This document shows, one piece after another, positions 1 through 64,000 of a DNA stretch of 64,000 bases. The notes beneath the pieces were generated by a model. It ran no database searches. It was not told the origin of the DNA and was given only the letters and a program-made list of their open reading frames with translations. This DNA is from Halothiobacillus sp. (lineage in GTDB: Bacteria > Pseudomonadota > Gammaproteobacteria > Halothiobacillales > Halothiobacillaceae). How positions within the stretch are numbered: the first letter of the stretch is position 1; the number at the start of each line of letters is the position of its first letter. A program made the translations under genes and the position numbers. The DNA lies in NCBI GenBank assembly GCA_016278265.1, contig JADQCE010000003.1, positions 186,001-250,000 on the forward strand, read 5' to 3'.

Positions 1-1647
1 GGCCTGGGGCTGTTCGATCAACAGCGCCACGTAGACCGAACGGCGCAGGATGGCCGTCAGCAGGTCAAGCATGCGATCGAGGATCGCGACCTGGCCCTGG
101 TAGGCACTGATGTCACGCAGCAGATCGGGCATCAGTTCGTCGAGTCGCTGCGCCACGGTGCCGCTGATTGCCGGTCCCTGGGTATCGCGCCACGACGATA
201 GATGTTTCTCCAGTACGGATGCCTGCTCGAAGCCGTGACGTTCGAGGATGGCGACGCGGTCGGCGACATTACCGAGTCCGTTCCAGACCTGTTCCAGCGG
301 CTCCTCGCTCTCGTCGCCGTCGCTGGGCAGACGCAGGACCTCGGAGAAATGCCCGTGGACGCGGTCGCGGTGCTGGTCGAGGGCATACAGGAACGAACCC
401 CAGTCCTCGAATCCCATCGCAATCGCCAGGCGCAGTTGATCGAACTTGTTGTCCGGCAGCGTCTGCGTCTGGTGGTCGTAGAGCATCTGCAGGCGGTTCT
501 CGGACCGGCGCAGGAAATCGTAGCCGGCGGTGAGATCGGCGACGGTGTGTTCGTCCAGCTCGCCCATTTCCTCGAGGATGGCAAGCACCGGGATCAGGCG
601 TCGTGCCTGCAGGGCCGGCTCGCGTCCGCCGCGCAGTAGCTGGAACAACTGGCCGATGAATTCGATCTCGCGGATGCCGCCGGGGCCGAGCTTGATATTG
701 TTGTGCATGGCGGCATCGGTCATCTCGCGTTCGATCATGCGCTTCATTTCGCGCAACTGGCTGAACGCGCCGAAGTCGAGATAACGACGAAAGACGAACG
801 GTCGCAGCATGGTCATCAATTCGCGCCCAGCCTCCTGGTCGCCGGCAATCACGCGCGCCTTGATCCAGGCATAGCGCTCCCATTCCCGCCCGCGCGTGGC
901 GTAGTAGAGCTCGAGTCCGTCAAAGCTCATTGCCAGCGGGCCCTCGTCGCCATTGGGCCGCAGGCGCATGTCGACCCGGAAGACGAAACCGTGGCCGGTT
1001 TTCTCGTCGAGCGAGCGGATCAGCCGCTGGCCGAGTCGGATGAAGTACTCCGCGTTGCTGATCGTCTTGGCCCCGTCGGTCTCTCCTTCCTCGGCATAGG
1101 CGAAGATCAGGTCGATGTCCGATGAATAATTGAGCTCGTCGCCACCGAGCTTGCCCATGCCGATCACGACCAGGCCGATTGGTTCGCCGTTCGGCCCGCG
1201 CGGCTGACCAAAGCGCGACTGCAGGTGATGCTCGTGGTAGGCGAGCGCCTCGGCGACGCAGAAGTCGGCCAGTTTCGACAGCGCGCGCAGGGTGGCGTCG
1301 GTGTCATCGATGCCGTTGAGGTCGCGCCAGGCGATCAGGATCATCTCGCGCCGACGCAGGCGTCGCAGCTCGCGACCGAAGGCCGCGGTTTCCAGCGCCT
1401 GGCGCTCGTCGAGCGAGCCGCTGAGCCGTTCGAAACGGGCCTCGACTCCGTCGCCCAGGAAGTCGTCGGTGCATCCCTCGAGCACGTAAGCGAGGATGCC
1501 GGGTTCGGCGGCTAGGCTTTGCTGGATGAACGGGCTGCAGCGCAGCACATGGTTGAGTTGGGCGCGTTGCGAGGGGGTCGGTGAGGCGGCCTGGTCCAGT
1601 TGATCAAGCAGCGTCTGTTCGGGGGTGATTTCGTCGAGGTCGGACAC
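1..1647 (-). CDS. glnE: Bifunctional glutamine synthetase adenylyltransferase/adenylyl-removing enzyme (3' end outside window)
   Basis: This enzyme adds AMP to, and removes it from, glutamine synthetase in response to PII, and so sets nitrogen assimilation in the cytoplasm. About 549 N-terminal residues are visible; the family is about 950 residues long, so the C-terminal half lies off the window. The first nucleotidyltransferase motif is clear near residues 158-175 (GMGKLGG followed by ELNYSSDIDLIF), and GPGGIREIEF follows near residue 325. The start is a GTG at 1645-1647; an in-frame stop lies just upstream and no ATG is available, and the ribosome-binding site is weak. Long frames on the other strand here are shadows. 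Identity is secure; only the length is incomplete. Confidence 0.95.
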   Translation of the reverse strand, partial: MSDLDEITPEQTLLDQLDQAASPTPSQRAQLNHVLRCSPFIQQSLAAEPGILAYVLEGCTDDFLGDGVEARFERLSGSLDERQALETAAFGRELRRLRRREMILIAWRDLNGIDDTDATLRALSKLADFCVAEALAYHEHHLQSRFGQPRGPNGEPIGLVVIGMGKLGGDELNYSSDIDLIFAYAEEGETDGAKTISNAEYFIRLGQRLIRSLDEKTGHGFVFRVDMRLRPNGDEGPLAMSFDGLELYYATRGREWERYAWIKARVIAGDQEAGRELMTMLRPFVFRRYLDFGAFSQLREMKRMIEREMTDAAMHNNIKLGPGGIREIEFIGQLFQLLRGGREPALQARRLIPVLAILEEMGELDEHTVADLTAGYDFLRRSENRLQMLYDHQTQTLPDNKFDQLRLAIAMGFEDWGSFLYALDQHRDRVHGHFSEVLRLPSDGDESEEPLEQVWNGLGNVADRVAILERHGFEQASVLEKHLSSWRDTQGPAISGTVAQRLDELMPDLLRDISAYQGQVAILDRMLDLLTAILRRSVYVALLIEQPQA

Positions 1648-1752
1648 GGGGATCGGCCTGTCGGTTGATGAGGGATGCCTCGATCATACGCCTTGCCGTT
1701 GGGTCGGTGCAGGCTTGCGGTGCCATGGCTGGGGCCATGTGCGAGCGGGCAC

Positions 1753-1786
1753 AAAAAAGCCCCGGCCCTCGAAAGGGTACCGGGGC
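1753..1786 (-). terminator. Rho-independent terminator after the DsrE-like gene
   Basis: A GCCCCGG/CCGGGGC stem extended by CCCT/AGGG closes on a CGAA loop, with six A residues on its + strand left side. On the minus strand it is therefore a hairpin followed by a U-run. It lies about 25 bases past the stop of the DsrE-like gene. Confidence 0.85.
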
Positions 1787-1809
1787 GACTTGCGCGCGGG
1801 GGTCCTGCC

Positions 1810-2286
1810 TTACGGACGAACCAGCACGTAACCGGCGTCGACCAGATCGAGGATGCGGGCAATGCCGGCTTCGACCGGCACGGCGGCCGTGTTCATCTCC
1901 GGCTCCTTGCCCAGCTTGCGCGTCGCGCCGGCAATCGAGTTCTTGCAGGCGGAAAAGCGCACGCCTTGATCGGCGAGTGACTGGATGCGCTCGGCGTGAT
2001 GGTTGTTGGCAAACAGCATGCTGATGCCGGGACCGAAGGCAACCACTTCCACGTCGATCTGGTCCGGGCCACCACGCGCCTTGAGGACGTTGTTGGCGAC
2101 GTTGAGCACCAGGTTCTGGCGTTGCAGATCGCTTTCGGTGATCTGCAGGACCAGGTGTTCCTTGGCCAGGGTATTGCCGCCGACCTTCTTGATCTTTTCC
2201 ATATCGGCGGCATGTACGGCACTGCCGAAGGAAAACGCAGCGAGCAGCATCAGCCACGCGGCCGGGAACAGGGAACGAACTTTCAT
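1810..2286 (-). CDS. Secreted DsrE/DsrF-like sulfur-relay-fold protein
   Basis: A 158-residue protein with a clear signal peptide (hydrophobic residues 9-26, cleavage after AVHA), so it should act in the periplasm. The mature part has the DsrE-family pattern: a hydrophobic strand, FGPGISML near residue 84-91, and a single cysteine (Cys114) in SACKNS, where cytoplasmic DsrE/TusD relatives carry their sulfur-relay cysteine. DsrE-fold proteins carry or bind sulfane sulfur, but the substrate of this secreted branch is not known. It is a single-gene unit with a strong AAGGAGG ribosome-binding site 7 bases before the ATG and its own terminator. Assignment to the fold is solid; the biochemical role is inference. 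Confidence 0.8.
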   Translation of the reverse strand: MKVRSLFPAAWLMLLAAFSFGSAVHAADMEKIKKVGGNTLAKEHLVLQITESDLQRQNLVLNVANNVLKARGGPDQIDVEVVAFGPGISMLFANNHHAERIQSLADQGVRFSACKNSIAGATRKLGKEPEMNTAAVPVEAGIARILDLVDAGYVLVRP

Positions 2287-2696
2287 GAAAATCCTCCTTG
2301 GGTGGTTTTCGTCGATTTTTATCTTCAGGGGTGTGAATGCATCCCGACGAACAGCATACGCCCGGACAAATCGAATCGCAGCCCTTTAGTCGGTTAATTA
2401 TCCAATGGGGTATCAACGAATCTTTGGGCATAATCGATCGCGAGGTGGGCTTTTTTGCGACGCGGCGCGCAGCCCAAGGTTCCGTTGGCCAAGCTGTTGA
2501 CCTGACGCTATTTTTTAGCGAACATATCGATTATTCGATCGGTGGGCTCTCTGCCTGCCCCCGTCCCCGCGTGGCCGCGACGTTGCCCAGCTCGTTGCCG
2601 ATTTGTGTCCGGACGGACCATCGACCCAATCCAATCTTCATGGCATGCCAGACGATCCGTCGCATGCCGTCGCGCAGGCGTTGTTGCTCAGATTAC
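2287..2696. other. 410-bp intergenic region between divergent genes
   Basis: This stretch is more AT-rich than its surroundings and separates the DsrE-like gene from the phosphatase. It must hold promoters for both directions, but no well-spaced sigma-70 pair was found. Visible elements are a TTGACC hexamer at 2497-2502 and a small hairpin, CGCTA (2506-2510) with TAGCG (2516-2520) across a T loop. The phosphatase frame stays open back to 2337, but that extension shows no domain and the phosphatase fold starts after 2697. Confidence 0.4.
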
Positions 2697-3554
2697 ATGA
2701 CGTTATTCAAACAGCTTTTGAAGAACCCGCGGGGTCGGGATTTCATCGTCGGCGATCTGCATGGCAGTCGGCCGCTGCTGGAAAAGATTCTCGACAAGCA
2801 CGACTTTTCCCCCGAGCGGGATCGTGTCATTGCCGTGGGGGATCTGATCGATTTCGGCGAGGATTCGCTGGGCACGCTGCGCCTTCTGGGCGAGCCCTGG
2901 TTTTTCTCGGTGGCCGGCAACCACGAGCGGGTGGTCGCCAATCATCGCGACGCGCTCGCCGAACGATGCCTGACCAAGAGCCAGCGCGCCGATCTCGAGG
3001 CGATGGGCTCGGCCTGGTTGCTGGAGCCCTACGACAAGCTCAACGACGACAAGTGGGACGACCTGATCACCGAGGTGATGAACCTGATCAGCCAGATGCC
3101 GTTGATGATCCAGGTCGGCAATGGACCGGCGGCCGTCGGGGTGGTGCACGCCGAGTTGCCGCTATGGGACTGGGACCAGAACATCGCCCGGCTCGAGCGG
3201 GTCAAGAAGTTGAGCTACTGGGCCTCGACAAAGGCCGATCCGCAGCTCGACACCATGCTCTGGGGTCGTTCACAGATCCACGAGGTGCTCGATGGTCGTC
3301 GACCGGAACGCAGCGTGCGCGGCATCGACTGGGTAATTGCCGGGCATACGATTACCGGGCAGCCCGTGCGTGACGGCAACCGGCTCTGGATCGACTGCGG
3401 TGCCTGGGATGAGCGACCCGGCCGTGGACTGGTGCTGGTCGAGGTAGGTGACACCCTCGCCGTGAGTGCGCACTACCACGATCCTAGTGTGCGAACCCAC
3501 CGGTTCGTGCGCCGTGGGCACCATTTCCATTCCGTGATCGACGCGACCGGTTAA
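2697..3554 (+). CDS. PP1/lambda-type serine/threonine metallophosphatase
   Basis: A 286-residue two-metal phosphoesterase like the bacterial PrpA/PrpB and phage lambda phosphatases. All family motifs are present in order: GDLHG (19-23), GDLIDFG (48-54, where the family usually has GDxxDRG), GNHE (74-77), a metal-ligand His in VVHAELP (151) and GHT (216-218). Likely substrates are phosphoproteins or small phosphoesters; the sequence does not decide which. Length is somewhat above the roughly 220 residues of PrpA/PrpB, mainly from an insert at 85-130. ATG 2697 is chosen because the homology starts there; the frame is open to 2337 and the ribosome-binding site is poor. A 60-codon gene follows after 3 bases. 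Confidence 0.8.
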   Translation: MTLFKQLLKNPRGRDFIVGDLHGSRPLLEKILDKHDFSPERDRVIAVGDLIDFGEDSLGTLRLLGEPWFFSVAGNHERVVANHRDALAERCLTKSQRADLEAMGSAWLLEPYDKLNDDKWDDLITEVMNLISQMPLMIQVGNGPAAVGVVHAELPLWDWDQNIARLERVKKLSYWASTKADPQLDTMLWGRSQIHEVLDGRRPERSVRGIDWVIAGHTITGQPVRDGNRLWIDCGAWDERPGRGLVLVEVGDTLAVSAHYHDPSVRTHRFVRRGHHFHSVIDATG

Positions 3555-3557
3555 CCC

Positions 3558-3740
3558 ATGTCTGATCTGAATCGTCTCTCCCTGACGGAACTGCGGCGTT
3601 TGATCGACATGGCGCGTGCCGAGCTGGAGCGTCGCGACCGCGAGCCGGTCGACGAACAGACAGTGCTCAAATCCCTGGAGCTCGACCTCAAGCGCCACCA
3701 CCGGCGCAAGGACGAGGATCGCTTCAATCCCTTTGCCTAG
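3558..3740 (+). CDS. Small charged helical protein of unknown function
   Basis: A 60-residue protein, largely predicted helix, with leucine-rich first half (RLSLTELRRLIDMARAEL) and a basic HHRRK stretch before the end. It begins 3 bases after the phosphatase stop codon, so it is almost certainly translated from the same message. No family was recognised. The tight coupling suggests a partner, regulator or substrate of the phosphatase, which is inference. It could also be a non-functional short frame, but codon use matches the neighbours and no other gene fills the gap before the terminator. Confidence 0.55.
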   Translation: MSDLNRLSLTELRRLIDMARAELERRDREPVDEQTVLKSLELDLKRHHRRKDEDRFNPFA

Positions 3741-3759
3741 GGAAACACCCGCGCCCATG

Positions 3760-3787
3760 AAAAAGGCCCCTCGAGAGGAGGGGCCTT
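3760..3787 (-). terminator. Terminator after purH
   Basis: The hairpin AAGGCCCCTC/GAGGGGCCTT is preceded on the + strand by A residues, giving a U-run on the minus strand where purH ends 34 bases away. It may also stop transcripts of the 60-codon gene arriving on the + strand. Confidence 0.8.
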
Positions 3788-3820
3788 GTCGTGTCCGAGC
3801 CGGCAGATCCACCAGTCGCC

Positions 3821-5383
3821 TCAGTGACGGAAGTGGCGCATCCCGGTGAACACCATGGCAATGCCGTGCTCGTCGGCCGCGTCGATGACCTCCTGATCAC
3901 GCATCGAGCCGCCCGGCTGAATCACCGCCTTGATGCCGGCCGTGGCCGCGGCATCGATGCCGTCGCGGAACGGGAAGAAGGCATCGGATGCCATCACCGA
4001 ACCCTCCACCGGCAGGCCGGCGTCGGCCGCCTTGATGCCGGCGATGCGCGCGGAATATACCCGGCTCATCTGGCCGGCGCCCACGCCGATGGTCTGCTGG
4101 CCGCTGGCGTAGACGATGGCGTTGGACTTGACGAACTTGGCAACCTGCCAAGCGAACAGCAGGTCGCGAATCTCCGCCTCGTCCGGGGCGCGCTGGGTGA
4201 CGATCTTGAGGTCATCCGCGCCGACCACGCCGTGGTCGAAGTCTTGGACCAGCAGCCCGCCGCCGATGCGCTTGAAGTCCATGCCCGGGGCCGGCTTGAC
4301 CGACCAGTCGTCGATCGCCAGCGCGCGCACGTTGGGCTTGGCGGCCAGCTCGGCGGCGGCATCGCTGCCGATCTCGGGGGAGATGATCACCTCGACGAAC
4401 TGGCGCTCGACGATGCTGCGCGCGGTGTGGGCGTCCAGCGGCCGGTTGAAGGCGATGATGCCGCCGAAGGCCGAGGTCGGGTCGGTGGCGAAGGCGCGGT
4501 CGTAGGCGGTGGTGATGTCGTCACCGGTGGCCACGCCGCAGGGGTTGGCGTGCTTGACGATCACGCAGGCCGGGCGGTCGAACTGCTTGACGCACTCGAG
4601 CGCGGCATCCGCATCGGCGAGGTTGTTGAAGGACAGCGGCTTGCCTTGGACGATCCGGGCGCGGGCCAGCGTGCCCGGCGCGGCGTCCGGCTCGACGTAG
4701 AAGGCCGCGTTCTGATGCGGATTCTCGCCGTAGCGCAGGTCCATCGACTTGTTCAGCGGCAGGTGCCAGGTGGGTGCGAACGCGCTCTGGTCGAACTGGC
4801 GGCCCAGGTAGTCGGCGATCATGCCGTCGTACTGGGCGGTGTGGCTGAACGCCGCCCCGGCCAGCCGCTGACGGGTGGCCATCGAGATCCCGTCCCCGTT
4901 GATCTCCTCGAGGACGACCTCGTAGTCGGCCGGGTTGACCACGATGGCGACGTCGTTGTGGTTCTTGGCCGCCGCGCGGACCATTGCCGGCCCACCGATG
5001 TCGATGTTCTCGATCGCCGTAGGCAGGTCGCAGTCCGGGTCGGCCACGGTGCGGGCGAACGGGTAGAGATTGACCACCACCAGGTCGATCGGGGTGATGC
5101 CGTGGGTGGCCATCACCTCGTCGTCGGTGCCGCGACGGCCGAGGATGCCGCCGTGGATCAGCGGATTGAGCGTCTTGACCCGCCCGGCCATGATTTCCGG
5201 GAAGCCGGTGACGTCGCTGACCTCGCGCACCGGCACGTCGTTTTCGCGCAGCAGACGGGCCGTCCCGCCGGTGGACAGCAGTTCCACGCCGGCGGCGTGA
5301 AGACCCTGGGCCAGGCCCAGGATTCCGGTCTTGTCGGAAACGCTCAGCAGGGCGCGGCGCGGCTTGACGGCATGATGGCTCAT
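3821..5383 (-). CDS. purH: Bifunctional AICAR formyltransferase/IMP cyclohydrolase
   Basis: PurH carries out the last two steps of purine synthesis: formylation of AICAR with 10-formyl-tetrahydrofolate, then ring closure to IMP. The 520-residue length is typical. The N-terminal cyclohydrolase domain starts with [10 protein letters not shown] and contains STGGTARLL and [13 protein letters not shown]. The transformylase domain shows RYGENPHQ, the VKHANPCG loop and the closing [13 protein letters not shown] motif. ATG 5381-5383 is chosen because homology starts within ten residues; the frame is open further upstream into the palindromic element, which has no conserved sequence. It is a single-gene unit with its own terminator. 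Confidence 0.97.
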
Positions 5384-5471
5384 GGGGGTACCCGGTAATC
5401 TCAGCGGTAAGTGGTGTCGGCCGCCCGTGTAGGGCGGTACGCAAACCGCGCATTGTACCCGCTTGTAGGGA

Positions 5472-5627
5472 AGGTCTGCACGACTAGCCAACGTCTCTGC
5501 GGATCGCCAGGCCTCCAGATGCAAGGCGCAGTGCGCCGCCCAATGGCATCGTCATTGGCAAGCCAGATGGGCGCCTGGCGATCCGCCCTCCGGTAAGCCA
5601 GAGGCCATTGGCTAGTCGTGCAGACCT
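5472..5627. repeat. 156-bp nested palindromic element
   Basis: The non-coding gap upstream of purH is filled by a highly structured element. Its ends are a perfect 20-bp inverted repeat (5472-5491 and 5608-5627, beginning AGGTCTGCACGACTAG). Inside is a perfect 13-bp inverted repeat (5500-5512 and 5573-5585, CGGATCGCCAGGC). The centre holds two smaller hairpins, GGCGCA-G-TGCGCC (5525-5537) and CCAATG/CATTGG (5540-5558). No open frame or transposase is present. It looks like a miniature inverted-repeat transposable element or a cruciform-forming repeat; a second copy was not seen in the window. Confidence 0.75.
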
Positions 5628-5671
5628 GCCCTGGCCCTTGTTGAGTCGCCTCGACCCCCGCCGAGGCGGGC

Positions 5672-6532
5672 TCAGTGTGTGGTCGCCTGCTCGCGGACGA
5701 TGCTTTCGAACAGCGAGGAATAGTCGTGGTTGCCGTGCCCGGCGTAGATTCCGTCCTCCAGCACGTGCTGCAGCCCGATCAGCAGGTGGGTGTCGATGCC
5801 CTGACTGCAGGCGCTCTGGGTGAAGAGGCGAATGTCCTTGAGCAGGTGCTTGAGCGGGAAATTGGCCTTGTCGAACGAGTGGGCAAGCATGTTGCCGAGC
5901 TTCTTGTCGAAGGTCGGCGCGTACAGGGCCGATTCGCGCAGGGTGGCCATGAATTTGTCGACGTCGACGCCCTCGCGCTGCACCAACCCCAGGCTCATGG
6001 CGAAGGCGGCGGTCAGCGAGCCGATCAACTGGTTGAAGGCCAGCTTGGCCGCGGCCCCACTGCGCACCGCCCCGAAGTGAGTCGGCGTGCCCAGGGAGCG
6101 CAGTAGCGGGTCGAGGCGCTCGATCAGCGCTTCGGGACCACCGAGAAGCAACTGCAACGTGCCGCTTTGCGCCTGCGGGATGGAGCCCAGCACGGGCGCC
6201 TCGAGATAGTCGCCGCCGAGCGTCTCGATTCGTTGCGCGATCTCTGCGGATTCCGACGGGGCGATGGTCGAGCTGTTGATCACGACGTGATCTCGGATAC
6301 CGGCTTCGCCCAGTTGGTCGATTACCTCGCGGCAGGCGGTGTAGTCGCTAACCATCAGCCAGAGGGTCTCGTTATGTTCGGCGAGATCGGCGAGGTTCGC
6401 GGCGGTGGGGATGTCTTCGATCTCGCGTGGATGGCGGTTGTAGCCGGTCACCGCCCAGCCGGACTGTGTGAGGTGGCGGGCCATGGCGGTTCCCATCAGC
6501 CCCAGGCCGATCACTCCGATCGTGGTGTTCAT
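5672..6532 (-). CDS. NAD(P)-dependent beta-hydroxyacid dehydrogenase (3-hydroxyisobutyrate dehydrogenase family)
   Basis: A 286-residue member of the family that includes 3-hydroxyisobutyrate, tartronate semialdehyde and succinic semialdehyde (GLYR1-type) reductases. The Rossmann motif GLGLMG is at 9-14, the family's substrate loop appears as EAPVLGS (111-117; often DAPVSGG), and the catalytic lysine is K163 in GAAAKLAFNQ. The altered substrate loop, with Leu-Ser for Ser-Gly, makes a standard hydroxyisobutyrate substrate uncertain. The gene stands alone between the palindromic element and dgt. A GGAG lies upstream of the ATG. Confidence 0.8.
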   Translation of the reverse strand: MNTTIGVIGLGLMGTAMARHLTQSGWAVTGYNRHPREIEDIPTAANLADLAEHNETLWLMVSDYTACREVIDQLGEAGIRDHVVINSSTIAPSESAEIAQRIETLGGDYLEAPVLGSIPQAQSGTLQLLLGGPEALIERLDPLLRSLGTPTHFGAVRSGAAAKLAFNQLIGSLTAAFAMSLGLVQREGVDVDKFMATLRESALYAPTFDKKLGNMLAHSFDKANFPLKHLLKDIRLFTQSACSQGIDTHLLIGLQHVLEDGIYAGHGNHDYSSLFESIVREQATTH

Positions 6533-6809
6533 GAAGGTGCCCTCTCCGATGTTCTGTCCTGCGGACGTTCTATCGCCACAATCGCGCGGGGCACGTTCCG
6601 TCGTCTGGTGGATTGCGGCGGGTATAGGGTTATGCTTGCGCCAGCGGTCGTTCGTTTCCCTGTTACCACTGGTGAAATAGCGAGACCTCGGGCCTCTTGG
6701 CGGTGTCGTTACCGGCCCGTTTCGGCCTAAGGAGGCTAGCAGAAGCCGGTGATGATTGCCCGGACCGACGACCCTGCGTTTCGCTCAAGTTACCCCTCAA
6801 GGAATCGTG

Positions 6810-8252
6810 ATGAGACAGGATCTCGACAGCCACTGGCGCCGCTGGCTCAATCCCGATCGCCGCCGTCCCCGCAGCGGGCAGGGCAATCTTCTGGCGACCG
6901 TGCCGGCGCAAACGCGCACGGCCATCGAACGCGACTACGACCGGGTGCTGTTTTCCACCCCGGTACGGCGGATGGCCGACAAGACGCAGGTCTTTCCGCT
7001 GGATCGATCCGACAGCGTGCGCACCCGGTTGACCCATTCGCACGAGGTGGCGAATCTGGCGCGCTCGGTGGGCATCGACCTGGTGTTCCATCACGGCGTA
7101 GCCGCGGGCTTGCCCGAGGCGTTGCGCGACGTCCCCGCCCTGCTCGCTACGATCGGCCTGGCCCACGATCTGGGCAACCCGCCGTTCGGCCACCAGGGCG
7201 AGGATGCGATCGCGCGTTGGTTCGAGATCAATCGCGGCGAGGTGCTGGATGCCGAACCGGCCCTGAGCCCCGCGATGAAGCAGGACTTCCTGCGTTTCGA
7301 GGGCAACGCCCAGACGCTGCGCCTGCTGACCAAGCTGCAACTGATCAACGACGACTACGGGTTGAACCTGACATTGGCGAGCCTGGCCGCGCTGGTGAAA
7401 TACCCGACGGCCAGTGACCAGATCGACCGCACACGCGTCACGCACAAGAAGCATGGCTACTTCCAGTCCGAGCGGGCATTGATGGAGGAGGTCTGGGCCG
7501 GCACGGGCCTGTCATCCGGCCAAAGGCACCCGCTGACCTGGATCATGGAGGCCTGTGACGATATCGCCTACTCGGTGCTGGATGCCGAGGACGCGGTCAA
7601 GAAGGGGCTGCTCTCGTTTTCCGATACCATCGCGTTCCTGCGCCACGAGGCGCCGGACGACCCGGTGGTCACGGCCGTTTGCAACGCGGCTGCCGCCGAG
7701 CACAAGGCCTATCGTCAGGAGCGCCTCTCGCCGGATGAACTCAACGACATCTCCATGCAGACCTTCCGCATTCGTGCGATCGGCGCGTTGATGGAGGCGA
7801 TCGGTGAGGTGTTCATCGACTCCCTGCCGGCCATGGCCGATGGGCATTTCGAACGAGAATTGGTGGATGCCTCGCGCGGGGGGCGCCTGCTGGGGGCCTT
7901 GAAGGCCTGCAACTGGCAACATGCCTATCGGCACAAGTCGGTGTTGCGCGTCGAGCTGACCGGCCTGAGGGTGATCCACGGCCTGATGGATGCCTTCTGG
8001 TACGCCATCACCCGGCGCGAGGATCGTGACGATCCGGCCAGTCCACGGGCCACGCCGCTGGCCGGCTACATCTACCAGCGCATCTCGGAAAACTACCGAC
8101 GCGTATTCGAGTCAACCGATAATCCGATGCCGATCCGCTACCGCGAGGCGCAGTTGCTGACCGACATGATCTCGGGGATGACCGACAGCTTCGCTGTCAG
8201 CCTGTTCGAGGAAATTCGGGAGGTCGGTTTTTGCCCGACGACGCAGGCCTGA
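6810..8252 (+). CDS. dgt: Deoxyguanosinetriphosphate triphosphohydrolase
   Basis: Dgt splits dGTP, and often other dNTPs, into the deoxynucleoside and tripolyphosphate, controlling nucleotide pools. The 480-residue protein has the HD-domain pattern: RTRLTHSHEVANLAR (first His at 76 or 78), the HD doublet at 119-120 in GLAHDLGNPPFGHQGE, and EACDDIAYSVLDAEDAVKKG near 250. The start at ATG 6810 has AAGGA six bases upstream; an in-frame TTG at 6756 would add 18 residues without homology. The deoxynucleotidase gene yfbR follows, so two enzymes of deoxynucleotide turnover sit together. Confidence 0.92.
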   Translation: MRQDLDSHWRRWLNPDRRRPRSGQGNLLATVPAQTRTAIERDYDRVLFSTPVRRMADKTQVFPLDRSDSVRTRLTHSHEVANLARSVGIDLVFHHGVAAGLPEALRDVPALLATIGLAHDLGNPPFGHQGEDAIARWFEINRGEVLDAEPALSPAMKQDFLRFEGNAQTLRLLTKLQLINDDYGLNLTLASLAALVKYPTASDQIDRTRVTHKKHGYFQSERALMEEVWAGTGLSSGQRHPLTWIMEACDDIAYSVLDAEDAVKKGLLSFSDTIAFLRHEAPDDPVVTAVCNAAAAEHKAYRQERLSPDELNDISMQTFRIRAIGALMEAIGEVFIDSLPAMADGHFERELVDASRGGRLLGALKACNWQHAYRHKSVLRVELTGLRVIHGLMDAFWYAITRREDRDDPASPRATPLAGYIYQRISENYRRVFESTDNPMPIRYREAQLLTDMISGMTDSFAVSLFEEIREVGFCPTTQA

Positions 8253-8326
8253 GAGCACTGTCTGCCCCATTTAGACGACCCACTGCCAAGACCGATTGAT
8301 TGTCCACGCCGATTCCAGGGAGCCCG

Positions 8327-8941
8327 ATGAGCGAGTCCAAGCAAAGCCCCGAGAAAAGCCACTTCTTCGCCTACGTCTCGCGGATGAAGTACATCTACCG
8401 CTGGGGGCTGATGCGCAACACGCGCAGTGAGAATGTCCAGGAACATAGCCTTCAGGTCGCCATGATCGCCCACGCACTGGCGGTGATCGGCAACCAGGAA
8501 TTCGGCGAGAACAACGACGTCGGCCGGGTGGTCAGCGTGGCGCTCTACCACGACGCCTCGGAGATCATCACCGGCGATTTGCCCACGCCCGTGAAGTACT
8601 TCCGTGAGGACATCCGCGATTCCTACAAGGCGCTCGAGGCGCACGCCGAGCGAAAGATTATCGGCCTGCTACCCGAGTCGTTGCAGGCATCGTTTGCCGA
8701 AGTGATCGAGAGCGCACGTATCGAGCCCGAGGTGCTGCGGCTGGTCAAGGCCGCCGACTCACTATCGGCCTACCTCAAGTGCATCGAAGAACGGGCCGCC
8801 GGCAACCAGGAATTCCGCCGTGCCGAGGAGTTCCTGTACGGCAAGCTCGAGGAGATGACCGACCTGCCGGCGGTGGCCTTCTTCCGGCAGCAGTTCGTCG
8901 ATGCCTTCGAACTGACCCTCGACGACTTGAGTCACGACTGA
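8327..8941 (+). CDS. yfbR: 5'-deoxynucleotidase, YfbR family
   Basis: YfbR is an HD-domain phosphohydrolase that dephosphorylates 5'-deoxyribonucleoside monophosphates. This 204-residue protein matches the family length (199 in E. coli). It contains the conserved start region SHFFAYVSRMKYIYRWGLM, the first His in VQEHSLQVA (40), the HD doublet at 75-76 (LYHDASEI), the TGDLPTPVKY loop and the distal Asp in VKAADSLSAYLKC. ATG 8327 has a GGGAG site 5 bases upstream; an upstream in-frame TTG at 8300 is less likely. It lies 74 bases after dgt on the same strand and ends close to a convergent gene. Confidence 0.92.
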   Translation: MSESKQSPEKSHFFAYVSRMKYIYRWGLMRNTRSENVQEHSLQVAMIAHALAVIGNQEFGENNDVGRVVSVALYHDASEIITGDLPTPVKYFREDIRDSYKALEAHAERKIIGLLPESLQASFAEVIESARIEPEVLRLVKAADSLSAYLKCIEERAAGNQEFRRAEEFLYGKLEEMTDLPAVAFFRQQFVDAFELTLDDLSHD

Positions 8942-8963
8942 GCAACCGCCATCCCGGGCCGGA

Positions 8964-9863
8964 TCAATTGGCCGATGTGGTCGACTCGTTCTTCTCCTGC
9001 TCGGCAGCGTCTTCCTCCGTCTTGTCGTCGTAGAAGGTCCGCCGCGAGATCTGGCAGAAGGCGCCCTGGCCCTTGATGAAGTGGATCGAGCCGGCCACCA
9101 CCAGCCCGCCGATCACCAGCAGCAACAGGCTGCTCTGCACGTAGCCGAGCGAGACGATGGCCACGCCCACCAGGCCGACGTGACGCGCCTGGATATGCAA
9201 CAGGTCCTCGTGCGGTTGGGACAGGGCAGCAAGGGCCGCCCATTCGATCGCCAGTACGATCAGGAGCACCAGCGGGGCGACGGCGACCTTCGGGTAGGCC
9301 ACGGCGATCACACCGAGTACCCCGATGATCGCCAGCACCACCCATTGAGCGATCTGCTGGTTGCGCGAACCGCGGCTCGAGGCACGCAACGTGCCCTTCA
9401 GTCGCAGCCAGTGGATCAGCCCGGTCACGCCGGTCCACACCCCGATGAAGACGCCCAGCACCGCGGCCAGGCGCAGATCCCAGGCGCCGAGGTAGAGCGT
9501 GGTCTGCTCCCAGCCGATCACGCCCAGCAGGGTGATGGTGATGCCGCTGCCGATCAGGACGATCGCCGCCCCACGTACCAGGTCGATCAGACGGGTGTCC
9601 TGGTCGCGACTGGCCCGATACCACGGCGCGGCGGCCACGCCGAAGGCCAGCGCGGCGATCGCCAGCCACGCCTTCCAGCCCATGCCGGGCAGGTCGCCGG
9701 CCGCCCCGGGGAAGAGCGCGCCGGCGAGCACGATCAAGATCGCCAGCGGCAGCGCCCACATCCAGACCCGGCGGCGCCCCGGGTGGGTCAGTGCCGACAG
9801 CGTGATCAGTACCAGCCCCAGGGCGAACCAGCCGGCGTTGTCGATCATCAATCCGATGCCCAT
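8964..9863 (-). CDS. Multi-pass membrane protein resembling the PntB membrane domain, without the NADP-binding domain
   Basis: A 299-residue protein with about eight to nine hydrophobic segments and a soluble acidic tail. By eye its order of segments follows the membrane part of transhydrogenase subunit PntB: an opening helix ending SALTHPGRRR, a VLGVFIGVWTGVTGLIHW segment like the LGIFIG helix of PntB, and a last helix followed by IHFIKGQGAFCQIS at the position of the PntB hinge. The 180-residue NADP-binding domain III is absent. The start is ATG 9861-9863, seven bases after AAGGAGG; a GTG one codon earlier is possible. It overlaps the preceding gene's stop (TGATG). The relation to PntB is my reading and is unconfirmed; alternatively it is an unrelated membrane protein. 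Confidence 0.5.
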   Translation of the reverse strand: MGIGLMIDNAGWFALGLVLITLSALTHPGRRRVWMWALPLAILIVLAGALFPGAAGDLPGMGWKAWLAIAALAFGVAAAPWYRASRDQDTRLIDLVRGAAIVLIGSGITITLLGVIGWEQTTLYLGAWDLRLAAVLGVFIGVWTGVTGLIHWLRLKGTLRASSRGSRNQQIAQWVVLAIIGVLGVIAVAYPKVAVAPLVLLIVLAIEWAALAALSQPHEDLLHIQARHVGLVGVAIVSLGYVQSSLLLLVIGGLVVAGSIHFIKGQGAFCQISRRTFYDDKTEEDAAEQEKNESTTSAN

Positions 9864-10219
9864 CACGACACCTCCTTGTTGGCACGTTCATGGGCGAACT
9901 GCTGTTCGCGATCCTCCTCGTCGAGCAGGTCCTGCTCGTCGGGCTCGTCCGCCGGTTCGGCATGTATCTCCTGGCGCAGCAGCAGGAAGGCCGTCGCCGC
10001 CGACTGGGCGCCGAAGAACACCGCGATGGTCGACAGCACCAGTTCGAGCGCACCCTGCGAGGTCAGCAGTGCGCTGATCGCGGCGACCACCAAGAATCCG
10101 GCCAGGGTGGTCACGATCAGCAGGCCCCGTCCGCAGTGTTCCCGCTCGGCACGCAGGGCGCCGGTCAGGCCGAGCGCCAGCGCGATTAGCACCACGTAGG
10201 CGGCGATGGTTGGATCCAT
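9863..10219 (-). CDS. Small membrane protein resembling the PntA C-terminal membrane region
   Basis: A 118-residue protein with three hydrophobic helices (about residues 4-22, 33-51 and 58-82) and an Asp/Glu-rich soluble tail. The helix order and the phrase LVLSTIAVFFGAQSAATAFLL resemble the short membrane-embedded subunit (PntA2/PntAb) of bacterial transhydrogenases, whose last helix usually reads IAVFLATINVVGGFLVT. It is translationally coupled to the PntB-like gene downstream and follows trxB by 67 bases. AAGGA lies 8 bases before the ATG. No NAD-binding PntA1 subunit is nearby. Function is unknown. Confidence 0.45.
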   Translation of the reverse strand: MDPTIAAYVVLIALALGLTGALRAEREHCGRGLLIVTTLAGFLVVAAISALLTSQGALELVLSTIAVFFGAQSAATAFLLLRQEIHAEPADEPDEQDLLDEEDREQQFAHERANKEVS

Positions 10220-10286
10220 GTCGGTGTTCCTTCAGTCGTGATGACCGATCGTTCGATCGGCCGGATTAAGCGATGGTCGGTCGGGA

Positions 10287-11267
<981 letters not shown>

Positions 11268-11464
11268 TTATTCGGTGTGATTGTCGCCGAGGCGCGACGG
11301 CGACGGCGGGGCCGGGGTGAATACACTCGGCCCGGCAACGGGTGACGGGTTTGCCTAGAATGACCCGGGATTGATCCGGTCTCGGGTTCGGCGACGCGTG
11401 TTGGCGCGTCGGCCGGGCACGTCCAGACTGTAGGATACTCGTCGAAAAATGTTGAGGCCATCGA

Positions 11465-12577
11465 ATGAACTACCAAGGTGAACCGGACTACAAGCACGGC
11501 AGTGCGGAACGACTGGGGGTGCTGCTGCTGAATCTCGGTACGCCGGACGCGCCAGAGGCGCCGGCGCTGCGCCGTTACCTCGCGCAGTTCCTCTCCGATC
11601 CGCGCGTGATCGAAATCCCGAAGTGGAAGTGGTGGCCGATCCTGCACGGCATCGTGCTGCGTACCCGCCCGGCGAAATCCGCCGAGGCCTATCGCTCGGT
11701 CTGGGATCATCACGGCGAGGGCTCGCCATTGCTGACGATCGCGCGCCAGCAGCAGAAGGGCCTGCAGACACGACTGTCCGAGCAGATGGCCGGTCCGGTA
11801 ACCGTGGCGCTCGGCATGCGTTACGGCAACCCCTCGGTGCCCTCGGCCCTGCACGAGCTGCGCGAGGCCGGTGCGCGCCGGATCGTGGTCCTGCCGCTGT
11901 ATCCGCAGTACGCCGGGGCGACCACCGCCTCGACGCTGGACGCGGTGTTCGACGAGTTCATGCATTGGCGCTGGGTACCGGAGCTGCGCACCATCAACCA
12001 GTATCACCGTGACCCCGGTTATCTCGATGCCCTGGCAGCGAGCATCCAGGAGCACTTCGACGAGCACGGCAAGCCCGACAAGCTGATCATGAGCTACCAC
12101 GGCGAGCCCAAGCGCTACCTGCTCAACGGCGACCCGTACCACTGTCACTGCTACGTCACCTCGCGGCTGGTCGCCGAGCGGCTCGGCCTGTCCGAAGACG
12201 ACTACATGGTCACCTTCCAGTCGCGTTTCGGCCCCGAGGAATGGCTCAAGCCCTACACCGACGAGACCTTGAAGGCCCTGCCCGGCCAGGGCGTCAAGCA
12301 CATTGCCGTGATCTGCCCGGGTTTTTCCGCCGACTGCCTGGAGACCATCGAGGAGATCGGCGACGAGAACCGCGAGTACTTCGAGGAGGCCGGCGGCGAG
12401 ACCTACCACTACATTCCGGCGCTCAACGACCGGGGCGATCACCTCGACGCCCTGGCCCGCCTGGTCCGTCAGCACACCCAGGGCTGGGTCGAGCACAGCG
12501 AGTTCGATGCCGTCGAGGACCAGCGCGAGCGCGACCGTGTTCACGCCAACGCCCTGAAGATCGGCGCCAAGCAGTGA
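11465..12577 (+). CDS. hemH: Ferrochelatase
   Basis: HemH inserts Fe2+ into protoporphyrin IX, the last step of heme synthesis, at the inner membrane surface. The 370-residue protein starts its fold with GVLLLNLGTPDAPE and carries the metal-site His in LIMSYHGEPKRY, the CHCY stretch, FQSRFGPEEWLKPYT and the C-terminal VICPGFSADCLETIEEI with the conserved glutamates. A GAGG sits upstream of the ATG. The CinA-N-like gene starts 1 base after its stop, so the two are co-transcribed. Confidence 0.97.
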   Translation: MNYQGEPDYKHGSAERLGVLLLNLGTPDAPEAPALRRYLAQFLSDPRVIEIPKWKWWPILHGIVLRTRPAKSAEAYRSVWDHHGEGSPLLTIARQQQKGLQTRLSEQMAGPVTVALGMRYGNPSVPSALHELREAGARRIVVLPLYPQYAGATTASTLDAVFDEFMHWRWVPELRTINQYHRDPGYLDALAASIQEHFDEHGKPDKLIMSYHGEPKRYLLNGDPYHCHCYVTSRLVAERLGLSEDDYMVTFQSRFGPEEWLKPYTDETLKALPGQGVKHIAVICPGFSADCLETIEEIGDENREYFEEAGGETYHYIPALNDRGDHLDALARLVRQHTQGWVEHSEFDAVEDQRERDRVHANALKIGAKQ

Positions 12578-12578
12578 C

Positions 12579-13355
12579 ATGGCGGCAGTGAAGGGAGACG
12601 GCCCGCTCGCCGGCATCGGCGTGCTGGTGATCGGTGACGAGATTCTCTCCGGCCGTCGCCAGGACCGCCATCTCGCGGCGGTCACCGAGCGCCTGGCGGC
12701 CCGTGGGCTGGTGGTCGACTGGGCGCAGTTTCTGCCCGACCGCGAGGTCACCATCGTCGACCTGCTGCGTCGCAGCCGGGGCGACGGCGCGACCGTGTTC
12801 TGCTTTGGCGGGATCGGCGCGACGCCGGATGATCTCACCCGGGGCTGTGCAGCGAACGCCTTCGAGCGTCCGCTGGCGCGCCACCCCGAGGCCGCCGCGC
12901 TGATCGAGTCGCAGTTCGGCGAGAGCGCCTACCCCAAGCGCATTCTGATGGCCGATCTGCCGGAGGGCGCGGACTTGGTGCCCAACCCGGTCAACCGCGT
13001 GCCGGGTTTTGCCGTCGATCGGCATTTCTTTTTGCCCGGCTTTCCCGAGATGGCGCACGCCATGCTCGATCAGATCCTCGCCGGCCCGCTGGTCGGGCTG
13101 GGGGACGCGGGCTACGTGGAACATTCCCTGTGGCTGGTGGACACCCCGGAGAGCGAGCTGGTCGATCTGATGGAGGCATTCTGCGCGGTCCACCCGACAT
13201 TGCGGCTGTTTAGTCTGCCGGTGCTCTCGACCGAACGGCGGCTGCTGGAGCTGGGTTTCAAGGGCGAGCGTGCGGAGGTCGATCGGGCCATGACCGCGCT
13301 GGCCGCCGCCCTGGAGGAGCGCGAGATCATGATGTATGCGCAGCGCCCGGAATGA
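12579..13355 (+). CDS. Molybdopterin-binding/CinA N-terminal-domain protein
   Basis: A 258-residue stand-alone version of the MoaB/MogA-like domain found at the N-terminus of CinA. Recognisable elements are VLVIGDEILSGRRQDRH near residue 14, the FCFGGIGATPDDLTRG glycine loop near 76, and PGFPEMAHAMLD. The CinA-C nicotinamide-nucleotide amidase domain is missing. Members of this class are seldom characterised; a role in pyridine nucleotide repair or pterin binding is a family-level guess. It is coupled to hemH by a 1-base gap, which gives no obvious metabolic link. Confidence 0.8.
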   Translation: MAAVKGDGPLAGIGVLVIGDEILSGRRQDRHLAAVTERLAARGLVVDWAQFLPDREVTIVDLLRRSRGDGATVFCFGGIGATPDDLTRGCAANAFERPLARHPEAAALIESQFGESAYPKRILMADLPEGADLVPNPVNRVPGFAVDRHFFLPGFPEMAHAMLDQILAGPLVGLGDAGYVEHSLWLVDTPESELVDLMEAFCAVHPTLRLFSLPVLSTERRLLELGFKGERAEVDRAMTALAAALEEREIMMYAQRPE

Positions 13356-13380
13356 GCTAGATCAGGCCCTTCTGGGGATT

Positions 13381-13407
13381 GAACTTCATGCGGCCAGCCC
13401 TATCTCA
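13381..13407 (+). promoter_or_regulatory. Candidate sigma-E (RpoE)-type promoter for the HtrA gene
   Basis: GAACTT (13381-13386) and TCTCA (13403-13407) are separated by 16 bases, close to the RpoE pattern of GAACTT and TCtgA/TCaaA. The site is about 95 bases upstream of an HtrA/DegP protease start, and such genes are classic RpoE targets. This is a pattern match only. Confidence 0.45.
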
Positions 13408-13502
13408 CCGGTCTGGCCCCTTCTCGTTTGGTCCCTTTGCTTTGGCCCGGGGGCTTGGCTGTTATTTTTCGCATGATTCCGAATCGGAATAGGAGTTGGT
13501 CG

Positions 13503-14912
13503 ATGAAGACATTCGTGACAACCCGCCGAGCCGCGGTACTTCTGGCGGTCGCTTTGACCGCGACGATGTTGCTGCTGGGGTCGCCTGCCCAGGCGCAGTA
13601 CCCCGATTTCGTCAAGCTCGCAAAGGACAATGCCCCCGCGGTAGTCAATATCAACACCGTCACCAAGGGGCAGACGTCCGCCCGTTCGGGGCAGCCGCCG
13701 CAGATGCCGAACCTACCGCCCGGCCCGCTGGGCGACATGTTCCGCGATTTCTTCGAGCAGATGCCGCAACAGCCGATGCCGCGCTCGCGCCCGACCCAAT
13801 CGTTGGGGTCAGGCTTTATCCTCAGCGAGGATGGCTACGTCATCACCAACGCCCACGTGGTCGGTGGCGCGGACGAGATCAGCGTGCGTCTCAACGACCA
13901 GCGCGAGTTCTCCGCCGAGCTGATCGGCGAGGATCGCCGTACCGACATTGCCCTGCTGAAGATCGATGCCGAGGATCTGCCCACCGTGACCATCGGCGAT
14001 TCCGACGATGTGGACGTGGGCGAATGGGTACTGGCCATCGGTGCGCCGTTCGGGCTGGATCATTCGGCCACCCACGGCATCGTCTCGGCCATCGGCCGCG
14101 ACCTGCCCAACGAGACCTACGTGCCCTTCATCCAGACGGACGCACCGGTCAACCCAGGTAATTCCGGCGGGCCGCTGATCAATGCCGATGGTGAGGTAGT
14201 CGGCGTCAACTCGCAGATCTACACCAACTCGGGCGGCTACATGGGCATCTCGTTCGCCATCCCCGTGAACGTGGCCATGAACGTCGCCGATCAGCTCAAG
14301 GACACCGGCGAGGTGCGCCGGGGTTATCTCGGCGTGATCATCCAGCCGGTCACTGACGAATTGGCCCGCTCGTTCGGTCTGGACGACACGCATGGAGCCC
14401 TGATCGCCCAGGTCCAGCCGGACACCCCGGCGGCCGAGGCGGGCCTGGAGTCCGGCGACATCATCACCGAGTTCAACGGCAAGCCGGTCCGGCGTTCCGG
14501 TCAGTTGCCGCGCCTGGTGGGCGCCGCCCCCGTGGGTGAGCCAGCCGAGGTGACGGTGATCCGCGATGGCGAGGAAATGCAGTTCGAGGTCGTGCTCACC
14601 GAGCTGGATGACGTTGCAGCCGCCGGGGGCAGCGCCCTGTCGTCGTACGGGCTGTCCGTCACGCCGCTGGAGAAGGGCGATCGCGGCAGCCTCGGGGTGC
14701 GTTACGGCATCGAGATCGAATCAGTCGGCGGCGACTCGCCGTTCGCCGGGGCGCTCGAGCCGGGCGACGTGTTGCTGGAGGTCAATCGTCGCCCGATGCG
14801 CAGCGAGCAGGATCTTGTCGAGGCGCTGTCCTCGGCCCCGGAGAGCCGTCCGGTTGCCATTCGCCTGCTGCGCCATGGCCAGCCGTTGTTCCTGGCGGTC
14901 GATCTGGACTGA
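13503..14912 (+). CDS. Periplasmic HtrA/Do-type serine protease with two PDZ domains
   Basis: A 469-residue DegP/DegQ/MucD-type quality-control protease. A signal peptide spans residues 1-31 (cleavage after PAQA). The protease domain shows the catalytic triad His118 (VITNAHVVGG), Asp148 (DRRTDIALLK) and Ser221 (NPGNSGGP). Two PDZ domains follow at about 285-370 (first carboxylate loop RRGYLGV) and 385-469. The region between signal and protease (60-97) is Pro/Gln/Met-rich, as in the Q-linker of such enzymes. ATG 13503 has AGGAG 7 bases upstream; an upstream in-frame start would place the signal peptide internally. A strong terminator follows. Confidence 0.93.
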   Translation: MKTFVTTRRAAVLLAVALTATMLLLGSPAQAQYPDFVKLAKDNAPAVVNINTVTKGQTSARSGQPPQMPNLPPGPLGDMFRDFFEQMPQQPMPRSRPTQSLGSGFILSEDGYVITNAHVVGGADEISVRLNDQREFSAELIGEDRRTDIALLKIDAEDLPTVTIGDSDDVDVGEWVLAIGAPFGLDHSATHGIVSAIGRDLPNETYVPFIQTDAPVNPGNSGGPLINADGEVVGVNSQIYTNSGGYMGISFAIPVNVAMNVADQLKDTGEVRRGYLGVIIQPVTDELARSFGLDDTHGALIAQVQPDTPAAEAGLESGDIITEFNGKPVRRSGQLPRLVGAAPVGEPAEVTVIRDGEEMQFEVVLTELDDVAAAGGSALSSYGLSVTPLEKGDRGSLGVRYGIEIESVGGDSPFAGALEPGDVLLEVNRRPMRSEQDLVEALSSAPESRPVAIRLLRHGQPLFLAVDLD

Positions 14913-14988
14913 GAGGACGATTGCGGCGGGAGGAACTTTCAACCGGCCAATCGTTCCCATTCAATGGCTCCTCAAGGATGAACCGCTG

Positions 14989-15016
14989 CCCCGGCCCGAT
15001 GGCCGGGGTTTTTTTT
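14989..15016 (+). terminator. Strong terminator after the HtrA gene
   Basis: A perfect CCCCGGCC/GGCCGGGG stem with a CGAT loop is followed directly by eight T residues (15009-15016). It lies 76 bases past the protease stop codon. Confidence 0.93.
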
Positions 15017-15137
15017 GTCTGGCGTCCTGGGCCTGATTCGCCGATGCGCACCAGCGCTACGGGGCAGGTTGTTGTCGTGACCGTTTCGTCGCGGTTACTC
15101 TCCGAGTGATTCGACCGGATTCGAGCCGACCTTCCCT

Positions 15138-15146
15138 TGTTAGAAT
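15138..15146 (+). promoter_or_regulatory. Extended -10 promoter candidate for the ExoIII-type gene
   Basis: TGTTAGAAT matches the extended -10 form TGnTAnAAT, ending 20 bases before the chosen ATG. No good -35 box is visible, which fits an extended -10 promoter. It would give a very short leader. Confidence 0.4.
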
Positions 15147-15166
15147 CCACCCATTTGGACGAACAG

Positions 15167-15934
15167 ATGCGGGTAATCAGTTTCAACGCCAATGGTATTC
15201 GTGCCGCGGCGCGCAAGGGGTTCTTCGACTGGCTGGCCACGGCGGATGCGGACCTTGTTTGCATCCAGGAGACCAAGGCCCAGGCCTGGCAGCTGGAGAA
15301 GGACCCGACCTTCTGGCCCGAGGGCTACCGCTGCCGCTACGTCGACGCCGAGCGCAAGGGATACAGCGGGGTGGCCATCTACAGCCGGATCGAGCCGGAG
15401 GCCGAGACCGCCGAGATGGGGCTGGCGGAGTTTGATGCCGAGGGCCGCTACTGCGCCTTCGATCTGGGCGATCTCACCGTCGCCTCGCTCTACCTGCCGT
15501 CGGGGTCGGCCGGCGACCACCGACAGGCCTCCAAGGATCGCTTCCTCGAGGCATTCCTGCCCATGCTGCAACGGTACCGCGAGCAGGAGCGTTCGCTGAT
15601 CCTCTGCGGTGACTGGAATATCGCCCACCGCGAGATCGACCTGAAGAACTGGCGCGCCAATCGCAACAAGTCCGGCTTTTTGCCCTACGAGCGGGCCTGG
15701 CTCGACCGGGTGTTCGACGATCTGGGTTTCGTCGATGCCCACCGGACCCTCAAGCCCGATGTCGCCGAGTACACCTGGTGGTCGAATCGGGCGAATGCCT
15801 GGAACAACAACGTCGGCTGGCGCATCGACTACCAGATCGTCACCCCCGACCTGCGTGACCAGCTGGTCGACGTGCAGGTCTATCGTGACGAGAAGTTCTC
15901 CGATCACGCGCCCCTGATCATCGACTATCGCTAA
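15167..15934 (+). CDS. Exodeoxyribonuclease III family AP endonuclease
   Basis: A 255-residue DNA-repair enzyme cutting at abasic sites and removing 3' blocks. The fold opens with MRVISFNANGIRAA; the metal-binding Glu is E35 in CIQETKAQ, the central CGDWNIAHREIDLKN loop carries the Asp/Asn pair, and the catalytic pair appears as WRIDYQIV and SDHAPLIIDY near the end. ATG 15167 begins exactly at the family's first strand; an in-frame TTG at 15137 would add ten unconserved residues. It stands alone between a terminator and a lipoprotein gene. Confidence 0.92.
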   Translation: MRVISFNANGIRAAARKGFFDWLATADADLVCIQETKAQAWQLEKDPTFWPEGYRCRYVDAERKGYSGVAIYSRIEPEAETAEMGLAEFDAEGRYCAFDLGDLTVASLYLPSGSAGDHRQASKDRFLEAFLPMLQRYREQERSLILCGDWNIAHREIDLKNWRANRNKSGFLPYERAWLDRVFDDLGFVDAHRTLKPDVAEYTWWSNRANAWNNNVGWRIDYQIVTPDLRDQLVDVQVYRDEKFSDHAPLIIDYR

Positions 15935-16023
15935 ACCCGGCCGATTCCCTCGGGAACCCTGCGGGGTTGCGAGCATCTGACTTATACTTTTCAAAGACTC
16001 GTTAACACGCGCGGAGGTTCCAC

Positions 16024-16482
16024 ATGAAACATTGGATGACCATGGTGCTGGCGGTTGCCGGCCTGGCCTTTCTTTCCGGCTGTGCCAGCAGCCTTTCGAG
16101 TGAGGCCTATTCGCGCGATTCGGCCCGCCAGATGCAGACCGTTTACTACGGCACAGTCCAGAGCATCCGCACGGTGCAGATCGAAGGCACCAAGACCCCA
16201 ATAGGCGCCGGCGCGGGCGCAATCACCGGCGGCATCCTCGGCAACCAGGTCGGTGGCGGTACAGGTCGCGCGTTGGCGACCGTCGGTGGTGCGCTGCTGG
16301 GCGGCGTGGCCGGCTCGGCTGCCGAGGAAGGCATCACCCGGCAGACGGGTTACGAGATCAGCGTCCGACTCGACAATGGCCGGACGGTCAGCATCGTTCA
16401 GGCCGCCGATGTATCCTTCCAGCCCGGCGAGCGCGTGCGGGTGATCGAGGCGCGTGACGGGACCACCCGCGTGACACGCTGA
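16024..16482 (+). CDS. SlyB-like glycine-zipper outer-membrane lipoprotein
   Basis: A 152-residue lipoprotein. The signal sequence ends in the lipobox LSGC with Cys20. Residues 60-98 form a glycine zipper (GAGAGAITGGILGNQVGGGTG and on), the hairpin of the Rick_17kDa/2TM class. A small C-terminal beta domain reads TGYEISVRLDNGRTVSIVQ and ends RVRVI. Relatives such as SlyB and PcpY stabilise or monitor the outer membrane, often under stress control. A TATACT -10-like hexamer lies at 15983-15988, and GGAGG immediately precedes the ATG. Single-gene unit. Confidence 0.88.
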   Translation: MKHWMTMVLAVAGLAFLSGCASSLSSEAYSRDSARQMQTVYYGTVQSIRTVQIEGTKTPIGAGAGAITGGILGNQVGGGTGRALATVGGALLGGVAGSAAEEGITRQTGYEISVRLDNGRTVSIVQAADVSFQPGERVRVIEARDGTTRVTR

Positions 16483-16526
16483 GCCAGAGGTTCCCCTAGA
16501 GGAACGGATAACCAGACGGAGAAACG

Positions 16527-17159
16527 ATGACGGCAACGCCGCGTGGACAGCTATTCGTGATTTCGGCGCCCTCCGGGGCGGGCAAGACCAGCCTGATCAA
16601 GGCGCTGCGTGAACGTCGGCCGGAGCTGGCGTTGTCGGTGTCGCACACCACCCGCCCGCGGCGTGACGGTGAGGTCAACGGCGAGCACTACCACTTTGTC
16701 GACATCTCGCAGTTCGAGGTGATGCTGGCGCAGGAGGCGTTCGTCGAGCATGCCAAGGTGTTCGAGAACTACTACGGCACCAGCAAGGCGGCGATCAGCG
16801 AGGAGCTCGAGCGCGGTCGCGACCTGATCCTCGAAATCGACTGGCAGGGCGCGGCGCAGGTCAAGAAACTGTTCCCCGAGGCGATCTTCATCTTCATCCT
16901 GCCGCCGAGCAGCGCCGAGCTGGAAAAGCGCCTGCGCAATCGCGCCTCGGACGACGACGAAGTGATCGCACGTCGGCTGGCGGAGGCCCGCCGCGAGATG
17001 CGCGAGTGCCATTGGTACGACTATCTCGTGATCAACGACGCCTTCGAGCAGGCACTCGATCAGTTGGACACGCTGTTCACGGCGGCCACCCTGGAGACCG
17101 ATCGACAGTACGAACGGAACCCCGAACTGATTGCCGATTTGCTGGGCGAGGCCGACTGA
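16527..17159 (+). CDS. gmk: Guanylate kinase
   Basis: Gmk phosphorylates GMP to GDP with ATP. The 210-residue protein has the P-loop SAPSGAGKTSL at 13-23, SVSHTTRPRRDGEVNGEHYHFV for GMP binding, and ILEIDWQGAAQVKK near 95-108. The order gmk-rpoZ-spoT matches the conserved gammaproteobacterial cluster, linking guanine nucleotide supply, RNA polymerase and (p)ppGpp metabolism. A CGGAG lies upstream of the ATG. Confidence 0.97.
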   Translation: MTATPRGQLFVISAPSGAGKTSLIKALRERRPELALSVSHTTRPRRDGEVNGEHYHFVDISQFEVMLAQEAFVEHAKVFENYYGTSKAAISEELERGRDLILEIDWQGAAQVKKLFPEAIFIFILPPSSAELEKRLRNRASDDDEVIARRLAEARREMRECHWYDYLVINDAFEQALDQLDTLFTAATLETDRQYERNPELIADLLGEAD

Positions 17160-17168
17160 CCGTAAACT
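17139..17168 (+). promoter_or_regulatory. Candidate sigma-70 promoter for rpoZ-spoT
   Basis: TTGCTG (17139-17144) and TAAACT (17163-17168) are separated by 18 bases and straddle the gmk stop codon. A leader hairpin, CGGCCCGG (17216-17223) with CCGGGCCG (17239-17246), lies between the site and rpoZ and lacks a U-run. Confidence 0.45.
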
Positions 17169-17276
17169 AGTGCCCAGAAACGTCTTTTCGGTCGAAAAGG
17201 CACCCAACCGCGATACGGCCCGGTCGTCCTCAGGATGGCCGGGCCGTCCAACCTGTATACCGAGGCTAAGACACCA

Positions 17277-17603
17277 ATGGCACGCGTAACCGTAGAAGAC
17301 TGCCTGGAAAAGATCCCCAACCGTTTCGAGCTGGTGCTGACCGCTGCTAAGCGCGCCCGCCAGATCGAGCACGGCGCCGAGCCGCTGGTGCCGATGGGCA
17401 AGGAAAAGCCGGTGGTGATCGCCCTGCGTGAGCTGGGCGAGGGCAAGATCGATCGCGCGCGGATCGACGAGATCGAGAAGCAGGTCACCCTGTCTCGCTC
17501 CGAGATCACCGAGCAGGAGATCCGCGCCGAGTTGGCTCAGTTTGCCGACGAAAGTGCCGAACCAGTCCGCCCGGCCACGCCGGCGACCAGCGACGAGGCC
17601 TGA
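17277..17603 (+). CDS. rpoZ: DNA-directed RNA polymerase subunit omega
   Basis: Omega assists RNA polymerase assembly and forms part of the (p)ppGpp site. The 108-residue protein opens with the canonical [20 protein letters not shown] and contains [10 protein letters not shown]. It is longer than the 91-residue E. coli protein because of an Ala/Pro/Glu-rich tail. The start is set by the family motif; an in-frame ATG at 17235 would add 14 unconserved residues. spoT starts 25 bases after the stop. Confidence 0.95.
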
Positions 17604-17628
17604 GCCCGCGGGCCGGGTTGAGGCAGCG

Positions 17629-19812
17629 ATGGAGAGCGGGCAGACAGGGACGCCGGTCGTCGCCGGGACGGCCGAGTCGCATCTGACCGACGTCTTCTTT
17701 GCCCCGCTGGCCCAGCACCTCGCCGAGTATCTCGACCAGGCAAACATAGCCCGCATTCGCACGGCATTCGAGTTCGGTGCCCAGGCGCACGCCGGTCAGA
17801 CACGCAAGAGCGGCGAACCCTACATCAGCCACCCGATCGCGGTGGCGCACATCCTCGCGGACCTGCGCATGGACGAGGCCACCGTGGTCGCGGCCATCCT
17901 GCATGACGTCGTCGAGGACACCGACATCGTCCACGACGAAATCGTCGCCCAGTTCGGCGAGGAAGTCGCCCACTTGGTCGATGGCGTCTCCAAGCTCGCC
18001 CAGATCCGCTTCAAGTCGAAAGCCGAGGCGCAGGCGGCGAACTTCCGCAAGATGATGATGGCGATGGTCGAGGATGTGCGCGTCATCCTGATCAAGCTCG
18101 CCGACCGGCTGCACAACATGCGCACGCTCGGGGTGATGCGCCCGGACAAGCGCCGGCGCATCGCCCGCGAGACGCTCGACATCTACACCCCGATCGCCAA
18201 CCGCCTCGGTCTCAACGCGATCCGGCACGAACTCGAGGACCTGGGCTTTGCCTCGCTCTATCCGGCGCGCCACCGCGTCTTGAGCGAGGCGGTGCGCCGG
18301 GCGCGCGGCAACCGCAAGGAGATCGTCGCCGGCATCCAGGAGCGTTTCGAGCAGCGATTTACCCACGAGGACCTCGCCGCCGACAGCCTGGCCCGCGAGA
18401 AACGCCCCTATTCCATCTACCGCAAGATGCAATCCAAGCACCTGTCCTTCAAGGAGGTGTTCGACGTCTTCGCGGTGCGCGTGCTGGTGGACACGGTCGA
18501 CGACTGCTACCGGGCGCTCGGCATCGTTCACAACCTCTACAAGCCGCTGCCGGGGCGCTTCAAGGATTACATCGCCATCCCGAAGGCCAACGGCTACCAG
18601 TCGCTGCACACCATCCTCTTCGGCCCGCACGGCATCCCGCTGGAGGTGCAGATCCGCACCCACGAGATGCACCAGTTCGCCGAGTCCGGCATCGCTGCCC
18701 ACTGGCTATACAAGACCCAGGGCGACCGCGGTTCGGTCACCCAGACCCGGGCGCGCGAATGGCTGCGTGACCTGTTGGAGATCCAGCAGAAGGCCGGCAA
18801 CCCGCAGGAATTCCTCGAATCGGTCAAGGTCGACCTGTTCCCCGACGAGGTCTACGTGTTCACGCCGATGGGCGAGATCATCGAACTGCCGCGGCGTGCG
18901 ACCGCGGTGGATTTCGCCTACGCGATCCACACCGACGTGGGCAACACCTGCGTCGCCTGCAAGATCGACCGGCGTTTCGCGCCGCTGTCGACCCCGCTCG
19001 AGTCCGGCCAGACCGTCGAGGTGATCACCGCGCCGGGCGCGGTGCCCAACCCCAGCTGGCTATCGTTCGTGGTCACCGCCCGGGCGCGGGCCAGCATTCG
19101 CGCCTACCTCAAGCACTTGCAGGATTCCGAGGCCATTCGCCTCGGCCACCGTTTGCTGTCCAAGGCCATGGTCGCCGAAGGCTGCGACATCGAGGAGCTC
19201 GACGAGGCGCGCATCGACAAGATCCTGCGCGAGTACCACCAGGAAAGCTTCAACGACCTGCTGCGTGAGATTGGCCTGGGCAATCGCATCGCCCCGCTGG
19301 TGGTGCGTTTGCTCAAGGCCGAGGCCGGCAAGCTCGACCCGAACGAGATCCTGCGCGAGGACGCTGGCAAGCAGGCGCCGGTGATCATCAGTGGTACCGA
19401 GGGGCTGGTGGTCAGCTTCGCCGGGTGCTGCCATCCGGTACCCGGCGATGCGGTGGTCGGCTTCCTGTCTACCGGGCGCGGAATCGTCGTCCACCGTCAG
19501 GGCTGCCCCAATGCAAGCGATGCCGGCGAGCACCCGGAGCGGTGGCTGGCCGTGGACTGGGAAACGGAGCCCAGCGGCGAATACCAGTCGCAGATCAGCA
19601 TCCAGGCGAACAACGTGCGCGGGGGGCTGGCGCGCATTGCCGCGGCGGTGTCGGATGCCGGCTCGGACATCGACGACGTGCGCTTCGACGATCGCGACGT
19701 GAACCTGACCATCATCGACATCACCGTGCGTGTCACCGACCGGACCCACCTGGCCCGCGTGATGCGTTCGATCAAGCAATTGCGTGACGTGGTGCGCGTC
19801 TCGCGTCACTGA
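17629..19812 (+). CDS. spoT: Bifunctional (p)ppGpp synthetase/hydrolase SpoT
   Basis: SpoT makes and degrades (p)ppGpp in the stringent response. The 727 residues show all domains in order: HD hydrolase with HD at 92-93 ([10 protein letters not shown]), synthetase with [14 protein letters not shown] and [11 protein letters not shown] domain ([27 protein letters not shown]), the zinc-finger region with CCHPVPGD and HRQGCPN, and a C-terminal ACT domain. An intact HD signature supports a bifunctional enzyme and not a RelA-type synthetase. ATG 17629 has GAGG 6 bases upstream; the frame is open further 5' into rpoZ. Confidence 0.96.
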
Positions 19813-19846
19813 GCGCCAGATGCCCAACCGCATTCCAGGAGAGAGA

Positions 19847-20236
19847 ATGAGCCAACGCGAAATCATCCACACCGACGATGCACCGGCCGCCATCGGCCCC
19901 TACTCCCAGGCCGTACGTGCCGGCGATACCGTTTATCTGTCCGGGCAGATCGCGCTCGACCCGGCAACCATGACGCTGGTCGAGGGTGGCATCGAGGCGC
20001 AGACTCGGCGCGTGTTCGACAACCTCACCGCCGTCTGCCGCGCCGCGGGTGGCGAATTGGCCGACGTGGTCAAGTTGCAGATCTACCTGCCGGACCTATC
20101 TCATTTCGAGACCGTCAACGCGATCATGAAGGAATACCTCGCCGAGCCGTTCCCCGCCCGTGCGGCACTCGGTGTGCGAGCCCTGCCCAAGGGTGCCGAG
20201 GTTGAGATCGACGGGGTGATGGTCCTGCCGGCCTGA
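19847..20236 (+). CDS. ridA: RidA family reactive intermediate/imine deaminase
   Basis: RidA hydrolyses 2-aminoacrylate and related enamines formed by PLP enzymes, protecting other PLP enzymes. The 129-residue protein has the family pattern: [22 protein letters not shown], the catalytic arginine in [20 protein letters not shown], and the C-terminal beta strand. AGGAGAGAGA directly precedes ATG 19847. The spoT-ridA order is conserved in many gammaproteobacteria. Confidence 0.95.
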
Positions 20237-20264
20237 TCGGCCCGTTTCCGGCACCCCGGACGAG

Positions 20265-20304
20265 AAAAGGCCCGGTTGGCGTTTGACGCGCCACCGGGCC
20301 TTTT
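20265..20304. terminator. Bidirectional terminator between ridA and the DUF481 gene
   Basis: A long stem (AAAAGGCCCGG with CCGGGCCTTTT, plus TGGCG/CGCCA) has A residues on one flank and T residues on the other. It can terminate ridA on the + strand and the convergent outer-membrane gene on the minus strand. Confidence 0.88.
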
Positions 20305-20351
20305 GCATGTCGTCATCCTCGATCGGGCTCGCCGACCGGCGAGGGCCTTGA

Positions 20352-21083
20352 TCAGTCGAAGTTGTAGACCACGTTGACCGAGGTGTAGGTGTCCGTCTTT
20401 TCCGTTCCGGCCGGCACGTCGGTGTTGTGCTGGACCGTGTAGGAGAGCTTCATCGCCAGCGTCTCGGTTAACGAGGAGGTCACGCCGGAGATCGACTCGA
20501 TTTCGGTATTGTTCTCGCCGGCGAGCACCGTGACATCCTGGTTGAACTTGGCGGAATCGGAGAACTGGTACTCGAAGCCGCTGGCGGCCCGCGTAATCAC
20601 ATGGGTCTCCTGCTGGCCGTCATCGGTCTTGGAGACGCGCACACCGGGACCGATCTCCGCATCCCAGAATCCCTTGTCCGAGAGCCACAGCTTGCGGCCA
20701 TAGCCGGTCGCCGCACTGGCCTGGTAGTCGTATCCGGAGAACTCGTCGTGGTTGCCACGCAGCACGCCGAACAGGTAGTCGCGATCAGTCAGGGCATAAT
20801 TGCTCTCAAACTCACCCAGCACGCGGTTGGCGGTGTCCTCGCCATCTTCGCTCGCCTGCAGGGCCTCGAGGCGGAAGCCGTGCTTCCAAGACTCGTCCTG
20901 GTAACCGACCTTGAACTTGCCGTTGATGGTCGAGGAGTCGGTGTTGCCGGTGGTGACAGAAGCGCCGAACTCCGTCGAACCGCTCCACATGTCGTTGCCC
21001 TCGCTGTCCTCGGCGAGGACCGTCGAGGCGAACAGGGGGGACAGGATCACTGGTGCCGCAACGAGCAGCCGGTTGGTCTTCAT
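20352..21083 (-). CDS. DUF481 (YdiY-like) outer-membrane beta-barrel protein
   Basis: A 243-residue protein with a signal peptide (residues 1-23, cleavage after TVLA) followed by alternating aromatic strands. Near the N-terminus is the family phrase GSTEFGASVTTGNTDSSTINGKFKV, and the C-terminus ends VNVVYNFD, with the terminal aromatic expected for outer-membrane insertion. DUF481 proteins such as YdiY and salt-inducible outer-membrane proteins are poorly characterised. ATG 21081-21083 is chosen by the signal peptide and a GGAGAG upstream; the frame is open earlier. Single-gene unit. Confidence 0.85.
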   Translation of the reverse strand: MKTNRLLVAAPVILSPLFASTVLAEDSEGNDMWSGSTEFGASVTTGNTDSSTINGKFKVGYQDESWKHGFRLEALQASEDGEDTANRVLGEFESNYALTDRDYLFGVLRGNHDEFSGYDYQASAATGYGRKLWLSDKGFWDAEIGPGVRVSKTDDGQQETHVITRAASGFEYQFSDSAKFNQDVTVLAGENNTEIESISGVTSSLTETLAMKLSYTVQHNTDVPAGTEKTDTYTSVNVVYNFD

Positions 21084-21195
21084 CGGAAACTCTCCGCAAA
21101 AAACGTTGGGGACGGAAGGAGGTGCCCGATACCAATGCCGGTGTGGGGCAACCGTTTGTCCGGGATTCGATTTGTCTGCCGTCCGGTCGTTCACA

Positions 21196-21221
21196 CAAAA
21201 ATGCCCCGGTTAGGGGGGCAT
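21196..21221 (-). terminator. Terminator after bolA
   Basis: The ATGCCCC/GGGGCAT hairpin has a run of A on the + strand left side, giving a U-run for minus-strand transcripts. It lies about 90 bases beyond the bolA stop. Confidence 0.75.
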
Positions 21222-21309
21222 GTCGGACGGGCCGGGAGACTGGGGCGGGGCGCGCCCCGGCTGTAAACAAACCCCAGGGAGAAACTCGGGTTTCGCGGCA
21301 GACGCGGCG

Positions 21310-21618
21310 TCAGTGACCGCCGCCCTGGCAGGCTGGCGAGGCCGGGGCGTCCTGGCGTTGCGCCCATTCGGCGGGGCTGTAGGTATGCAGGGCCAGCGCA
21401 TGCAGGCCCTGCTCGAAGGCCGGTTTGAGCGGGTCCTGCGCCAGCCGATGGCGTTTGATGAGCATCTGCCCTTCGAAGCGTTCGCTGACCACCACCACGC
21501 GAAAGTGGCTCTCGACGCGGTCGCCGGCGTGCTGCGTCGACTCGTCGGTGATCTCGAGATAGCTCGGTTCGAGCGCGTCCCGCAGGGTCTGCTCGATCCA
21601 TTGTGCGCGTGTCGTCAT
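21310..21618 (-). CDS. bolA: BolA family protein
   Basis: BolA proteins pair with monothiol glutaredoxins in iron-sulfur handling and can act as transcription regulators. The 102-residue protein contains the class signature HFRVVVVSERFEGQ followed by KRHRLAQDPL, and HALALHTYSPAEW near the end. The unused C-terminal tail ends CQGGGH, with a Cys and His available for metal binding. Homology sets ATG 21616-21618; the frame is open upstream without similarity. Confidence 0.9.
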   Translation of the reverse strand: MTTRAQWIEQTLRDALEPSYLEITDESTQHAGDRVESHFRVVVVSERFEGQMLIKRHRLAQDPLKPAFEQGLHALALHTYSPAEWAQRQDAPASPACQGGGH

Positions 21619-21746
21619 GGGGTCGGGCCTCTTGGCGCAAAGGGGAGTTTCAGGGAAGGGCGGCGCGCATCCGGTGCCACTCTGGCCGGGCGAGTCGCTC
21701 GTGATCAAGGCGAGCAAGACGGTATCGGATACGGTCAGGCCTGCGC

Positions 21747-23765
21747 CTACAGTAGCCGCACGCCCAGCAATGGGCGGATGGCATCGGCTGGTGTCGGGCG
21801 ACCGATCAGGTAGCCCTGGAAGGAGTGGCAACCAAGCGCGTCCAGCAGATCGCGCTGCTCGGTGGTCTCCACCCCTTCGGCGATGATCTCGAGCGACAGG
21901 GCGTTGCCCATGGCGATGATCGCCCGGACGATCTCCAGATCGTTGCGGTCGCCGAGGATGTCGCGCACGAAACCCTGGTCGATCTTCAGGCGGTCGAACG
22001 AGAATCGCTTGAGGTAGCTCAGCGACGAATAGCCGGTGCCAAAGTCGTCCAGCGCGAGCTTCACGCCCAGTTCGCGCACGGCATCCAGCATCGTCGCCGC
22101 CTGTTCAGGGTCATGGACCAGCGCGGTCTCGGTGAGTTCCAGTTCGAGTCGCTCCGGGGGCAGGCCGGATATCTCCAGGGCGCGGGCGACGCGGTCGGCA
22201 AAGCAGCGGGCGTGCAGCTGAACGCTGGAGACATTCACCGAGACGGTGATCGCCTCGCCGGTCTCGCGGCCCCACTCGGCCGCCTGGCAGGCCGCTTCTG
22301 TCATGACCCAGCCACCGACCTCGACGATCAGTCCCGATTGCTCCAGGAAGGGGATGAAGTCCTGCGGGCCACACTGCAATTGCGGATCGGGGGCGTCCCA
22401 GCGCAGCAGGGCCTCCACGCCGGTCACGGCCAGGCCGAGGGCATCCTGCTGGATCTGGTAGACGAGGTGGAAGCGGTCGTTCTCCAGGCTGTCGCGCAGG
22501 GCCCCCAGCATCTCGGAACGCCAGATCTGCCGCTCCGAGAGCTGCGGGCTGAATACCGCCACGGGCTCGCGTTCGTTCTTCTTCGCCTCGAACATGGCCG
22601 CATCCGCCTGGGTAAGCAGCTGGGCGATGTGGCGGCTGTGGGACGGCCAGTAGGCAATGCCGGTACTGGCGGTCAGGATGAGGTTGGTGGTCTCGAGTTC
22701 GAAGGAGTGACGCACCAGTTCGCGCAGCGCCGCGCCCAGCACCTCGGGGCCATCGCTGGGTTCGACGTCGCCGGCGAGGATGGCGAACTCGTCGCCGGCG
22801 AGCCGTGCGACCAGCCAGTCCTGCTGGGCACCCAGGTCGCGCAGCCGGTCGGCCATCTGGCGAATCACCCGGTCGCCCTCTTCGTGCCCGTGGCAGTCGT
22901 TGATGCTGCGGAAACGGTCGAGGTCCAGCACGGCGACTGCCGCGTGTCGGTTCTCGCGGCCCAGTTCGTCGAGACGGCGCTGGGCTTCGATCTGGAAGAA
23001 GCGACGGTTGTAGAGGTGGGTCAGCTCGTCGTGTATGGCCAGGTCTTCGTATTCGGCCTGGGCGCGCAGCTGGGCGGTGATGTTGCGCGCGATCACGATC
23101 ATGGCATGCCGCTGGCCGTTGGCGTCGAATACCGGCTGCTTGATCGTGTCGAAGACCTGTTCCTCGCCTTCCGGCGATTTGATCACTTCGCTCTCGCGAT
23201 GGAGTTCATGGGCCTTCCAGGCGCGCTCGTCGGATTGTCGGCAGAAGTAGAAGGCATCCCGGAAGGTCGGTTCGGTCAGATCGGCCAGCGAGTCGTCGCT
23301 CTGCCCCCACCAGGGCAGGCCCTCGAGGCGGAACAGGTCGAGCGCCGCCTGGTTGGCCAGCAGCCAGCGCCCTTGGCCGTCCTTGATCTGGATCACGTCT
23401 GGACTGGCGTCGATCAGCAGGCGGACCAGGCGCTCGGTCTCGGCCAGTGCCGATTCGGCGCGCTTCTCGCCGGTGACGTCCTGCAGCAGGTGCAGTTCAC
23501 GTGGGGTGGCGGCCGGATCGGGGTGCGAGCCGAGGTGAAGGTGGCGATAGACGCGGCACTCGGCGTCCTCGCCGGTCGGATGGCCGACCAGTCGCGGCGA
23601 GGTGTCACCCTCGCGGTCGTCGAACATGCTCTCGAGCTTGCTGCTCGCCGGCATCGCGCGCGCTGCCCGGTTGATCAGATGCAGTCGGCCGTCGGCATCA
23701 CGCCCGACCAGCGGGTCCGGCAATGCTTCGAGCCAATGCGAGATATCGTGTTGGCGATCCATCAT
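21747..23765 (-). CDS. PAS-GGDEF-EAL cyclic-di-GMP signalling protein
   Basis: A 672-residue cytoplasmic protein: two PAS-like regions (about 1-90 and 100-225), a GGDEF domain (about 240-405) and a C-terminal EAL domain (about 420-665). The cyclase signature reads AGDEF and lacks an RxxD I-site five residues upstream, so cyclase activity is uncertain. The EAL domain keeps the key motifs: EALLRW, NVSSVQL, ELTETAL, DDFGTGYSSLSYL and the K of LKIDQGFV, so c-di-GMP phosphodiesterase activity is likely. ATG 23763-23765 has AAGGA 6 bases upstream and starts 10 bases after the kinase-Rieske gene. Confidence 0.88.
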   Translation of the reverse strand: MMDRQHDISHWLEALPDPLVGRDADGRLHLINRAARAMPASSKLESMFDDREGDTSPRLVGHPTGEDAECRVYRHLHLGSHPDPAATPRELHLLQDVTGEKRAESALAETERLVRLLIDASPDVIQIKDGQGRWLLANQAALDLFRLEGLPWWGQSDDSLADLTEPTFRDAFYFCRQSDERAWKAHELHRESEVIKSPEGEEQVFDTIKQPVFDANGQRHAMIVIARNITAQLRAQAEYEDLAIHDELTHLYNRRFFQIEAQRRLDELGRENRHAAVAVLDLDRFRSINDCHGHEEGDRVIRQMADRLRDLGAQQDWLVARLAGDEFAILAGDVEPSDGPEVLGAALRELVRHSFELETTNLILTASTGIAYWPSHSRHIAQLLTQADAAMFEAKKNEREPVAVFSPQLSERQIWRSEMLGALRDSLENDRFHLVYQIQQDALGLAVTGVEALLRWDAPDPQLQCGPQDFIPFLEQSGLIVEVGGWVMTEAACQAAEWGRETGEAITVSVNVSSVQLHARCFADRVARALEISGLPPERLELELTETALVHDPEQAATMLDAVRELGVKLALDDFGTGYSSLSYLKRFSFDRLKIDQGFVRDILGDRNDLEIVRAIIAMGNALSLEIIAEGVETTEQRDLLDALGCHSFQGYLIGRPTPADAIRPLLGVRLL

Positions 23766-23775
23766 CCCCGATCCT

Positions 23776-25068
23776 TCATCCCCTTGGGCGTTCCGGCGCG
23801 TGTTCCTGAGGGCGTTCTTGTCCATCTCGCCGGTTTGCGCGATCGGCCAGGTAGATCCGGTTGCCGGTCCGCTCCAGATCGACGGGTTCGAGCCGTTGCC
23901 CCTCGCAGGGGCCGGCGATGCACAGGCCATCGTCGAGACGGAAATAGGCCTGGTGCACGTTGCATCGCAGCTGGCGCTCCCCCTCGCGGGTCTCGAGGAA
24001 ATCGTGCCGTTCCCGCGACAGCGGCGAGCCGTTGTGCGGACAGACATTGCGCCAGGCACAGACCCGGTCACCCTCGCGGACCACGATCAATGGCGCCGGT
24101 CCGCCGGACGACTCGCGCCCCTGCGGCCAGATGCCCAGGGCATCGACCGGCTCGAGGTCATCAAGCCGGCAGAGCAGGTCCGGATCGGCAGCCGGGTCGT
24201 CCGGTCCCAGCCCGGCCAGCCCGGCCTGGGCCAACTTGCGTTCGGCGAGTCGCACGGCAAATTCCAGTGACTCCAACGACCCCATCCCGCGCACGCGGGC
24301 GTGGATGAATCCGGCGATCAGTGTGTCGCCGGCGGCGATGCTGTCAATGATCGTATCGACCGGTTGGGCCGGAACATGAGCGGGCTCGGCCTCATCTGGG
24401 CGTGACAGCCAGGCCCCGCCGCTGCCCCAGCCGAGTACCAGGATCGCCTGCGGCGCCCAGCCACGGGCCTCGCACAGGAAGGTTGCCGGCTGATCGAAGC
24501 CGCGGCCCCGGGCGAAGGCGGCGGAGAAAAAGATGATGTCCGGGAACGACCAGAGCTGGTCGAGTGCCGGGCGATCCTTCTCCACTTCCAGCGAGATGGG
24601 TTGGTCGGTGACCCGCGAGCGGCACAGGGCCAGCATGGCGGCGGTCTCGTCGCAGGCGCGCGCCTCGAAATGCAGCCAGTCGTATTGGCTTGGGTCGAGG
24701 GCCATGAACGCGCCCAGGTCGAATTCCGGCAGGTCGCGGTAGTGGACGATCGTGCGGCTGCCGGTGGCGCGGTTGACGGTGATGTAGGACGTCGGCGCGT
24801 GGCCATCCACGCGACGCGCGTGGCGGGTATCCACACCGTAGCGATCCATCAGATCACTAATGCGCCGCCCGTCGGCGTCCTCGGCCAGCACGCCGGCAAA
24901 CTCGACCGGGTGGCCGAACTGACGCAGCACCCGCAGGCTGTTGGCGACATTGCCGCCCAGCTCCACCCGTTGGGATAGCGCGCGCTGCTCGCTGTCCTCC
25001 GCCGGGTAGTGGTCGAGCTCGTTGATGATGTCCAGCGTGGCAATCCCCACGCCCAGCACGTTCGCCAT
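23776..25068 (-). CDS. Ketohexokinase-like PfkB sugar kinase fused to a Rieske [2Fe-2S] domain
   Basis: A 430-residue two-domain protein. Residues 1-285 are a PfkB-family kinase closest in pattern to ketohexokinase: GGNVANSLRVLRQFG (38-52), SYITVNRATGSRTIVHYRDLP (94-114, shown in part), SLEVEKDR and the anion-hole motif AAGD (245-248, catalytic Asp248; usually GAGD). Residues about 325-408 form a Rieske domain with Cys343-Pro-His345 and Cys369-Asn-Val-His372, the CxH...CxxH ligand set of a [2Fe-2S] cluster, followed by a charged tail. No frameshift or internal start separates the halves. The kinase probably phosphorylates a sugar or nucleoside; how a Rieske centre would couple to it is unknown. 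It precedes the c-di-GMP gene by 10 bases. Confidence 0.85.
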   Translation of the reverse strand: MANVLGVGIATLDIINELDHYPAEDSEQRALSQRVELGGNVANSLRVLRQFGHPVEFAGVLAEDADGRRISDLMDRYGVDTRHARRVDGHAPTSYITVNRATGSRTIVHYRDLPEFDLGAFMALDPSQYDWLHFEARACDETAAMLALCRSRVTDQPISLEVEKDRPALDQLWSFPDIIFFSAAFARGRGFDQPATFLCEARGWAPQAILVLGWGSGGAWLSRPDEAEPAHVPAQPVDTIIDSIAAGDTLIAGFIHARVRGMGSLESLEFAVRLAERKLAQAGLAGLGPDDPAADPDLLCRLDDLEPVDALGIWPQGRESSGGPAPLIVVREGDRVCAWRNVCPHNGSPLSRERHDFLETREGERQLRCNVHQAYFRLDDGLCIAGPCEGQRLEPVDLERTGNRIYLADRANRRDGQERPQEHAPERPRG

Positions 25069-25107
25069 GAATCGAGAGTTTCCCTTGGTGACGATTCCCG
25101 GGTGAGT

Positions 25108-25674
25108 CTACGTGTCCCGGCCGCGCTTGGGGAGGGTTACGACCTCGACCCACCACTCGTCCGCGGTGGCGGTCAGGCGCAGAAAGCCGATGCCGCCGAA
25201 GGCCCGCTGGCGTCCGGCGGCGCCCGGGTTGAGGACCCAGGGGGTGTCGTCGGTGTCGATCACCCGGTGATGGGTGTGGCCGTACACGATCGCGCGCGCC
25301 TCGGGATGGCGGCGCCGCAGTCGCTCGTGACGGCTGCGGGCGGGGTTGACTTGATGCCCGTGCTCGATGACCAGCAGCCCGCCCGGCAGGGTCAGGTACG
25401 CCTGTTCGGGCAGGGTCTCGAGCAGCGCCTCGGTTCCCTCCGGCCACTGGTCGGGGGTGTCGTTGTTGCCGCGCACGACCACCACGTGGCCGGTGGTCGG
25501 CGTGAGGTGGCGCAGTTCGTCGGGATCAAGCAGGTCGCCGGCATGGACGATCACGTCCACCTCGGCCAGCCGCGGCAACAAGGCACGCTCGAGCGTGCCG
25601 TGCGTGTCGCTGATCAGGCCGACTGTGACCCGGTCGTGGTCACCGAGATCCATCTCGGTCTTGTGAACAGCCAC
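25108..25674 (-). CDS. YfcE/MJ0936-type metallophosphoesterase
   Basis: A 188-residue calcineurin-like phosphodiesterase. Motifs in order are GLISDTHG, IVHAGDLLD, VRGNND, VIEHGHQV and YGHTHH, the standard YfcE set. E. coli YfcE acts on phosphodiester model substrates; the natural substrate is not known. The start GTG 25672-25674 has GGGGAG seven bases upstream and lies 4 bases after the exporter stop codon; an ATG at 25651-25653 is an alternative seven codons later. The kinase-Rieske gene follows 39 bases downstream, so a four-gene run on this strand is likely. Confidence 0.85.
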   Translation of the reverse strand: MAVHKTEMDLGDHDRVTVGLISDTHGTLERALLPRLAEVDVIVHAGDLLDPDELRHLTPTTGHVVVVRGNNDTPDQWPEGTEALLETLPEQAYLTLPGGLLVIEHGHQVNPARSRHERLRRRHPEARAIVYGHTHHRVIDTDDTPWVLNPGAAGRQRAFGGIGFLRLTATADEWWVEVVTLPKRGRDT

Positions 25675-25678
25675 AGGC

Positions 25679-26836
25679 TCACTCCCCAGATCCTTGGCCT
25701 GGCACCTTGCGGGCCTGCCGGCGCCGCCAGTAGGCGTGAATGGTGACGGCGGCGAGCACCGCGAGCGAGGCGATGCCCAGCCAGTTCGCTTCCATTGCAT
25801 GGCCGCCGGCCGCCCCGCTCGGCAGGCTCCAGTCGAACGCGCGCCACAGCAGGTCGAGGCCGATCCCGGCGACCAGCGCGCAGGCGATCACGGTCACGAG
25901 GTACACCCCGATCAGGCGGCTGCCGAAATGCTTCCTCAAAATGCCGAGCGTGCCGATGTTGGTCGCCGGGCCGGCGAGCAGGAACACCAGCGCCGCACCC
26001 GGCGACATGCCTGCCACCAGCAATCCGGCGGCGATCGGCGTGGAGGCGGTTGCGCAGACGTACATCGGGATGCCGATCACCGCCATCAGCAGGTAGCTGC
26101 CCACCAGCCCCCAGGCGTTGTCGAAAAAGCCGTCCGGGATCAGCACCACCGCGGTGGCCGCGATGGCCAGGCCCAGGAGCATCCACGGCACGATGTCGAT
26201 CAGCACCTGGCCGAAGGCATAGGCAAAACCGCCGGAGAGGCGCTCGCGGGCACCGGGACCCGCGGGTGCCTCGTCCCCGCAACAGGAGGCAGCGGTGTCG
26301 TTTTCCGGGCCGCAGCAGCTTGCCGTCGAGGTGTTCGCCGGCGTGCTGTCACAGCAGCCGCTGTCCTTCTCCTCGCCACAGCAAGCGTCGGCGGCGGACG
26401 ATGCGCCTGCCGTGGCCGGGGCGGCCGGCATTGGCCCGGCCAGTCGTCCGCTGATGACGCCGGTGACGATCGCGCCGATGATCGCCGCGATCGGGCGGGC
26501 AATGGCATAGACCGGGCCCAGCAGGCCGTAGCTGACGCTGATCGAGTCCGGCCCGGTCTCCGGCGTGGCGACGAGGAAGGCCATCGATGGCCCGCGCCCG
26601 GCGCCGGCGTCCTTGAGGCCCAGCACCGCCGGCACCACCCCGCAGGAACACAGCGGCAGCGGCGCGCCGATGAACGCGGCGCGCACGATCGCGCCGGTCG
26701 ATTCACCCGAGAGGTACTTCGCGATCGCCAATTGGTCGGAGAACGCCTTGATCAGCGCGGCGATCACCAACCCCAGCAGCAGCCAGGGGGCGGCCTCTAG
26801 CGTCAGGAACCACAGCTCGTTGAACCATTGCGTCAT
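25679..26836 (-). CDS. SO_0444-type Cu/Zn efflux permease
   Basis: A 385-residue inner-membrane protein of the permease family once called DUF318, with about eight to ten transmembrane segments. The metal motif PLCSCG is at 61-66, and each half repeats an IGxPLxxC-like segment (IGIPMYVCATASTPIAAG in the second half). The cytoplasmic loop between halves (148-190) has four Cys-Cys pairs at 152-153, 161-162, 174-175 and 185-186, typical of SO_0444-family Cu/Zn exporters and likely a metal-sensing or delivery loop. GAGGAG is 8 bases before the ATG. A palindrome at 26896-26913 lies just upstream and may be its operator. Confidence 0.85.
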   Translation of the reverse strand: MTQWFNELWFLTLEAAPWLLLGLVIAALIKAFSDQLAIAKYLSGESTGAIVRAAFIGAPLPLCSCGVVPAVLGLKDAGAGRGPSMAFLVATPETGPDSISVSYGLLGPVYAIARPIAAIIGAIVTGVISGRLAGPMPAAPATAGASSAADACCGEEKDSGCCDSTPANTSTASCCGPENDTAASCCGDEAPAGPGARERLSGGFAYAFGQVLIDIVPWMLLGLAIAATAVVLIPDGFFDNAWGLVGSYLLMAVIGIPMYVCATASTPIAAGLLVAGMSPGAALVFLLAGPATNIGTLGILRKHFGSRLIGVYLVTVIACALVAGIGLDLLWRAFDWSLPSGAAGGHAMEANWLGIASLAVLAAVTIHAYWRRRQARKVPGQGSGE

Positions 26837-26895
26837 CGCGGAACTCCTCGTGGGCCTTGCGGGGTGATGTCATTCCCCGGCAGGTGACCCCCAAG

Positions 26896-26913
26896 TGTCG
26901 CACAAATGCGACA
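26896..26913. promoter_or_regulatory. 18-bp perfect inverted repeat upstream of the Cu/Zn permease
   Basis: TGTCGCA-CAAA-TGCGACA has 7-base arms and a 4-base spacer, 60 bases before the permease ATG and 45 bases past the response-regulator stop. There is no U-run, so an operator is more likely than a terminator. The regulator is not identified. Confidence 0.4.
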
Positions 26914-26957
26914 GGACTCAGTCGCTTAGGCCTGGTCGTTCCGGTTCTTCGCCCGGG

Positions 26958-27674
26958 CTAGTCGTCGAGCGCGTCGCGTACGGAGCGCCAGGCGCGGCGG
27001 CTGATCATCAATGGCTCGTCGAGGTGATGAACGTGGCAGTGGTGCTGGCCGTCGTGGTGACTGACCGAATGGATCTGCGCGGGGTTGACCAGGCTGTTGC
27101 GGTGCAGGCGCAGCAACTGGCCGTCGAAGCGTTCCTCGAGTTCGTTGAGGCTTGGTTCGATCCAGGCCTCGCGGCGCCGGCCATCGGCCGGGTCGAGCAG
27201 GTAGAGGTGGGTGGCCTTGTCCTCGGCCATCGCCGCGATCACGTGCTCGGGTCCCAGGCGCAGTTCCTCGCGGCCGAGGCGCACGGTCAGCGTCGGCCGG
27301 CGGGTCTGCTGGCAGCGATTGGGTCGGCCGGCGCGCTCGACGGCCGCGCTCAGGGCCGCCGGCTCGATCGGCTTGAGCAGATAGCCGGCCGGGGCGGTCT
27401 CGCTGGCGGGCAGGGCGTGGCCGGCATGGGCGGTGGTGAAGACGATCGCCGGCGGCAGGTCGGCCTTACACAACCGATGGGCCAGCTGGATGCCGTTCTC
27501 GCCGGGCATCTCGATATCCAGAAACACCAGGTCCGGCACCTGGCGCATGGCCGCGCACGCCTCCTCGGCGTTGCCGGCCTCGGCCACCACCTCGATGCCC
27601 CCCAGCCGGCCGAGCAGTCGGCGCAGCCGGGCGCGGGCCAGCGGCTCGTCGTCGACGATCAGGGCGCGCATCAT
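26958..27674 (-). CDS. AlgR-type LytTR response regulator
   Basis: A 238-residue regulator with an N-terminal receiver domain (acidic pocket DDE at 8-10, phospho-acceptor Asp53 in FLDIEMPG, and K of LLKPIEP) and a C-terminal LytTR DNA-binding domain (about 128-235, with LLRLHRNSLVNPAQI). It matches AlgR of pseudomonads in size and context, being paired with an AlgZ-type kinase next to argH. AlgR controls surface behaviours in Pseudomonas; the targets here are unknown. Its ATG overlaps the kinase stop as ATGA, indicating translational coupling. Confidence 0.88.
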   Translation of the reverse strand: MMRALIVDDEPLARARLRRLLGRLGGIEVVAEAGNAEEACAAMRQVPDLVFLDIEMPGENGIQLAHRLCKADLPPAIVFTTAHAGHALPASETAPAGYLLKPIEPAALSAAVERAGRPNRCQQTRRPTLTVRLGREELRLGPEHVIAAMAEDKATHLYLLDPADGRRREAWIEPSLNELEERFDGQLLRLHRNSLVNPAQIHSVSHHDGQHHCHVHHLDEPLMISRRAWRSVRDALDD

Positions 27675-28762
27675 GTCGCCGGCCCCTTGCCCGCCCGCGG
27701 GATCACCAGCTTGACCCGGAAGCGCCCGTCGACCGGCCCGGCGCGCAACGAGGCCGCCTCGCCAAACATCAGCGCGAGTCGGTCGCGGATGTTCGCCAGC
27801 GCCATGCCGTTGCCCTCGCTACGATCGCGGCCATGGCGATCGGGGCCGGTGACGCGATCGTTCTCGATCACGAGACTGATCGACTGGCTCCCTGCCTGGC
27901 ACTCGACCCGAATCGGGCCGGGCTCGGCCTGGCGTTCGACACTGTGGCGCACGGCATTCTCCACCAGCGGCTGGAGGGTGAGCACCGGCAGCTGGGCATC
28001 GGGTAGCGGATCGGGCAGTTGCCAATCGACGTGCAGGCGCTCGCCCAGCCGCCAGCGCTCGATCTCGAGGTAGCGCTGCGCCAGCTCGATTTCCTCGGCC
28101 AGCGTGCTGGAGGACTCTGCCGCCAGCGCGGCGCGGAAGACGCGCGAGAGATCCAGCACCGCCTGCTCGGCCGCTTCCGGGCGGTCATGGACCAGCTCGG
28201 CCACCGTGTTGAGGCTGTTGAACAGGAAGTGCGGTCGGATGCGCGCGTGCAGCGCCGACAGGCGCGCCTCGGCGGCGGCGTTGATCTGGCGGGCATTGCC
28301 CAGGTGCAGCGAGAACATCCAGATGCCGATCAATCCCACCAGCAGGGCGATGGCGAGGTTGTGCAGCAGGAACTCGCCGGCGGTCTCGTGCGGACGCCAG
28401 CCGATCGATTGCAGCGCCCCGAAGGCGACCGCGCTGGTCACCGCGGTGACGGTCAGCAACAGCACCACGATGATGCCCAGCAGAGCCGGCAATGGCAGGC
28501 GGTCGAGCCAGCGCCTTGTGGCACAGAGCAACGCCACGGTCACCAGTGCGATCCAGGTCACCAGCCACAACGTCGTGCCAAAGCGCGTCCAGCGTTCCGG
28601 CCCCACGTCCGGCACCAGGGTCAGCAGCAGCGAGAGCGCCGCGCCCATCGCCAGCGTGATCAGGATCACCCGCGCGGTGCAGAAGGCCGGCAGGGCGGCG
28701 GGCAGCAGCGCGCGGTCGCGGGCGGCTTCCGTGGCGGATGCGTTGGTGGGCTGGGATGGCAA
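27671..28762 (-). CDS. AlgZ/LytS-type membrane sensor histidine kinase
   Basis: A 363-residue kinase with four transmembrane helices (about residues 30-55, 62-80, 95-118 and 130-152) and a His_kinase domain of the LytS/YehU class. The phospho-acceptor region reads RPHFLFNSLNTVAELVH, and the ATPase domain has PVLTLQPLVENAVRHSVE and GNGMALANIRDRL. The best start is TTG 28760-28762 with AAAGGAG seven to eight bases upstream; no ATG is available at the right place. It runs divergently from argH, as algZ does in Pseudomonas. Confidence 0.85.
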   Translation of the reverse strand: MPSQPTNASATEAARDRALLPAALPAFCTARVILITLAMGAALSLLLTLVPDVGPERWTRFGTTLWLVTWIALVTVALLCATRRWLDRLPLPALLGIIVVLLLTVTAVTSAVAFGALQSIGWRPHETAGEFLLHNLAIALLVGLIGIWMFSLHLGNARQINAAAEARLSALHARIRPHFLFNSLNTVAELVHDRPEAAEQAVLDLSRVFRAALAAESSSTLAEEIELAQRYLEIERWRLGERLHVDWQLPDPLPDAQLPVLTLQPLVENAVRHSVERQAEPGPIRVECQAGSQSISLVIENDRVTGPDRHGRDRSEGNGMALANIRDRLALMFGEAASLRAGPVDGRFRVKLVIPRAGKGPAT

Positions 28763-28940
28763 GCGGGCGACTCCTTTCGCGTCGATGCGCGGATGACGTC
28801 TATCTTGCCTCAAGGGCACACCGGAATCGATGCGCCCATCCGGCGGTGCGCGGTGGCTGCGATATACTCGCGCCACTTTCAAATTCCGACGGCGGCCGGC
28901 ACGGCCGACCCGATGCGAATCCGATTTCCCGAGGACCACC

Positions 28941-30353
28941 ATGACCGATCGCCACGACAAGCCAGCCGCCAAGCTCTGGGGCGGCCGTTTCTCCGAGCCC
29001 ACCGACGCCTTCGTCGAGGCATTCACCGCCTCGATCGGCTTCGACCAGCGCCTCTACGACGAGGACATCACCGGCTCGATCGCCCATGCCCGCATGCTCG
29101 CGCGCGTCGGCGTGATCACCGAGGACGAGGCCAAGAAGATCGTCCGTGGCCTCGAGGACATCCGCGGCGACATCGAGCGCGGCGATCTCGCCTGGTCGGT
29201 GGAGCTCGAGGACGTGCACATGAACATCGAGGCGCGCCTGATCGACCGCATCGGTGACGTTGGCAAGAAGCTGCACACCGGCCGTTCGCGCAACGACCAG
29301 GTCGCCACCGACATCCGCCTGTTCATGCGCCGGGCGGTCGACGCGATCATCAGCGAGGCCAACCGCCTGCGCCTTGGGCTGATCGACCTGGCCGAGGCCG
29401 AGGCCGACACGGTCATGCCCGGCTTCACCCACCTACAGGTCGCCCAGCCGGTCAGCTTCGGTCATCACATGCTCGCCTGGCACGACATGCTCGAGCGCGA
29501 CGTCGAGCGCCTGATCGACACGAGAAAGCGCATCAACATCATGCCGCTGGGCTCGGCGGCGCTCGCCGGCACCTCCTACCCGCTCGATCGCGACTGGGTG
29601 GCCACCCAGCTGGGCTTCGACGGCATCAGCGAAAACTCGCTGGACGCGGTCTCCGATCGCGACTTCCAGATCGAATTCCTGTCGGCGGCCTCCATCCTGA
29701 TGATGCACCTGTCGCGCATGAGCGAGGAGCTGGTGCTCTGGACCTCGGCGCAGTTCAATTTCATCGAACTGCCCGACCGCTTCTGCACCGGCAGCTCGAT
29801 CATGCCGCAGAAGAAGAACCCCGACGTACCCGAGCTGGTGCGCGGCAAGACCGGCCGCGTCTACGGCAGCCTGTTCTCCCTGCTCACCCTGATGAAGAGC
29901 CAGCCGCTGGCCTACAACAAGGACAACCAGGAAGACAAGGAGCCGGTCTTCGACGCGGTCGACACCCTGATGGGCTCACTGCGCGCCTTCGCCGACATGA
30001 TCCCGGCGATCCAGCCCAACCGCGAGCGCCTGCGCGAGGCCGCCCGCCAGGGCTTCTCCACCGCCACCGACCTGGCCGACTACCTGGTGCGCCGGGGTGT
30101 GGCCTTCCGCGATGCCCACGAGATCGTCGGCAAGGCTGTGCGCCACGCCACCGAGCAGGGCTGCGATCTCGCCGACCTGCCGCTGGTCGAACTGCAGGCC
30201 ATCTCCGGTCACATCGAGAAGGACGTCTTCGACGTGCTCACCGTCGACGGCTCCATGGCCGCCCGCGACCTGCCGGGCGGTACCGCTCCCAGGCGCGTGC
30301 GAGCAAGGGCCATTGCGGCGCGGGCGGCGTTGGATGCGTTCAAGATTGTCTGA
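28941..30353 (+). CDS. argH: Argininosuccinate lyase
   Basis: ArgH splits argininosuccinate into arginine and fumarate. The 470-residue protein has KLWGGRF at the start, [21 protein letters not shown]-like [12 protein letters not shown], and the superfamily signature [17 protein letters not shown] lies upstream of ATG 28941 and a TATACT hexamer at 28863-28868. The last ~15 codons (ending ALDAFKIV) have a near-duplicate 0.6 kb downstream, so the present 3' end may have been replaced by an insertion. A strong terminator follows. Confidence 0.97.
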
Positions 30354-30370
30354 TCGTCTGGGGCGCTACC

Positions 30371-30393
30371 GGCGCTGAAAATCAGCGCCTTTC
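30371..30393 (+). terminator. argH terminator overlapping the toxin gene's 3' end
   Basis: GGCGCTGA-AAA-TCAGCGCC is a perfect 8-bp stem followed by TTTCCTT on the + strand, 17 bases after the argH stop. The right arm supplies the last codons and stop of the convergent toxin gene. Confidence 0.8.
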
Positions 30394-30672
30394 CTTCCAG
30401 TAGCCCGGTTGGCGGTGGAGGTGCATGATCGCCAACACCAGCAGTTCGTCGGCGTCATGGGTGTAAATGACGCCGTAAGGGAATCGTCTTGCCAATGTCC
30501 GTCTGACGGTCTCGTCCAGGTGCGGCCATGCCTGCGGGTGCTCGACGGCCCGTCGGAGCGCCGAGTGTATTTCCAGCGCGAAATCCTGGCCGAGTCCCGG
30601 TTCGAGCGATTCGTAATGCACTGCCGCCGCTTCCAGTTCTTCCGCCGCGGCCGGGTGAAACGCGACCCTCAT
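30382..30672 (-). CDS. RelE/ParE-superfamily toxin
   Basis: A 96-residue basic protein with the ParE/RelE pattern: opening MRVAFHPAAAEELEAAAVHYE, a central RRFPYGVIYTHDADELLVLAIMHLHRQPGYW block, and conserved Arg and aromatic residues in the last strands. ParE members poison gyrase and RelE members cut mRNA; the sequence does not settle which. It overlaps the antitoxin gene by 4 bases (ATGA), as usual for type II toxin-antitoxin pairs, and lies between the two argH tail copies. Confidence 0.85.
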   Translation of the reverse strand: MRVAFHPAAAEELEAAAVHYESLEPGLGQDFALEIHSALRRAVEHPQAWPHLDETVRRTLARRFPYGVIYTHDADELLVLAIMHLHRQPGYWKERR

Positions 30673-30893
30673 CCCCGCAGGCGGGCCCAGAGGTTGCGGA
30701 ACACGTCATCGCCGGTGATCGGGGTGGCAGAGCCGGACCGGATTTCCGCCAGCCGCTTCCGGGCCTCTTCCGCCCACTGATCATCCAATTCGGTCTTTGG
30801 CTGGTTCAGGCTTTTGAGCAGGGAATCAACCAGCAACGCGCGCTCCTCCACCGGGAGGGACGTCGCCTCGTCGAGCAGTTGCTTGGTGTCCAT
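30669..30893 (-). CDS. Addiction-module antitoxin (PF09720/TIGR02574-like)
   Basis: A 74-residue acidic protein fitting the small addiction-module component family: LPVEERALLVDSLLKSL followed by a W in DDQWAEEARKRLAEIRSG. This family is regularly encoded before a ParE/RelE toxin. GGAGG is 6 bases before the ATG. The pair probably autoregulates from a promoter in 30894-30945, though no operator was picked out. Confidence 0.85.
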   Translation of the reverse strand: MDTKQLLDEATSLPVEERALLVDSLLKSLNQPKTELDDQWAEEARKRLAEIRSGSATPITGDDVFRNLWARLRG

Positions 30894-30942
30894 CGGTCAC
30901 CTCCGGTCTTACGCTGAAAATTGAGTATGCCTTACTAGAGCG

Positions 30943-30990
30943 CTCCGAGCCCGGGCCGTGGCGGCGCTGGATGCGTTTAAGATTGCTTAA
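30943..30990 (+). pseudogene. Relic second copy of the argH 3' end
   Basis: The 16 codons before TAA 30988-30990 read as an ArgH tail (RARAVAA, then LDAFKIA and stop), against RARAIAA...LDAFKIV at the true argH end. The last 25 bases (30968-30992) match 30331-30355 at 21 positions. Nothing upstream of 30943 continues the argH frame. The simplest reading is that the toxin-antitoxin DNA was inserted or swapped in at the argH 3' end and left the old end behind. Confidence 0.7.
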
Positions 30991-31084
30991 TCCATTAGGG
31001 AATAGTTCAGCCAAGGCGATAGCGTCCATTTTTTTGGTAATGGATGTTTGTGGCTTTGGTGAGCGAGTCTGTCGAAATTAGTAG

Positions 31085-31567
31085 TTATTCGCCTTCGTAG
31101 TCAGCGTTAGGCCAGAGAGGAATCCCCACAGCTTTGTAACGGGCTAACGGATCTTCTCCATCCCAGCTGTCAGGCATTTTCCTGTTGAGGCCTGCGGAGT
31201 TAAGAAGCCTGTCCTCTTTCTTCGTTATCCAGACGGTTGTGTTGAATTGGTCAAGTGTCGAGCGAACGGAATCTAGAGTGATCGTCTCAAGAGATAGAAG
31301 CCTTCGTTGCAAATAGACGAATGGGACAGCGTGGTCGTAGACCATCTCGCTTTGCCCTGTTGAAAGGCCGGTGGCTGCTTGTGAACGATATTTAGCAGCC
31401 GCCAACTTGGAACCAAACCTCCGCTCCCAGAGGAAATGGACTGGTTCACGCAGCGCCTTTGAATATGCGGAGGGTGGCATTCCCAGAGTGCTAACGCGCT
31501 GGCAGTAGCGGACTGCCTCCGCGATTAGCTCTAGGCGAGCGACCTCGCTCATCTTTGGTCTGGACAA
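31085..31567 (-). CDS. Orphan protein of unknown function, AT-richer than its surroundings
   Basis: A 160-residue protein from DNA clearly lower in G+C than its neighbours. The start is TTG 31565-31567 with AGAGG five bases upstream; an ATG five codons later is an alternative. The second half has YDHAVPFVYLQRR, then VWITKKEDRLLNSAGL, KMPDSWDGEDPLARY and VGIPLW. This resembles uncharacterised proteins with an HNH-like Asp-His pair, but only one such pair is visible and no nuclease claim is justified. Its base composition and position beside the toxin-antitoxin pair suggest transfer. Confidence 0.6.
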   Translation of the reverse strand: MSRPKMSEVARLELIAEAVRYCQRVSTLGMPPSAYSKALREPVHFLWERRFGSKLAAAKYRSQAATGLSTGQSEMVYDHAVPFVYLQRRLLSLETITLDSVRSTLDQFNTTVWITKKEDRLLNSAGLNRKMPDSWDGEDPLARYKAVGIPLWPNADYEGE

Positions 31568-31617
31568 GCTTTCCTCTCTTTTTTAAGCGTTCCGTGATGT
31601 CAGTTGTTCCTAACTAC

Positions 31618-32253
31618 TTAGGGCGAGGATCTTGCCAGGGTGTCACCTAGCCAAGCTGAGATGTCGTCCAACTCGTTAGGAAGGATCCCGTGCTCGACCG
31701 GATAGTGCCTCTCGGTGATATTGCTCAATCCACAGTCGGTGAGGAACGCATTCAGCTTGCCGGCGGCATGCACGGGCACCAACGGGTCGTGCGTGCCGTG
31801 GCCGATGAATACCGCCGGGTTGCGGCCGTCGGTGGGTTTGGCGATCTGTTCGGGAGCGGCCAGCCAGGTAGAAAGCATGATCGCGGCCAGCGGCGGGCGC
31901 GGTAGGGTCAGGGCCAGCCGGGCGGCGAGCACGCCGCCCTGCGAGAAGCCGCCGAGGATGTAGGGATCCTCACCGACCTGGTCGGCGATCTCCTGCCGCA
32001 GGTCGGCGGTGATGCCGGCGAGGCTGTCGCGGTCGACGTCGATCGAACCGTTGTCGGCGATCAGGTCGAACCAGCTGGGCATGGGCATGCCGCCGTTGAG
32101 CGAGACCGGCGAGACCGGCGCATCGGGGCGATGCACGGCCCAGTGGTGGTCCGTCAGTGGCACGCGTTCGGTGATCAGGTCGCTGATCGGGGCGAGGTCG
32201 TCGCCGTCGGCGCCAAGGCCGTGAAACAGGATCAGGTGCAGCGGTCGGCTCAT
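31618..32253 (-). CDS. Phospholipase/carboxylesterase-family alpha/beta hydrolase
   Basis: A 211-residue serine esterase. It opens with LILFHGLGADGDDL (oxyanion region), carries the nucleophile Ser in GGFSQGG, the Asp in GHGTHDPLVPV and the His in YPVEHGI, the complete triad of the family that includes bacterial carboxylesterase EstB and thioesterase APT1. The physiological ester is unknown. ATG 32251-32253 has AAGGA upstream. It is divergent from pdxH. Confidence 0.88.
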   Translation of the reverse strand: MSRPLHLILFHGLGADGDDLAPISDLITERVPLTDHHWAVHRPDAPVSPVSLNGGMPMPSWFDLIADNGSIDVDRDSLAGITADLRQEIADQVGEDPYILGGFSQGGVLAARLALTLPRPPLAAIMLSTWLAAPEQIAKPTDGRNPAVFIGHGTHDPLVPVHAAGKLNAFLTDCGLSNITERHYPVEHGILPNELDDISAWLGDTLARSSP

Positions 32254-32344
32254 CGTCCGTGGTTCCTTTCTGGAAACGTGGGGTTTGACTGCCCTATAGT
32301 CTCGCACGGTAACCACTGACCTTCAGCGACCTTCGGGAGCACCC

Positions 32345-32992
32345 ATGGCGGGCGAATTCGATCACCGTGCCGACCGGCGCGACTACCTCCACGGCGTACT
32401 GCATCGCCGCGACCTGGCCATCGATCCGGTCGACCAGCTGGCCCAATGGCTGGTCGCCGCGCGCGAGGCGGACAACTTCGACCCCACCGCGATGTGCGTC
32501 TCCACCGTCGACGCGGACGGCTGGCCGTCGGCGCGCTACGTGCTGCTCAAGCACTTCGATGCACGCGGCCTGTGCTTCTACACCGATACCCGCAGCCGCA
32601 AGGGGCAGGAGCTCGACGCCAACCCGCGCGCGGCACTCACGTTCTTCTGGCCGGAGGTCGACCGGCAGGTACGCGTTGCCGGCACGGTCGAGCGATTGAG
32701 CGACGAGGACAACGAGGCCTACTTCCGCCAGCGCCCGCGCGGCTCGCGACTCGCGGCGATCACCTCCACCCAGAGCGCGGCGATCGAATCCCGCGAGGCA
32801 CTGGAGGCGCGTTTCGAGGAGATGGCCGAGCGCTACCCGGAAGGCGAGGTGCCGCGTAATCCTGCCTGGGGCGGCTACCGCGTGGTGCCGCGCGAATGGG
32901 AGTTCTGGCAGGGCCGCGCCTCGCGGCTGCACGACCGCTTCGCCTATATGCGCGACGGTGATAACTGGAAGATCGAACGGTTGATGCCATGA
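32345..32992 (+). CDS. pdxH: Pyridoxamine 5'-phosphate oxidase
   Basis: PdxH uses FMN and oxygen to make pyridoxal 5'-phosphate. The 215-residue length is typical. Motifs are MCVSTVDADGWPSARYVLLKHFD (in part), FYTDTRSRKGQEL, FFWPEVDRQVRVAG, and the C-terminal signature WEFWQGRASRLHDR. A TATAGT hexamer at 32295-32300 may be its -10. The ung gene starts within its stop codon region (ATGA overlap). Confidence 0.96.
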   Translation: MAGEFDHRADRRDYLHGVLHRRDLAIDPVDQLAQWLVAAREADNFDPTAMCVSTVDADGWPSARYVLLKHFDARGLCFYTDTRSRKGQELDANPRAALTFFWPEVDRQVRVAGTVERLSDEDNEAYFRQRPRGSRLAAITSTQSAAIESREALEARFEEMAERYPEGEVPRNPAWGGYRVVPREWEFWQGRASRLHDRFAYMRDGDNWKIERLMP

Positions 32993-33708
32993 CGCAGGCG
33001 GCCCTCGAACGCGTCCAGATGGAGCCGGCGTGGCGCGAGGCGCTCGCCCCGGTACTGCTCGATACGCCCATGCAGCAGTTGCGTGAGCGACTGGTCGAGC
33101 AGGGCAAGAGCGGCACCGTCATCCACCCCAAGCCCGACGAGTGGTTCCGCGCCTTCAACCACACCCCGCTCGACCAGGTGCGGGTGGTGATCCTCGGCCA
33201 GGACCCGTACCCCACCCCGGGGCACGCCAACGGCCTGTGCTTCTCGGTGCGCCCGGACGTCCGGCCTATCCCGAAGTCGCTGGGCAATATCTTCAAGGAG
33301 CTCGCCGACGATCTGGGGATCCAGAACAGCAACGGCGATCTCACCCACTGGGCTGACCAGGGCGTGCTGCTGCTCAACGCCGTGCTGACCGTCGCCTCCG
33401 GGCAGCCGGCCTCGCACCAGGGCATGGGCTGGGAGGCGCTGACCGACCGGGCCATCCGCGTGCTCGCCGAGCAGCCGCGCCCGATCGTGTTCGTCTTCTG
33501 GGGCGCGCAGGCGCAGAAGAAGGCCGCGCACGTCCACCGCCCCGAGCATCTGGTGATCAAAAGCCCGCACCCCTCGCCGCTGTCCGCCTACCGCGGCTTT
33601 TTCGGCTCCAAGCCCTTCTCGCGGATCAACGCCTTCCTCGAATCCCACAACCTCGCGCCGATCGACTGGCGGACCGGGGTCGAGTCTGGCTCCAAGTCGA
33701 ACAGCTGA
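32989..33708 (+). CDS. ung: Uracil-DNA glycosylase, actinobacterial-like subtype
   Basis: Ung removes uracil from DNA to start base-excision repair. The 239-residue protein has the catalytic-water motif as GQDPYPTPGHANGL; most enzymes read GQDPYHGPGQAHGL. It also has RPIPKSLGNIFKELADDLG, GVLLLNAVLTV and HPSPLSAYRGFFGSKPFSR. The whole pattern, including DPYPTPGHA and the PIDWR ending, is that of mycobacterial-type Ung as I remember it, suggesting an unusual subtype or old transfer. The start overlaps pdxH by 4 bases. Confidence 0.95.
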   Translation: MTQAALERVQMEPAWREALAPVLLDTPMQQLRERLVEQGKSGTVIHPKPDEWFRAFNHTPLDQVRVVILGQDPYPTPGHANGLCFSVRPDVRPIPKSLGNIFKELADDLGIQNSNGDLTHWADQGVLLLNAVLTVASGQPASHQGMGWEALTDRAIRVLAEQPRPIVFVFWGAQAQKKAAHVHRPEHLVIKSPHPSPLSAYRGFFGSKPFSRINAFLESHNLAPIDWRTGVESGSKSNS

Positions 33709-33728
33709 TCCCACGCCAAAGGCGCCCC

Positions 33729-33856
33729 ATTGTGGGAGCGACCCGCGGTCGCGAATCGCGCGGGAGGCGCGAGTGCCGGGTTCGGTGGTGTGCAACGTCT
33801 GAATCGGGGCGGTCGCTGGGGCGGCCTTCGCGGGCGGGGCCCGCTCCCACAGTGGG
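33729..33856. repeat. REPIN-like pair of inverted REP elements
   Basis: Two REP-type units face each other. The first (33729-33755) reads TGTGGGAGCGACC-CGC-GGTCGC; the second, on the other strand (33827-33856), reads TGTGGGAGCGGGC-CCCG-CCCGC. The shared TGTGGGAGCG head plus hairpin is the class pattern of Pseudomonas and Xanthomonas REPs, which are mobilised by RAYT transposases. No RAYT gene is in the window. The pair sits between convergent ung and radC. Confidence 0.75.
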
Positions 33857-33873
33857 GCCGTTTCACCGCACCG

Positions 33874-34545
33874 CTACAGCAGGCCCCGCTCGGCCATCGA
33901 GATACAGGGGCGTCCCACCACTACGTGATCGAGCAGGCGCACGTCGATGAGATTGAGCGCCTCGCGCAGGCGTTCGGTAATGCGCCGGTCGGCGCTGCTC
34001 GGTTCGGCGACGCCGGAGGGGTGGTTGTGGGCGAGGATCACCGCCGCGGCGTTGTGGCGCATCACGGCGCGCACCACCTCGCGCGGGTGGACGGCCGATT
34101 GGTCGATGGTGCCGAAGAACAGGCGCTCGAAGGCGAGCACCCGGTGTCGGTTGTCCAGATACAGCACCCCGAAGACCTCTTGGGTCTCGCCGTCGAGCTC
34201 GGCCTGCAGGAAGCGGAACACCGCCTGCGGGCTGGCGATGTCCGGCCCGACGCGCAGTTCCTCGGCGAAGTGCCGCCGGGCCAGTTCGAGCACCGCCTGC
34301 AGTTGGCAGAACTTGGCGTCGCCCAGCCCGCGGGCGCGGCCGAAATCCTGCCGCGAGGCACTGAGCAGTGCGCTGATCGAGCCGAAGTGCGACAACAGGT
34401 CGCGGGCCAGATCGACCGCCGAACGGCCGGCCACGCCGGTGCGCAGGAAGATCGCCAGCAGTTCGGCATCGGACAGGCTCGCCGGCCCTCGCGCCAGCAG
34501 GCGTTCGCGGGGCCGCTCGGTGGTCGGCCAGTCGGTGATGGGCAT
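33874..34545 (-). CDS. radC: RadC family JAMM/MPN-domain protein
   Basis: A 223-residue protein of the RadC/YicR family. It opens with [16 protein letters not shown] and [14 protein letters not shown] (helix-hairpin-helix region), and its C-terminal JAMM domain has the zinc motif [14 protein letters not shown]. Despite the name, a role in radiation repair has not been confirmed; the JAMM fold suggests a metalloprotease or nuclease-like activity. AAGGAGG lies 8 bases before the ATG. Confidence 0.93.
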
Positions 34546-34611
34546 GGTGATTCCCTCCTTGGAATCTCATGACAATTGATATCGGTTGGTCTGGTGCTTG
34601 CCCTGACCGGC

Positions 34612-35073
34612 CTAACCGGTGACCTGGTCCAGCCGCTCCCGGATTTCCTCGACCAGTTCGCGGATGCGATGGCCGAGGGTGGCGGTCGAAGCGTTACGGC
34701 TGCTCATGGTGCGCTTGCCGGTCATGGGGTCGCTCATGGACGCGCGTTTCCCACCGGTTACTCGCAGCATCACCATGTCGAACCGGCGCCAGAGGGAGAG
34801 TTTCAGCACCACGCGGACGGCCAGCTCGTCGCCGTGGGGCACGGTGTGCACCAGGCTCGCCTTGCCGCGCTTCATGTCGATGTCGACGGCTGGCCGCTCA
34901 CCGTCCGAACCGGTCGGGAGGCCGGCAATGTCACAGAGCCTCGTCCAGGCGTCGGCCAGGGCCGTTTCGATGGTCGATTCCATCGATTCGTGATCCGGGA
35001 AATCCGCCTTTCGAAAGCTGCGGACCAGGGTGCCGAGGTCGTCCGGCGCGTTGTCGGTTTCGGGGGAAGCCAT
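34612..35073 (-). CDS. Hypothetical cytoplasmic protein
   Basis: A 153-residue protein without signal or membrane segments and with no family I recognise. Its N-terminal 40 residues are acidic (SPETDNAPDDLGTLV), the middle (about 55-110) looks like an alpha/beta domain with KLSLWRRFDMVMLRVTGG, and the last 30 residues form an amphipathic helix (GHRIRELVEEIRERLDQV). AGGAGAGAC directly precedes ATG 35071-35073; the frame is open further upstream. It lies downstream of the MNIO operon on the same strand, 159 bases after the HvfC-like gene, so co-transcription is possible but not shown. Confidence 0.6.
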   Translation of the reverse strand: MASPETDNAPDDLGTLVRSFRKADFPDHESMESTIETALADAWTRLCDIAGLPTGSDGERPAVDIDMKRGKASLVHTVPHGDELAVRVVLKLSLWRRFDMVMLRVTGGKRASMSDPMTGKRTMSSRNASTATLGHRIRELVEEIRERLDQVTG

Positions 35074-35232
35074 GTCTCTCCTGTCGGGCAGTCCCTTATT
35101 GTGGCTCGCAACTATAGCGAGATCGTTCGACCGTGAACACTTGCCGCTGGATCGACCATCGGTGCCGAAGGCCATGGCGGCCAGGTTGGGCTTTGATTTT
35201 CCGGTGAATGGCTCGAGCGGTGGGTGCCGGGG

Positions 35233-36084
35233 TCAGTCTGGCGGACGCGCCCCCAGCAGGAGGCCCTGCGCGCGCCACTGTTCCAGCTGCTCGCCGGCAA
35301 AGCCCAGCAGTTCGTCGACTGGGCGGCTGAAGGCCTCGGCCAGCTGTGCAACGAGTGCGTGACCGGTTTGGTCCTCGCCCTCGGCCAGTGCCAGGAACAG
35401 CTGGGCACTGCCGGGCGTGAGGGCCAGGGCGAACGGTGCGCCGTGCTCGTCCCGGTGCAGCAACAGGTGGTGCATGCCGGCCGGCGGGATCTCGGGCGCC
35501 TGGCTGGTTTCGAGGGCGGCGGCGATCCGGTCGACCGGGTAGGCGGTCACCATCAGGCGGGCCAGCGAGGAGATCACCGGCTGGCCGGCGAGCAGGTCGC
35601 CGGCCGGTTCCAGGTCGGCCGGGGCGGGCGCGGCGTCCTCGGCCATCAGCTCGAAACGCGCCAGCTCGTAGGCGGCCAGCTCGCGCTGCCAGTCGGACAA
35701 TTCCGGCCGCTCTTGCAGGAACTCGGCGAACTCGCCCGGCAGGTCGCGCAGGATCGGCGAGTGGGCGGGGTGGTCGCGGAAGAACGGCCGGGTCAGTGCC
35801 TGCCAGGCGTCAGCGTCGAGGCTCGCGCGCAGCGCCGGGAAGGCGTTTCCCAGCGTGCCGTCGATATTGTTGAAGAACAGCTTTGCGTACCAGGCCATCC
35901 GCTCGGGCTTGCTGCCGGGGGGCGGTGGATTGGCCTCCGGGTCGCGCACGTAGCGGGTGAAGGCTTTCTGCGTCTCGCGGAAATCACCCACCGGGTTCGT
36001 CGACAAACCTGCTGCGTCGTCTGATTGCTGCGTCGCGTGCTCGTTCGCTCCTCGCCTATCTGCCCGATATGTCTCGTCGCTCAC
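35233..36084 (-). CDS. HvfC/BufC-like RiPP maturation partner (DUF2063)
   Basis: A 283-residue protein with the DUF2063 domain at its N-terminus (FRETQKAFTRYVRDP, then ERMAWYAKLFFNNIDGTLGNAFPALRA) and a second, less conserved C-terminal half. In HvfABC/bufferin operons this protein recruits or assists the DUF692 (MNIO) enzyme with its precursor peptide. The start is GTG 36082-36084, supported by AAGGAG 7 bases upstream; the first 30 residues are polar and probably disordered. It follows the MNIO gene by 57 bases. Confidence 0.88.
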   Translation of the reverse strand: MSDETYRADRRGANEHATQQSDDAAGLSTNPVGDFRETQKAFTRYVRDPEANPPPPGSKPERMAWYAKLFFNNIDGTLGNAFPALRASLDADAWQALTRPFFRDHPAHSPILRDLPGEFAEFLQERPELSDWQRELAAYELARFELMAEDAAPAPADLEPAGDLLAGQPVISSLARLMVTAYPVDRIAAALETSQAPEIPPAGMHHLLLHRDEHGAPFALALTPGSAQLFLALAEGEDQTGHALVAQLAEAFSRPVDELLGFAGEQLEQWRAQGLLLGARPPD

Positions 36085-36141
36085 TGCGCGGCTCCTTGCA
36101 CTTGGACGTGCTCGCGACGGTTTTCGAGGAACCCGGCCATG

Positions 36142-36999
36142 TCAGGCAGCCTTGCTGCCGAGCGCCCGCTCGGCGGCGCGGCGGATCTGCGCGACCTCGC
36201 CCATCAGCTCGTCGAGCGGCGGGATGTCGAAGTCGCGCTCGAGCAGCGTCGGTACCGGGCCGACGTGGCGGTAGGTGTGCTCGAGCAGGTCCCAGACCGG
36301 TGCGCTGACCGGCGCGCCGTGGCTGTCGATGATCAGGTCTTCCTCGACCTGGTGGTGGCCGGCGACGTGCAGGTAACGCACCCGTTCGGCGGGCATGGCG
36401 TCGATGAAGGCGTAGGGGTCATAGCCATGGTTGACGCTGTTGACGAACACGTTGTTGACGTCGAGCAGCAGGCCGCAGCCCGAGCGCTCGAGGATCTCGA
36501 GGATGAACGTCTGTTCATCCATGGTGGACTCGACCGGCGAGTAGTAGGAGACGTTCTCCAGCACCAGCCGCCGGCCGAGGCGCTGCTGCACGGTCTCGAT
36601 GCGCGCGACGACGTGATCGATCGCCTCCTCGGTGAAGGGGATCGGCATCAGGTCGTAGATGTGCGCGTTGTCCGAGCAGAACGACAGGTGCTCGCTGTAG
36701 AGCGCCGGTTGGTACTCGTCGAGGAATTCGCCCACTGCGTCGACGAACTCGAGATCCAGCGCCGCCGGGCCACCGATCGATAGCGACAGGCCGTGCGTGT
36801 AGAGCGGGTAGTCTTCGAGCAGGGCCTTGAAGCGTTCCTTGACCGGCCCGCCGAAGCGCAGCCAGTTCTCGGGGGCGACCTCGAGGAAGTCGACGTCGGG
36901 GCGCCGTTCCTCGATCTCGCGCATGAGCGGGCCGCGACGCAGGCCGATGCCGACGGGAACATGTTGCGTGACGCTGGGGCTGGCGGATTGGGGGCTCAT
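36142..36999 (-). CDS. MNIO (DUF692) RiPP-modifying enzyme, HvfB/BufB-like
   Basis: A 285-residue multinuclear non-heme iron oxygenase of the TIM-barrel DUF692 family. Visible family segments are GIGLRRG, DFLEVAPENW, LYSEHLSFCS, LVLENVSYYSP, GLLLDVNNVFVN and YLHVAGHH, carrying the His, Glu, Asp and Asn metal ligands. Characterised relatives convert precursor cysteines to oxazolone/thioamide or thiooxazole groups that bind copper. ATG 36997-36999 has GGGAGG six bases upstream; the frame is open further 5'. It lies between the candidate precursor gene and the HvfC-like partner. Confidence 0.92.
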   Translation of the reverse strand: MSPQSASPSVTQHVPVGIGLRRGPLMREIEERRPDVDFLEVAPENWLRFGGPVKERFKALLEDYPLYTHGLSLSIGGPAALDLEFVDAVGEFLDEYQPALYSEHLSFCSDNAHIYDLMPIPFTEEAIDHVVARIETVQQRLGRRLVLENVSYYSPVESTMDEQTFILEILERSGCGLLLDVNNVFVNSVNHGYDPYAFIDAMPAERVRYLHVAGHHQVEEDLIIDSHGAPVSAPVWDLLEHTYRHVGPVPTLLERDFDIPPLDELMGEVAQIRRAAERALGSKAA

Positions 37000-37073
37000 G
37001 GCAGGCCTCCCGGGGCGCTGGATGACCAACGGCGACAAGCCGCCGGCCGGGGTGTTTTGCGGGCCGACGACAG

Positions 37074-37102
37074 GTTGCCGACGGCCTTCATCAGGCGGCA
37101 AC
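37074..37102 (-). promoter_or_regulatory. Hairpin between precursor and MNIO genes
   Basis: GTTGCCG (37074-37080) pairs with CGGCAAC (37096-37102) across a 15-base loop, inside the 135-base gap between the precursor peptide gene and the MNIO gene. No U-run follows. It could attenuate or stabilise the message so that precursor exceeds enzyme; this is inference. Confidence 0.35.
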
Positions 37103-37134
37103 GGCCAGGCGGGCCGGTGCCGTCAGGACGTGGT

Positions 37135-37374
37135 TCAGGACTTGTCGTCGCCCTTGTCGTCGTCGCCCTTCTCTTCGTCCATGCTGCTGCCGCACTGGCC
37201 GGCGCCGCAGGCCATTTCGGCGGTCTGGAAAGTGCCGGCGTGGGTGGACTCGGAGGCGAACGGGTTGCCGTTGCCCGCGGCCATGGCCGAGGAGCCAGCG
37301 ATGGCGGTAGCCAGGGCGGTCGAGCCGATCAGCAGGTGCTTCTTGGTCTGGCTCTTCTTGGATTGGGCTTTCAT
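37135..37374 (-). CDS. Candidate MNIO RiPP precursor peptide (HvfA/bufferin-like)
   Basis: A 79-residue pre-peptide. Residues 1-32 form a Sec signal (basic SKKSQTKK, hydrophobic LLIGSTALATAIAGSS, cleavage near AMA-A). The mature part has just two cysteines, Cys56 and Cys61, in MACGAGQCGSS, followed by an Asp/Glu/Lys tail (DEEKGDDDKGDD). A secreted peptide with CG..CG spacing directly upstream of DUF692 and DUF2063 genes fits the HvfA/bufferin class. HvfA itself has several EGKCG repeats, so this one is minimal. Likely role: periplasmic copper (or other soft metal) binding after modification. Confidence 0.82.
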   Translation of the reverse strand: MKAQSKKSQTKKHLLIGSTALATAIAGSSAMAAGNGNPFASESTHAGTFQTAEMACGAGQCGSSMDEEKGDDDKGDDKS

Positions 37375-37422
37375 CTCGTCAGATCCTCTCGTTGGGGTTC
37401 ACGCGGATGGACCGCGATGGGG

Positions 37423-37450
37423 TTCGACAACCGTGATGACGGTCGGTTTC
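37423..37450 (-). promoter_or_regulatory. Candidate ECF-sigma promoter for the MNIO operon
   Basis: On the minus strand GAAACC (37445-37450) is followed after 18 bases by CGAA (37423-37426), about 50 bases before the precursor ATG. ECF promoters have AAC-type -35 and CG-type -10 boxes, and bufferin operons in other bacteria are ECF-controlled. The spacing is slightly long, and the region also holds ACCGT/ACGGT arms that could be an operator instead. Confidence 0.25.
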
Positions 37451-37524
37451 CCGATCATGCCTCAAGCTGGCTCGAGAATACCAGAGCTTTTTTCTGGGAT
37501 TTGTTAGCCGATTCAGTCGTTTGC

Positions 37525-38136
37525 TCAGCCACCGGCCGTCAGATCGCGGCGCGGCTGATCGATGCCGTCGGTACAGACATCGAGTGTCGGCTCCTCGATG
37601 CAGCGCTCGGCGGCGCGCAGGCGCTGGTCGAGGTACTGCGGGTAGAAATCCGGCACGGTCACGCCCTTGAGCTCGTCGACCACCTGCTTGCCGTCGGGGG
37701 CGAAGTAGATCACCTCGGGGACCAGCTGTACGCCCTGCAGGCGGGCGAACTCGACCGGCGTGTAGGAGGTGCCCTGCCACTCGATCTCCGGCAGGTCGGA
37801 GTCGATTTCCACCCGGCGGATGATCAGTCGACCCTCGTAGTCCGGGTCGGCGGCCATGGTCTGCAGGAATTCCTCGTCGACCGTCCGGCAATAGGAGCAA
37901 TAGGTGGCATGGAAGAACATCAGCATGGGGATCTGGTGTTCCTGCATATAGGCCAGATCCGCCTGGACGTTCTCCAGATCGCTCATCAGGGGTACTTCGT
38001 CGCGCCCCGTGCTGGCACCCGACTCGTCGGCCTGCCCGGGCGGGGTGGCCATGCCCATGAGCAACAGGCCGGCCAAGGGCGCCAGCGTGGCAACGGCGAG
38101 GCGAGTGACGGAGCGGGTTGGGATGATTGCAGGCAA
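37525..38136 (-). CDS. Secreted thioredoxin-fold protein (SoxW/DsbD-C-like)
   Basis: A 203-residue periplasmic protein with a signal peptide (hydrophobic LAVATLAPLAGLLLMGMA, cleavage near GQA) and a thioredoxin domain. The redox motif is CSYC in MFFHATYCSYCRTVDEEF, and the cis-proline region reads LVPEVIYFAPDG. Two more cysteines near the C-terminus (CIEEPTLDVC) may form a structural disulfide. The start is taken as TTG 38134-38136 with GGGAGA upstream; a GTG at 38170-38172 would add 12 residues. It lies 150 bases upstream of the RiPP precursor on the same strand, so it may keep precursor cysteines or metal partners reduced. Confidence 0.8.
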   Translation of the reverse strand: MPAIIPTRSVTRLAVATLAPLAGLLLMGMATPPGQADESGASTGRDEVPLMSDLENVQADLAYMQEHQIPMLMFFHATYCSYCRTVDEEFLQTMAADPDYEGRLIIRRVEIDSDLPEIEWQGTSYTPVEFARLQGVQLVPEVIYFAPDGKQVVDELKGVTVPDFYPQYLDQRLRAAERCIEEPTLDVCTDGIDQPRRDLTAGG

Positions 38137-38355
38137 GGTTTCTCTCCCGAATGGGGTGGCTGCCGGGCTCACCCGGAGTCTGGCCAGGGCTGTGTCCCGG
38201 GTTGTATTCGGTTTGGACTATGTCCGGGTGGCGGGGTTCCGCAGGGATGGTCCGCACCTCGTGTCCCAATGCGGCATCCGGGTTACCATGTTGGCTATTT
38301 CGTGACGGTTCCAGCCGAGGTTCGGGCCGTCCGGTTGCCAGAATGAGGATGACAG

Positions 38356-39324
38356 ATGAGCAAGGCATTTTCCGAGGGCCGCGTGCTGCGGATCGCCACC
38401 CGAGCCAGCCTGCTGGCGCTTTGGCAGGCGGAGTTCGTCGCCGCGGAGCTGAAAAAGCGCACTCCGGGCCTCGAGGTCGAGCTGGTCAAGATGACCACCC
38501 GGGGTGATCAGCTGCTCGACAGCCCGCTGTCGAAGATCGGCGGCAAGGCGCTGTTCGTCAAGGAGCTGGAGGTCGCCATGCTCGAGGATCGTGCCGACAT
38601 CGCGGTGCACTCGATGAAGGACGTGCCGATGCAGTTCCCGGATGGTCTGGAGCTGATCGCCATCCTCGAGGGCGACGACCCGCACGACGCCTTCGTCTCC
38701 AACAACTACGGCAACCTCGACCAGATGCCGGCCGGCACGGTGGTCGGCACCTCCAGCCTGCGTCGCGAGACCCAGGTGCGCGAGCGTTTCCCCAAGCTCG
38801 AGGTCAAGACCCTGCGCGGCAACATCCACACTCGCCTGAAGAAGCTCGATGACGGCGAGTACGACGCCATCATCCTGGCCGCCTCGGGCCTCAAGCGCGC
38901 CGAGTTGGCCGATCGGATCACCCATCGCCTCTCGGCCGAGGAATCGCTGCCGGCCATGGGGCAGGGGGCACTCGGCATCGAGGCGCGCAGCGACGATGCG
39001 GCGGTGCATGCGCTGATCGACCCGTTGATCGACCGTGACACCACCACCCGCGTGACCGCCGAACGGGCCTTCAACACCCGGCTCAACGGTGGCTGCCAGG
39101 TGCCGATCGGTGGGCACGCCCTGCTGGTCGAGGACGATCAGCTGTGGCTGCGCGGCCTGGTGGGGCGCCCGGACGGCTCCGAGACCCTGCGCGACGAGAT
39201 TACCGGACCGCGCGACCAGGCCGAGGCGCTGGGCATCGAGCTGGCCGAGCGGGTGCTGCGTGATGGTGCCGACAAGATCCTCGCCGAGGTGGGCATCGAG
39301 ACCGAGGCGCCCGATCAGGGCTGA
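38356..39324 (+). CDS. hemC: Hydroxymethylbilane synthase (porphobilinogen deaminase)
   Basis: HemC joins four porphobilinogens into hydroxymethylbilane on a dipyrromethane cofactor. The 322-residue protein contains [44 protein letters not shown] and the cofactor-carrying Cys in [22 protein letters not shown] leads into ATG 38356. It starts a five-gene run: hemC-hemD-hemX-hemY-ubiD. Confidence 0.97.
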
Positions 39325-39328
39325 TTCG

Positions 39329-40135
39329 GTGACCGACCCCGACCTGCCGCCAATCCACGAGGTCGTGCTGACGCGACCGGCCGGGAGCAATGACGGCCTG
39401 CGCGAGGCGCTGCTGGCGGCCCGGCCGGCCGGGTTGGCCCAGCCGACCCTGATCACACGGCCACTGCTGGCCATCCAGCCGCTGGCCGATGGCGGCGAGC
39501 TGCCCGACACGCTCGCGGCGATGACACCTGCGGATCTCGTGGTCTTCGTCAGCCCGCGGGCGGTGGAGGCGGCCGGCGCCGTGCGCCCGCTGGTCGACTG
39601 GCCGGCGCGCGAGTTCGCCGCGGTGGGGGCGGCCACCGGCCGGGCGCTGGCGCACGCCGGGCGACCCGCGACCTTCCTGCCCGATTCCTCCGAGGACAGC
39701 GAGGGGCTGCTCGAGTGCCTGCGCGATGCGCCGATGAGCGGCCGGCGCGTGTGGATCATCCGTGGCGAGACCGGGCGCGAACTGTTGGCCGAGTCCCTGG
39801 CCGCGCGGGGTGCCGAGCCCCGTTTCGTCGCCGTCTACCGGCGCCAATGCCCTGCCCCGAGGCCGCCCGTTCCGGTCGGCCCCGCCTGCCTCTGGATCAT
39901 TACCGCCCCGCAGGCCCTCGACTGTTTCGCCCGGCTGGCCGGCGAGACAGATGGGAGCCAGTCCGGGCTGCTAGACTCCAACTTGCTGGTCATCAATGAG
40001 CGCGCGCGCGACCGGGCGCGGGAGCTGGGCGTCCGCGGCCCGATCTTCCTTGCCGGCGGGCCGGGCGCCGAGACACTGGCCTGCGCTGCGTGGGCGATGA
40101 TGGCCGAACGGCGATCACCGCCGCCAAGGCATTGA
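39329..40135 (+). CDS. hemD: Uroporphyrinogen-III synthase
   Basis: HemD closes and inverts ring D of hydroxymethylbilane to give uroporphyrinogen III. The 268-residue protein is divergent, as this family is, but keeps EVVLTRPAGSNDGL at the start, DLVVFVSPRAVEAA, AAVGAATGRALAHAGR, GRRVWIIRGETGRELLAESL and a final GPIFLAGGPGAETL. The start is GTG 39329-39331, four bases after the hemC stop; the frame is open upstream inside hemC. Context confirms the assignment. Confidence 0.92.
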   Translation: MTDPDLPPIHEVVLTRPAGSNDGLREALLAARPAGLAQPTLITRPLLAIQPLADGGELPDTLAAMTPADLVVFVSPRAVEAAGAVRPLVDWPAREFAAVGAATGRALAHAGRPATFLPDSSEDSEGLLECLRDAPMSGRRVWIIRGETGRELLAESLAARGAEPRFVAVYRRQCPAPRPPVPVGPACLWIITAPQALDCFARLAGETDGSQSGLLDSNLLVINERARDRARELGVRGPIFLAGGPGAETLACAAWAMMAERRSPPPRH

Positions 40136-40186
40136 CCGGGCGACCGCGCACCGGACCGCTTTTATCCGATCGCATCCATACTGGGG

Positions 40187-41773
40187 ATGAGCATGGACAA
40201 GAAAGACACCGACAAGCAGGCCGAGGAGACCAAGGCCGGGGCAGCTGCCCAGACGGGCAAGCCCTCCGAGTCGTCCGTCGCATCGACATCGGCCGACAAG
40301 GCCCAAGCCGACAAGGGCGAGACTAACGAGAGCCAGGCCGATAAAAGCCGGGGCGACAAGAGTCAGGCCAGCAAAGGCGGGTCGAACAAGCCCGGCGCAA
40401 AGGCCGGGCAAAAGACGGGTGGCAAGCCCGCCGCTCCGACCGGTGGGGACAAGACATCGTCGGCCAGTGGCGCCGCGGGTGCCAAGGCCGCGGACGGCAA
40501 GCTATCAGGCAACCCGGACGCCCAATCCACCGGGCCGAGTCCCGCCAATTCGAGCGCCCAATCGTCGTCTGCCCAAGCGTCGTCTGGCAAGGGAGCGAGC
40601 GCCAAAGGCGGCGACAAGGACCCCGGCGCGAAGACGCCGCCCCCGGTATCACGTGCTCGTCCGCCCCGCCGGTCGGCCACGCCGTGGCTGGTTATCGGCA
40701 TGCTGATCCTGTTCGCGCTGGCCGCGGTGGGTGGTTGGCAGTTGTGGCAACTCCAGCAGGCCCAGCAACAGGCGTCGCAGGAGCAGGCCAGCTCGCGTGA
40801 GGCACTGGTCCAGGAGCTGGATCAGGAAATCGAGCGTCTCGATGAACAGCTCGGTTCGACGCGTTCGAGCATTTCGGCGCTGGAAGACCGTGGCGAGGCG
40901 ATTCGCCAGGAGGTCGAGTCCGGTCTGCAGGCCCAGCAGGAAGAGCTGGCCGAGCGGCAGGATCACCTCGATGCCCGCATCGCCAGCATCGATGATCGAC
41001 TCGCGCGCGGCGAGATTGCCTGGAAGACCGCGGAGATCGGTTTCTTGCTGACACGTGCCCAGGAACGTCTGACGATTGCGCGTGACCCCGACGGGGCGAT
41101 GCTTGCCCTGCGGTTGGCCGATCAGCGGGTTGCCGCCTTGTCCCGTCCACACTGGTTGCCGTTGCGCTCCGCGATCAGCGATGCGATTGCCAAGATCGAG
41201 GCGGCCGGCGAGGGTGACCGGGTCGGCCAGGCGCTTGCACTGCGTCGGCTGACCGACCGTGTCGAGGACTGGCCGCTGGCTGACGAGGCCGATGGTGGCG
41301 CAGGAGGCCAGGTTGAGACGCCCGCCGATACAGCCGCGACTGGCGAATCGCTGGCGGACGATGCCGCCTGGTACGAGAAGGCCTGGGCCGCGACCAGCAG
41401 CTGGGTCGCCGGGCAGGTCACCGTGAGCCGTTCGGACACGCCTACGCGACTGCGCGAACGCGTGGCCACGGATCGCGAGATGCGCCTGTGGCTGACGGCT
41501 GTGCGTGAGTCCCTGCTCTCGCGGGATCATGACGCGCTTTCCACCACGCTCGACGAGGCGCGTGGCTGGCTCGAATCGCATTACGCAACCGAGGCGGACG
41601 GGCCGGCCAAGGCCCTCAAGTTGCTCGAGCGCACACAAGAGCGTTTCGCCAGTCGAGAATTCCCGTCGATCGACGCCGTGCTCGATGCCTGGGAGCGGGC
41701 CAACGCCCGCGAAAAGGTACGCGCCGAGTCGGCCGACGCGCCCGCTGAGACCGGCAAGGAGGACCCGTCATGA
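40187..41773 (+). CDS. hemX: HemX-family membrane protein with long low-complexity N-terminus
   Basis: A 528-residue single-pass inner-membrane protein. Residues 1-160 are a Lys/Ala/Ser/Gly/Asp-rich, probably disordered cytoplasmic segment; a transmembrane helix spans about 165-187; residues 190-280 are a coiled coil (EQASSREALVQELDQEIERLDEQ in part); the rest is the HemX domain (WKTAEIGFLLTRAQERL, VATDREMRLWLTAVRESL). Despite the historical methyltransferase label, no SAM-binding domain is present. HemX is thought to assist late heme synthesis steps or their assembly. It overlaps hemY by 4 bases (ATGA). Confidence 0.88.
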   Translation: MSMDKKDTDKQAEETKAGAAAQTGKPSESSVASTSADKAQADKGETNESQADKSRGDKSQASKGGSNKPGAKAGQKTGGKPAAPTGGDKTSSASGAAGAKAADGKLSGNPDAQSTGPSPANSSAQSSSAQASSGKGASAKGGDKDPGAKTPPPVSRARPPRRSATPWLVIGMLILFALAAVGGWQLWQLQQAQQQASQEQASSREALVQELDQEIERLDEQLGSTRSSISALEDRGEAIRQEVESGLQAQQEELAERQDHLDARIASIDDRLARGEIAWKTAEIGFLLTRAQERLTIARDPDGAMLALRLADQRVAALSRPHWLPLRSAISDAIAKIEAAGEGDRVGQALALRRLTDRVEDWPLADEADGGAGGQVETPADTAATGESLADDAAWYEKAWAATSSWVAGQVTVSRSDTPTRLRERVATDREMRLWLTAVRESLLSRDHDALSTTLDEARGWLESHYATEADGPAKALKLLERTQERFASREFPSIDAVLDAWERANAREKVRAESADAPAETGKEDPS

Positions 41774-43092
41774 AGCGCCTGATCGTTTGGATCGTCCTGC
41801 TGGCGGCCGCGGTGACCGCGGCCATCTATTTCCTGCCGGGAGCCGGTGTGGCGATGCTCGAGTTCGCCGGCTGGCGGATCGAGACCACCGCCGTCGGCTT
41901 GGTATTGATGGTGCTGATCGTGCTGATTGCGCTGCAATTGCTCTGGCGTCTGATCGCCGGGGTGGTGCACCTGCCGGCGCGCTTTAGCCACCGCTCAGCA
42001 GAACAGCGCCGTCGAGCCGCCGACGAGAAGCTCCTGCGTGCCTGGGCGGAGCGTCAGCGTCGCCAGACCGAGTTGGCGCAGCGCTACGCCCTGGCCGGGG
42101 TGGAGGACGGCAGCCTACCGCCCATGCATTTCCAGGTGGCGATCGACGCCCTGCTGGATGGTCTCGATCCGTCGCGTCAGGGGGTGGCCCCGCGAGGCCG
42201 GGACGAGACCCGCGAGGAGATCGGTGACCTATTCGAGACGGTCGAGCGCCGCTTTCCGAAGTTCGCCGAGTTCCTGCGGCTCCATATCGTCCAGCGGCTG
42301 ATTGCGCTGAACGAGGTGGAGTGGGCACAGGCGATGGTCGAGCCGCTGATCGAGACCCATCCGCGCGACGAGGCCATTTTGCTGATCCGGGCGCAATTGC
42401 TCGAATTGGCCGGGGATTTCGACGCGTTGGGGCGGCTGTTGCCCACCTTGCGTCGCATCAAGGACAAGCGCCTGACGGCCGATGAACTGTTGCGCATCGA
42501 ACGCGTGGTGCTGCTGGGCCGGATCGAGGCCGCGTCACGGGCGCGTGATCTCGATGTCCTGTCGCGGCTGTGGTCCGAGGCCGGGCGCAACGTGGTCGAT
42601 AACCCGGGTGTCACGATTGCCTATGCCGAGGCACTCGCCCGTGGTGGCGCGGAAGCGGCCGCTGCCCGCGTGCTGGAAAAGCGCCTCGGCCGTTCGCTGG
42701 AGGCCCAGACGCTGCATGCCTGGGCCGAATTGCGCCACGAGGACCCGGCCGACGCGCGCAAACGCCTGCTCAAGCTGGTGCCGGACGACTGGAGCGAACC
42801 GGCCAACGCGCCCGACGTGGGGCGTGCCCGCGAGCGCGCTGCGTTCGCCTACGCGATGGCGCGCCTCGCGCTGGCCGAGTCCGACCCCTCCTCGGCACAG
42901 CTGTGGGTGGGGCGCCTGGGTCCGCTCGACCAGGAACTCCGCTACCTGGCGGTTGCCGCGCGCGTGCATGCCCGCCTGCGCGACAGCAGCGAGGCGGCCT
43001 TGCTCTATGAGCGTGCCTTGACGCGGGCCGGTCTGGAGACGAGCGCGGCCTCACAACCGGTGACGCCCCCCGCGGCCGACAATGGCCGCTGA
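41770..43092 (+). CDS. hemY: HemY heme-synthesis-associated TPR membrane protein
   Basis: A 440-residue inner-membrane protein with two N-terminal transmembrane helices (about 4-22 and 42-64) enclosing the HemY_N domain, then helical TPR-like repeats to about residue 420 with the conserved stretch [17 protein letters not shown]. It follows hemX as in most gammaproteobacteria. Function is undefined beyond its link to heme synthesis. The last 11 bases overlap the start of ubiD. Confidence 0.92.
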
Positions 43093-44644
43093 TCGGGCCG
43101 GCCGTGCCGGCCTGAGCGACCTGCGGCGCTTTCTCGACCAGCTCGAGCGCCAAGGTGAGCTGGTGCGGGTGACCGAGCCGGTGGACCCGGACCAGGAGAT
43201 GACCGTGCTGGCCGACCGCGTGCTGCGCGCGGGCGGGCCGGCCCTGTTGATCGAGAACCCGGTCGGCTTCGATACCCCGGTGCTGCTCAACCTGTTCGGC
43301 ACGCCCGAGCGCGTGGCGCAGGGCATGGGCGGGCAGACGCTCGCCGATCTGCGCGAGATCGGCCGGCTGCTGGCCTTCCTCAAGGAACCCGACCCGCCGG
43401 CCGGTCTCAAGGAGGCCTGGAGGAGCCTGCCAATCTTCAAGAAGGTGCTCGACATGGCCCCGCGGCGGGTGAAGAAGGCGCCGGTCCAGGAGGTGGTGAT
43501 CGAGGGCGACGAGGTGGATCTCGCGCAGTGGCCGATCCAGACCTGCTGGCCGGAGGATGCCGCCCCCCTGATCACCTGGGGGCTGACCACCACGCGCGGC
43601 CGGCCGCGCAAGGGCGGCGGGCTCGAATCGAACCCCGAGGATGCCGCGGCGGCCGGCCGAGAGCGCCTGAACATGGGCATTTATCGCCAGCAGGTGATCG
43701 GCCGCAACCGGGTGATCATGCGATGGCTGGCCCATCGTGGCGGGGCGCTGGACTTCGCGAACTGGCAGGAGACGCACCCCGGCGAGCCGTTCCCCATCGC
43801 CGTGACCCTGGGTGCCGACCCGGCCACCATCCTGGGTGCGGTCACCCCGGTGCCGGATACCCTGTCCGAGTACGCCTTCGCCGGCCTGCTGCGCGGCGAG
43901 CGCACCCGGCTGGTCGAGTGCCTGTCGCACGATCTCCTGGTGCCGGCGAATGCCGAGATGGTGCTCGAGGGGTTCATCCACCCCGACGACATGGCGGTCG
44001 AGGGTCCGTACGGCGATCACACCGGCTATTACAACGAGACCGAATCTTTCCCGGTGATGACCATCGAGCGCATCACCCACCGCAAGAATCCGATCTATCA
44101 CAGCACCCACACCGGCCGACCGCCGGATGAGCCCGCCATCCTCGGCGTGGCGCTCAACGAGGTGTTCGTGCCGCTGATCCAGAAGCCGTTCCCCGAAATC
44201 GTCGACTTCTACCTGCCGCCGGAGGGATGCTCCTACCGCATGGCGGTGGTGTCGATGAAAAAGCAGTACCCGGGGCACGCCAAGCGCGTGATGATGGGCG
44301 TGTGGAGCTTCCTGCGCCAGTTCATGTACACGAAGTTCGTGATCGTGGTGGACGACGACGTTGACCCGCGTTCCTGGGAGGACGTGATCTGGGCGATGAC
44401 CACCCGCATGGACCCGGTACGGGACACCCACCTGGTGGAGAACACCCCGATCGACTACCTCGACTTCGCCTCGCCTGTCTCCGGGCTGGGCGGCAAGATG
44501 GGGATGGATGCCACCAGCAAGTGGCCGGGGGAGACAGATCGCGAGTGGGGCCGGCCGATCCGCGCCGACCGGCAGGCCGAGCAGGCGATGGCCTCGGTCT
44601 ACGAGTCGGTCATGGCCCGTGCCGAGGCCGCACGTGACGAGTAG
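43082..44644 (+). CDS. ubiD: 4-hydroxy-3-polyprenylbenzoate decarboxylase
   Basis: UbiD decarboxylates 3-polyprenyl-4-hydroxybenzoate in ubiquinone synthesis using prenylated FMN. The 520-residue protein has [41 protein letters not shown] (in part), the catalytic Glu/Arg region [18 protein letters not shown], and [15 protein letters not shown] near the C-terminus. Its start lies 11 bases inside hemY, so it ends the heme operon and joins heme and quinone synthesis in one message. Confidence 0.95.
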
Positions 44645-44685
44645 CGAGCCCCCACCCAGCTGCCCCGAGGGGGGGGCGCAGGTCT

Positions 44686-46101
44686 TCAGCCTTCTGACTG
44701 TTCCCCCGAGAGCACGCAGCGATTGCGACCCTGCTCCTTGGCCTGGTAGAGCGCGTCGTCCGCCCGCATGAATGCGCTTTCCACTTCCTCGCCGGAGGCG
44801 AACTCGGCCAGTCCGCAGGAGGCGGTGACGCCGATTTCCTTGCCGCGGTAGCGCAGCTTGGTGCGCGCCAGTTTCTCCCGGATGCGTTCGACCACCTTGA
44901 GGGCATCCGGGCCCGAGGCGGCCGGCAGCAACATGATGAATTCCTCGCCGCCGAAGCGCGCGATCATGTCGACGTCGCGGATCAGGTTCATGAAGGTCTT
45001 GGCGACGATGACCAGGGTCTTGTCGCCCGCCTGGTGGCCCAGCTGATCGTTGATTTCCTTGAAGTGATCGAGATCCCAGATCGCCAGCGTCAGCGGGGCG
45101 CCGTCGCGGCGCATGCGCGCCATTTCCAGGCGCACGCGATGGTCGAAGGCCAGCCGGTTGGGCAGCCCGGTGAGGTTGTCGCGGAACAGTTTTGCCTCGC
45201 TCTGCTTGAGCTGTTCCTCGAGCATGCGGGTCTGGTCCTCGAGCCGTGCCAGCCGTTGGCGTAGCTGCTCGTTGTCTATCTCGACGTCTTCCTGGCGGCG
45301 CTCTTCGCCCAGTTGAAATGCCTGCACCTGCTGACGGATCCGATTGATACGGTCACGCACGGCGAGCTTGAGGCCATCGAGGTCATCGGCCGATTCCACC
45401 TGGGCGTGGATATCATCGACCTGCTGGCGGAGCGAGTCGTCGAGCTTGAGTCGCGCGTCCCGCTGCACGGTCAGGTCGTCGCTCTGCGACTGGCTGAACT
45501 GGTCGATGTCGGCCAGTGCCTCGGTGACCTGCTCGAGAAAGCGGGTGAGCTCGCCCTTCTCCTTCTCGATCGCCTGACGCATGTCGTTGATTAACGTCGC
45601 GCTGCGATCGATCAGGATGCTGGGCAGGGTGCGGTCGTTGGGGTCGTCGATGCTGGCAATAAGGCGGGCGCGCCGGCCTTCCAGCGCATCAACGAAGGCG
45701 ATACGGTCGAGCAGCAGGGGCAGGACTTCGCGGACGTGGGAGGCCGAGCCGTTATGCGTGCCGTGACTGGCCGGCGCAGCTTCTGGCCGTGGCGCATCGT
45801 CGGGTTGGCTGGCCTCCAGTTCTCGGATCCGCCGTGCCAGATCCTCCAGTTCGCCCTTGAGCTGACCGACCTCGAAGGCATGCTCGTCCTGCTTGCGGGC
45901 CTTGTCGCGGATGCGGCCGGCGGCATCGGCCAGTTCCGGATAGGCCTTGTCGACGGCAAACAGCACCCGCGAGAGGGTGATCTTGAGCAACCCGCCCAGT
46001 TCCTGGTCGTGGTCCTCCAGTCGGCCGACCTCGCCGAGCAATTGTTCATACCGCTCGCGGTAGTCCTCGGTTTCCGTCGGCGCGTTGGTTGCCTCGGCCA
46101 T
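44686..46101 (-). CDS. Diguanylate cyclase with long coiled-coil N-terminus
   Basis: A 471-residue cytoplasmic protein. Residues 1-300 are helical and rich in coiled coil (segments at about 65-95, 170-200 and 255-300), with no membrane span. The C-terminal GGDEF domain (about 305-465) opens with DNLTGLPNRLAFDHR, has the signature GGEEF and an intact inhibitory site RDVD exactly five residues before it. It is therefore expected to make c-di-GMP with product feedback. GGGAGAG lies 9 bases before the ATG. It converges with ubiD. Confidence 0.92.
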   Translation of the reverse strand: MAEATNAPTETEDYRERYEQLLGEVGRLEDHDQELGGLLKITLSRVLFAVDKAYPELADAAGRIRDKARKQDEHAFEVGQLKGELEDLARRIRELEASQPDDAPRPEAAPASHGTHNGSASHVREVLPLLLDRIAFVDALEGRRARLIASIDDPNDRTLPSILIDRSATLINDMRQAIEKEKGELTRFLEQVTEALADIDQFSQSQSDDLTVQRDARLKLDDSLRQQVDDIHAQVESADDLDGLKLAVRDRINRIRQQVQAFQLGEERRQEDVEIDNEQLRQRLARLEDQTRMLEEQLKQSEAKLFRDNLTGLPNRLAFDHRVRLEMARMRRDGAPLTLAIWDLDHFKEINDQLGHQAGDKTLVIVAKTFMNLIRDVDMIARFGGEEFIMLLPAASGPDALKVVERIREKLARTKLRYRGKEIGVTASCGLAEFASGEEVESAFMRADDALYQAKEQGRNRCVLSGEQSEG

Positions 46102-46135
46102 CGTGGCGATCTCTCCCTGAAATGAGGTCTACAGA

Positions 46136-46975
46136 CTAGTGCTGTTTATGCGGCAATGGTAGCGCGATGCTCATCGCTACCGGGATGTGGTCCGATCCGC
46201 CGATCGGGCGCGCTTCGGTGCCGCGGATGTCGAGCGACTGGCTCACGACGATGTGATCGATGGATCGTTGCGGTCGCCAGCGCGGGTAGGTCAGCGGTGG
46301 GCGTTTGGGCAGCTTCAGGCCGTTCTCGATGCACCACTGCTGCATGCCGGGGTCGTCGGGTTCGCAGTTGAAATCGGCCATCACCACCACGTAACCGGGC
46401 ACGTCGGCCAGCTCGCCCAGTTGGTCGAACTGCATCTGACGCGCGCGCCGGCTCAGGGCCAAGTGGGTGTCGATCACGCGCAGGGGGTGGCCGTCCCAGA
46501 GGAAATCCGCGACCAGCGCCCCGCGGCCGGGCATGCGACCGGGCAGCGGACACTGGTTGATTTCCCGTGGCTGGATGCGGCTGATCAGGCCCAGCGCGTG
46601 CTTGCCGAACTGGCCCAGGTCGCGGTTGACCCGCACCGCCCAGTGCGAGAGTTCGGCCAGTTCGGCCAGGTGCTCGGCCTGGTTGAGAAAATGGCTGCGG
46701 ATCGAGCCGGCATCCGCCTCCTGCAGGCCGATGATGTCGAAGCGCGACAGGGTCGGGGCGATCGCCGCCAGGCTGCGCGCGCGGTCGGCACTCGGGAGCA
46801 GGTGTTTCCAGCCGCCGGTGATGTAGTCGCGGTAACGATGGGTGGCGATACCCACCTGGATGTTGTGCGACAGGAGCCGCAGCGGCTGTCGGCCCCGCAC
46901 GGCGGTGAAATCATCGGGCCCGCCGGTGGCCGCACTGCAGCTCACGCCGTGTTGGCTGGCCGCGCGGCGCGTCAT
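46136..46975 (-). CDS. Endonuclease/exonuclease/phosphatase (EEP) family protein
   Basis: A 279-residue EEP-fold hydrolase. Family marks are LLSHNIQVG, the metal Glu in DIIGLQEADAG, RVIDTHLALSRRARQMQF, VVVMADFNCEPDDP, SIDHIVVS and the final GGSDHIPV. No signal peptide is visible. The substrate may be nucleic acid or a phospholipid headgroup. ATG 46973-46975 overlaps the acetolactate synthase stop (ATGA); the frame is open into that gene without homology. Confidence 0.85.
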   Translation of the reverse strand: MTRRAASQHGVSCSAATGGPDDFTAVRGRQPLRLLSHNIQVGIATHRYRDYITGGWKHLLPSADRARSLAAIAPTLSRFDIIGLQEADAGSIRSHFLNQAEHLAELAELSHWAVRVNRDLGQFGKHALGLISRIQPREINQCPLPGRMPGRGALVADFLWDGHPLRVIDTHLALSRRARQMQFDQLGELADVPGYVVVMADFNCEPDDPGMQQWCIENGLKLPKRPPLTYPRWRPQRSIDHIVVSQSLDIRGTEARPIGGSDHIPVAMSIALPLPHKQH

Positions 46976-48615
46976 CCGCCCACCAGGGCCTCGCCGAGCC
47001 GACGAGTGAGCTGCTCGTTCTCGCGGTAGTCCACGGGCACGTCGATCACGCAGACGGCGTCGCTGGCCATGGCGTCCTTGAGGATCGGCAGCAGCCCGTC
47101 GCCGGATTCCACGCGGTAGCCCTTCGCGCCGAAGCTCTCGGCCAACTGGACGAAGTCCGGGTTGCCGAAGTGCACGCCGGTGGTACGGCCGAAACCGCGC
47201 CGCTGCTTCATGTCGATCAGGCCGTAGCCGCCGTCGTTCCAGATCAGCACGATGATCGGTGTATTGCAGCGCACCGCCGTTTCCAGTTCCTGCACGTTCA
47301 TCAGGAAACCGGCGTCCCCGGTGGCCGCGACGATATGGCGCTCCGGGTAGAGCAGCTTGGCGGCGATCGCCCCGGGCAGGGCGATGCCCATGCTGGCAAA
47401 GCCGTTGGAGATCAGGCAGCTGTTGGGTCGCTCGGAGCGGTACATGCGCGCCAGCCACATCTTGTGGGCGCCGACGTCGGAGATGACGATGTCGCGGCTG
47501 GAGAGTGCCGTGCGCAGGTCCCAGATCAGTTTCTGCGGCTTGACCGGCATGCAGTCGTCGGCGGCGTGACGATTCATGTCCTCGATCAGTGCCTCGCGCA
47601 GATCGCGGAACGCCGGTCCCTCGTGCGGGGTAGTCAGATCACCGAGGCGACGCATCGCCGTGTTGATGTCGCCGACGATGCTGGTGGCCACCGGGTAGTG
47701 GGCGTCCACCTCGGCCGCCTCGGTATCGACATGGATGATCTGACGGTCGCGGGTGGGATGCCACAACTGCGGGTGGTACTCGACCAGGTCGTAGCCGATA
47801 CAGACGATCACGTCGGCCTGGTCGAAGCCGACGTTGACGTAATCCTTCGACTGCAGACCCACCGAGCCCAGTGCCATCGGGTGGCGGAACGGAATCACGC
47901 CCTTGGCCATGAAGGTGTTGGCGACCGGGACGTTGAGTCGTTCGGCCAGGTCGGCTAGCGACTCGCTGGCCTCGGCGCGGACCACGCCGTGGCCGGCCAG
48001 GATGATCGGGTGGCGGGCGTCGCTCAACAGCCGTGCTGCCTGCTCGAGGCTGGACTCGCGCGGCTCGCTCACCCCATTCGACGTCACCGGCAGTGGCGTG
48101 TCGTAGCCCGGTTCAACCGGCATGGCGGCGACGTCCTCGGGCAACTCGATGAAGCTCGCCCCGCCCTTGCCGGCCTCGGCGAACTTGGCCGCACGGCGTA
48201 TCGTTTCGGGGATGGCCGACGGCGTGACCACCCTTGAGGCATAGCGGGTGATCGGCTCGAAGATCCGCACCAGGTCGAGCACCTGGTGCGATTCCTTGTG
48301 CAGCCGGTCGATGCCCGCCTGCCCGGCAATCGCGATCAGCGGCGCGTGGTCCATGTTGGCATCGGCGACGCCGGTGACCAGATTGGTCGCGCCGGGGCCG
48401 AGGGTCGAAAAGCATACGCCCGGCTTGCCGGTCAGCCGGCCGACGATGTCGGCCATGAACGCCGCCCCCTGCTCGTGACGGGTGACGATCAGCTTGATCG
48501 GCGACTCGTTGAGCGCATCGACGAAATCGAGGTTCTCCTCGCCCGGGATGCCGAAGACGTACTCGACGCCCTCGTTTTCCAGGCAGCGCAGCAGCAGTTG
48601 GGCGCCGGTGGTCAC
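46972..48615 (-). CDS. alsS: Acetolactate synthase, catabolic AlsS type
   Basis: A 547-residue thiamine-diphosphate enzyme joining two pyruvates to acetolactate. The catalytic Glu is in TRHEQGAAFMAD, and the ThDP site reads GDAGFLMNVQELETAVR. The phrase ISDVGAHKMWLARMY plus ISNGFASMGIALPGAIAAKL is typical of catabolic AlsS enzymes, which lack FAD and a regulatory subunit; no ilvN neighbour is present. The start is GTG 48613-48615, close behind the dsbA stop and without a clear ribosome-binding site. An alternative is a broader ThDP enzyme such as glyoxylate carboligase, which fits less well. Confidence 0.85.
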   Translation of the reverse strand: MTTGAQLLLRCLENEGVEYVFGIPGEENLDFVDALNESPIKLIVTRHEQGAAFMADIVGRLTGKPGVCFSTLGPGATNLVTGVADANMDHAPLIAIAGQAGIDRLHKESHQVLDLVRIFEPITRYASRVVTPSAIPETIRRAAKFAEAGKGGASFIELPEDVAAMPVEPGYDTPLPVTSNGVSEPRESSLEQAARLLSDARHPIILAGHGVVRAEASESLADLAERLNVPVANTFMAKGVIPFRHPMALGSVGLQSKDYVNVGFDQADVIVCIGYDLVEYHPQLWHPTRDRQIIHVDTEAAEVDAHYPVATSIVGDINTAMRRLGDLTTPHEGPAFRDLREALIEDMNRHAADDCMPVKPQKLIWDLRTALSSRDIVISDVGAHKMWLARMYRSERPNSCLISNGFASMGIALPGAIAAKLLYPERHIVAATGDAGFLMNVQELETAVRCNTPIIVLIWNDGGYGLIDMKQRRGFGRTTGVHFGNPDFVQLAESFGAKGYRVESGDGLLPILKDAMASDAVCVIDVPVDYRENEQLTRRLGEALVGG

Positions 48616-48621
48616 GGGCGA

Positions 48622-49254
48622 TCAGTCGCGTTCGTCACGGATCTGTTCGATCAGGGCGTCGACGACCTCGAGCATTTCGACATTGCCGCCGGCCAGCCGG
48701 CCGGTAACGAGAAAGCGACCGTCGACCAGCAGGGAGGGAACGCCCTGTACACCGGCATCCTGGGCAATCTGCCCGGTCTGGCGAATGGCATTCTGCGTGC
48801 CGAAGCCCTCATAGGCGTCGAGGAATGCCTCGCGGTCGACGCCCTGGGACGCGTAGAAGTCGGCGATCGAATCGGCATCCGTCAGGCGGCTGCCCTCTTC
48901 GTGAATGGCGTGGAACACGGCGGCGTGGGTGTCATCGACCGCGTCCAGCTGGTCGGCGGCATAGAAGGCGCGCGTCAGCGGTACCCAGTGCTGGCCGAGT
49001 GCCAGGGCGCGGCGCTCGAAGACCACGTCCTCGTCCAGCTCCTCGAGCCACGGCTCGAGTTCGCCTTCGAGGTAATAGCAGTGCGGGCAGCCGTACCAGA
49101 AGAACTCCTGGACCAGGACCTTGCCCTCCGGCGAGCTGACATCGGTCTGTACCTCGCGATAGCCGGATTCTGCGGCCAGCGCGGGGGCGGCCAGGGCCAG
49201 GGCGGTGGTGGCGAGCAGCGCGGTGAGGAAGGACTTGAGGCGATTGACGAGCAT
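48622..49254 (-). CDS. dsbA: Thiol:disulfide interchange protein DsbA
   Basis: A 210-residue periplasmic oxidant that introduces disulfide bonds. The signal peptide ends at ALAA (about residue 28). The active site is CPHC in EFFWYGCPHCYYLE, with the cis-proline loop GVQGVPSLLVDGRF. GGAG lies 7 bases before ATG 49252-49254. It is upstream of alsS and lies close to the cytochrome c maturation genes that also need periplasmic thiol chemistry. Confidence 0.95.
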   Translation of the reverse strand: MLVNRLKSFLTALLATTALALAAPALAAESGYREVQTDVSSPEGKVLVQEFFWYGCPHCYYLEGELEPWLEELDEDVVFERRALALGQHWVPLTRAFYAADQLDAVDDTHAAVFHAIHEEGSRLTDADSIADFYASQGVDREAFLDAYEGFGTQNAIRQTGQIAQDAGVQGVPSLLVDGRFLVTGRLAGGNVEMLEVVDALIEQIRDERD

Positions 49255-49389
49255 GGAGTATCTCCGTGATTCGATCAGGCGGGGCATCCCATACGGGCCG
49301 AGTCAGCCGGCGCCCCGGAACGAAGTATGGGGCAGGCCCGCTGTCCTTGCAGCCGGCCGCCCCATGCGTGTTCATTCGGGCTGGACGGA

Positions 49390-50598
49390 TCAGAGTTCGC
49401 CGTAGGAATGCAGCCCCGAGAGGAACATGTTGACCCCGAGGAAGGCGAAGCTGGTGATGAACAGGCCGCCGACGCTCCACCAGGCCATGACGGAGCCGCG
49501 CCAGCCCTTGGTCAGGCGCATGTGCAGCCAGGCGGCGTAGTTCAGCCAGACGATCAGGGCCCAGGTCTCCTTCGGGTCCCAGCTCCAGTAGCCGCCCCAG
49601 GCCTCGGCGGCCCACATGGCGCCGAGGATGGTGGCGATGGTGAAGAAGGCGAAGCCCAGCGCGATCGCCTTGTACTGGATGTCGTCCATCACGGCCAGCG
49701 ACGGCAGGCGGTCATTCGGCCCGTCACCGCCCATCTTCTGCTTGATCAGGTAGGCGATGCCCACCATGGCGGCGATGGCAAAGGTGCCGTAGCCGATGAA
49801 ATTCGCCGGCACGTGGATCTTCATCCACCAGCTTTTCAGTGCCGGGACCAGCGGGGCGATCACCTCGGCATCGCGGGTGAACTGGTACCAGAGCAAAAAG
49901 CCCAGCGCGACGCCGACGATCAGCATCACGAAGCCGCCCAGGCTGCGGTTGTTGTAGCGTTTTTCGTAGAACAGGTACAGCAGCGCGGTGACCACGGCGA
50001 AGACGATGAACACCTCGTAGAGATTGCTCACCGGGATGTGGCCGTACGCGGGATTGATCAGGTAGGACTCGTGCCAGCGGGAGAAAAAGCCGATGAAGCC
50101 CATGGCCACCCCGCTCCAGACCAGGGCACTGCCGACCTTGAGTCCGTACCCCGAGCGCGCGAGCGTGCTGATGAAGTACGTGGGAATGGAAAGGAAGAAC
50201 AGCGCAACCATCCACATGGTGGCCGCCTGGCTGGAAAGCAGGAACTTGAACAGGAAGGTTGATTCCTGGAACTCCCCCAGTGCGGCGCGGCCCACCGCGC
50301 CGTCGGCACCCAGGATGTTGTATCGCCACAGGGCGAACAGCGAGACCGCGGCGACCACGGCGGTGAGCCAGCGCGTCGCCGGCCAGATCCAGCCAAGAAA
50401 GCCGAGACCAAGGGCCGCGCCGAACAGCGTGCCGGTGGCGTAAAAATCGAGCGCGGCGCTGTACTGCGCGTAGCCGATGCCGGCGCCGACCAGCATGGCG
50501 ACGGCCCAGAGGGCGTCGATCAGGCCGAAGCTCCGCCGTTGGGGGAGTTCAGAGCCGGGTTGATAGCCGTTGACCATCTGTTCGTTGGGGACAGACAT
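49390..50598 (-). CDS. ccsA: System II cytochrome c biogenesis protein CcsA/CcsB
   Basis: A multi-pass inner-membrane component of the System II heme-export/cytochrome c synthetase. The WWD heme-handling motif reads WGGYWSWDPKETWALIVW, and conserved His residues lie in SRWHESYLINP, KIHVPANFIGYG and WLHMRL. The start is set at ATG 50596-50598 (402 residues) with AGGAG 9 bases upstream; an ATG at 50632-50634 that overlaps the resB stop (TAATG) would add 12 residues. It forms one unit with resB. Confidence 0.93.
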   Translation of the reverse strand: MSVPNEQMVNGYQPGSELPQRRSFGLIDALWAVAMLVGAGIGYAQYSAALDFYATGTLFGAALGLGFLGWIWPATRWLTAVVAAVSLFALWRYNILGADGAVGRAALGEFQESTFLFKFLLSSQAATMWMVALFFLSIPTYFISTLARSGYGLKVGSALVWSGVAMGFIGFFSRWHESYLINPAYGHIPVSNLYEVFIVFAVVTALLYLFYEKRYNNRSLGGFVMLIVGVALGFLLWYQFTRDAEVIAPLVPALKSWWMKIHVPANFIGYGTFAIAAMVGIAYLIKQKMGGDGPNDRLPSLAVMDDIQYKAIALGFAFFTIATILGAMWAAEAWGGYWSWDPKETWALIVWLNYAAWLHMRLTKGWRGSVMAWWSVGGLFITSFAFLGVNMFLSGLHSYGEL

Positions 50599-50633
50599 GG
50601 GCGATTTCTCCTGCGCGGATTGTCTTGCCGTCA

Positions 50634-52715
50634 TTATTCCGGCCGGCCGGAATTATCCGGGTCGGACGGTGGGTTTTTCTGCTCGTTTGACCCGGTCTGC
50701 CGTTGAAGTTCATTGCTGAACTGGGCAAACGCCTGGTCGAAGTCGATATTCTTGCGGGCATCCGTGCCGGCGACCACCACGCGGTGGTGCGCTGACTCCC
50801 CATCATCGTTCACGCCGGCCGGTTTGATCAATACCCAAAGCCGACGGTAGTGAATGTAGAACAGCATGAAGATGCCCAGGGTCAGCATCAGTGAGCCCAG
50901 ATAGACCCAGAACATCCCCGGGGCGCGGGTCACCTCCAGCCCGGTCGACTGGATGTGGTTGAAGCCGGTGAGCTCGACGAAGATCGGCGAGCCGTAGTTG
51001 GGGATGACGGTGACCACGTCGAGCGCCTTCTCGAAGAAATCGGCGTCACGATCGGCGAATTCCTCGACGCCCTGATCTTGCAGGGTTTCCATGTAGGCGC
51101 GCATCAGGACTGATTGGACCACGCGGAACGAGGATTCGCGGGCCTGCTCCGCCATCTCGGGCGGCATGTCGCGCTCGGCGAGCTGCTGGTCGACTTGCTC
51201 ACCCAGGGCGGAAAAGCCCTGTTCGACGAAGGTCCCGACCATGTCGGCGATCGAACGGGCCGCCGCGCTCTGAGCCGCTCCGCCCTGCTGGCCCTGGGCC
51301 GTCTGCCCGACCAGGTCGGCGGCGATGCGTGTGATCTCGTCCTGATCCTTGAGCGTGGCGTAGAACGCCATGAAGGTTTCGATCGAGTTGTTGCGATCGG
51401 CCGGGATGAACAGGAATTGCTGTTGGGCGCCCACTTCGGAGGTTACGCCGCTGAGGAAGAACTTGGTGCCGTCGAAATCGACCGGCTGGAAGTAATTCTC
51501 GTACTCGACGGCCTGGCCAGTGGCGTCACGCACTCGGAAGGTGACCGACGGACCGAAGTTGGTATTCTCCTGGGTGCCGTCCGGGCCTTCGGTGGGATTG
51601 ACGTTGAACAGCGAGAAGTCGCGGAACTCGAGGGTGTATTCCTCGCCGTTGAACTCGAAGGTGCGCTCCTGGTGGACCGTGCCCTCGAGTGCCTGCTTGG
51701 TGCCGACCTCACCGGCCAGCTGCCAGGCGTCGAATTCCAGTTCCGTGCCACCGTCACCGAAGCTCGACTGGAAAATGTTGTAGCCCTTGTACTTCAGCGG
51801 GTGGTTGACCCGGATCGTCTCCTCGATCACCTCACCGGTGTCCTTGTCGGTGAGCTTGAGATTCGAGTTGAAGGATTTGGGCATGCCGGTGTCGTAGAAC
51901 TCGACGAAGAAATCCTCGACCTCGATCTTGAACGGCAGATTCTGCACCACGTAGCCGTCCTTCAGGCCGATAAAGGCCACGTCACCCCACTTGCCCTCGG
52001 GGATGTTCACCGAGCCGCGAAAGCCGGCCAGTGAGCCCGGCGGCAGGTGCGACTCCTGGGGCACCTGGCTGACCGGTAGATCGCGGGTCTCCACCTCGAC
52101 CACGCCCAGCATGTTGAGCGTCTTGAGATACATCTTGCTGTCGATCAGGCCGCCGACCAGGATCACCACCATCCCCAGGTGGGTGAGCACGTAGCCGATG
52201 CGGTTCATGCCGCCCTTGCGCGCGGCCACCAGGGTTTCGCCGTCGCGTTCCTTGACCCGCGCCTTGTAGCCCAATTGCTGGAACAGCCCCTGGGTGCGCT
52301 CGACGATGGTCGCGGCGGGTAGGTCGCTTTCGTATTGACGGGAATGGGCGAAGGCGCGCAGCGACATCTCTTGCGCATTGAGGCGGAAGCTCCGGATGTC
52401 GCGCAGGAAATTCGGGGTGTTGCGGATCAGGCAGGCGCTGGTCGAGGCGAGCAGAAACAGCAGGATGAGCACGAACCAGCCGGCCGAGTAGACGTCGTTG
52501 AGCTTCAAGGTCATGAAGACCTCGTACCAGAACGGGCCGAACTCGATCAGGTAGTCATTGAACGGCTGGTTCTGCTGCAGCACGGTACCGATCACCGAGG
52601 CGATCGCCAGGATCGAGAGCAGCGCGATCGCCAGGTTCATCGAGGTGAGCCAGGTGAACAGGCGCGAGCTCAGGCTGCGGCGGCGTTTGCGGGCGGTTTG
52701 GGCCTGGGTGGTCAT
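50634..52715 (-). CDS. resB: System II cytochrome c biogenesis protein ResB
   Basis: A 693-residue partner of CcsA. Three N-terminal transmembrane helices (about 24-44, 75-95 and 175-195) and one near the C-terminus (about 615-640) flank a large periplasmic domain. Family marks are SMNLAIALLSILAIASVIGT, STSACLIRNTP and GFRGSVNIPEGKWGDVAF. The inserted stretch at about 450-520 is Gln/Ala-rich. Together with ccsA and the nearby cytochrome c4 this indicates System II, not Ccm, in this organism. Confidence 0.92.
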   Translation of the reverse strand: MTTQAQTARKRRRSLSSRLFTWLTSMNLAIALLSILAIASVIGTVLQQNQPFNDYLIEFGPFWYEVFMTLKLNDVYSAGWFVLILLFLLASTSACLIRNTPNFLRDIRSFRLNAQEMSLRAFAHSRQYESDLPAATIVERTQGLFQQLGYKARVKERDGETLVAARKGGMNRIGYVLTHLGMVVILVGGLIDSKMYLKTLNMLGVVEVETRDLPVSQVPQESHLPPGSLAGFRGSVNIPEGKWGDVAFIGLKDGYVVQNLPFKIEVEDFFVEFYDTGMPKSFNSNLKLTDKDTGEVIEETIRVNHPLKYKGYNIFQSSFGDGGTELEFDAWQLAGEVGTKQALEGTVHQERTFEFNGEEYTLEFRDFSLFNVNPTEGPDGTQENTNFGPSVTFRVRDATGQAVEYENYFQPVDFDGTKFFLSGVTSEVGAQQQFLFIPADRNNSIETFMAFYATLKDQDEITRIAADLVGQTAQGQQGGAAQSAAARSIADMVGTFVEQGFSALGEQVDQQLAERDMPPEMAEQARESSFRVVQSVLMRAYMETLQDQGVEEFADRDADFFEKALDVVTVIPNYGSPIFVELTGFNHIQSTGLEVTRAPGMFWVYLGSLMLTLGIFMLFYIHYRRLWVLIKPAGVNDDGESAHHRVVVAGTDARKNIDFDQAFAQFSNELQRQTGSNEQKNPPSDPDNSGRPE

Positions 52716-52854
52716 CGGCTAGCCTTCGCGGGGATCGAGTGGGTTCATGGCGGCTGTCGGCATCGGGCTGCCTTCGCCAACGGGTTTAGGCGCCGCGCCG
52801 CCACCTGGACCCTCCGAGAGACGGATGCCCGGGCGGTGCGGCGACAAACGGTGG

Positions 52855-53490
52855 TCAGTCGAGGCTGGCGATGTGCGCGGCCAGTGCGTTGATTTCTTCG
52901 TCGGAGAGCTCGGTGGCCAGCGGAATCATCAGCACGGCCTGACCATGGGCGCGATCGCCGCTGCGGTAGTCCTTGAGCGACTGGGCGACGTACCCGGCGG
53001 TCAGGCCGCGCAGGGCCGGGAACCCGGCCGGCTGGTTTCCGTATCCGTCGCTGTGGTGGCAGGCCGCGCAAGCGGCGACGCCTTCGCGACCGTGATGGTA
53101 CAGGTCCGCGCCCAATGCCGAGCCTTCGTCGGCCGGGCTGGCGACCTTGCGATCCTGGGCGGCGTAGTAGGCGGCGATGTCCTGGATCTGCTGGTCGCTG
53201 AGGCCCGCGGCCTGCCCGTTCATAATGGCGTTCTCGCGCTTGCCGTTACGATAGGCGGTCAGCTGCGAGGCGAGGTACTTCGCCGGCTGGCCGGCAAGCG
53301 ACGGGAAGGCCGGGTTGTTACTGTTGCCCTTCTCGCCATGACAGGCGGCGCAAGACTGGGCCGCCTCGCGGCCGGCCTTGATCGAGCCGGCCTCGCTGGC
53401 CTGGGCGGCGCCAGCGAGAAAGGAGAGTCCCAGAAGCATGCCGGCGGTGAAACGGCCGCGACGCGGCATCGGGTGAACTGCTGTCATCAT
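52855..53490 (-). CDS. Diheme cytochrome c4
   Basis: A 211-residue periplasmic electron carrier made of two class I cytochrome c domains. CxxCH sites are CAACH at 47-51 and a second CAACH near 148; methionine ligands are in GQAAGLSD-preceding INAIMNG and in LMIPLATELSDEE. The signal peptide ends near AQAS. Cytochrome c4 feeds cbb3-type oxidases. The start ATG 53488-53490 (or the next ATG) is set by the signal peptide. It lies upstream of resB-ccsA, which mature it. Confidence 0.93.
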   Translation of the reverse strand: MMTAVHPMPRRGRFTAGMLLGLSFLAGAAQASEAGSIKAGREAAQSCAACHGEKGNSNNPAFPSLAGQPAKYLASQLTAYRNGKRENAIMNGQAAGLSDQQIQDIAAYYAAQDRKVASPADEGSALGADLYHHGREGVAACAACHHSDGYGNQPAGFPALRGLTAGYVAQSLKDYRSGDRAHGQAVLMIPLATELSDEEINALAAHIASLD

Positions 53491-53752
53491 CGCTAACGAT
53501 CTCGTTGTGGTTCGCGTTCGGCCGGCCCTGGCCCTAATGAAGGTGTTTCGGAGCGCTCCGAGGGGAGGGTTTCCGCCGAGCCACTCGCTGCGGTATTCCC
53601 AAATCCAATCGGGGCCCCGCCAAAACGACCCGTAATCAAACCGCATAAGTCACTCGCTTGCAACCTCGCGGCGTGGCAGGATGCCTGCGGGAAAACACGG
53701 GCTTGGGTCCGTGGCGTTCCCCTTCCTCCCCTTCAATGCCTGGTTGAACCGC

Positions 53753-54391
53753 ATGACCGACGACGCCACTCGACACCAACGCCGCCTCTTCGACGCCGCC
53801 TCCTTCATCAAGAGCGCCCCGCGCCTGGCCGACATCGGCGAGGACATCGGCGCCGAAGTGGCCTTCGCCGGGCGCTCGAACGCCGGCAAGTCCACCGCGC
53901 TAAATGCCCTGGTGGGGCAGAAGGCCCTGGCGCGCACCTCGCGCACGCCGGGTCGCACCCAGATGATCAACCTGTTCGGCCTGGGCGGCGAGACGGAAGG
54001 CGCCCGCCGCCGGCTGGTCGACCTGCCCGGGTACGGTTATGCCAAGGTGCCCGAGCGGGTGCGCCGCACCTGGGGTGAGGCGATGGCGCAGTACTTCGCC
54101 GAGCGCCAGTCCCTGGTCGGGGTGGTGGTGATCATGGACATTCGCCACCCGCTCAAGGCGCTCGACCAGCAGATGCTCGATTACGCGATGGCGCGCGGCC
54201 TGCCGATACTCGCCCTGCTGACCAAGGCCGACAAGCTCAGCTTCGGTCAGGTCAAGCAGACCGTCGCGCGGCTGGCGCGCGAGCATCCCTTGCCTGACGG
54301 GGAGTGGATGGCCTTTTCCGGCACCAAGGGCACCCATGTGCGCGAGGTCCGCGACGTCATCAGCGAGTGGCTCGACCGAGCCCCGGATTGA
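53753..54391 (+). CDS. engB: Ribosome biogenesis GTPase EngB (YihA/YsxC)
   Basis: A 212-residue essential GTPase for large-subunit assembly. Motifs are G1 [10 protein letters not shown]2 SRTPGRTQ, G3 [11 protein letters not shown]4 LTKADKL and G5 FSGTKG. It is divergent from cytochrome c4, a conserved neighbourhood in many gamma- and betaproteobacteria. ATG 53753 is chosen by homology; the frame is open 24 codons upstream. Confidence 0.96.
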
Positions 54392-54407
54392 ATCAGATCG
54401 GGACGGA

Positions 54408-55142
54408 TCAGCCCGTCTCGAGCGTGAGATCGGCCACTAGCGGCAGGTGATCGGAGATGCGCGGCACGATCGGGTCGCGAATCGCCTTGAGCGCGTGGGC
54501 GTGCAGCGGCCCGCGGAGCCAGAACTGATCCAGTGGCAGCAGCGGACGCCCGGCCGGGAAGGTGCGCCGCACCGGCAGGCGGGTGAGTTCGCGGTGGAGT
54601 ACCCGCAGGCTTCGGGCCCGTGGCAGCCATTCATTGAAATCGCCGGCCAGCAACAGTGGCGCGTCGGTTGGCAGGTCGGCGAGCGCCTCGGCCAGTCGTC
54701 GCCCCTGCTCGCGACGCTCGATCAGGCCCAGCCCGAGGTGCACCACCCAGCAGTGCAGTGTCCTTTCGGGCAGAGCGATGCGCGCCCTTAGGGCCTGGCG
54801 AGGCTCGCGATCGACATGCGAGAGTTCCAGCGGGGTCTCGGGATGAATCGGCCAACGCGAGGCAATCAGGTTGCCGAACCCGGTCACCTCGCCGGGACGG
54901 TGCAGGCAGCCGCGCTCGTGGGTGGGGGCGAACAGCCAGTGCGGCAGAAACGGTTCGAGTGCCCGCAGCAGGCGGTCGTCGGCCGGGTCGGCGGCGAGGT
55001 TGGCCTCCTGTAACGCAACCACGTCCGGCGCGAGCAGGCGCAACACCCGCGCGGTGCGCTCCGGGGTATAGCGGCCGCGGTGGTCGATGCAGCTGTGGAT
55101 GTTCCAGGTCACGACACGCAGCCGACGCCCGGTGTCCGTCAT
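54408..55142 (-). CDS. EEP-family hydrolase coupled to the phospholipase D-VTT gene
   Basis: A 244-residue endonuclease/exonuclease/phosphatase-fold protein: VVTWNIHSCIDHRGRY, VVALQEANL, WVVHLGLGLIERREQ, LLLAGDFNEWL, LDQFWLRG and ISDHLPLVAD. No signal peptide is visible. Its ATG overlaps the stop of the PLD-VTT gene (ATGA), and this pairing suggests a shared phospholipid or polyphosphate-ester pathway. The substrate is unknown. Confidence 0.85.
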   Translation of the reverse strand: MTDTGRRLRVVTWNIHSCIDHRGRYTPERTARVLRLLAPDVVALQEANLAADPADDRLLRALEPFLPHWLFAPTHERGCLHRPGEVTGFGNLIASRWPIHPETPLELSHVDREPRQALRARIALPERTLHCWVVHLGLGLIERREQGRRLAEALADLPTDAPLLLAGDFNEWLPRARSLRVLHRELTRLPVRRTFPAGRPLLPLDQFWLRGPLHAHALKAIRDPIVPRISDHLPLVADLTLETG

Positions 55143-57289
55143 GATGCCCCCGAGGCCTGTTCGCGCAGGGCCAGCCAGCGTGATAGTCCCCAACCGATGC
55201 CGATGAACACCGCGGTGATCAGCGCCAGCAGGCCGATGGTGGCCGGCGAGGGCTCGAGCAGCGTGCGCAGCAACTGGTCGGAGAAGATCGTCAGCGCGAC
55301 GGTGCCCGGCACGAGTCCGGCCAGGCTGCCGACCAGGAAGTCGCGAAAACGAATCCGACTGGCGCCGGCGACCAGGTTGACCACCGCGAACGGGGCCAAC
55401 GGCACTAGCCGCAAGGAGAACACGGTCAGAACGCCGCGGCGCGCCAGCGTGCGCGAGAGTCGATCGAGGCGTTTGCCCGCCAGCCGACGCAACGCCTCGG
55501 TGCCGAGGAACTGGCCGGCGAGGAATCCGGCCAGCGCCGCGGTCAGCAGCGCGCCATAGGCCAGGCCGAAACCGGCCCAGGCCCCGAACAGCAGCCCGGC
55601 GGTTATCACCACCGGCGTCGCCGGCACGCCCAGCAGCAGCCCGACCACCGCCAGTCCAAGAAAGGCCCAGGTTCCACCGGGGGCATCGCGGAGATCGATC
55701 AGCCGATCGAACAGTTCCCCCGGGGCCAGTACCTCGCCCAGCGGGGTGAATTTCAGCAGTCCGGTGATCACCACGAACAGCGCGATCATCAAGGCAAAGG
55801 CGGCCGCCTTGCGTCGCACGGGGCGGCGCGCCTTCTTCTCGATGAACATGTCGATCAGTTCCTCGGGTGGTCGGGCGCGCTCGGGATCGATGACGGCCGC
55901 GTCGGGCACCTGGCGGTCGATCGCCGGGTCGAGCGTCACGGTCAATGGCTCGAGCCAGCGGTCCTCGCCCGGACGGTTGAGCGTGGCGATCGCCCTGGCG
56001 ATCGAGCCCTGTTCGTCCTCGGCCGCCGCGACCGCCGCCGGCGTGGTGCCGAGATGCTCGGCCAGCAGTTCGCGGCGCATCGCGGTGATCGACGCGCGGC
56101 TTTCCTCCCGATCACCGAGCAGGGAGAGGTTGAGCTCGCTGTCGAAGCCCATCGAGCGATTCGACGTGTTGGCCGAACCGAGATTGATTTCCTGGTCGTC
56201 TCCGATGACCAGCTTGGAGTGGAGGCTCACCATGCCGGGCTCCAGCCCGGCCACGGCCGGGTAATAGATCCGCAGGCGGTCATGGCGGTCGGCGGCACGC
56301 AGCCGCTCGATCAGCCGGGCGCGCAGCACGTCCATGGTCAGTCGCTCGAGCCAGCCGTCCTTTTCCCGCGGCAGCAGGAGGATGACCTCGGGGCCGTGTT
56401 CTTCCTCGAGCCGCGCGCACAGCGCCTCGCCGATCCGGTGGCTGGTGAAGTACTGGTTCTCGATGTAGATGCAGTCACGAGCCGCGCCGATCAGTCGACA
56501 CAGCCGGGTCTCGATCTCGCGCACCTCGGTCTGATCCTGCCAGGCCGGCAGGGTGCGCGTGATGCCTACCTGGGCGTCGTCGAGGGCAACAGCGACGTGC
56601 TCGGCTGGCCATGGTGCAGGGTGGCCGCTGTCGCCGGGCGGGTCGAGGCGTTTCCCGGTGGCGCGCTCCCAGCGATCGCGCGCCAGGTCGCCCAGATCGC
56701 GGCAGATCGTGCCGGTCAGCGCGAAGGCCAAGTCGTGGAAAGGGGGGTACGAATGCCCATCGGGGTCGCGTCGCAATGGCTCGTCGGCGGCGTGCGCGCG
56801 TCGGTCCCAGCGCCACTTGGAGGGATCGAAGCCGCCAACCAGGGCCGCGTGGTCGTCGACGACCAGCATTTTCTGGTGCTGCGAGGCGCCTATGGGGTGC
56901 TGGCCGTCGAATTGCACCTTCAGACGCGGGTGGCGGGCCATCGGTCGGGAGAACAGCGGCAGCCATTCGCGCTCGAAGGCGTAGATCATGGCGAAGTCCC
57001 AGGGGAGCAGGTGGATCGTCAGCTCCGGGTTGTTCGCCAATGCCTGGTGCAGCACGGCGGTCAGGTGACACGGGGCCAGCTCTGACTCGCAGGGGCGATG
57101 CATCTCGACGCGGCTGTCGACGTCCCAGCAGAGGATGATGGCCTGATGACGGGCCTGGGCGAGCATCTCGGCAAACGCCGGGAACCAGTGCTCGCCATCG
57201 ATCACCAGCCCTAGGCGGTCGGCCTGGCCGGTACGCCAGAAACCCTCAGGTGTTCCGGTAGCCCCATCGTTGGTGTCCGTTGTCGTCAT
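55139..57289 (-). CDS. Phospholipase D-VTT (SNARE-associated/DedA) fusion protein
   Basis: A 716-residue protein with two HKD phospholipase D motifs (first with His138, Lys140, Asp145 in HQKMLVVDD; second as HSKLVIGDDQEINLGSANTSNRS near 357) and a C-terminal membrane domain (about 490-710) of the VTT/DedA type with GVPATPVVITAGLLFGAW and FSLRLVPLAPFAVVN. The PLD half is like cardiolipin synthase; the VTT half resembles lipid scramblases. The fusion would make and move phospholipids at the inner membrane. Start ATG 57287-57289 has a weak ribosome-binding site. Confidence 0.9.
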   Translation of the reverse strand: MTTTDTNDGATGTPEGFWRTGQADRLGLVIDGEHWFPAFAEMLAQARHQAIILCWDVDSRVEMHRPCESELAPCHLTAVLHQALANNPELTIHLLPWDFAMIYAFEREWLPLFSRPMARHPRLKVQFDGQHPIGASQHQKMLVVDDHAALVGGFDPSKWRWDRRAHAADEPLRRDPDGHSYPPFHDLAFALTGTICRDLGDLARDRWERATGKRLDPPGDSGHPAPWPAEHVAVALDDAQVGITRTLPAWQDQTEVREIETRLCRLIGAARDCIYIENQYFTSHRIGEALCARLEEEHGPEVILLLPREKDGWLERLTMDVLRARLIERLRAADRHDRLRIYYPAVAGLEPGMVSLHSKLVIGDDQEINLGSANTSNRSMGFDSELNLSLLGDREESRASITAMRRELLAEHLGTTPAAVAAAEDEQGSIARAIATLNRPGEDRWLEPLTVTLDPAIDRQVPDAAVIDPERARPPEELIDMFIEKKARRPVRRKAAAFALMIALFVVITGLLKFTPLGEVLAPGELFDRLIDLRDAPGGTWAFLGLAVVGLLLGVPATPVVITAGLLFGAWAGFGLAYGALLTAALAGFLAGQFLGTEALRRLAGKRLDRLSRTLARRGVLTVFSLRLVPLAPFAVVNLVAGASRIRFRDFLVGSLAGLVPGTVALTIFSDQLLRTLLEPSPATIGLLALITAVFIGIGWGLSRWLALREQASGAS

Positions 57290-57368
57290 GCAGGCGCTCG
57301 CGCCTCCGGTGCGGGTGTCGGGTTAGATCGTAGTTCAAACGGCTGGAGTCGCCCGGCCGCCGCCCTGA

Positions 57369-57986
57369 TCAGAAGGCGGTCAGCAACGCCCACCAGGTCA
57401 GCGCCGAGATCAAGAGCCAAGCCACCGGCAGGGTGAGCAGTATGGCTCGGAGCGGCAGCCGGCCCCGCCGAGGGAGGCGGGCCATCAGCAGCAGGCCGAT
57501 GGTGGCGATGGCCGTCTGATCGGGCGCGACGGCAAACAGTTCCGTCCCGGCCAGGGGGCGCCCGGCCGCCCACCAGGCGAGTGGGTGAAAGACCAGCCCC
57601 CAGATGGCGAGACCAAGCCCCAGCCAGTGACGCACCTGCCGCGGGCGATCGAGCGCGAGCCCCGGCCCGATGGCGGCCAGCATCAGCAGCATAACGGTCT
57701 GGCCCGCGAACATGGCGGCAAACCAGGGCGCGGCCAGATTGATCTCCGCGTACAGGCCGAAAAAGCCCCACGCCACCCCGCCCCAGGCAAAGGCAAGCAG
57801 TCCGGCGGCCAGACGGTGAGCGACGCCGGTGCGTGAGCCGGCCAGCATCAGCATCGCCAGGCTCAGGGCGGCGAGCAGCGCATGGCCCGGCCACAGGGTC
57901 TCGTTCAGCCGCTCGAACAGCCGCGCATAGATGGCCGGCGAAAACATCAGCAGGTCGGCCAGGCGATAACTGAGCCACGTCTCCAT
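57369..57986 (-). CDS. DUF6064-like membrane protein
   Basis: A 205-residue protein with about six transmembrane helices. The opening pattern WLSYRLADLLMFSPAIYARLF and WPGHALL matches my recollection of the DUF6064 family, whose function is unknown. It lies 8 bases downstream of the aldo/keto reductase gene and is probably co-transcribed with it. No charged or metal-binding motif points to a substrate. Confidence 0.7.
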   Translation of the reverse strand: METWLSYRLADLLMFSPAIYARLFERLNETLWPGHALLAALSLAMLMLAGSRTGVAHRLAAGLLAFAWGGVAWGFFGLYAEINLAAPWFAAMFAGQTVMLLMLAAIGPGLALDRPRQVRHWLGLGLAIWGLVFHPLAWWAAGRPLAGTELFAVAPDQTAIATIGLLLMARLPRRGRLPLRAILLTLPVAWLLISALTWWALLTAF

Positions 57987-57994
57987 CAGTGGCG

Positions 57995-58927
57995 TCAGAG
58001 CTCTTGGACGTGCTCGACCATGCGTCGCCGCAGCGCCTCGTCGGGCAGTGGGCCGCGCAATGCGGTCATGTTTTCCCGCATGTGCTCGACCCGGCTGGTG
58101 GCGGGAATCGCGCAGGTGGCGGCCGGGTGGGCGATCAGGAACTTGAGCAGGAAGTCGGCCCAGTTCGCCAGCCCCGCCTCGCGCGCCCAGACGGGGAACG
58201 GGTGGCGCTTGACCCGGTCGATCAGGCGTCCGCCCTGGAAGGGGCGGTTGGCGATAAAGGCAATGCCGCGCTCCTCGGCCAATGGCAGTAGGCGGTCTTC
58301 GGCCTCGCGGTTGGCCAGGCTGTAGCTGGCCTGGACGAAATCAATCGGCCAGTCGCGCATGATCCGCTCGATGTCGGTATGCCGACGGCCATGCGAGGTG
58401 GTGATCCCGACGAAGCGCAGCCGGCCTTCCTCGCGCATCTCGAGCAGGTGTTCCAGGTGCGCCTCCCAGGCGACCAGATTGTGCACCTGCATCAGGTCCA
58501 TCCGCTCGAGGCCCCAGCGACGCTCCGACTGGGCGACCTGCTCGGCGGTGGCATCCCCGTCCGGGGTCCAGACCTTGGAGGCGGCGAAGACCGACGGGTC
58601 GCCGCCGATCTCGTCCAGGGCGTGGCCGATCACCGACTCGGCCGAGCCGTACATGGGCGAGGAGTCGACCAGTGCGCCGCCGGCCTCGAGAAAGGTGCGC
58701 AGCACCTGTGTGCGTCCGGCCCGGGCCTCGGGGTCCGAGCCGACGTTGAAGGTGATCCAGGTGCCCATGCCGATGGCCGGCAGGTCGTGGCCATCCGGCA
58801 GACGCCGGGTGATGACGGTCCTGCCTGCGGATTTGTCCTGGCCAAACGTGACGGGCAGCCAGCCGGCGCCCAGGCCGGCGGCGGCCAGCTGCAGTATGCG
58901 TCGTCGAGACAGGTCGGGGGCTGGCAT
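57995..58927 (-). CDS. Tat-exported aldo/keto reductase
   Basis: A 310-residue reductase. The N-terminus SRRRILQLAAAGLGAGWLP carries a twin-arginine signal, which is unusual for an NADPH-dependent family because the periplasm lacks NADPH. The catalytic set is Asp and Tyr in DSSPMYGSAE, Lys in FAASKVWTPDG and His in MQVHNLVAWE, and ATSRVEHMREN is the cofactor region. The protein may act in complex with a non-nucleotide donor or be retained in the cytoplasm. ATG 58925-58927 has TGGAG upstream. Confidence 0.85.
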   Translation of the reverse strand: MPAPDLSRRRILQLAAAGLGAGWLPVTFGQDKSAGRTVITRRLPDGHDLPAIGMGTWITFNVGSDPEARAGRTQVLRTFLEAGGALVDSSPMYGSAESVIGHALDEIGGDPSVFAASKVWTPDGDATAEQVAQSERRWGLERMDLMQVHNLVAWEAHLEHLLEMREEGRLRFVGITTSHGRRHTDIERIMRDWPIDFVQASYSLANREAEDRLLPLAEERGIAFIANRPFQGGRLIDRVKRHPFPVWAREAGLANWADFLLKFLIAHPAATCAIPATSRVEHMRENMTALRGPLPDEALRRRMVEHVQEL

Positions 58928-59266
58928 GGCCGGGACTCCAGTGGACGTCGAGGTTCCCCATGGCAACGGGGGAGGCTGGTTTGACCATAGTCGCCAGATG
59001 AGTACGTGACCAACTGGTTTTCCCCTCGGTTTTGATAACCGATCACGAGCGTCTTAACGCCTTGTTCGCGGGGAATAGCGGGGTTAGTGAAAACAGAATA
59101 TTCAAATATTTGATAATGCTGGCTTTGATTCTGATTTCAGTCGGTGCTTTGACGGCGTTATCCTGACCGGCCAGTAATGACCACACGGCTTTTGTGGTCT
59201 TGTCGCGGTGGATCACGGAGCGCACTTCATTAACAGCCGAGCGGTTGGCGGCTTTCTGGACCAGGG
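58928..59266. other. 339-bp AT-richer divergent intergenic region
   Basis: This gap between the divergent reductase and heme-sensor genes is visibly lower in G+C than the coding DNA. It holds a GAATATTC palindrome inside an AT run near 59096-59125 (GATAAT included), and a hairpin of GACCACA (59179-59185) with TGTGGTC (59193-59199). These may be promoter and operator elements for the signalling gene that starts at 59267. A 60-codon frame at 59043-59225 on the minus strand has no supporting features. Confidence 0.4.
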
Positions 59267-61933
59267 ATGGGTAAAAAGCCGATGGGGAACAACGGGCAAT
59301 TCTCGGGCAGAAAGACGGCAGGGGCCGGCCCTTTCGTATGGCTGATCGGCTGGTTTCGATCGCTACGCGCGCTGATGCTGGTCGTGGCGCTGGTCGTCTC
59401 GGTGGTGGTCACCGCGGCGGTCTACCTGGCCACCGAGGCGGTCTTCACCCAGGCGGTGCAGCGTGCTTCCGTGCAGAACGCCCGGGTGCTGGCCGACGGC
59501 ACCTTCAATGCCATGTACCAGATCATGCGTCAGGGCTGGACGCGTGATCAGCTCAACGAGTTTCTCGATTCCCTCAATCAGCGGGCCGATCCCGGCGCGG
59601 TGATCAATGTCTATCGCGGCTCGCGGGTCAACGAGCTGTTTGGTCGCCTCGAGCAGCCCGCCCCGGACAAGACCGCCATGGCGGCCTTCGAGACGCGTCA
59701 GACCCATGTCGAGGCCGGCGCGCAGATGGTGCGTTACGACCGCCCCCTGGTCGCCAACGCCGAATGTTTGCAATGCCACGTCAACGCCAGTGCCGGCGAC
59801 GTCCTCGGTGTGCTCTCGATTCGCCAGCCGATCGGCCCGATGATCGACCAGGCCCATGATGATCTGGTTGACCGGCTGATGCTGATCGTCCCGGCCCCGT
59901 TGCTGGCCGCCTTGCTGATCGCCGGGCTGCTCAGCTGGCGGCTGGGCCGGTCGGTCAAGCGCCTCAATCGCTCGATCGAGCAGGTCAACCGGGTCGAGGA
60001 CCTGGCCGACCTGCGCTTCGCCGGCGCCTCGACCGGCTTTACCGAGTTCGACGACGTGCTCTCTCGAGTCGATGCGCTGACCGACAAGGTCCGCCACGTG
60101 GCGATCGATCGCAACCTGCTGGAGTTCGAGATCGGCCTGCTCGAGCATTTCGTCATCACCTCGGACGTGGTGCGCGACTGGCGCCGTTACGTGCGCGATC
60201 TGCTCGAGGAGATCAATCAACAGTTCACCGTGCACGGCGTGTTCACCGCCTTCTCGATTGCCGATCGGCCCATCGGCGTGGACGTGTTCTGGCACGGCGA
60301 GGTCGATGAGGTGGTCGCCGCCCGTCTCGATCGTGAGGTCAGCCGACGGGTGGGCGAAGGCTTCGGTAACCAGTTGCACGAGATCACGCCGCGCCAGCAC
60401 CCCGGCCGGGAGGGTCCGCCGGTGACCGATGCCGGCCGCCTCGACCTGCACACCAAGACCCTCTCGATGGACCTGCCGCCGATGCGGGGCATGGTGGGGC
60501 TGATCGTGCCCATGGGCGAGGCGCGCGTGCCGGTGAAGAAACTGGTGATCGAGTCGATCCTCTCCACCCTGATCAACGTGGTCGGCTCGGTGCGCGCGAT
60601 CGAGCGCCACACCGAGGATCTCGAGTACTTCGCCACCCGCGATCCGCTTACCCGCCTGTACAACCAGCGCATGTTCTGGTCGCTGCTCGACTACGAGATC
60701 GGCCGGGCCCAGCGCCATGCGTACCGCTTCGGCCTGATGGTGATCGACCTGGACGATTTCAAGCGGGTCAATGATCGCTATGGCCACGGGTTCGGTGACG
60801 ACTACCTGCGTCGCGTCGCCGACCTGTTGACCACCAGCCTGCGTGACGGTGACATCGTCGCCCGGTACGGCGGCGACGAGTTCGTCGCCATCCTGCCCGA
60901 TGCCGACGATGCGACCGCCGAGCAGGTCGCCGACCGCCTGCTCGGCCGGGCCCAGCAGGCGGTGGTCGCCGCCCCCGACGGCGAGTCCCTGGTGCTGTCG
61001 CTGTCGATCGGTCTGGCCGTAGGGCCGGTGGATGCGGCGGACCCGGCCTCGGCGCAGGCGCTGTTCTCGCTGGCCGATCAGGCGATGTACCGAGCCAAGT
61101 CCGCTGGCAAGAACCGGCTGGCGGTGGCCAATCGCGACGAGGTGCGGGCGATCGAGCAGGCCGACGGTGCGGCGCACGAGGCGATCACCATGATCGATCC
61201 GGCGTCGGTATCGGTGGTCTACCAGCCGATCCGGCGGGCCGATGGCGAGGTGGTCGGTGCTGAGGTGTTCGCCCGTACCCAAGTGGGCGATCGGCTGGTG
61301 CCGGCGGCCGAATTCGTGCGCGCCCTAGGCCGGGATCAGCTGGTCGACGGGGTCGACCGACAGGTGGTCGAGCGTGCGCTGGGCGCCCCGGTGCTGGCAG
61401 GCTTTGCCGGGCAGCTATTCTTCAATATCGCGCCCACCAGCCTGATGGAGGCGCGTTTCATCGACTTCCTGCTTGCGGCTATCGAGTCCTCGCCGCTCGA
61501 GGCCTCGCAGGTCGTGATCGAGATCAGCGAAAGCCCACTGGCCGGTGAGATCGGGGCCCTGGTCGGGCCGTTGGCCGACTTGCGGGCCGCCGGGGTGCGT
61601 CTGGCGATCGATCACGCCGGCTCTGGCCGGGAGACCCTGAGCTACCTGCGCCGATTCGATGTCGATTTCGTCAAGATCGAGGCCGACTGGCTGTGCGACC
61701 GAAAGGTCAGCCGCCGTGACCGCGCCTTCATCGACGGCCTGCTGACCATTGCAGAGACCCTGGGCGTGACCGTGATCGCGCTCAACGTCGAGACCGACGC
61801 CCAGCTGGAGCTGATCCGTGGGCTGGCGATCGATTGGATGCAGGGCTACCGCTTCGCCCGCGAAAGCCCCAACCCGCCCGTTGTGAGCGTGTCGCCGTCC
61901 AAGGCGGTCAGCGGCCGGGGCGGGCGAGCGTGA
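59267..61933 (+). CDS. Heme-c-binding periplasmic sensor diguanylate cyclase with degenerate EAL domain
   Basis: An 888-residue inner-membrane protein. One helix (about 36-56) leads to a periplasmic DUF3365/Tll0287-type sensor domain ending with a c-type heme site, Cys167-Leu-Gln-Cys170-His171, and a second helix lies near 208-228. After a linker comes a GGDEF domain with the intact signature GGDEF and the I-site RDGD five residues before it, so an active cyclase. The C-terminal EAL domain reads AEVFART in place of EAL and DHAGSG in place of DDFGTG, so it should not hydrolyse c-di-GMP. It converges with metR (26-bp overlap). The heme would be matured by the System II genes. Confidence 0.88.
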   Translation: MGKKPMGNNGQFSGRKTAGAGPFVWLIGWFRSLRALMLVVALVVSVVVTAAVYLATEAVFTQAVQRASVQNARVLADGTFNAMYQIMRQGWTRDQLNEFLDSLNQRADPGAVINVYRGSRVNELFGRLEQPAPDKTAMAAFETRQTHVEAGAQMVRYDRPLVANAECLQCHVNASAGDVLGVLSIRQPIGPMIDQAHDDLVDRLMLIVPAPLLAALLIAGLLSWRLGRSVKRLNRSIEQVNRVEDLADLRFAGASTGFTEFDDVLSRVDALTDKVRHVAIDRNLLEFEIGLLEHFVITSDVVRDWRRYVRDLLEEINQQFTVHGVFTAFSIADRPIGVDVFWHGEVDEVVAARLDREVSRRVGEGFGNQLHEITPRQHPGREGPPVTDAGRLDLHTKTLSMDLPPMRGMVGLIVPMGEARVPVKKLVIESILSTLINVVGSVRAIERHTEDLEYFATRDPLTRLYNQRMFWSLLDYEIGRAQRHAYRFGLMVIDLDDFKRVNDRYGHGFGDDYLRRVADLLTTSLRDGDIVARYGGDEFVAILPDADDATAEQVADRLLGRAQQAVVAAPDGESLVLSLSIGLAVGPVDAADPASAQALFSLADQAMYRAKSAGKNRLAVANRDEVRAIEQADGAAHEAITMIDPASVSVVYQPIRRADGEVVGAEVFARTQVGDRLVPAAEFVRALGRDQLVDGVDRQVVERALGAPVLAGFAGQLFFNIAPTSLMEARFIDFLLAAIESSPLEASQVVIEISESPLAGEIGALVGPLADLRAAGVRLAIDHAGSGRETLSYLRRFDVDFVKIEADWLCDRKVSRRDRAFIDGLLTIAETLGVTVIALNVETDAQLELIRGLAIDWMQGYRFARESPNPPVVSVSPSKAVSGRGGRA

Positions 61934-62834
61934 TGTCGCCCAGCCGGTCGCCGGCCTGCTCGCGGGCCAGGCGCAGGAAGGCGTCCATGTAGGCCAGTCG
62001 ATGCTCGTCGCGGCGCACCGCCAGGTGCATGGTCGCCGACAGGCCGTCGCCCAGCGGCCGGGCGGTGACGATGCCCCGGGTGAGTTCGTCGCTGATGGCC
62101 CATTTCGGCAGCGCCGCCACGCCGTGCCCGCTGGCAACCCACTGGGCGATCATCGCGGTCAGTTCCGAGCGGCGCGACCCGGCCGGCTCGACGCCCGCCG
62201 GATCGAGAAAACGTCGGTAGATATCCAGTCGATCGCGCTCGACCGGGTAGCCGATCACCGTCTGGTCGGCCAGCATCTCGGGGGTGATATGCGCCTCGGC
62301 GGCCAGCGGGTGGCCCGGGGCGAGCACCAGCACCACCGGGTAGTGGAACAGCGGCTCGAAGTGTAACTCCGCGTCATCGACCGGATCGGAGCTGATCACC
62401 CCGTCGAGCTGACCGCGGCGCAGCGCGTCGATGGCATCGAAGCTGAACGACATCGACAGGTCGGTCTCGATCGAGGGCCACTGCGCGCGATACCGCTCGA
62501 GCGTGGGAATCAGCCAGGTGAAGCAGGAATGGCATTCCAGCGCCAGGAACAGCCGGCCGGTCGCCCCGCCGGCAATCTGGCGCAGGTCGCGGTCGAGCCG
62601 GTCCACCTCCGGCAGCACGGTGTCGGCCGCGGCCAGCAGACGCCGCCCCGCCTCGGTCAGCCGCATGGGGCGCGAGCTGCGCGAGAACAGCGGCGTCTCG
62701 TAGTACGACTCAAGCGCACGGATTTGGTGCGACAGGGCCGACTGCGTCAGGTGCAGGCGTTCGGCCGCCGCGGCCAGCGAGCCGGTCTGCTCGATCGCGC
62801 GGATGGTCTTCAGGTGTCGCAGCTCCAGGAACAT
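61908..62834 (-). CDS. metR: LysR-type regulator MetR
   Basis: A 308-residue LysR-family activator of methionine synthesis genes that responds to homocysteine. The helix-turn-helix reads SLAAAAERLHLTQSALSHQIRALE, and the effector domain has the MetR-specific ECHSCFTWLIPTLE and YPVERDRLDIYRRFLDPAGVEP (in part). GAGG lies 8 bases before the ATG. No met gene is adjacent in the window. It is separated from gor by a terminator. Confidence 0.9.
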   Translation of the reverse strand: MFLELRHLKTIRAIEQTGSLAAAAERLHLTQSALSHQIRALESYYETPLFSRSSRPMRLTEAGRRLLAAADTVLPEVDRLDRDLRQIAGGATGRLFLALECHSCFTWLIPTLERYRAQWPSIETDLSMSFSFDAIDALRRGQLDGVISSDPVDDAELHFEPLFHYPVVLVLAPGHPLAAEAHITPEMLADQTVIGYPVERDRLDIYRRFLDPAGVEPAGSRRSELTAMIAQWVASGHGVAALPKWAISDELTRGIVTARPLGDGLSATMHLAVRRDEHRLAYMDAFLRLAREQAGDRLGDITLARPGR

Positions 62835-62845
62835 GGATGAACCTC

Positions 62846-62884
62846 AAAAAAATTGGCCGACCGGGATGTCCCGCGCCGGCCAAT
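62846..62884 (-). terminator. Terminator between gor and metR
   Basis: ATTGGCC/GGCCAAT with an inner CGGGA/TCCCG arm forms a long hairpin. Seven A residues on the + strand left flank give a U-run on the minus strand, right after the gor stop. Confidence 0.88.
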
Positions 62885-62912
62885 GGGGTCTCGTGAAGAG
62901 TGCCCGTCGCGG

Positions 62913-64000
62913 TCAGTCTGCGCGGGGTGTCTTGAGTGTGACCAGCTCCTCGGCCGAGGTTGGGTGTAGGGCGACGGTGTCGTCGAATTGGCCCTTGGTC
63001 AGGCCGGCCTTCACTGCCACGGCAAAGCCCTGCAGCATCTCGTCCGCGCCGTCGCCGACCAGGTGCAGCCCGACGACGCGTTCTTCCTTGCCGACGCAGA
63101 CGAGCTTCATCGCCGTCTTGAAGCCATGCGCGGAGAGCGCGTAGCGCATCGGCGTGAAGGTGGTCTCGTAGATCGTCACCTGCTTCTTGCCGAAGCGCTC
63201 GACGGCCTGCGGCTCGGTCAGACCGACCGTACCCAGCGCCGGGTGGGCGAAGACCACCGTCGGGATGGTCTCGTACTCGAGATGCGCGTCGTTCTGGCCG
63301 TCGAACAGGCGGTCGGACAGGCGCCGCCCGGCGGCGATGGCCACCGGCGTGAGCGGGTACTTGCCGATGATGTCGCCGATGGCGTAGATGCCCTCGACAT
63401 TGGTGTTCTGGTAGGCATCGACCGGGATCACGCCGTTCTTCTCCATCGCGACGCCGGCCTTGTCCAGCCCGATGTCGTCGGTGTTCGGCTTGCGGCCGAC
63501 GGCCCAGATCACCTGGTCGAACGGGCCGAGTTTCTCGCCGTCCCCGCCGTGGATGACCGTGCCCTTGTCGGTCTTTTCCAGCTTGGAGACCTTGTAGGGC
63601 AGGTGGGTCTCGATGCCCATCTGGTGCAGGTTCTCGGTGGCCGTCTCGCGGATCAGCGGGTCGAATGGCGCGAGCACGGTGTCGAGCATGTCGAGCAGGG
63701 TCACTTCGCTGCCCAGCGAGCGCAGCACGCCGGCCAGTTCCACGCCGATGTAGCCGCCGCCGATCACGGCGGTCTTTTTCGGCAATGCGTCGAGCTCGAA
63801 GAAGCCGTCCGAGGTGATGCCGTGCTCGGCGCCCGGTACCGGCGGGACCAGCGGACGGCCGCCGGTGGAGATCACGATGTGATCGGCGGTGTAGGGGGTG
63901 CCGTCGACATCGACCTTGTTGTCGCCGGCCAGGCGGCCGTAGCCGTCGATCACCTCGAGCTTGAGATCCTTGGCGTAGCCGTTCCAGAAGTTCGTGATGC
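62913..64000 (-). CDS. gor: Glutathione-disulfide reductase (5' end outside window)
   Basis: The C-terminal ~362 residues of a class I flavoprotein disulfide reductase. Visible are [25 protein letters not shown] (in part), the NADPH-binding [14 protein letters not shown], the FAD motif GIYAIGDI, and a C-terminal dimer domain with the catalytic [11 protein letters not shown]. These are the patterns of glutathione reductase; lipoamide and mercuric reductases differ at the last motif. The N-terminal FAD domain and redox CxxxxC lie off the window. It precedes metR but is separated from it by a terminator. Confidence 0.92.

Follow-up and report, generated by a model that had tools for sequence, protein, structure and literature searches.

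A single gene in the 64,000-nucleotide stretch of Halothiobacillus sp. DNA that was analysed (GenBank assembly GCA_016278265.1, contig JADQCE010000003.1, positions 186,001 to 250,000; hereafter the window) encodes a PfkB kinase of the ketohexokinase (KHK) type fused to a Rieske domain. We read its product as a kinase that would phosphorylate a ketose, probably fructose, at C1, and whose activity or partner would be set by a [2Fe-2S] redox module; a probability of about 0.4 is given to this reading. The observations behind it are the fusion itself, the recurrence of the two genes as neighbours, a KHK-type active site, the cluster ligands, an additional cysteine pair, purifying selection and the association with RuBisCO and with GH100 invertases.

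A single frame encodes the kinase and the Rieske domain

The fusion gene is located on the minus strand, at positions 23776..25068. Its frame runs without interruption for 430 amino acids, from an ATG start to a TGA stop, and homologues of it are found in other genomes. Pfam places a PfkB domain at residues 4-283 (E 5e-25; 88.8 bits, above the curated cut-off of 25.8) and a Rieske domain at residues 325-391 (E 2e-8; 34.2 bits, above the curated cut-off of 20.3); the uninterrupted two-domain frame described in the first-pass annotation is hence real. The kinase domain, as delimited by Pfam, phmmer and structural alignment with VIA-align, covers residues 1-287 (24208..25068, minus strand, as are all features of the gene). 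It is followed by a linker of residues 288-322 (24103..24207), the length of which varies across the aligned fusions, by the Rieske-type [2Fe-2S] domain at residues ~323-408 (23845..24102; Pfam, and Foldseek with the domain model) and by a C-terminal tail of residues 409-430 (23779..23844), which is unconserved in the alignment and modelled with lower confidence. The structure model of the whole fusion reached a mean pLDDT of 93.6 and a pTM of 0.85, the latter value suggesting that the kinase and the Rieske domain are packed against each other in a defined, fixed manner.

The fusion is maintained in independent genomes

The fusion was found in 25 of the 27 genomes of the window's own family, the window's included, and matches were obtained in 40 of 57 genomes searched. 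In that family, one genome (G008, 85% complete) gave no match, and another (G003, 64% complete) encodes a kinase of 303 amino acids with no Rieske domain found. The nearest named records belong to Guyparkeria, such as Guyparkeria sp. SCN-R1 and G. hydrothermalis R3, halophilic autotrophs that oxidise sulfur according to the excerpted text of PMC6504805. Full-length matches in records that are not labelled as metagenome assemblies come from these two and from Hydrogenovibrio sp. SC-1. Across the 127 kinase loci examined, 32 have the fused arrangement, so the same two-domain architecture does exist elsewhere. In a plasmid collection, 32 records showed a match, none of which covers 80% of the query.

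When the window was compared with eight near relatives, dN/dS was 0.08-0.28 in the kinase and 0.07-0.23 in the Rieske domain. In the C-terminal tail, three of the comparisons gave 0.36-0.63 and the other five no defined value. Purifying selection acts on the kinase and on the Rieske part alike. Because the fusion recurs in independent genomes, three of them named records not labelled as metagenome assemblies, and because selection on each of its parts is purifying, a frameshift or an artefact of assembly is rejected as its origin. The chance that a frameshift, a misassembly or an accidental read-through of two genes has produced it is negligible, and this reading was dropped.

The kinase domain is of the ketohexokinase type

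When the kinase sequence was searched with phmmer, the closest solved sequences were ketohexokinases (human KHK, E 4e-44). The match to animal ketohexokinase scored 154.6 bits, versus 45.4 bits for the best NCBIfam kinase model, the cut-off of which is 330. Twenty-one NCBIfam sugar kinase equivalogs (ribokinase, 1-phosphofructokinase, fructokinase and others) matched at E <= 1, none of them above its cut-off. Structural comparison points in the same direction. With VIA-align, the rows of which span residues 1-291 only, the best superposition was on KHK-C (Z 41.4; 1.3 Å; 287 residues), followed by the sulfofructose kinase YihV (Z 34.8) and ribokinase (Z 34.1), while the first two matches of Foldseek were mouse and human ketohexokinase (TM 0.92-0.93 by target length). 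Human and mouse KHK-A/C hence share the fold of the window's kinase (Z 41, 1.3 Å over 287 residues) at 33-36% identity. Unlike the fusion, they were matched as full-length chains of ~298 residues that include no iron-sulfur domain. YihV, the next closest solved relative, is 25% identical, and its solved chain likewise comes without a Rieske domain.

The excerpted text of a mutational study of KHK (PMC11332825) reports that KHK-A is inactive with alanine at D15, N42 or N45, that D258 is catalytic, that changes at R141 and K174 reduce activity or fructose affinity, and that in the human enzyme K174 faces the free C6 hydroxyl of fructose. The human residues D15, N42, N45, R141, K174 and D258 align to D13, N40, N43, R137, K164 and D248 of the fusion, and these are present, respectively, in 79, 79, 78, 79, 79 and 79 of the 79 kinases of alignment A3 (the window plus, from the sequences remaining after thinning, 28 of 29 fusions, 50 of 87 kinases and 41 of 47 Rieske proteins). 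The window's kinase thereby retains those substrate and catalytic residues of KHK that were tested. The AAGD motif at residues 245-248 (24325..24336), in which Asp248 corresponds to the catalytic D258 of human KHK, had been singled out beforehand as a departure from GAGD. Of the 79 aligned kinases, 62 begin the motif with Gly and the other 17 with Ala, and its Asp is present in all 79; AAGD is an ordinary variant and was no longer considered a special feature. Judged by sequence, predicted fold and residues, the kinase family is near the eukaryotic KHK type, and the ketohexokinase-like character first ascribed to the protein is upheld.

Prokaryotic KHKs have been described in Haloarcula hispanica and H. 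marismortui, where, in the excerpted text of that work (PMC11519228), the enzyme uses fructose made in the cell; the likeness to the window's kinase is one of description only. The same excerpts regard the relationship of haloarchaeal KHKs to eukaryal ones as only distant and describe a separate fruK (PMC11519228), whereas the window's genome yielded no PfkB protein besides the fusion.

The Rieske domain carries intact ligands and an additional cysteine pair

The two ligand pairs expected of a Rieske centre (CxH...CxxH) are C343-P-H345 (24034..24042) and C369-x-x-H372 (23953..23964). All four ligands occur in each of the 70 Rieske-bearing rows of the alignment, in agreement with the intact ligands noted originally. 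So do the two cysteines of a further pair, C383-x4-C388 (CxxGPC; 23905..23922), which is shared by split and standalone relatives and is invariant in the 46 rows of alignment A4 (the window's domain and 45 of the 47 Rieske proteins left after thinning). The GP of CxxGPC belongs to what we take to be the usual third loop of Rieske proteins.

The Rieske part was also folded (pLDDT 85.9) and searched with Foldseek on its own. The model retrieved NirD and Rieske-type ferredoxins of dioxygenases, and a profile comparison agrees with this result. The domain scores far under the NCBIfam cut-offs; for TIGR02378 (NirD, nitrite reductase small subunit) it reaches 22.2 bits, below the cut-off of 74.65. 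It has the same small Rieske fold as NirD and as CarAc, T4MOC and HcaC, the ferredoxins of aromatic oxygenases. Unlike these, it is fused to a kinase or encoded beside one, and unlike 3gce, the one solved relative aligned over this stretch, which has the second cysteine only, its subfamily carries both C383 and C388 (70/70). On the strength of its ligands the domain is predicted to hold a [2Fe-2S] cluster.

Each of the two domains is of a known kind. In the literature searched on Rieske proteins with sugar kinases, at the level of titles and beginnings of abstracts, neither the fusion protein nor the combination of kinase and Rieske domain is described.

Kinase and Rieske genes recur as neighbours

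The class was screened, in 369 genomes, with two profiles, one of the kinase (A1) and the other of linker plus Rieske domain (A2), at thresholds of E <= 1e-40 and E <= 1e-12, respectively; the 369 genomes were taken as a single set across the profile searches, these having the same scope and the same number. The kinase was detected in 102 genomes, the Rieske protein in 140 and both in 59, so that 43 of the 102 kinase genomes lack a Rieske match and 81 of the 140 Rieske genomes lack a kinase match. Considering as linked those matches lying on the same contig and < 5 kb apart, 38 of the 59 genomes that encode both kinase and Rieske have them linked, with the two on the same strand. The fused form accounts for nine of the 38 and a split form, in which the kinase comes first and < 100 bp separate the matches, for 28, while G270 alone has the reverse order; the kinase precedes the Rieske part in 37 of the 38 cases. 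In genome G028, the ATG of the Rieske gene directly follows the stop codon of the kinase gene. The unlinked cases (21/59) comprise 18 in which the matches are on different contigs and three in which they are > 1 megabase apart. Two further pairs (G184 and G294) appear adjacent, with Rieske pieces scoring 43-46 bits, and are counted outside the 38. Within genomes encoding RuBisCO, the co-occurrence of kinase and Rieske is marginal (odds ratio 1.84, p 0.051, kinship between genomes being ignored).

The suspicion that homologues of the kinase never carry a Rieske part is true of some loci only. For 64 of the 127 loci, the stretch examined, which in some cases stops at a contig end, revealed no Rieske next to the kinase; elsewhere, a Rieske gene adjoins the kinase gene or is fused to it. 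A kinase tree built by a quick method with 124 of the 127 loci (L203, L204 and L039 were left out) places fusions in the window's family together with G172, in a Hydrogenovibrio-type group and in G081. On this tree the fused label needs four changes, gains or losses, at least two of which are forced by well-supported branches. More than one independent fusion event is the natural, if unproven, reading of the tree. The fusion thus represents two genes that recur as neighbours and have here become one, and is not a chance join.

Neighbouring genes

Upstream of the fusion, on the same strand and after a gap of 39 bp, lies a gene for a calcineurin-like phosphoesterase (25108..25800, minus strand); in the relative G005, the phosphoesterase gene overlaps by 4 bp instead. 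Downstream, a PAS-GGDEF-EAL gene (21747..23765, minus strand) is probably co-transcribed with the fusion, as its likely ATG is situated 10 nt past the stop codon of the latter; this start is our choice, the mechanical frame opening at 24071.

Neighbourhoods were compared in 40 hand-picked genomes and the window. No oxygenase or reductase was present among the nine recurring neighbour proteins of relatives and the six window neighbour proteins that were scanned. Three roles had been proposed for the Rieske centre, namely redox sensing, docking to an oxidase and a hidden oxidation step on a phosphorylated sugar. Docking finds no backing in the neighbour proteins scanned, no support was obtained for the oxidation step, and redox sensing is the putative role that fits best of the three.

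In 18 of the 127 kinase loci, an FGE/PvdO-like C-terminus is encoded upstream of the kinase, on the same strand and at most about 420 bp away. The seven longest copies of this protein have 1610-1857 amino acids; in two of these, the start coincides with the edge of the stretch. One long copy was scanned (1756 amino acids; L110:6799-12069, minus strand, upstream of the kinase) and contains two cyclic-nucleotide-binding domains, a rhodanese domain and coiled-coil-like matches, followed by the FGE/PvdO-like domain. Genome G041, which gave no kinase match, encodes a 725-amino-acid relative of the long protein (L139, ~5891-8445, minus strand), the gene for which has a 4-bp overlap with a standalone Rieske gene. 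A SnoaL-like/DUF4440 gene, seen at L115:5312-5776 (minus strand) and beside kinase or Rieske genes elsewhere, is divergent from the pair or from a standalone Rieske gene; several loci have this arrangement, and in some a transporter gene (SBF or ABC) follows. At L209 (genome G040, 2952-4964), a standalone gene of the Rieske subfamily is divergent beside the gene for the RuBisCO large subunit.

The kinase is associated with RuBisCO and with GH100 invertase

In the genomes of the class, and with kinship between them ignored, RuBisCO is encoded in 94 of 102 genomes with the kinase versus 82 of 267 without it; conversely, the kinase is present in 94 of 176 RuBisCO genomes versus 8 of 193 others. 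Also without regard to kinship, GH100 neutral invertase was found in 40 of the 369 genomes, 32 of which encode the kinase, and within RuBisCO genomes the kinase occurs in 30 of 37 with GH100 versus 64 of 139 without it (odds ratio 5.0, p 1.6e-4). Sucrose synthase was detected in 56 genomes (37 with the kinase), and its link to the kinase within RuBisCO genomes is weaker (odds ratio 2.1, p 0.03), kinship being again ignored. Neither sucrose synthase nor GH100 is present in 49 of the 102 kinase genomes. The window's genome encodes both synthesis and cleavage of sucrose, by means of a gene cluster (L219:5585-10165, plus strand) for a GH100 neutral invertase, a sucrose-phosphate synthase and an S6PP-family phosphatase. 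For Guyparkeria sp. SCN-R1, the excerpted genome description predicts sucrose as a secondary osmolyte (PMC6504805).

No second PfkB kinase was detected in the window's genome; the fusion is its sole PfkB match, and therefore no PfkB-type 1-phosphofructokinase was found there. Phosphofructokinase of family PF00365 was found neither in the window's genome nor in G005. An aldolase of family PF00274, which we take to be the class I enzyme, is present in the window's genome. In G000 and G005 alike, the PF00274 aldolase is present and PF00365 was not found. Among 12 fusion genomes tested, PF00274 occurs only in the four of the window's genus and in none of the eight outside it; this aldolase may simply serve CO2 fixation. 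With a single PfkB match, no PF00365 phosphofructokinase found and a PF00274 aldolase, Guyparkeria could have a liver-like route through KHK and aldolase. The window's genome also encodes a ROK kinase whose nearest model is a fructokinase (370 bits, below the cut-off of 443), and to regard the fusion as the sole fructokinase of this genome would be unsafe.

Phosphofructokinase was sought as well in 40 of the 102 kinase genomes, hand-picked and not all with RuBisCO, and in the first 40, by handle, of the 82 RuBisCO genomes without a kinase match. It was not found in 11 and 8 of them, respectively, and therefore a general role of the kinase as substitute for phosphofructokinase is not supported.

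Alternative explanations

Two alternatives compete most with our reading, a role as simple ferredoxin and a substrate that is a phosphorylated ketose. In the first, the Rieske part might be an ordinary electron-transfer ferredoxin serving another enzyme, the kinase being merely co-expressed or tethered and under no control by it. The domain resembles NirD and dioxygenase ferredoxins by fold and profile, it is encoded without a kinase match in 81 of the 369 genomes, and its standalone copies adjoin other genes (for the SnoaL-like protein, the SBF transporter and the ABC transporter). A general carrier, however, would hardly explain the recurrent pairing with one kinase family and the nearly constant gene order, and the neighbour proteins scanned include no oxygenase or reductase; we consider this explanation doubtful. 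That the Rieske part is instead a structural or docking module devoid of a redox role, its cluster absent or only stabilising, is very unlikely: a cluster is missing from certain Rieske-like proteins, E. coli NirD being one, but in the present subfamily the four ligands are retained in all 70 rows and selection on the domain is purifying.

A further alternative concerns the substrate, which might be a phosphorylated or other ketose related to CO2 fixation. This ketose might be fructose 6-phosphate, the kinase then standing in for phosphofructokinase, or might arise as a by-product in the Calvin cycle, and the Rieske domain would guard against futile cycling while CO2 is fixed. The frequency of RuBisCO in kinase genomes is in line with it, as are the failure to find PF00365 in the window's genome and in G005 and the status of the fusion as sole PfkB match of the former. 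Possibly relevant as well, a PfkB protein was proposed as the phosphofructokinase of Acidithiobacillus ferrooxidans in the excerpted text of PMC2621215. Against it, phosphofructokinase was not found at similar counts with and without the kinase (11/40 versus 8/40), and the tested residues of KHK that contact fructose are kept, including the lysine that faces the free C6 hydroxyl. This substrate assignment appears unlikely.

Proposed role of the fusion

Our preferred reading, a redox-set KHK-type kinase, would operate as follows. The kinase would phosphorylate a ketose at C1, most likely fructose freed in the cell from sucrose that is stored or serves as osmoprotectant. The small Rieske [2Fe-2S] protein joined to it, of NirD or Rieske-ferredoxin type, would be the partner that it usually has. 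Through its cluster and the additional cysteine pair, this module would most likely make the activity of the kinase, or its choice of partner, depend on the redox state of the electron-transfer chain, and a CO2-fixing cell would then spend sugar only when its electron supply calls for it. That fructose is the substrate, that the cluster is occupied and that redox state controls the kinase, as well as the direction of such a control, we infer from the observations listed at the outset. Several facts weigh on the other side: kinase and Rieske each occur alone (43/102 and 81/140), so neither needs the other; their co-occurrence within RuBisCO genomes is weak, and 21 of the 59 genomes with both have them unlinked; the ROK kinase of the window's genome could take fructose; sucrose synthase and GH100 are both lacking in 49 of the 102 kinase genomes; and, among the fusion genomes tested, the PF00274 aldolase is confined to the window's genus.

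A more specific version is put forward tentatively, as a possibility. The fusion may be a [2Fe-2S]-gated ketohexokinase of CO2-fixing gammaproteobacteria, in which the Rieske centre and the cysteine pair would read the redox state of the electron-transfer chain and switch the kinase that opens the sugar store; in Guyparkeria, where no phosphofructokinase was found, it would feed a liver-like route from sucrose through fructose and fructose 1-phosphate to trioses. Chloroplasts subject sugar enzymes to light/dark redox control, and the gated kinase would be a counterpart of it in logic.

We know of no precedent for a sugar kinase directly controlled by an iron-sulfur centre. If the proposed role is true, the fusion would be such a kinase, and cells living on inorganic electron donors would tie the use of stored sugar to their supply of electrons. 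The results also draw attention to bacterial kinases that, as a family, match animal ketohexokinase with a far higher score than they do the NCBIfam kinase models, and to a Rieske subfamily with a conserved additional cysteine pair.
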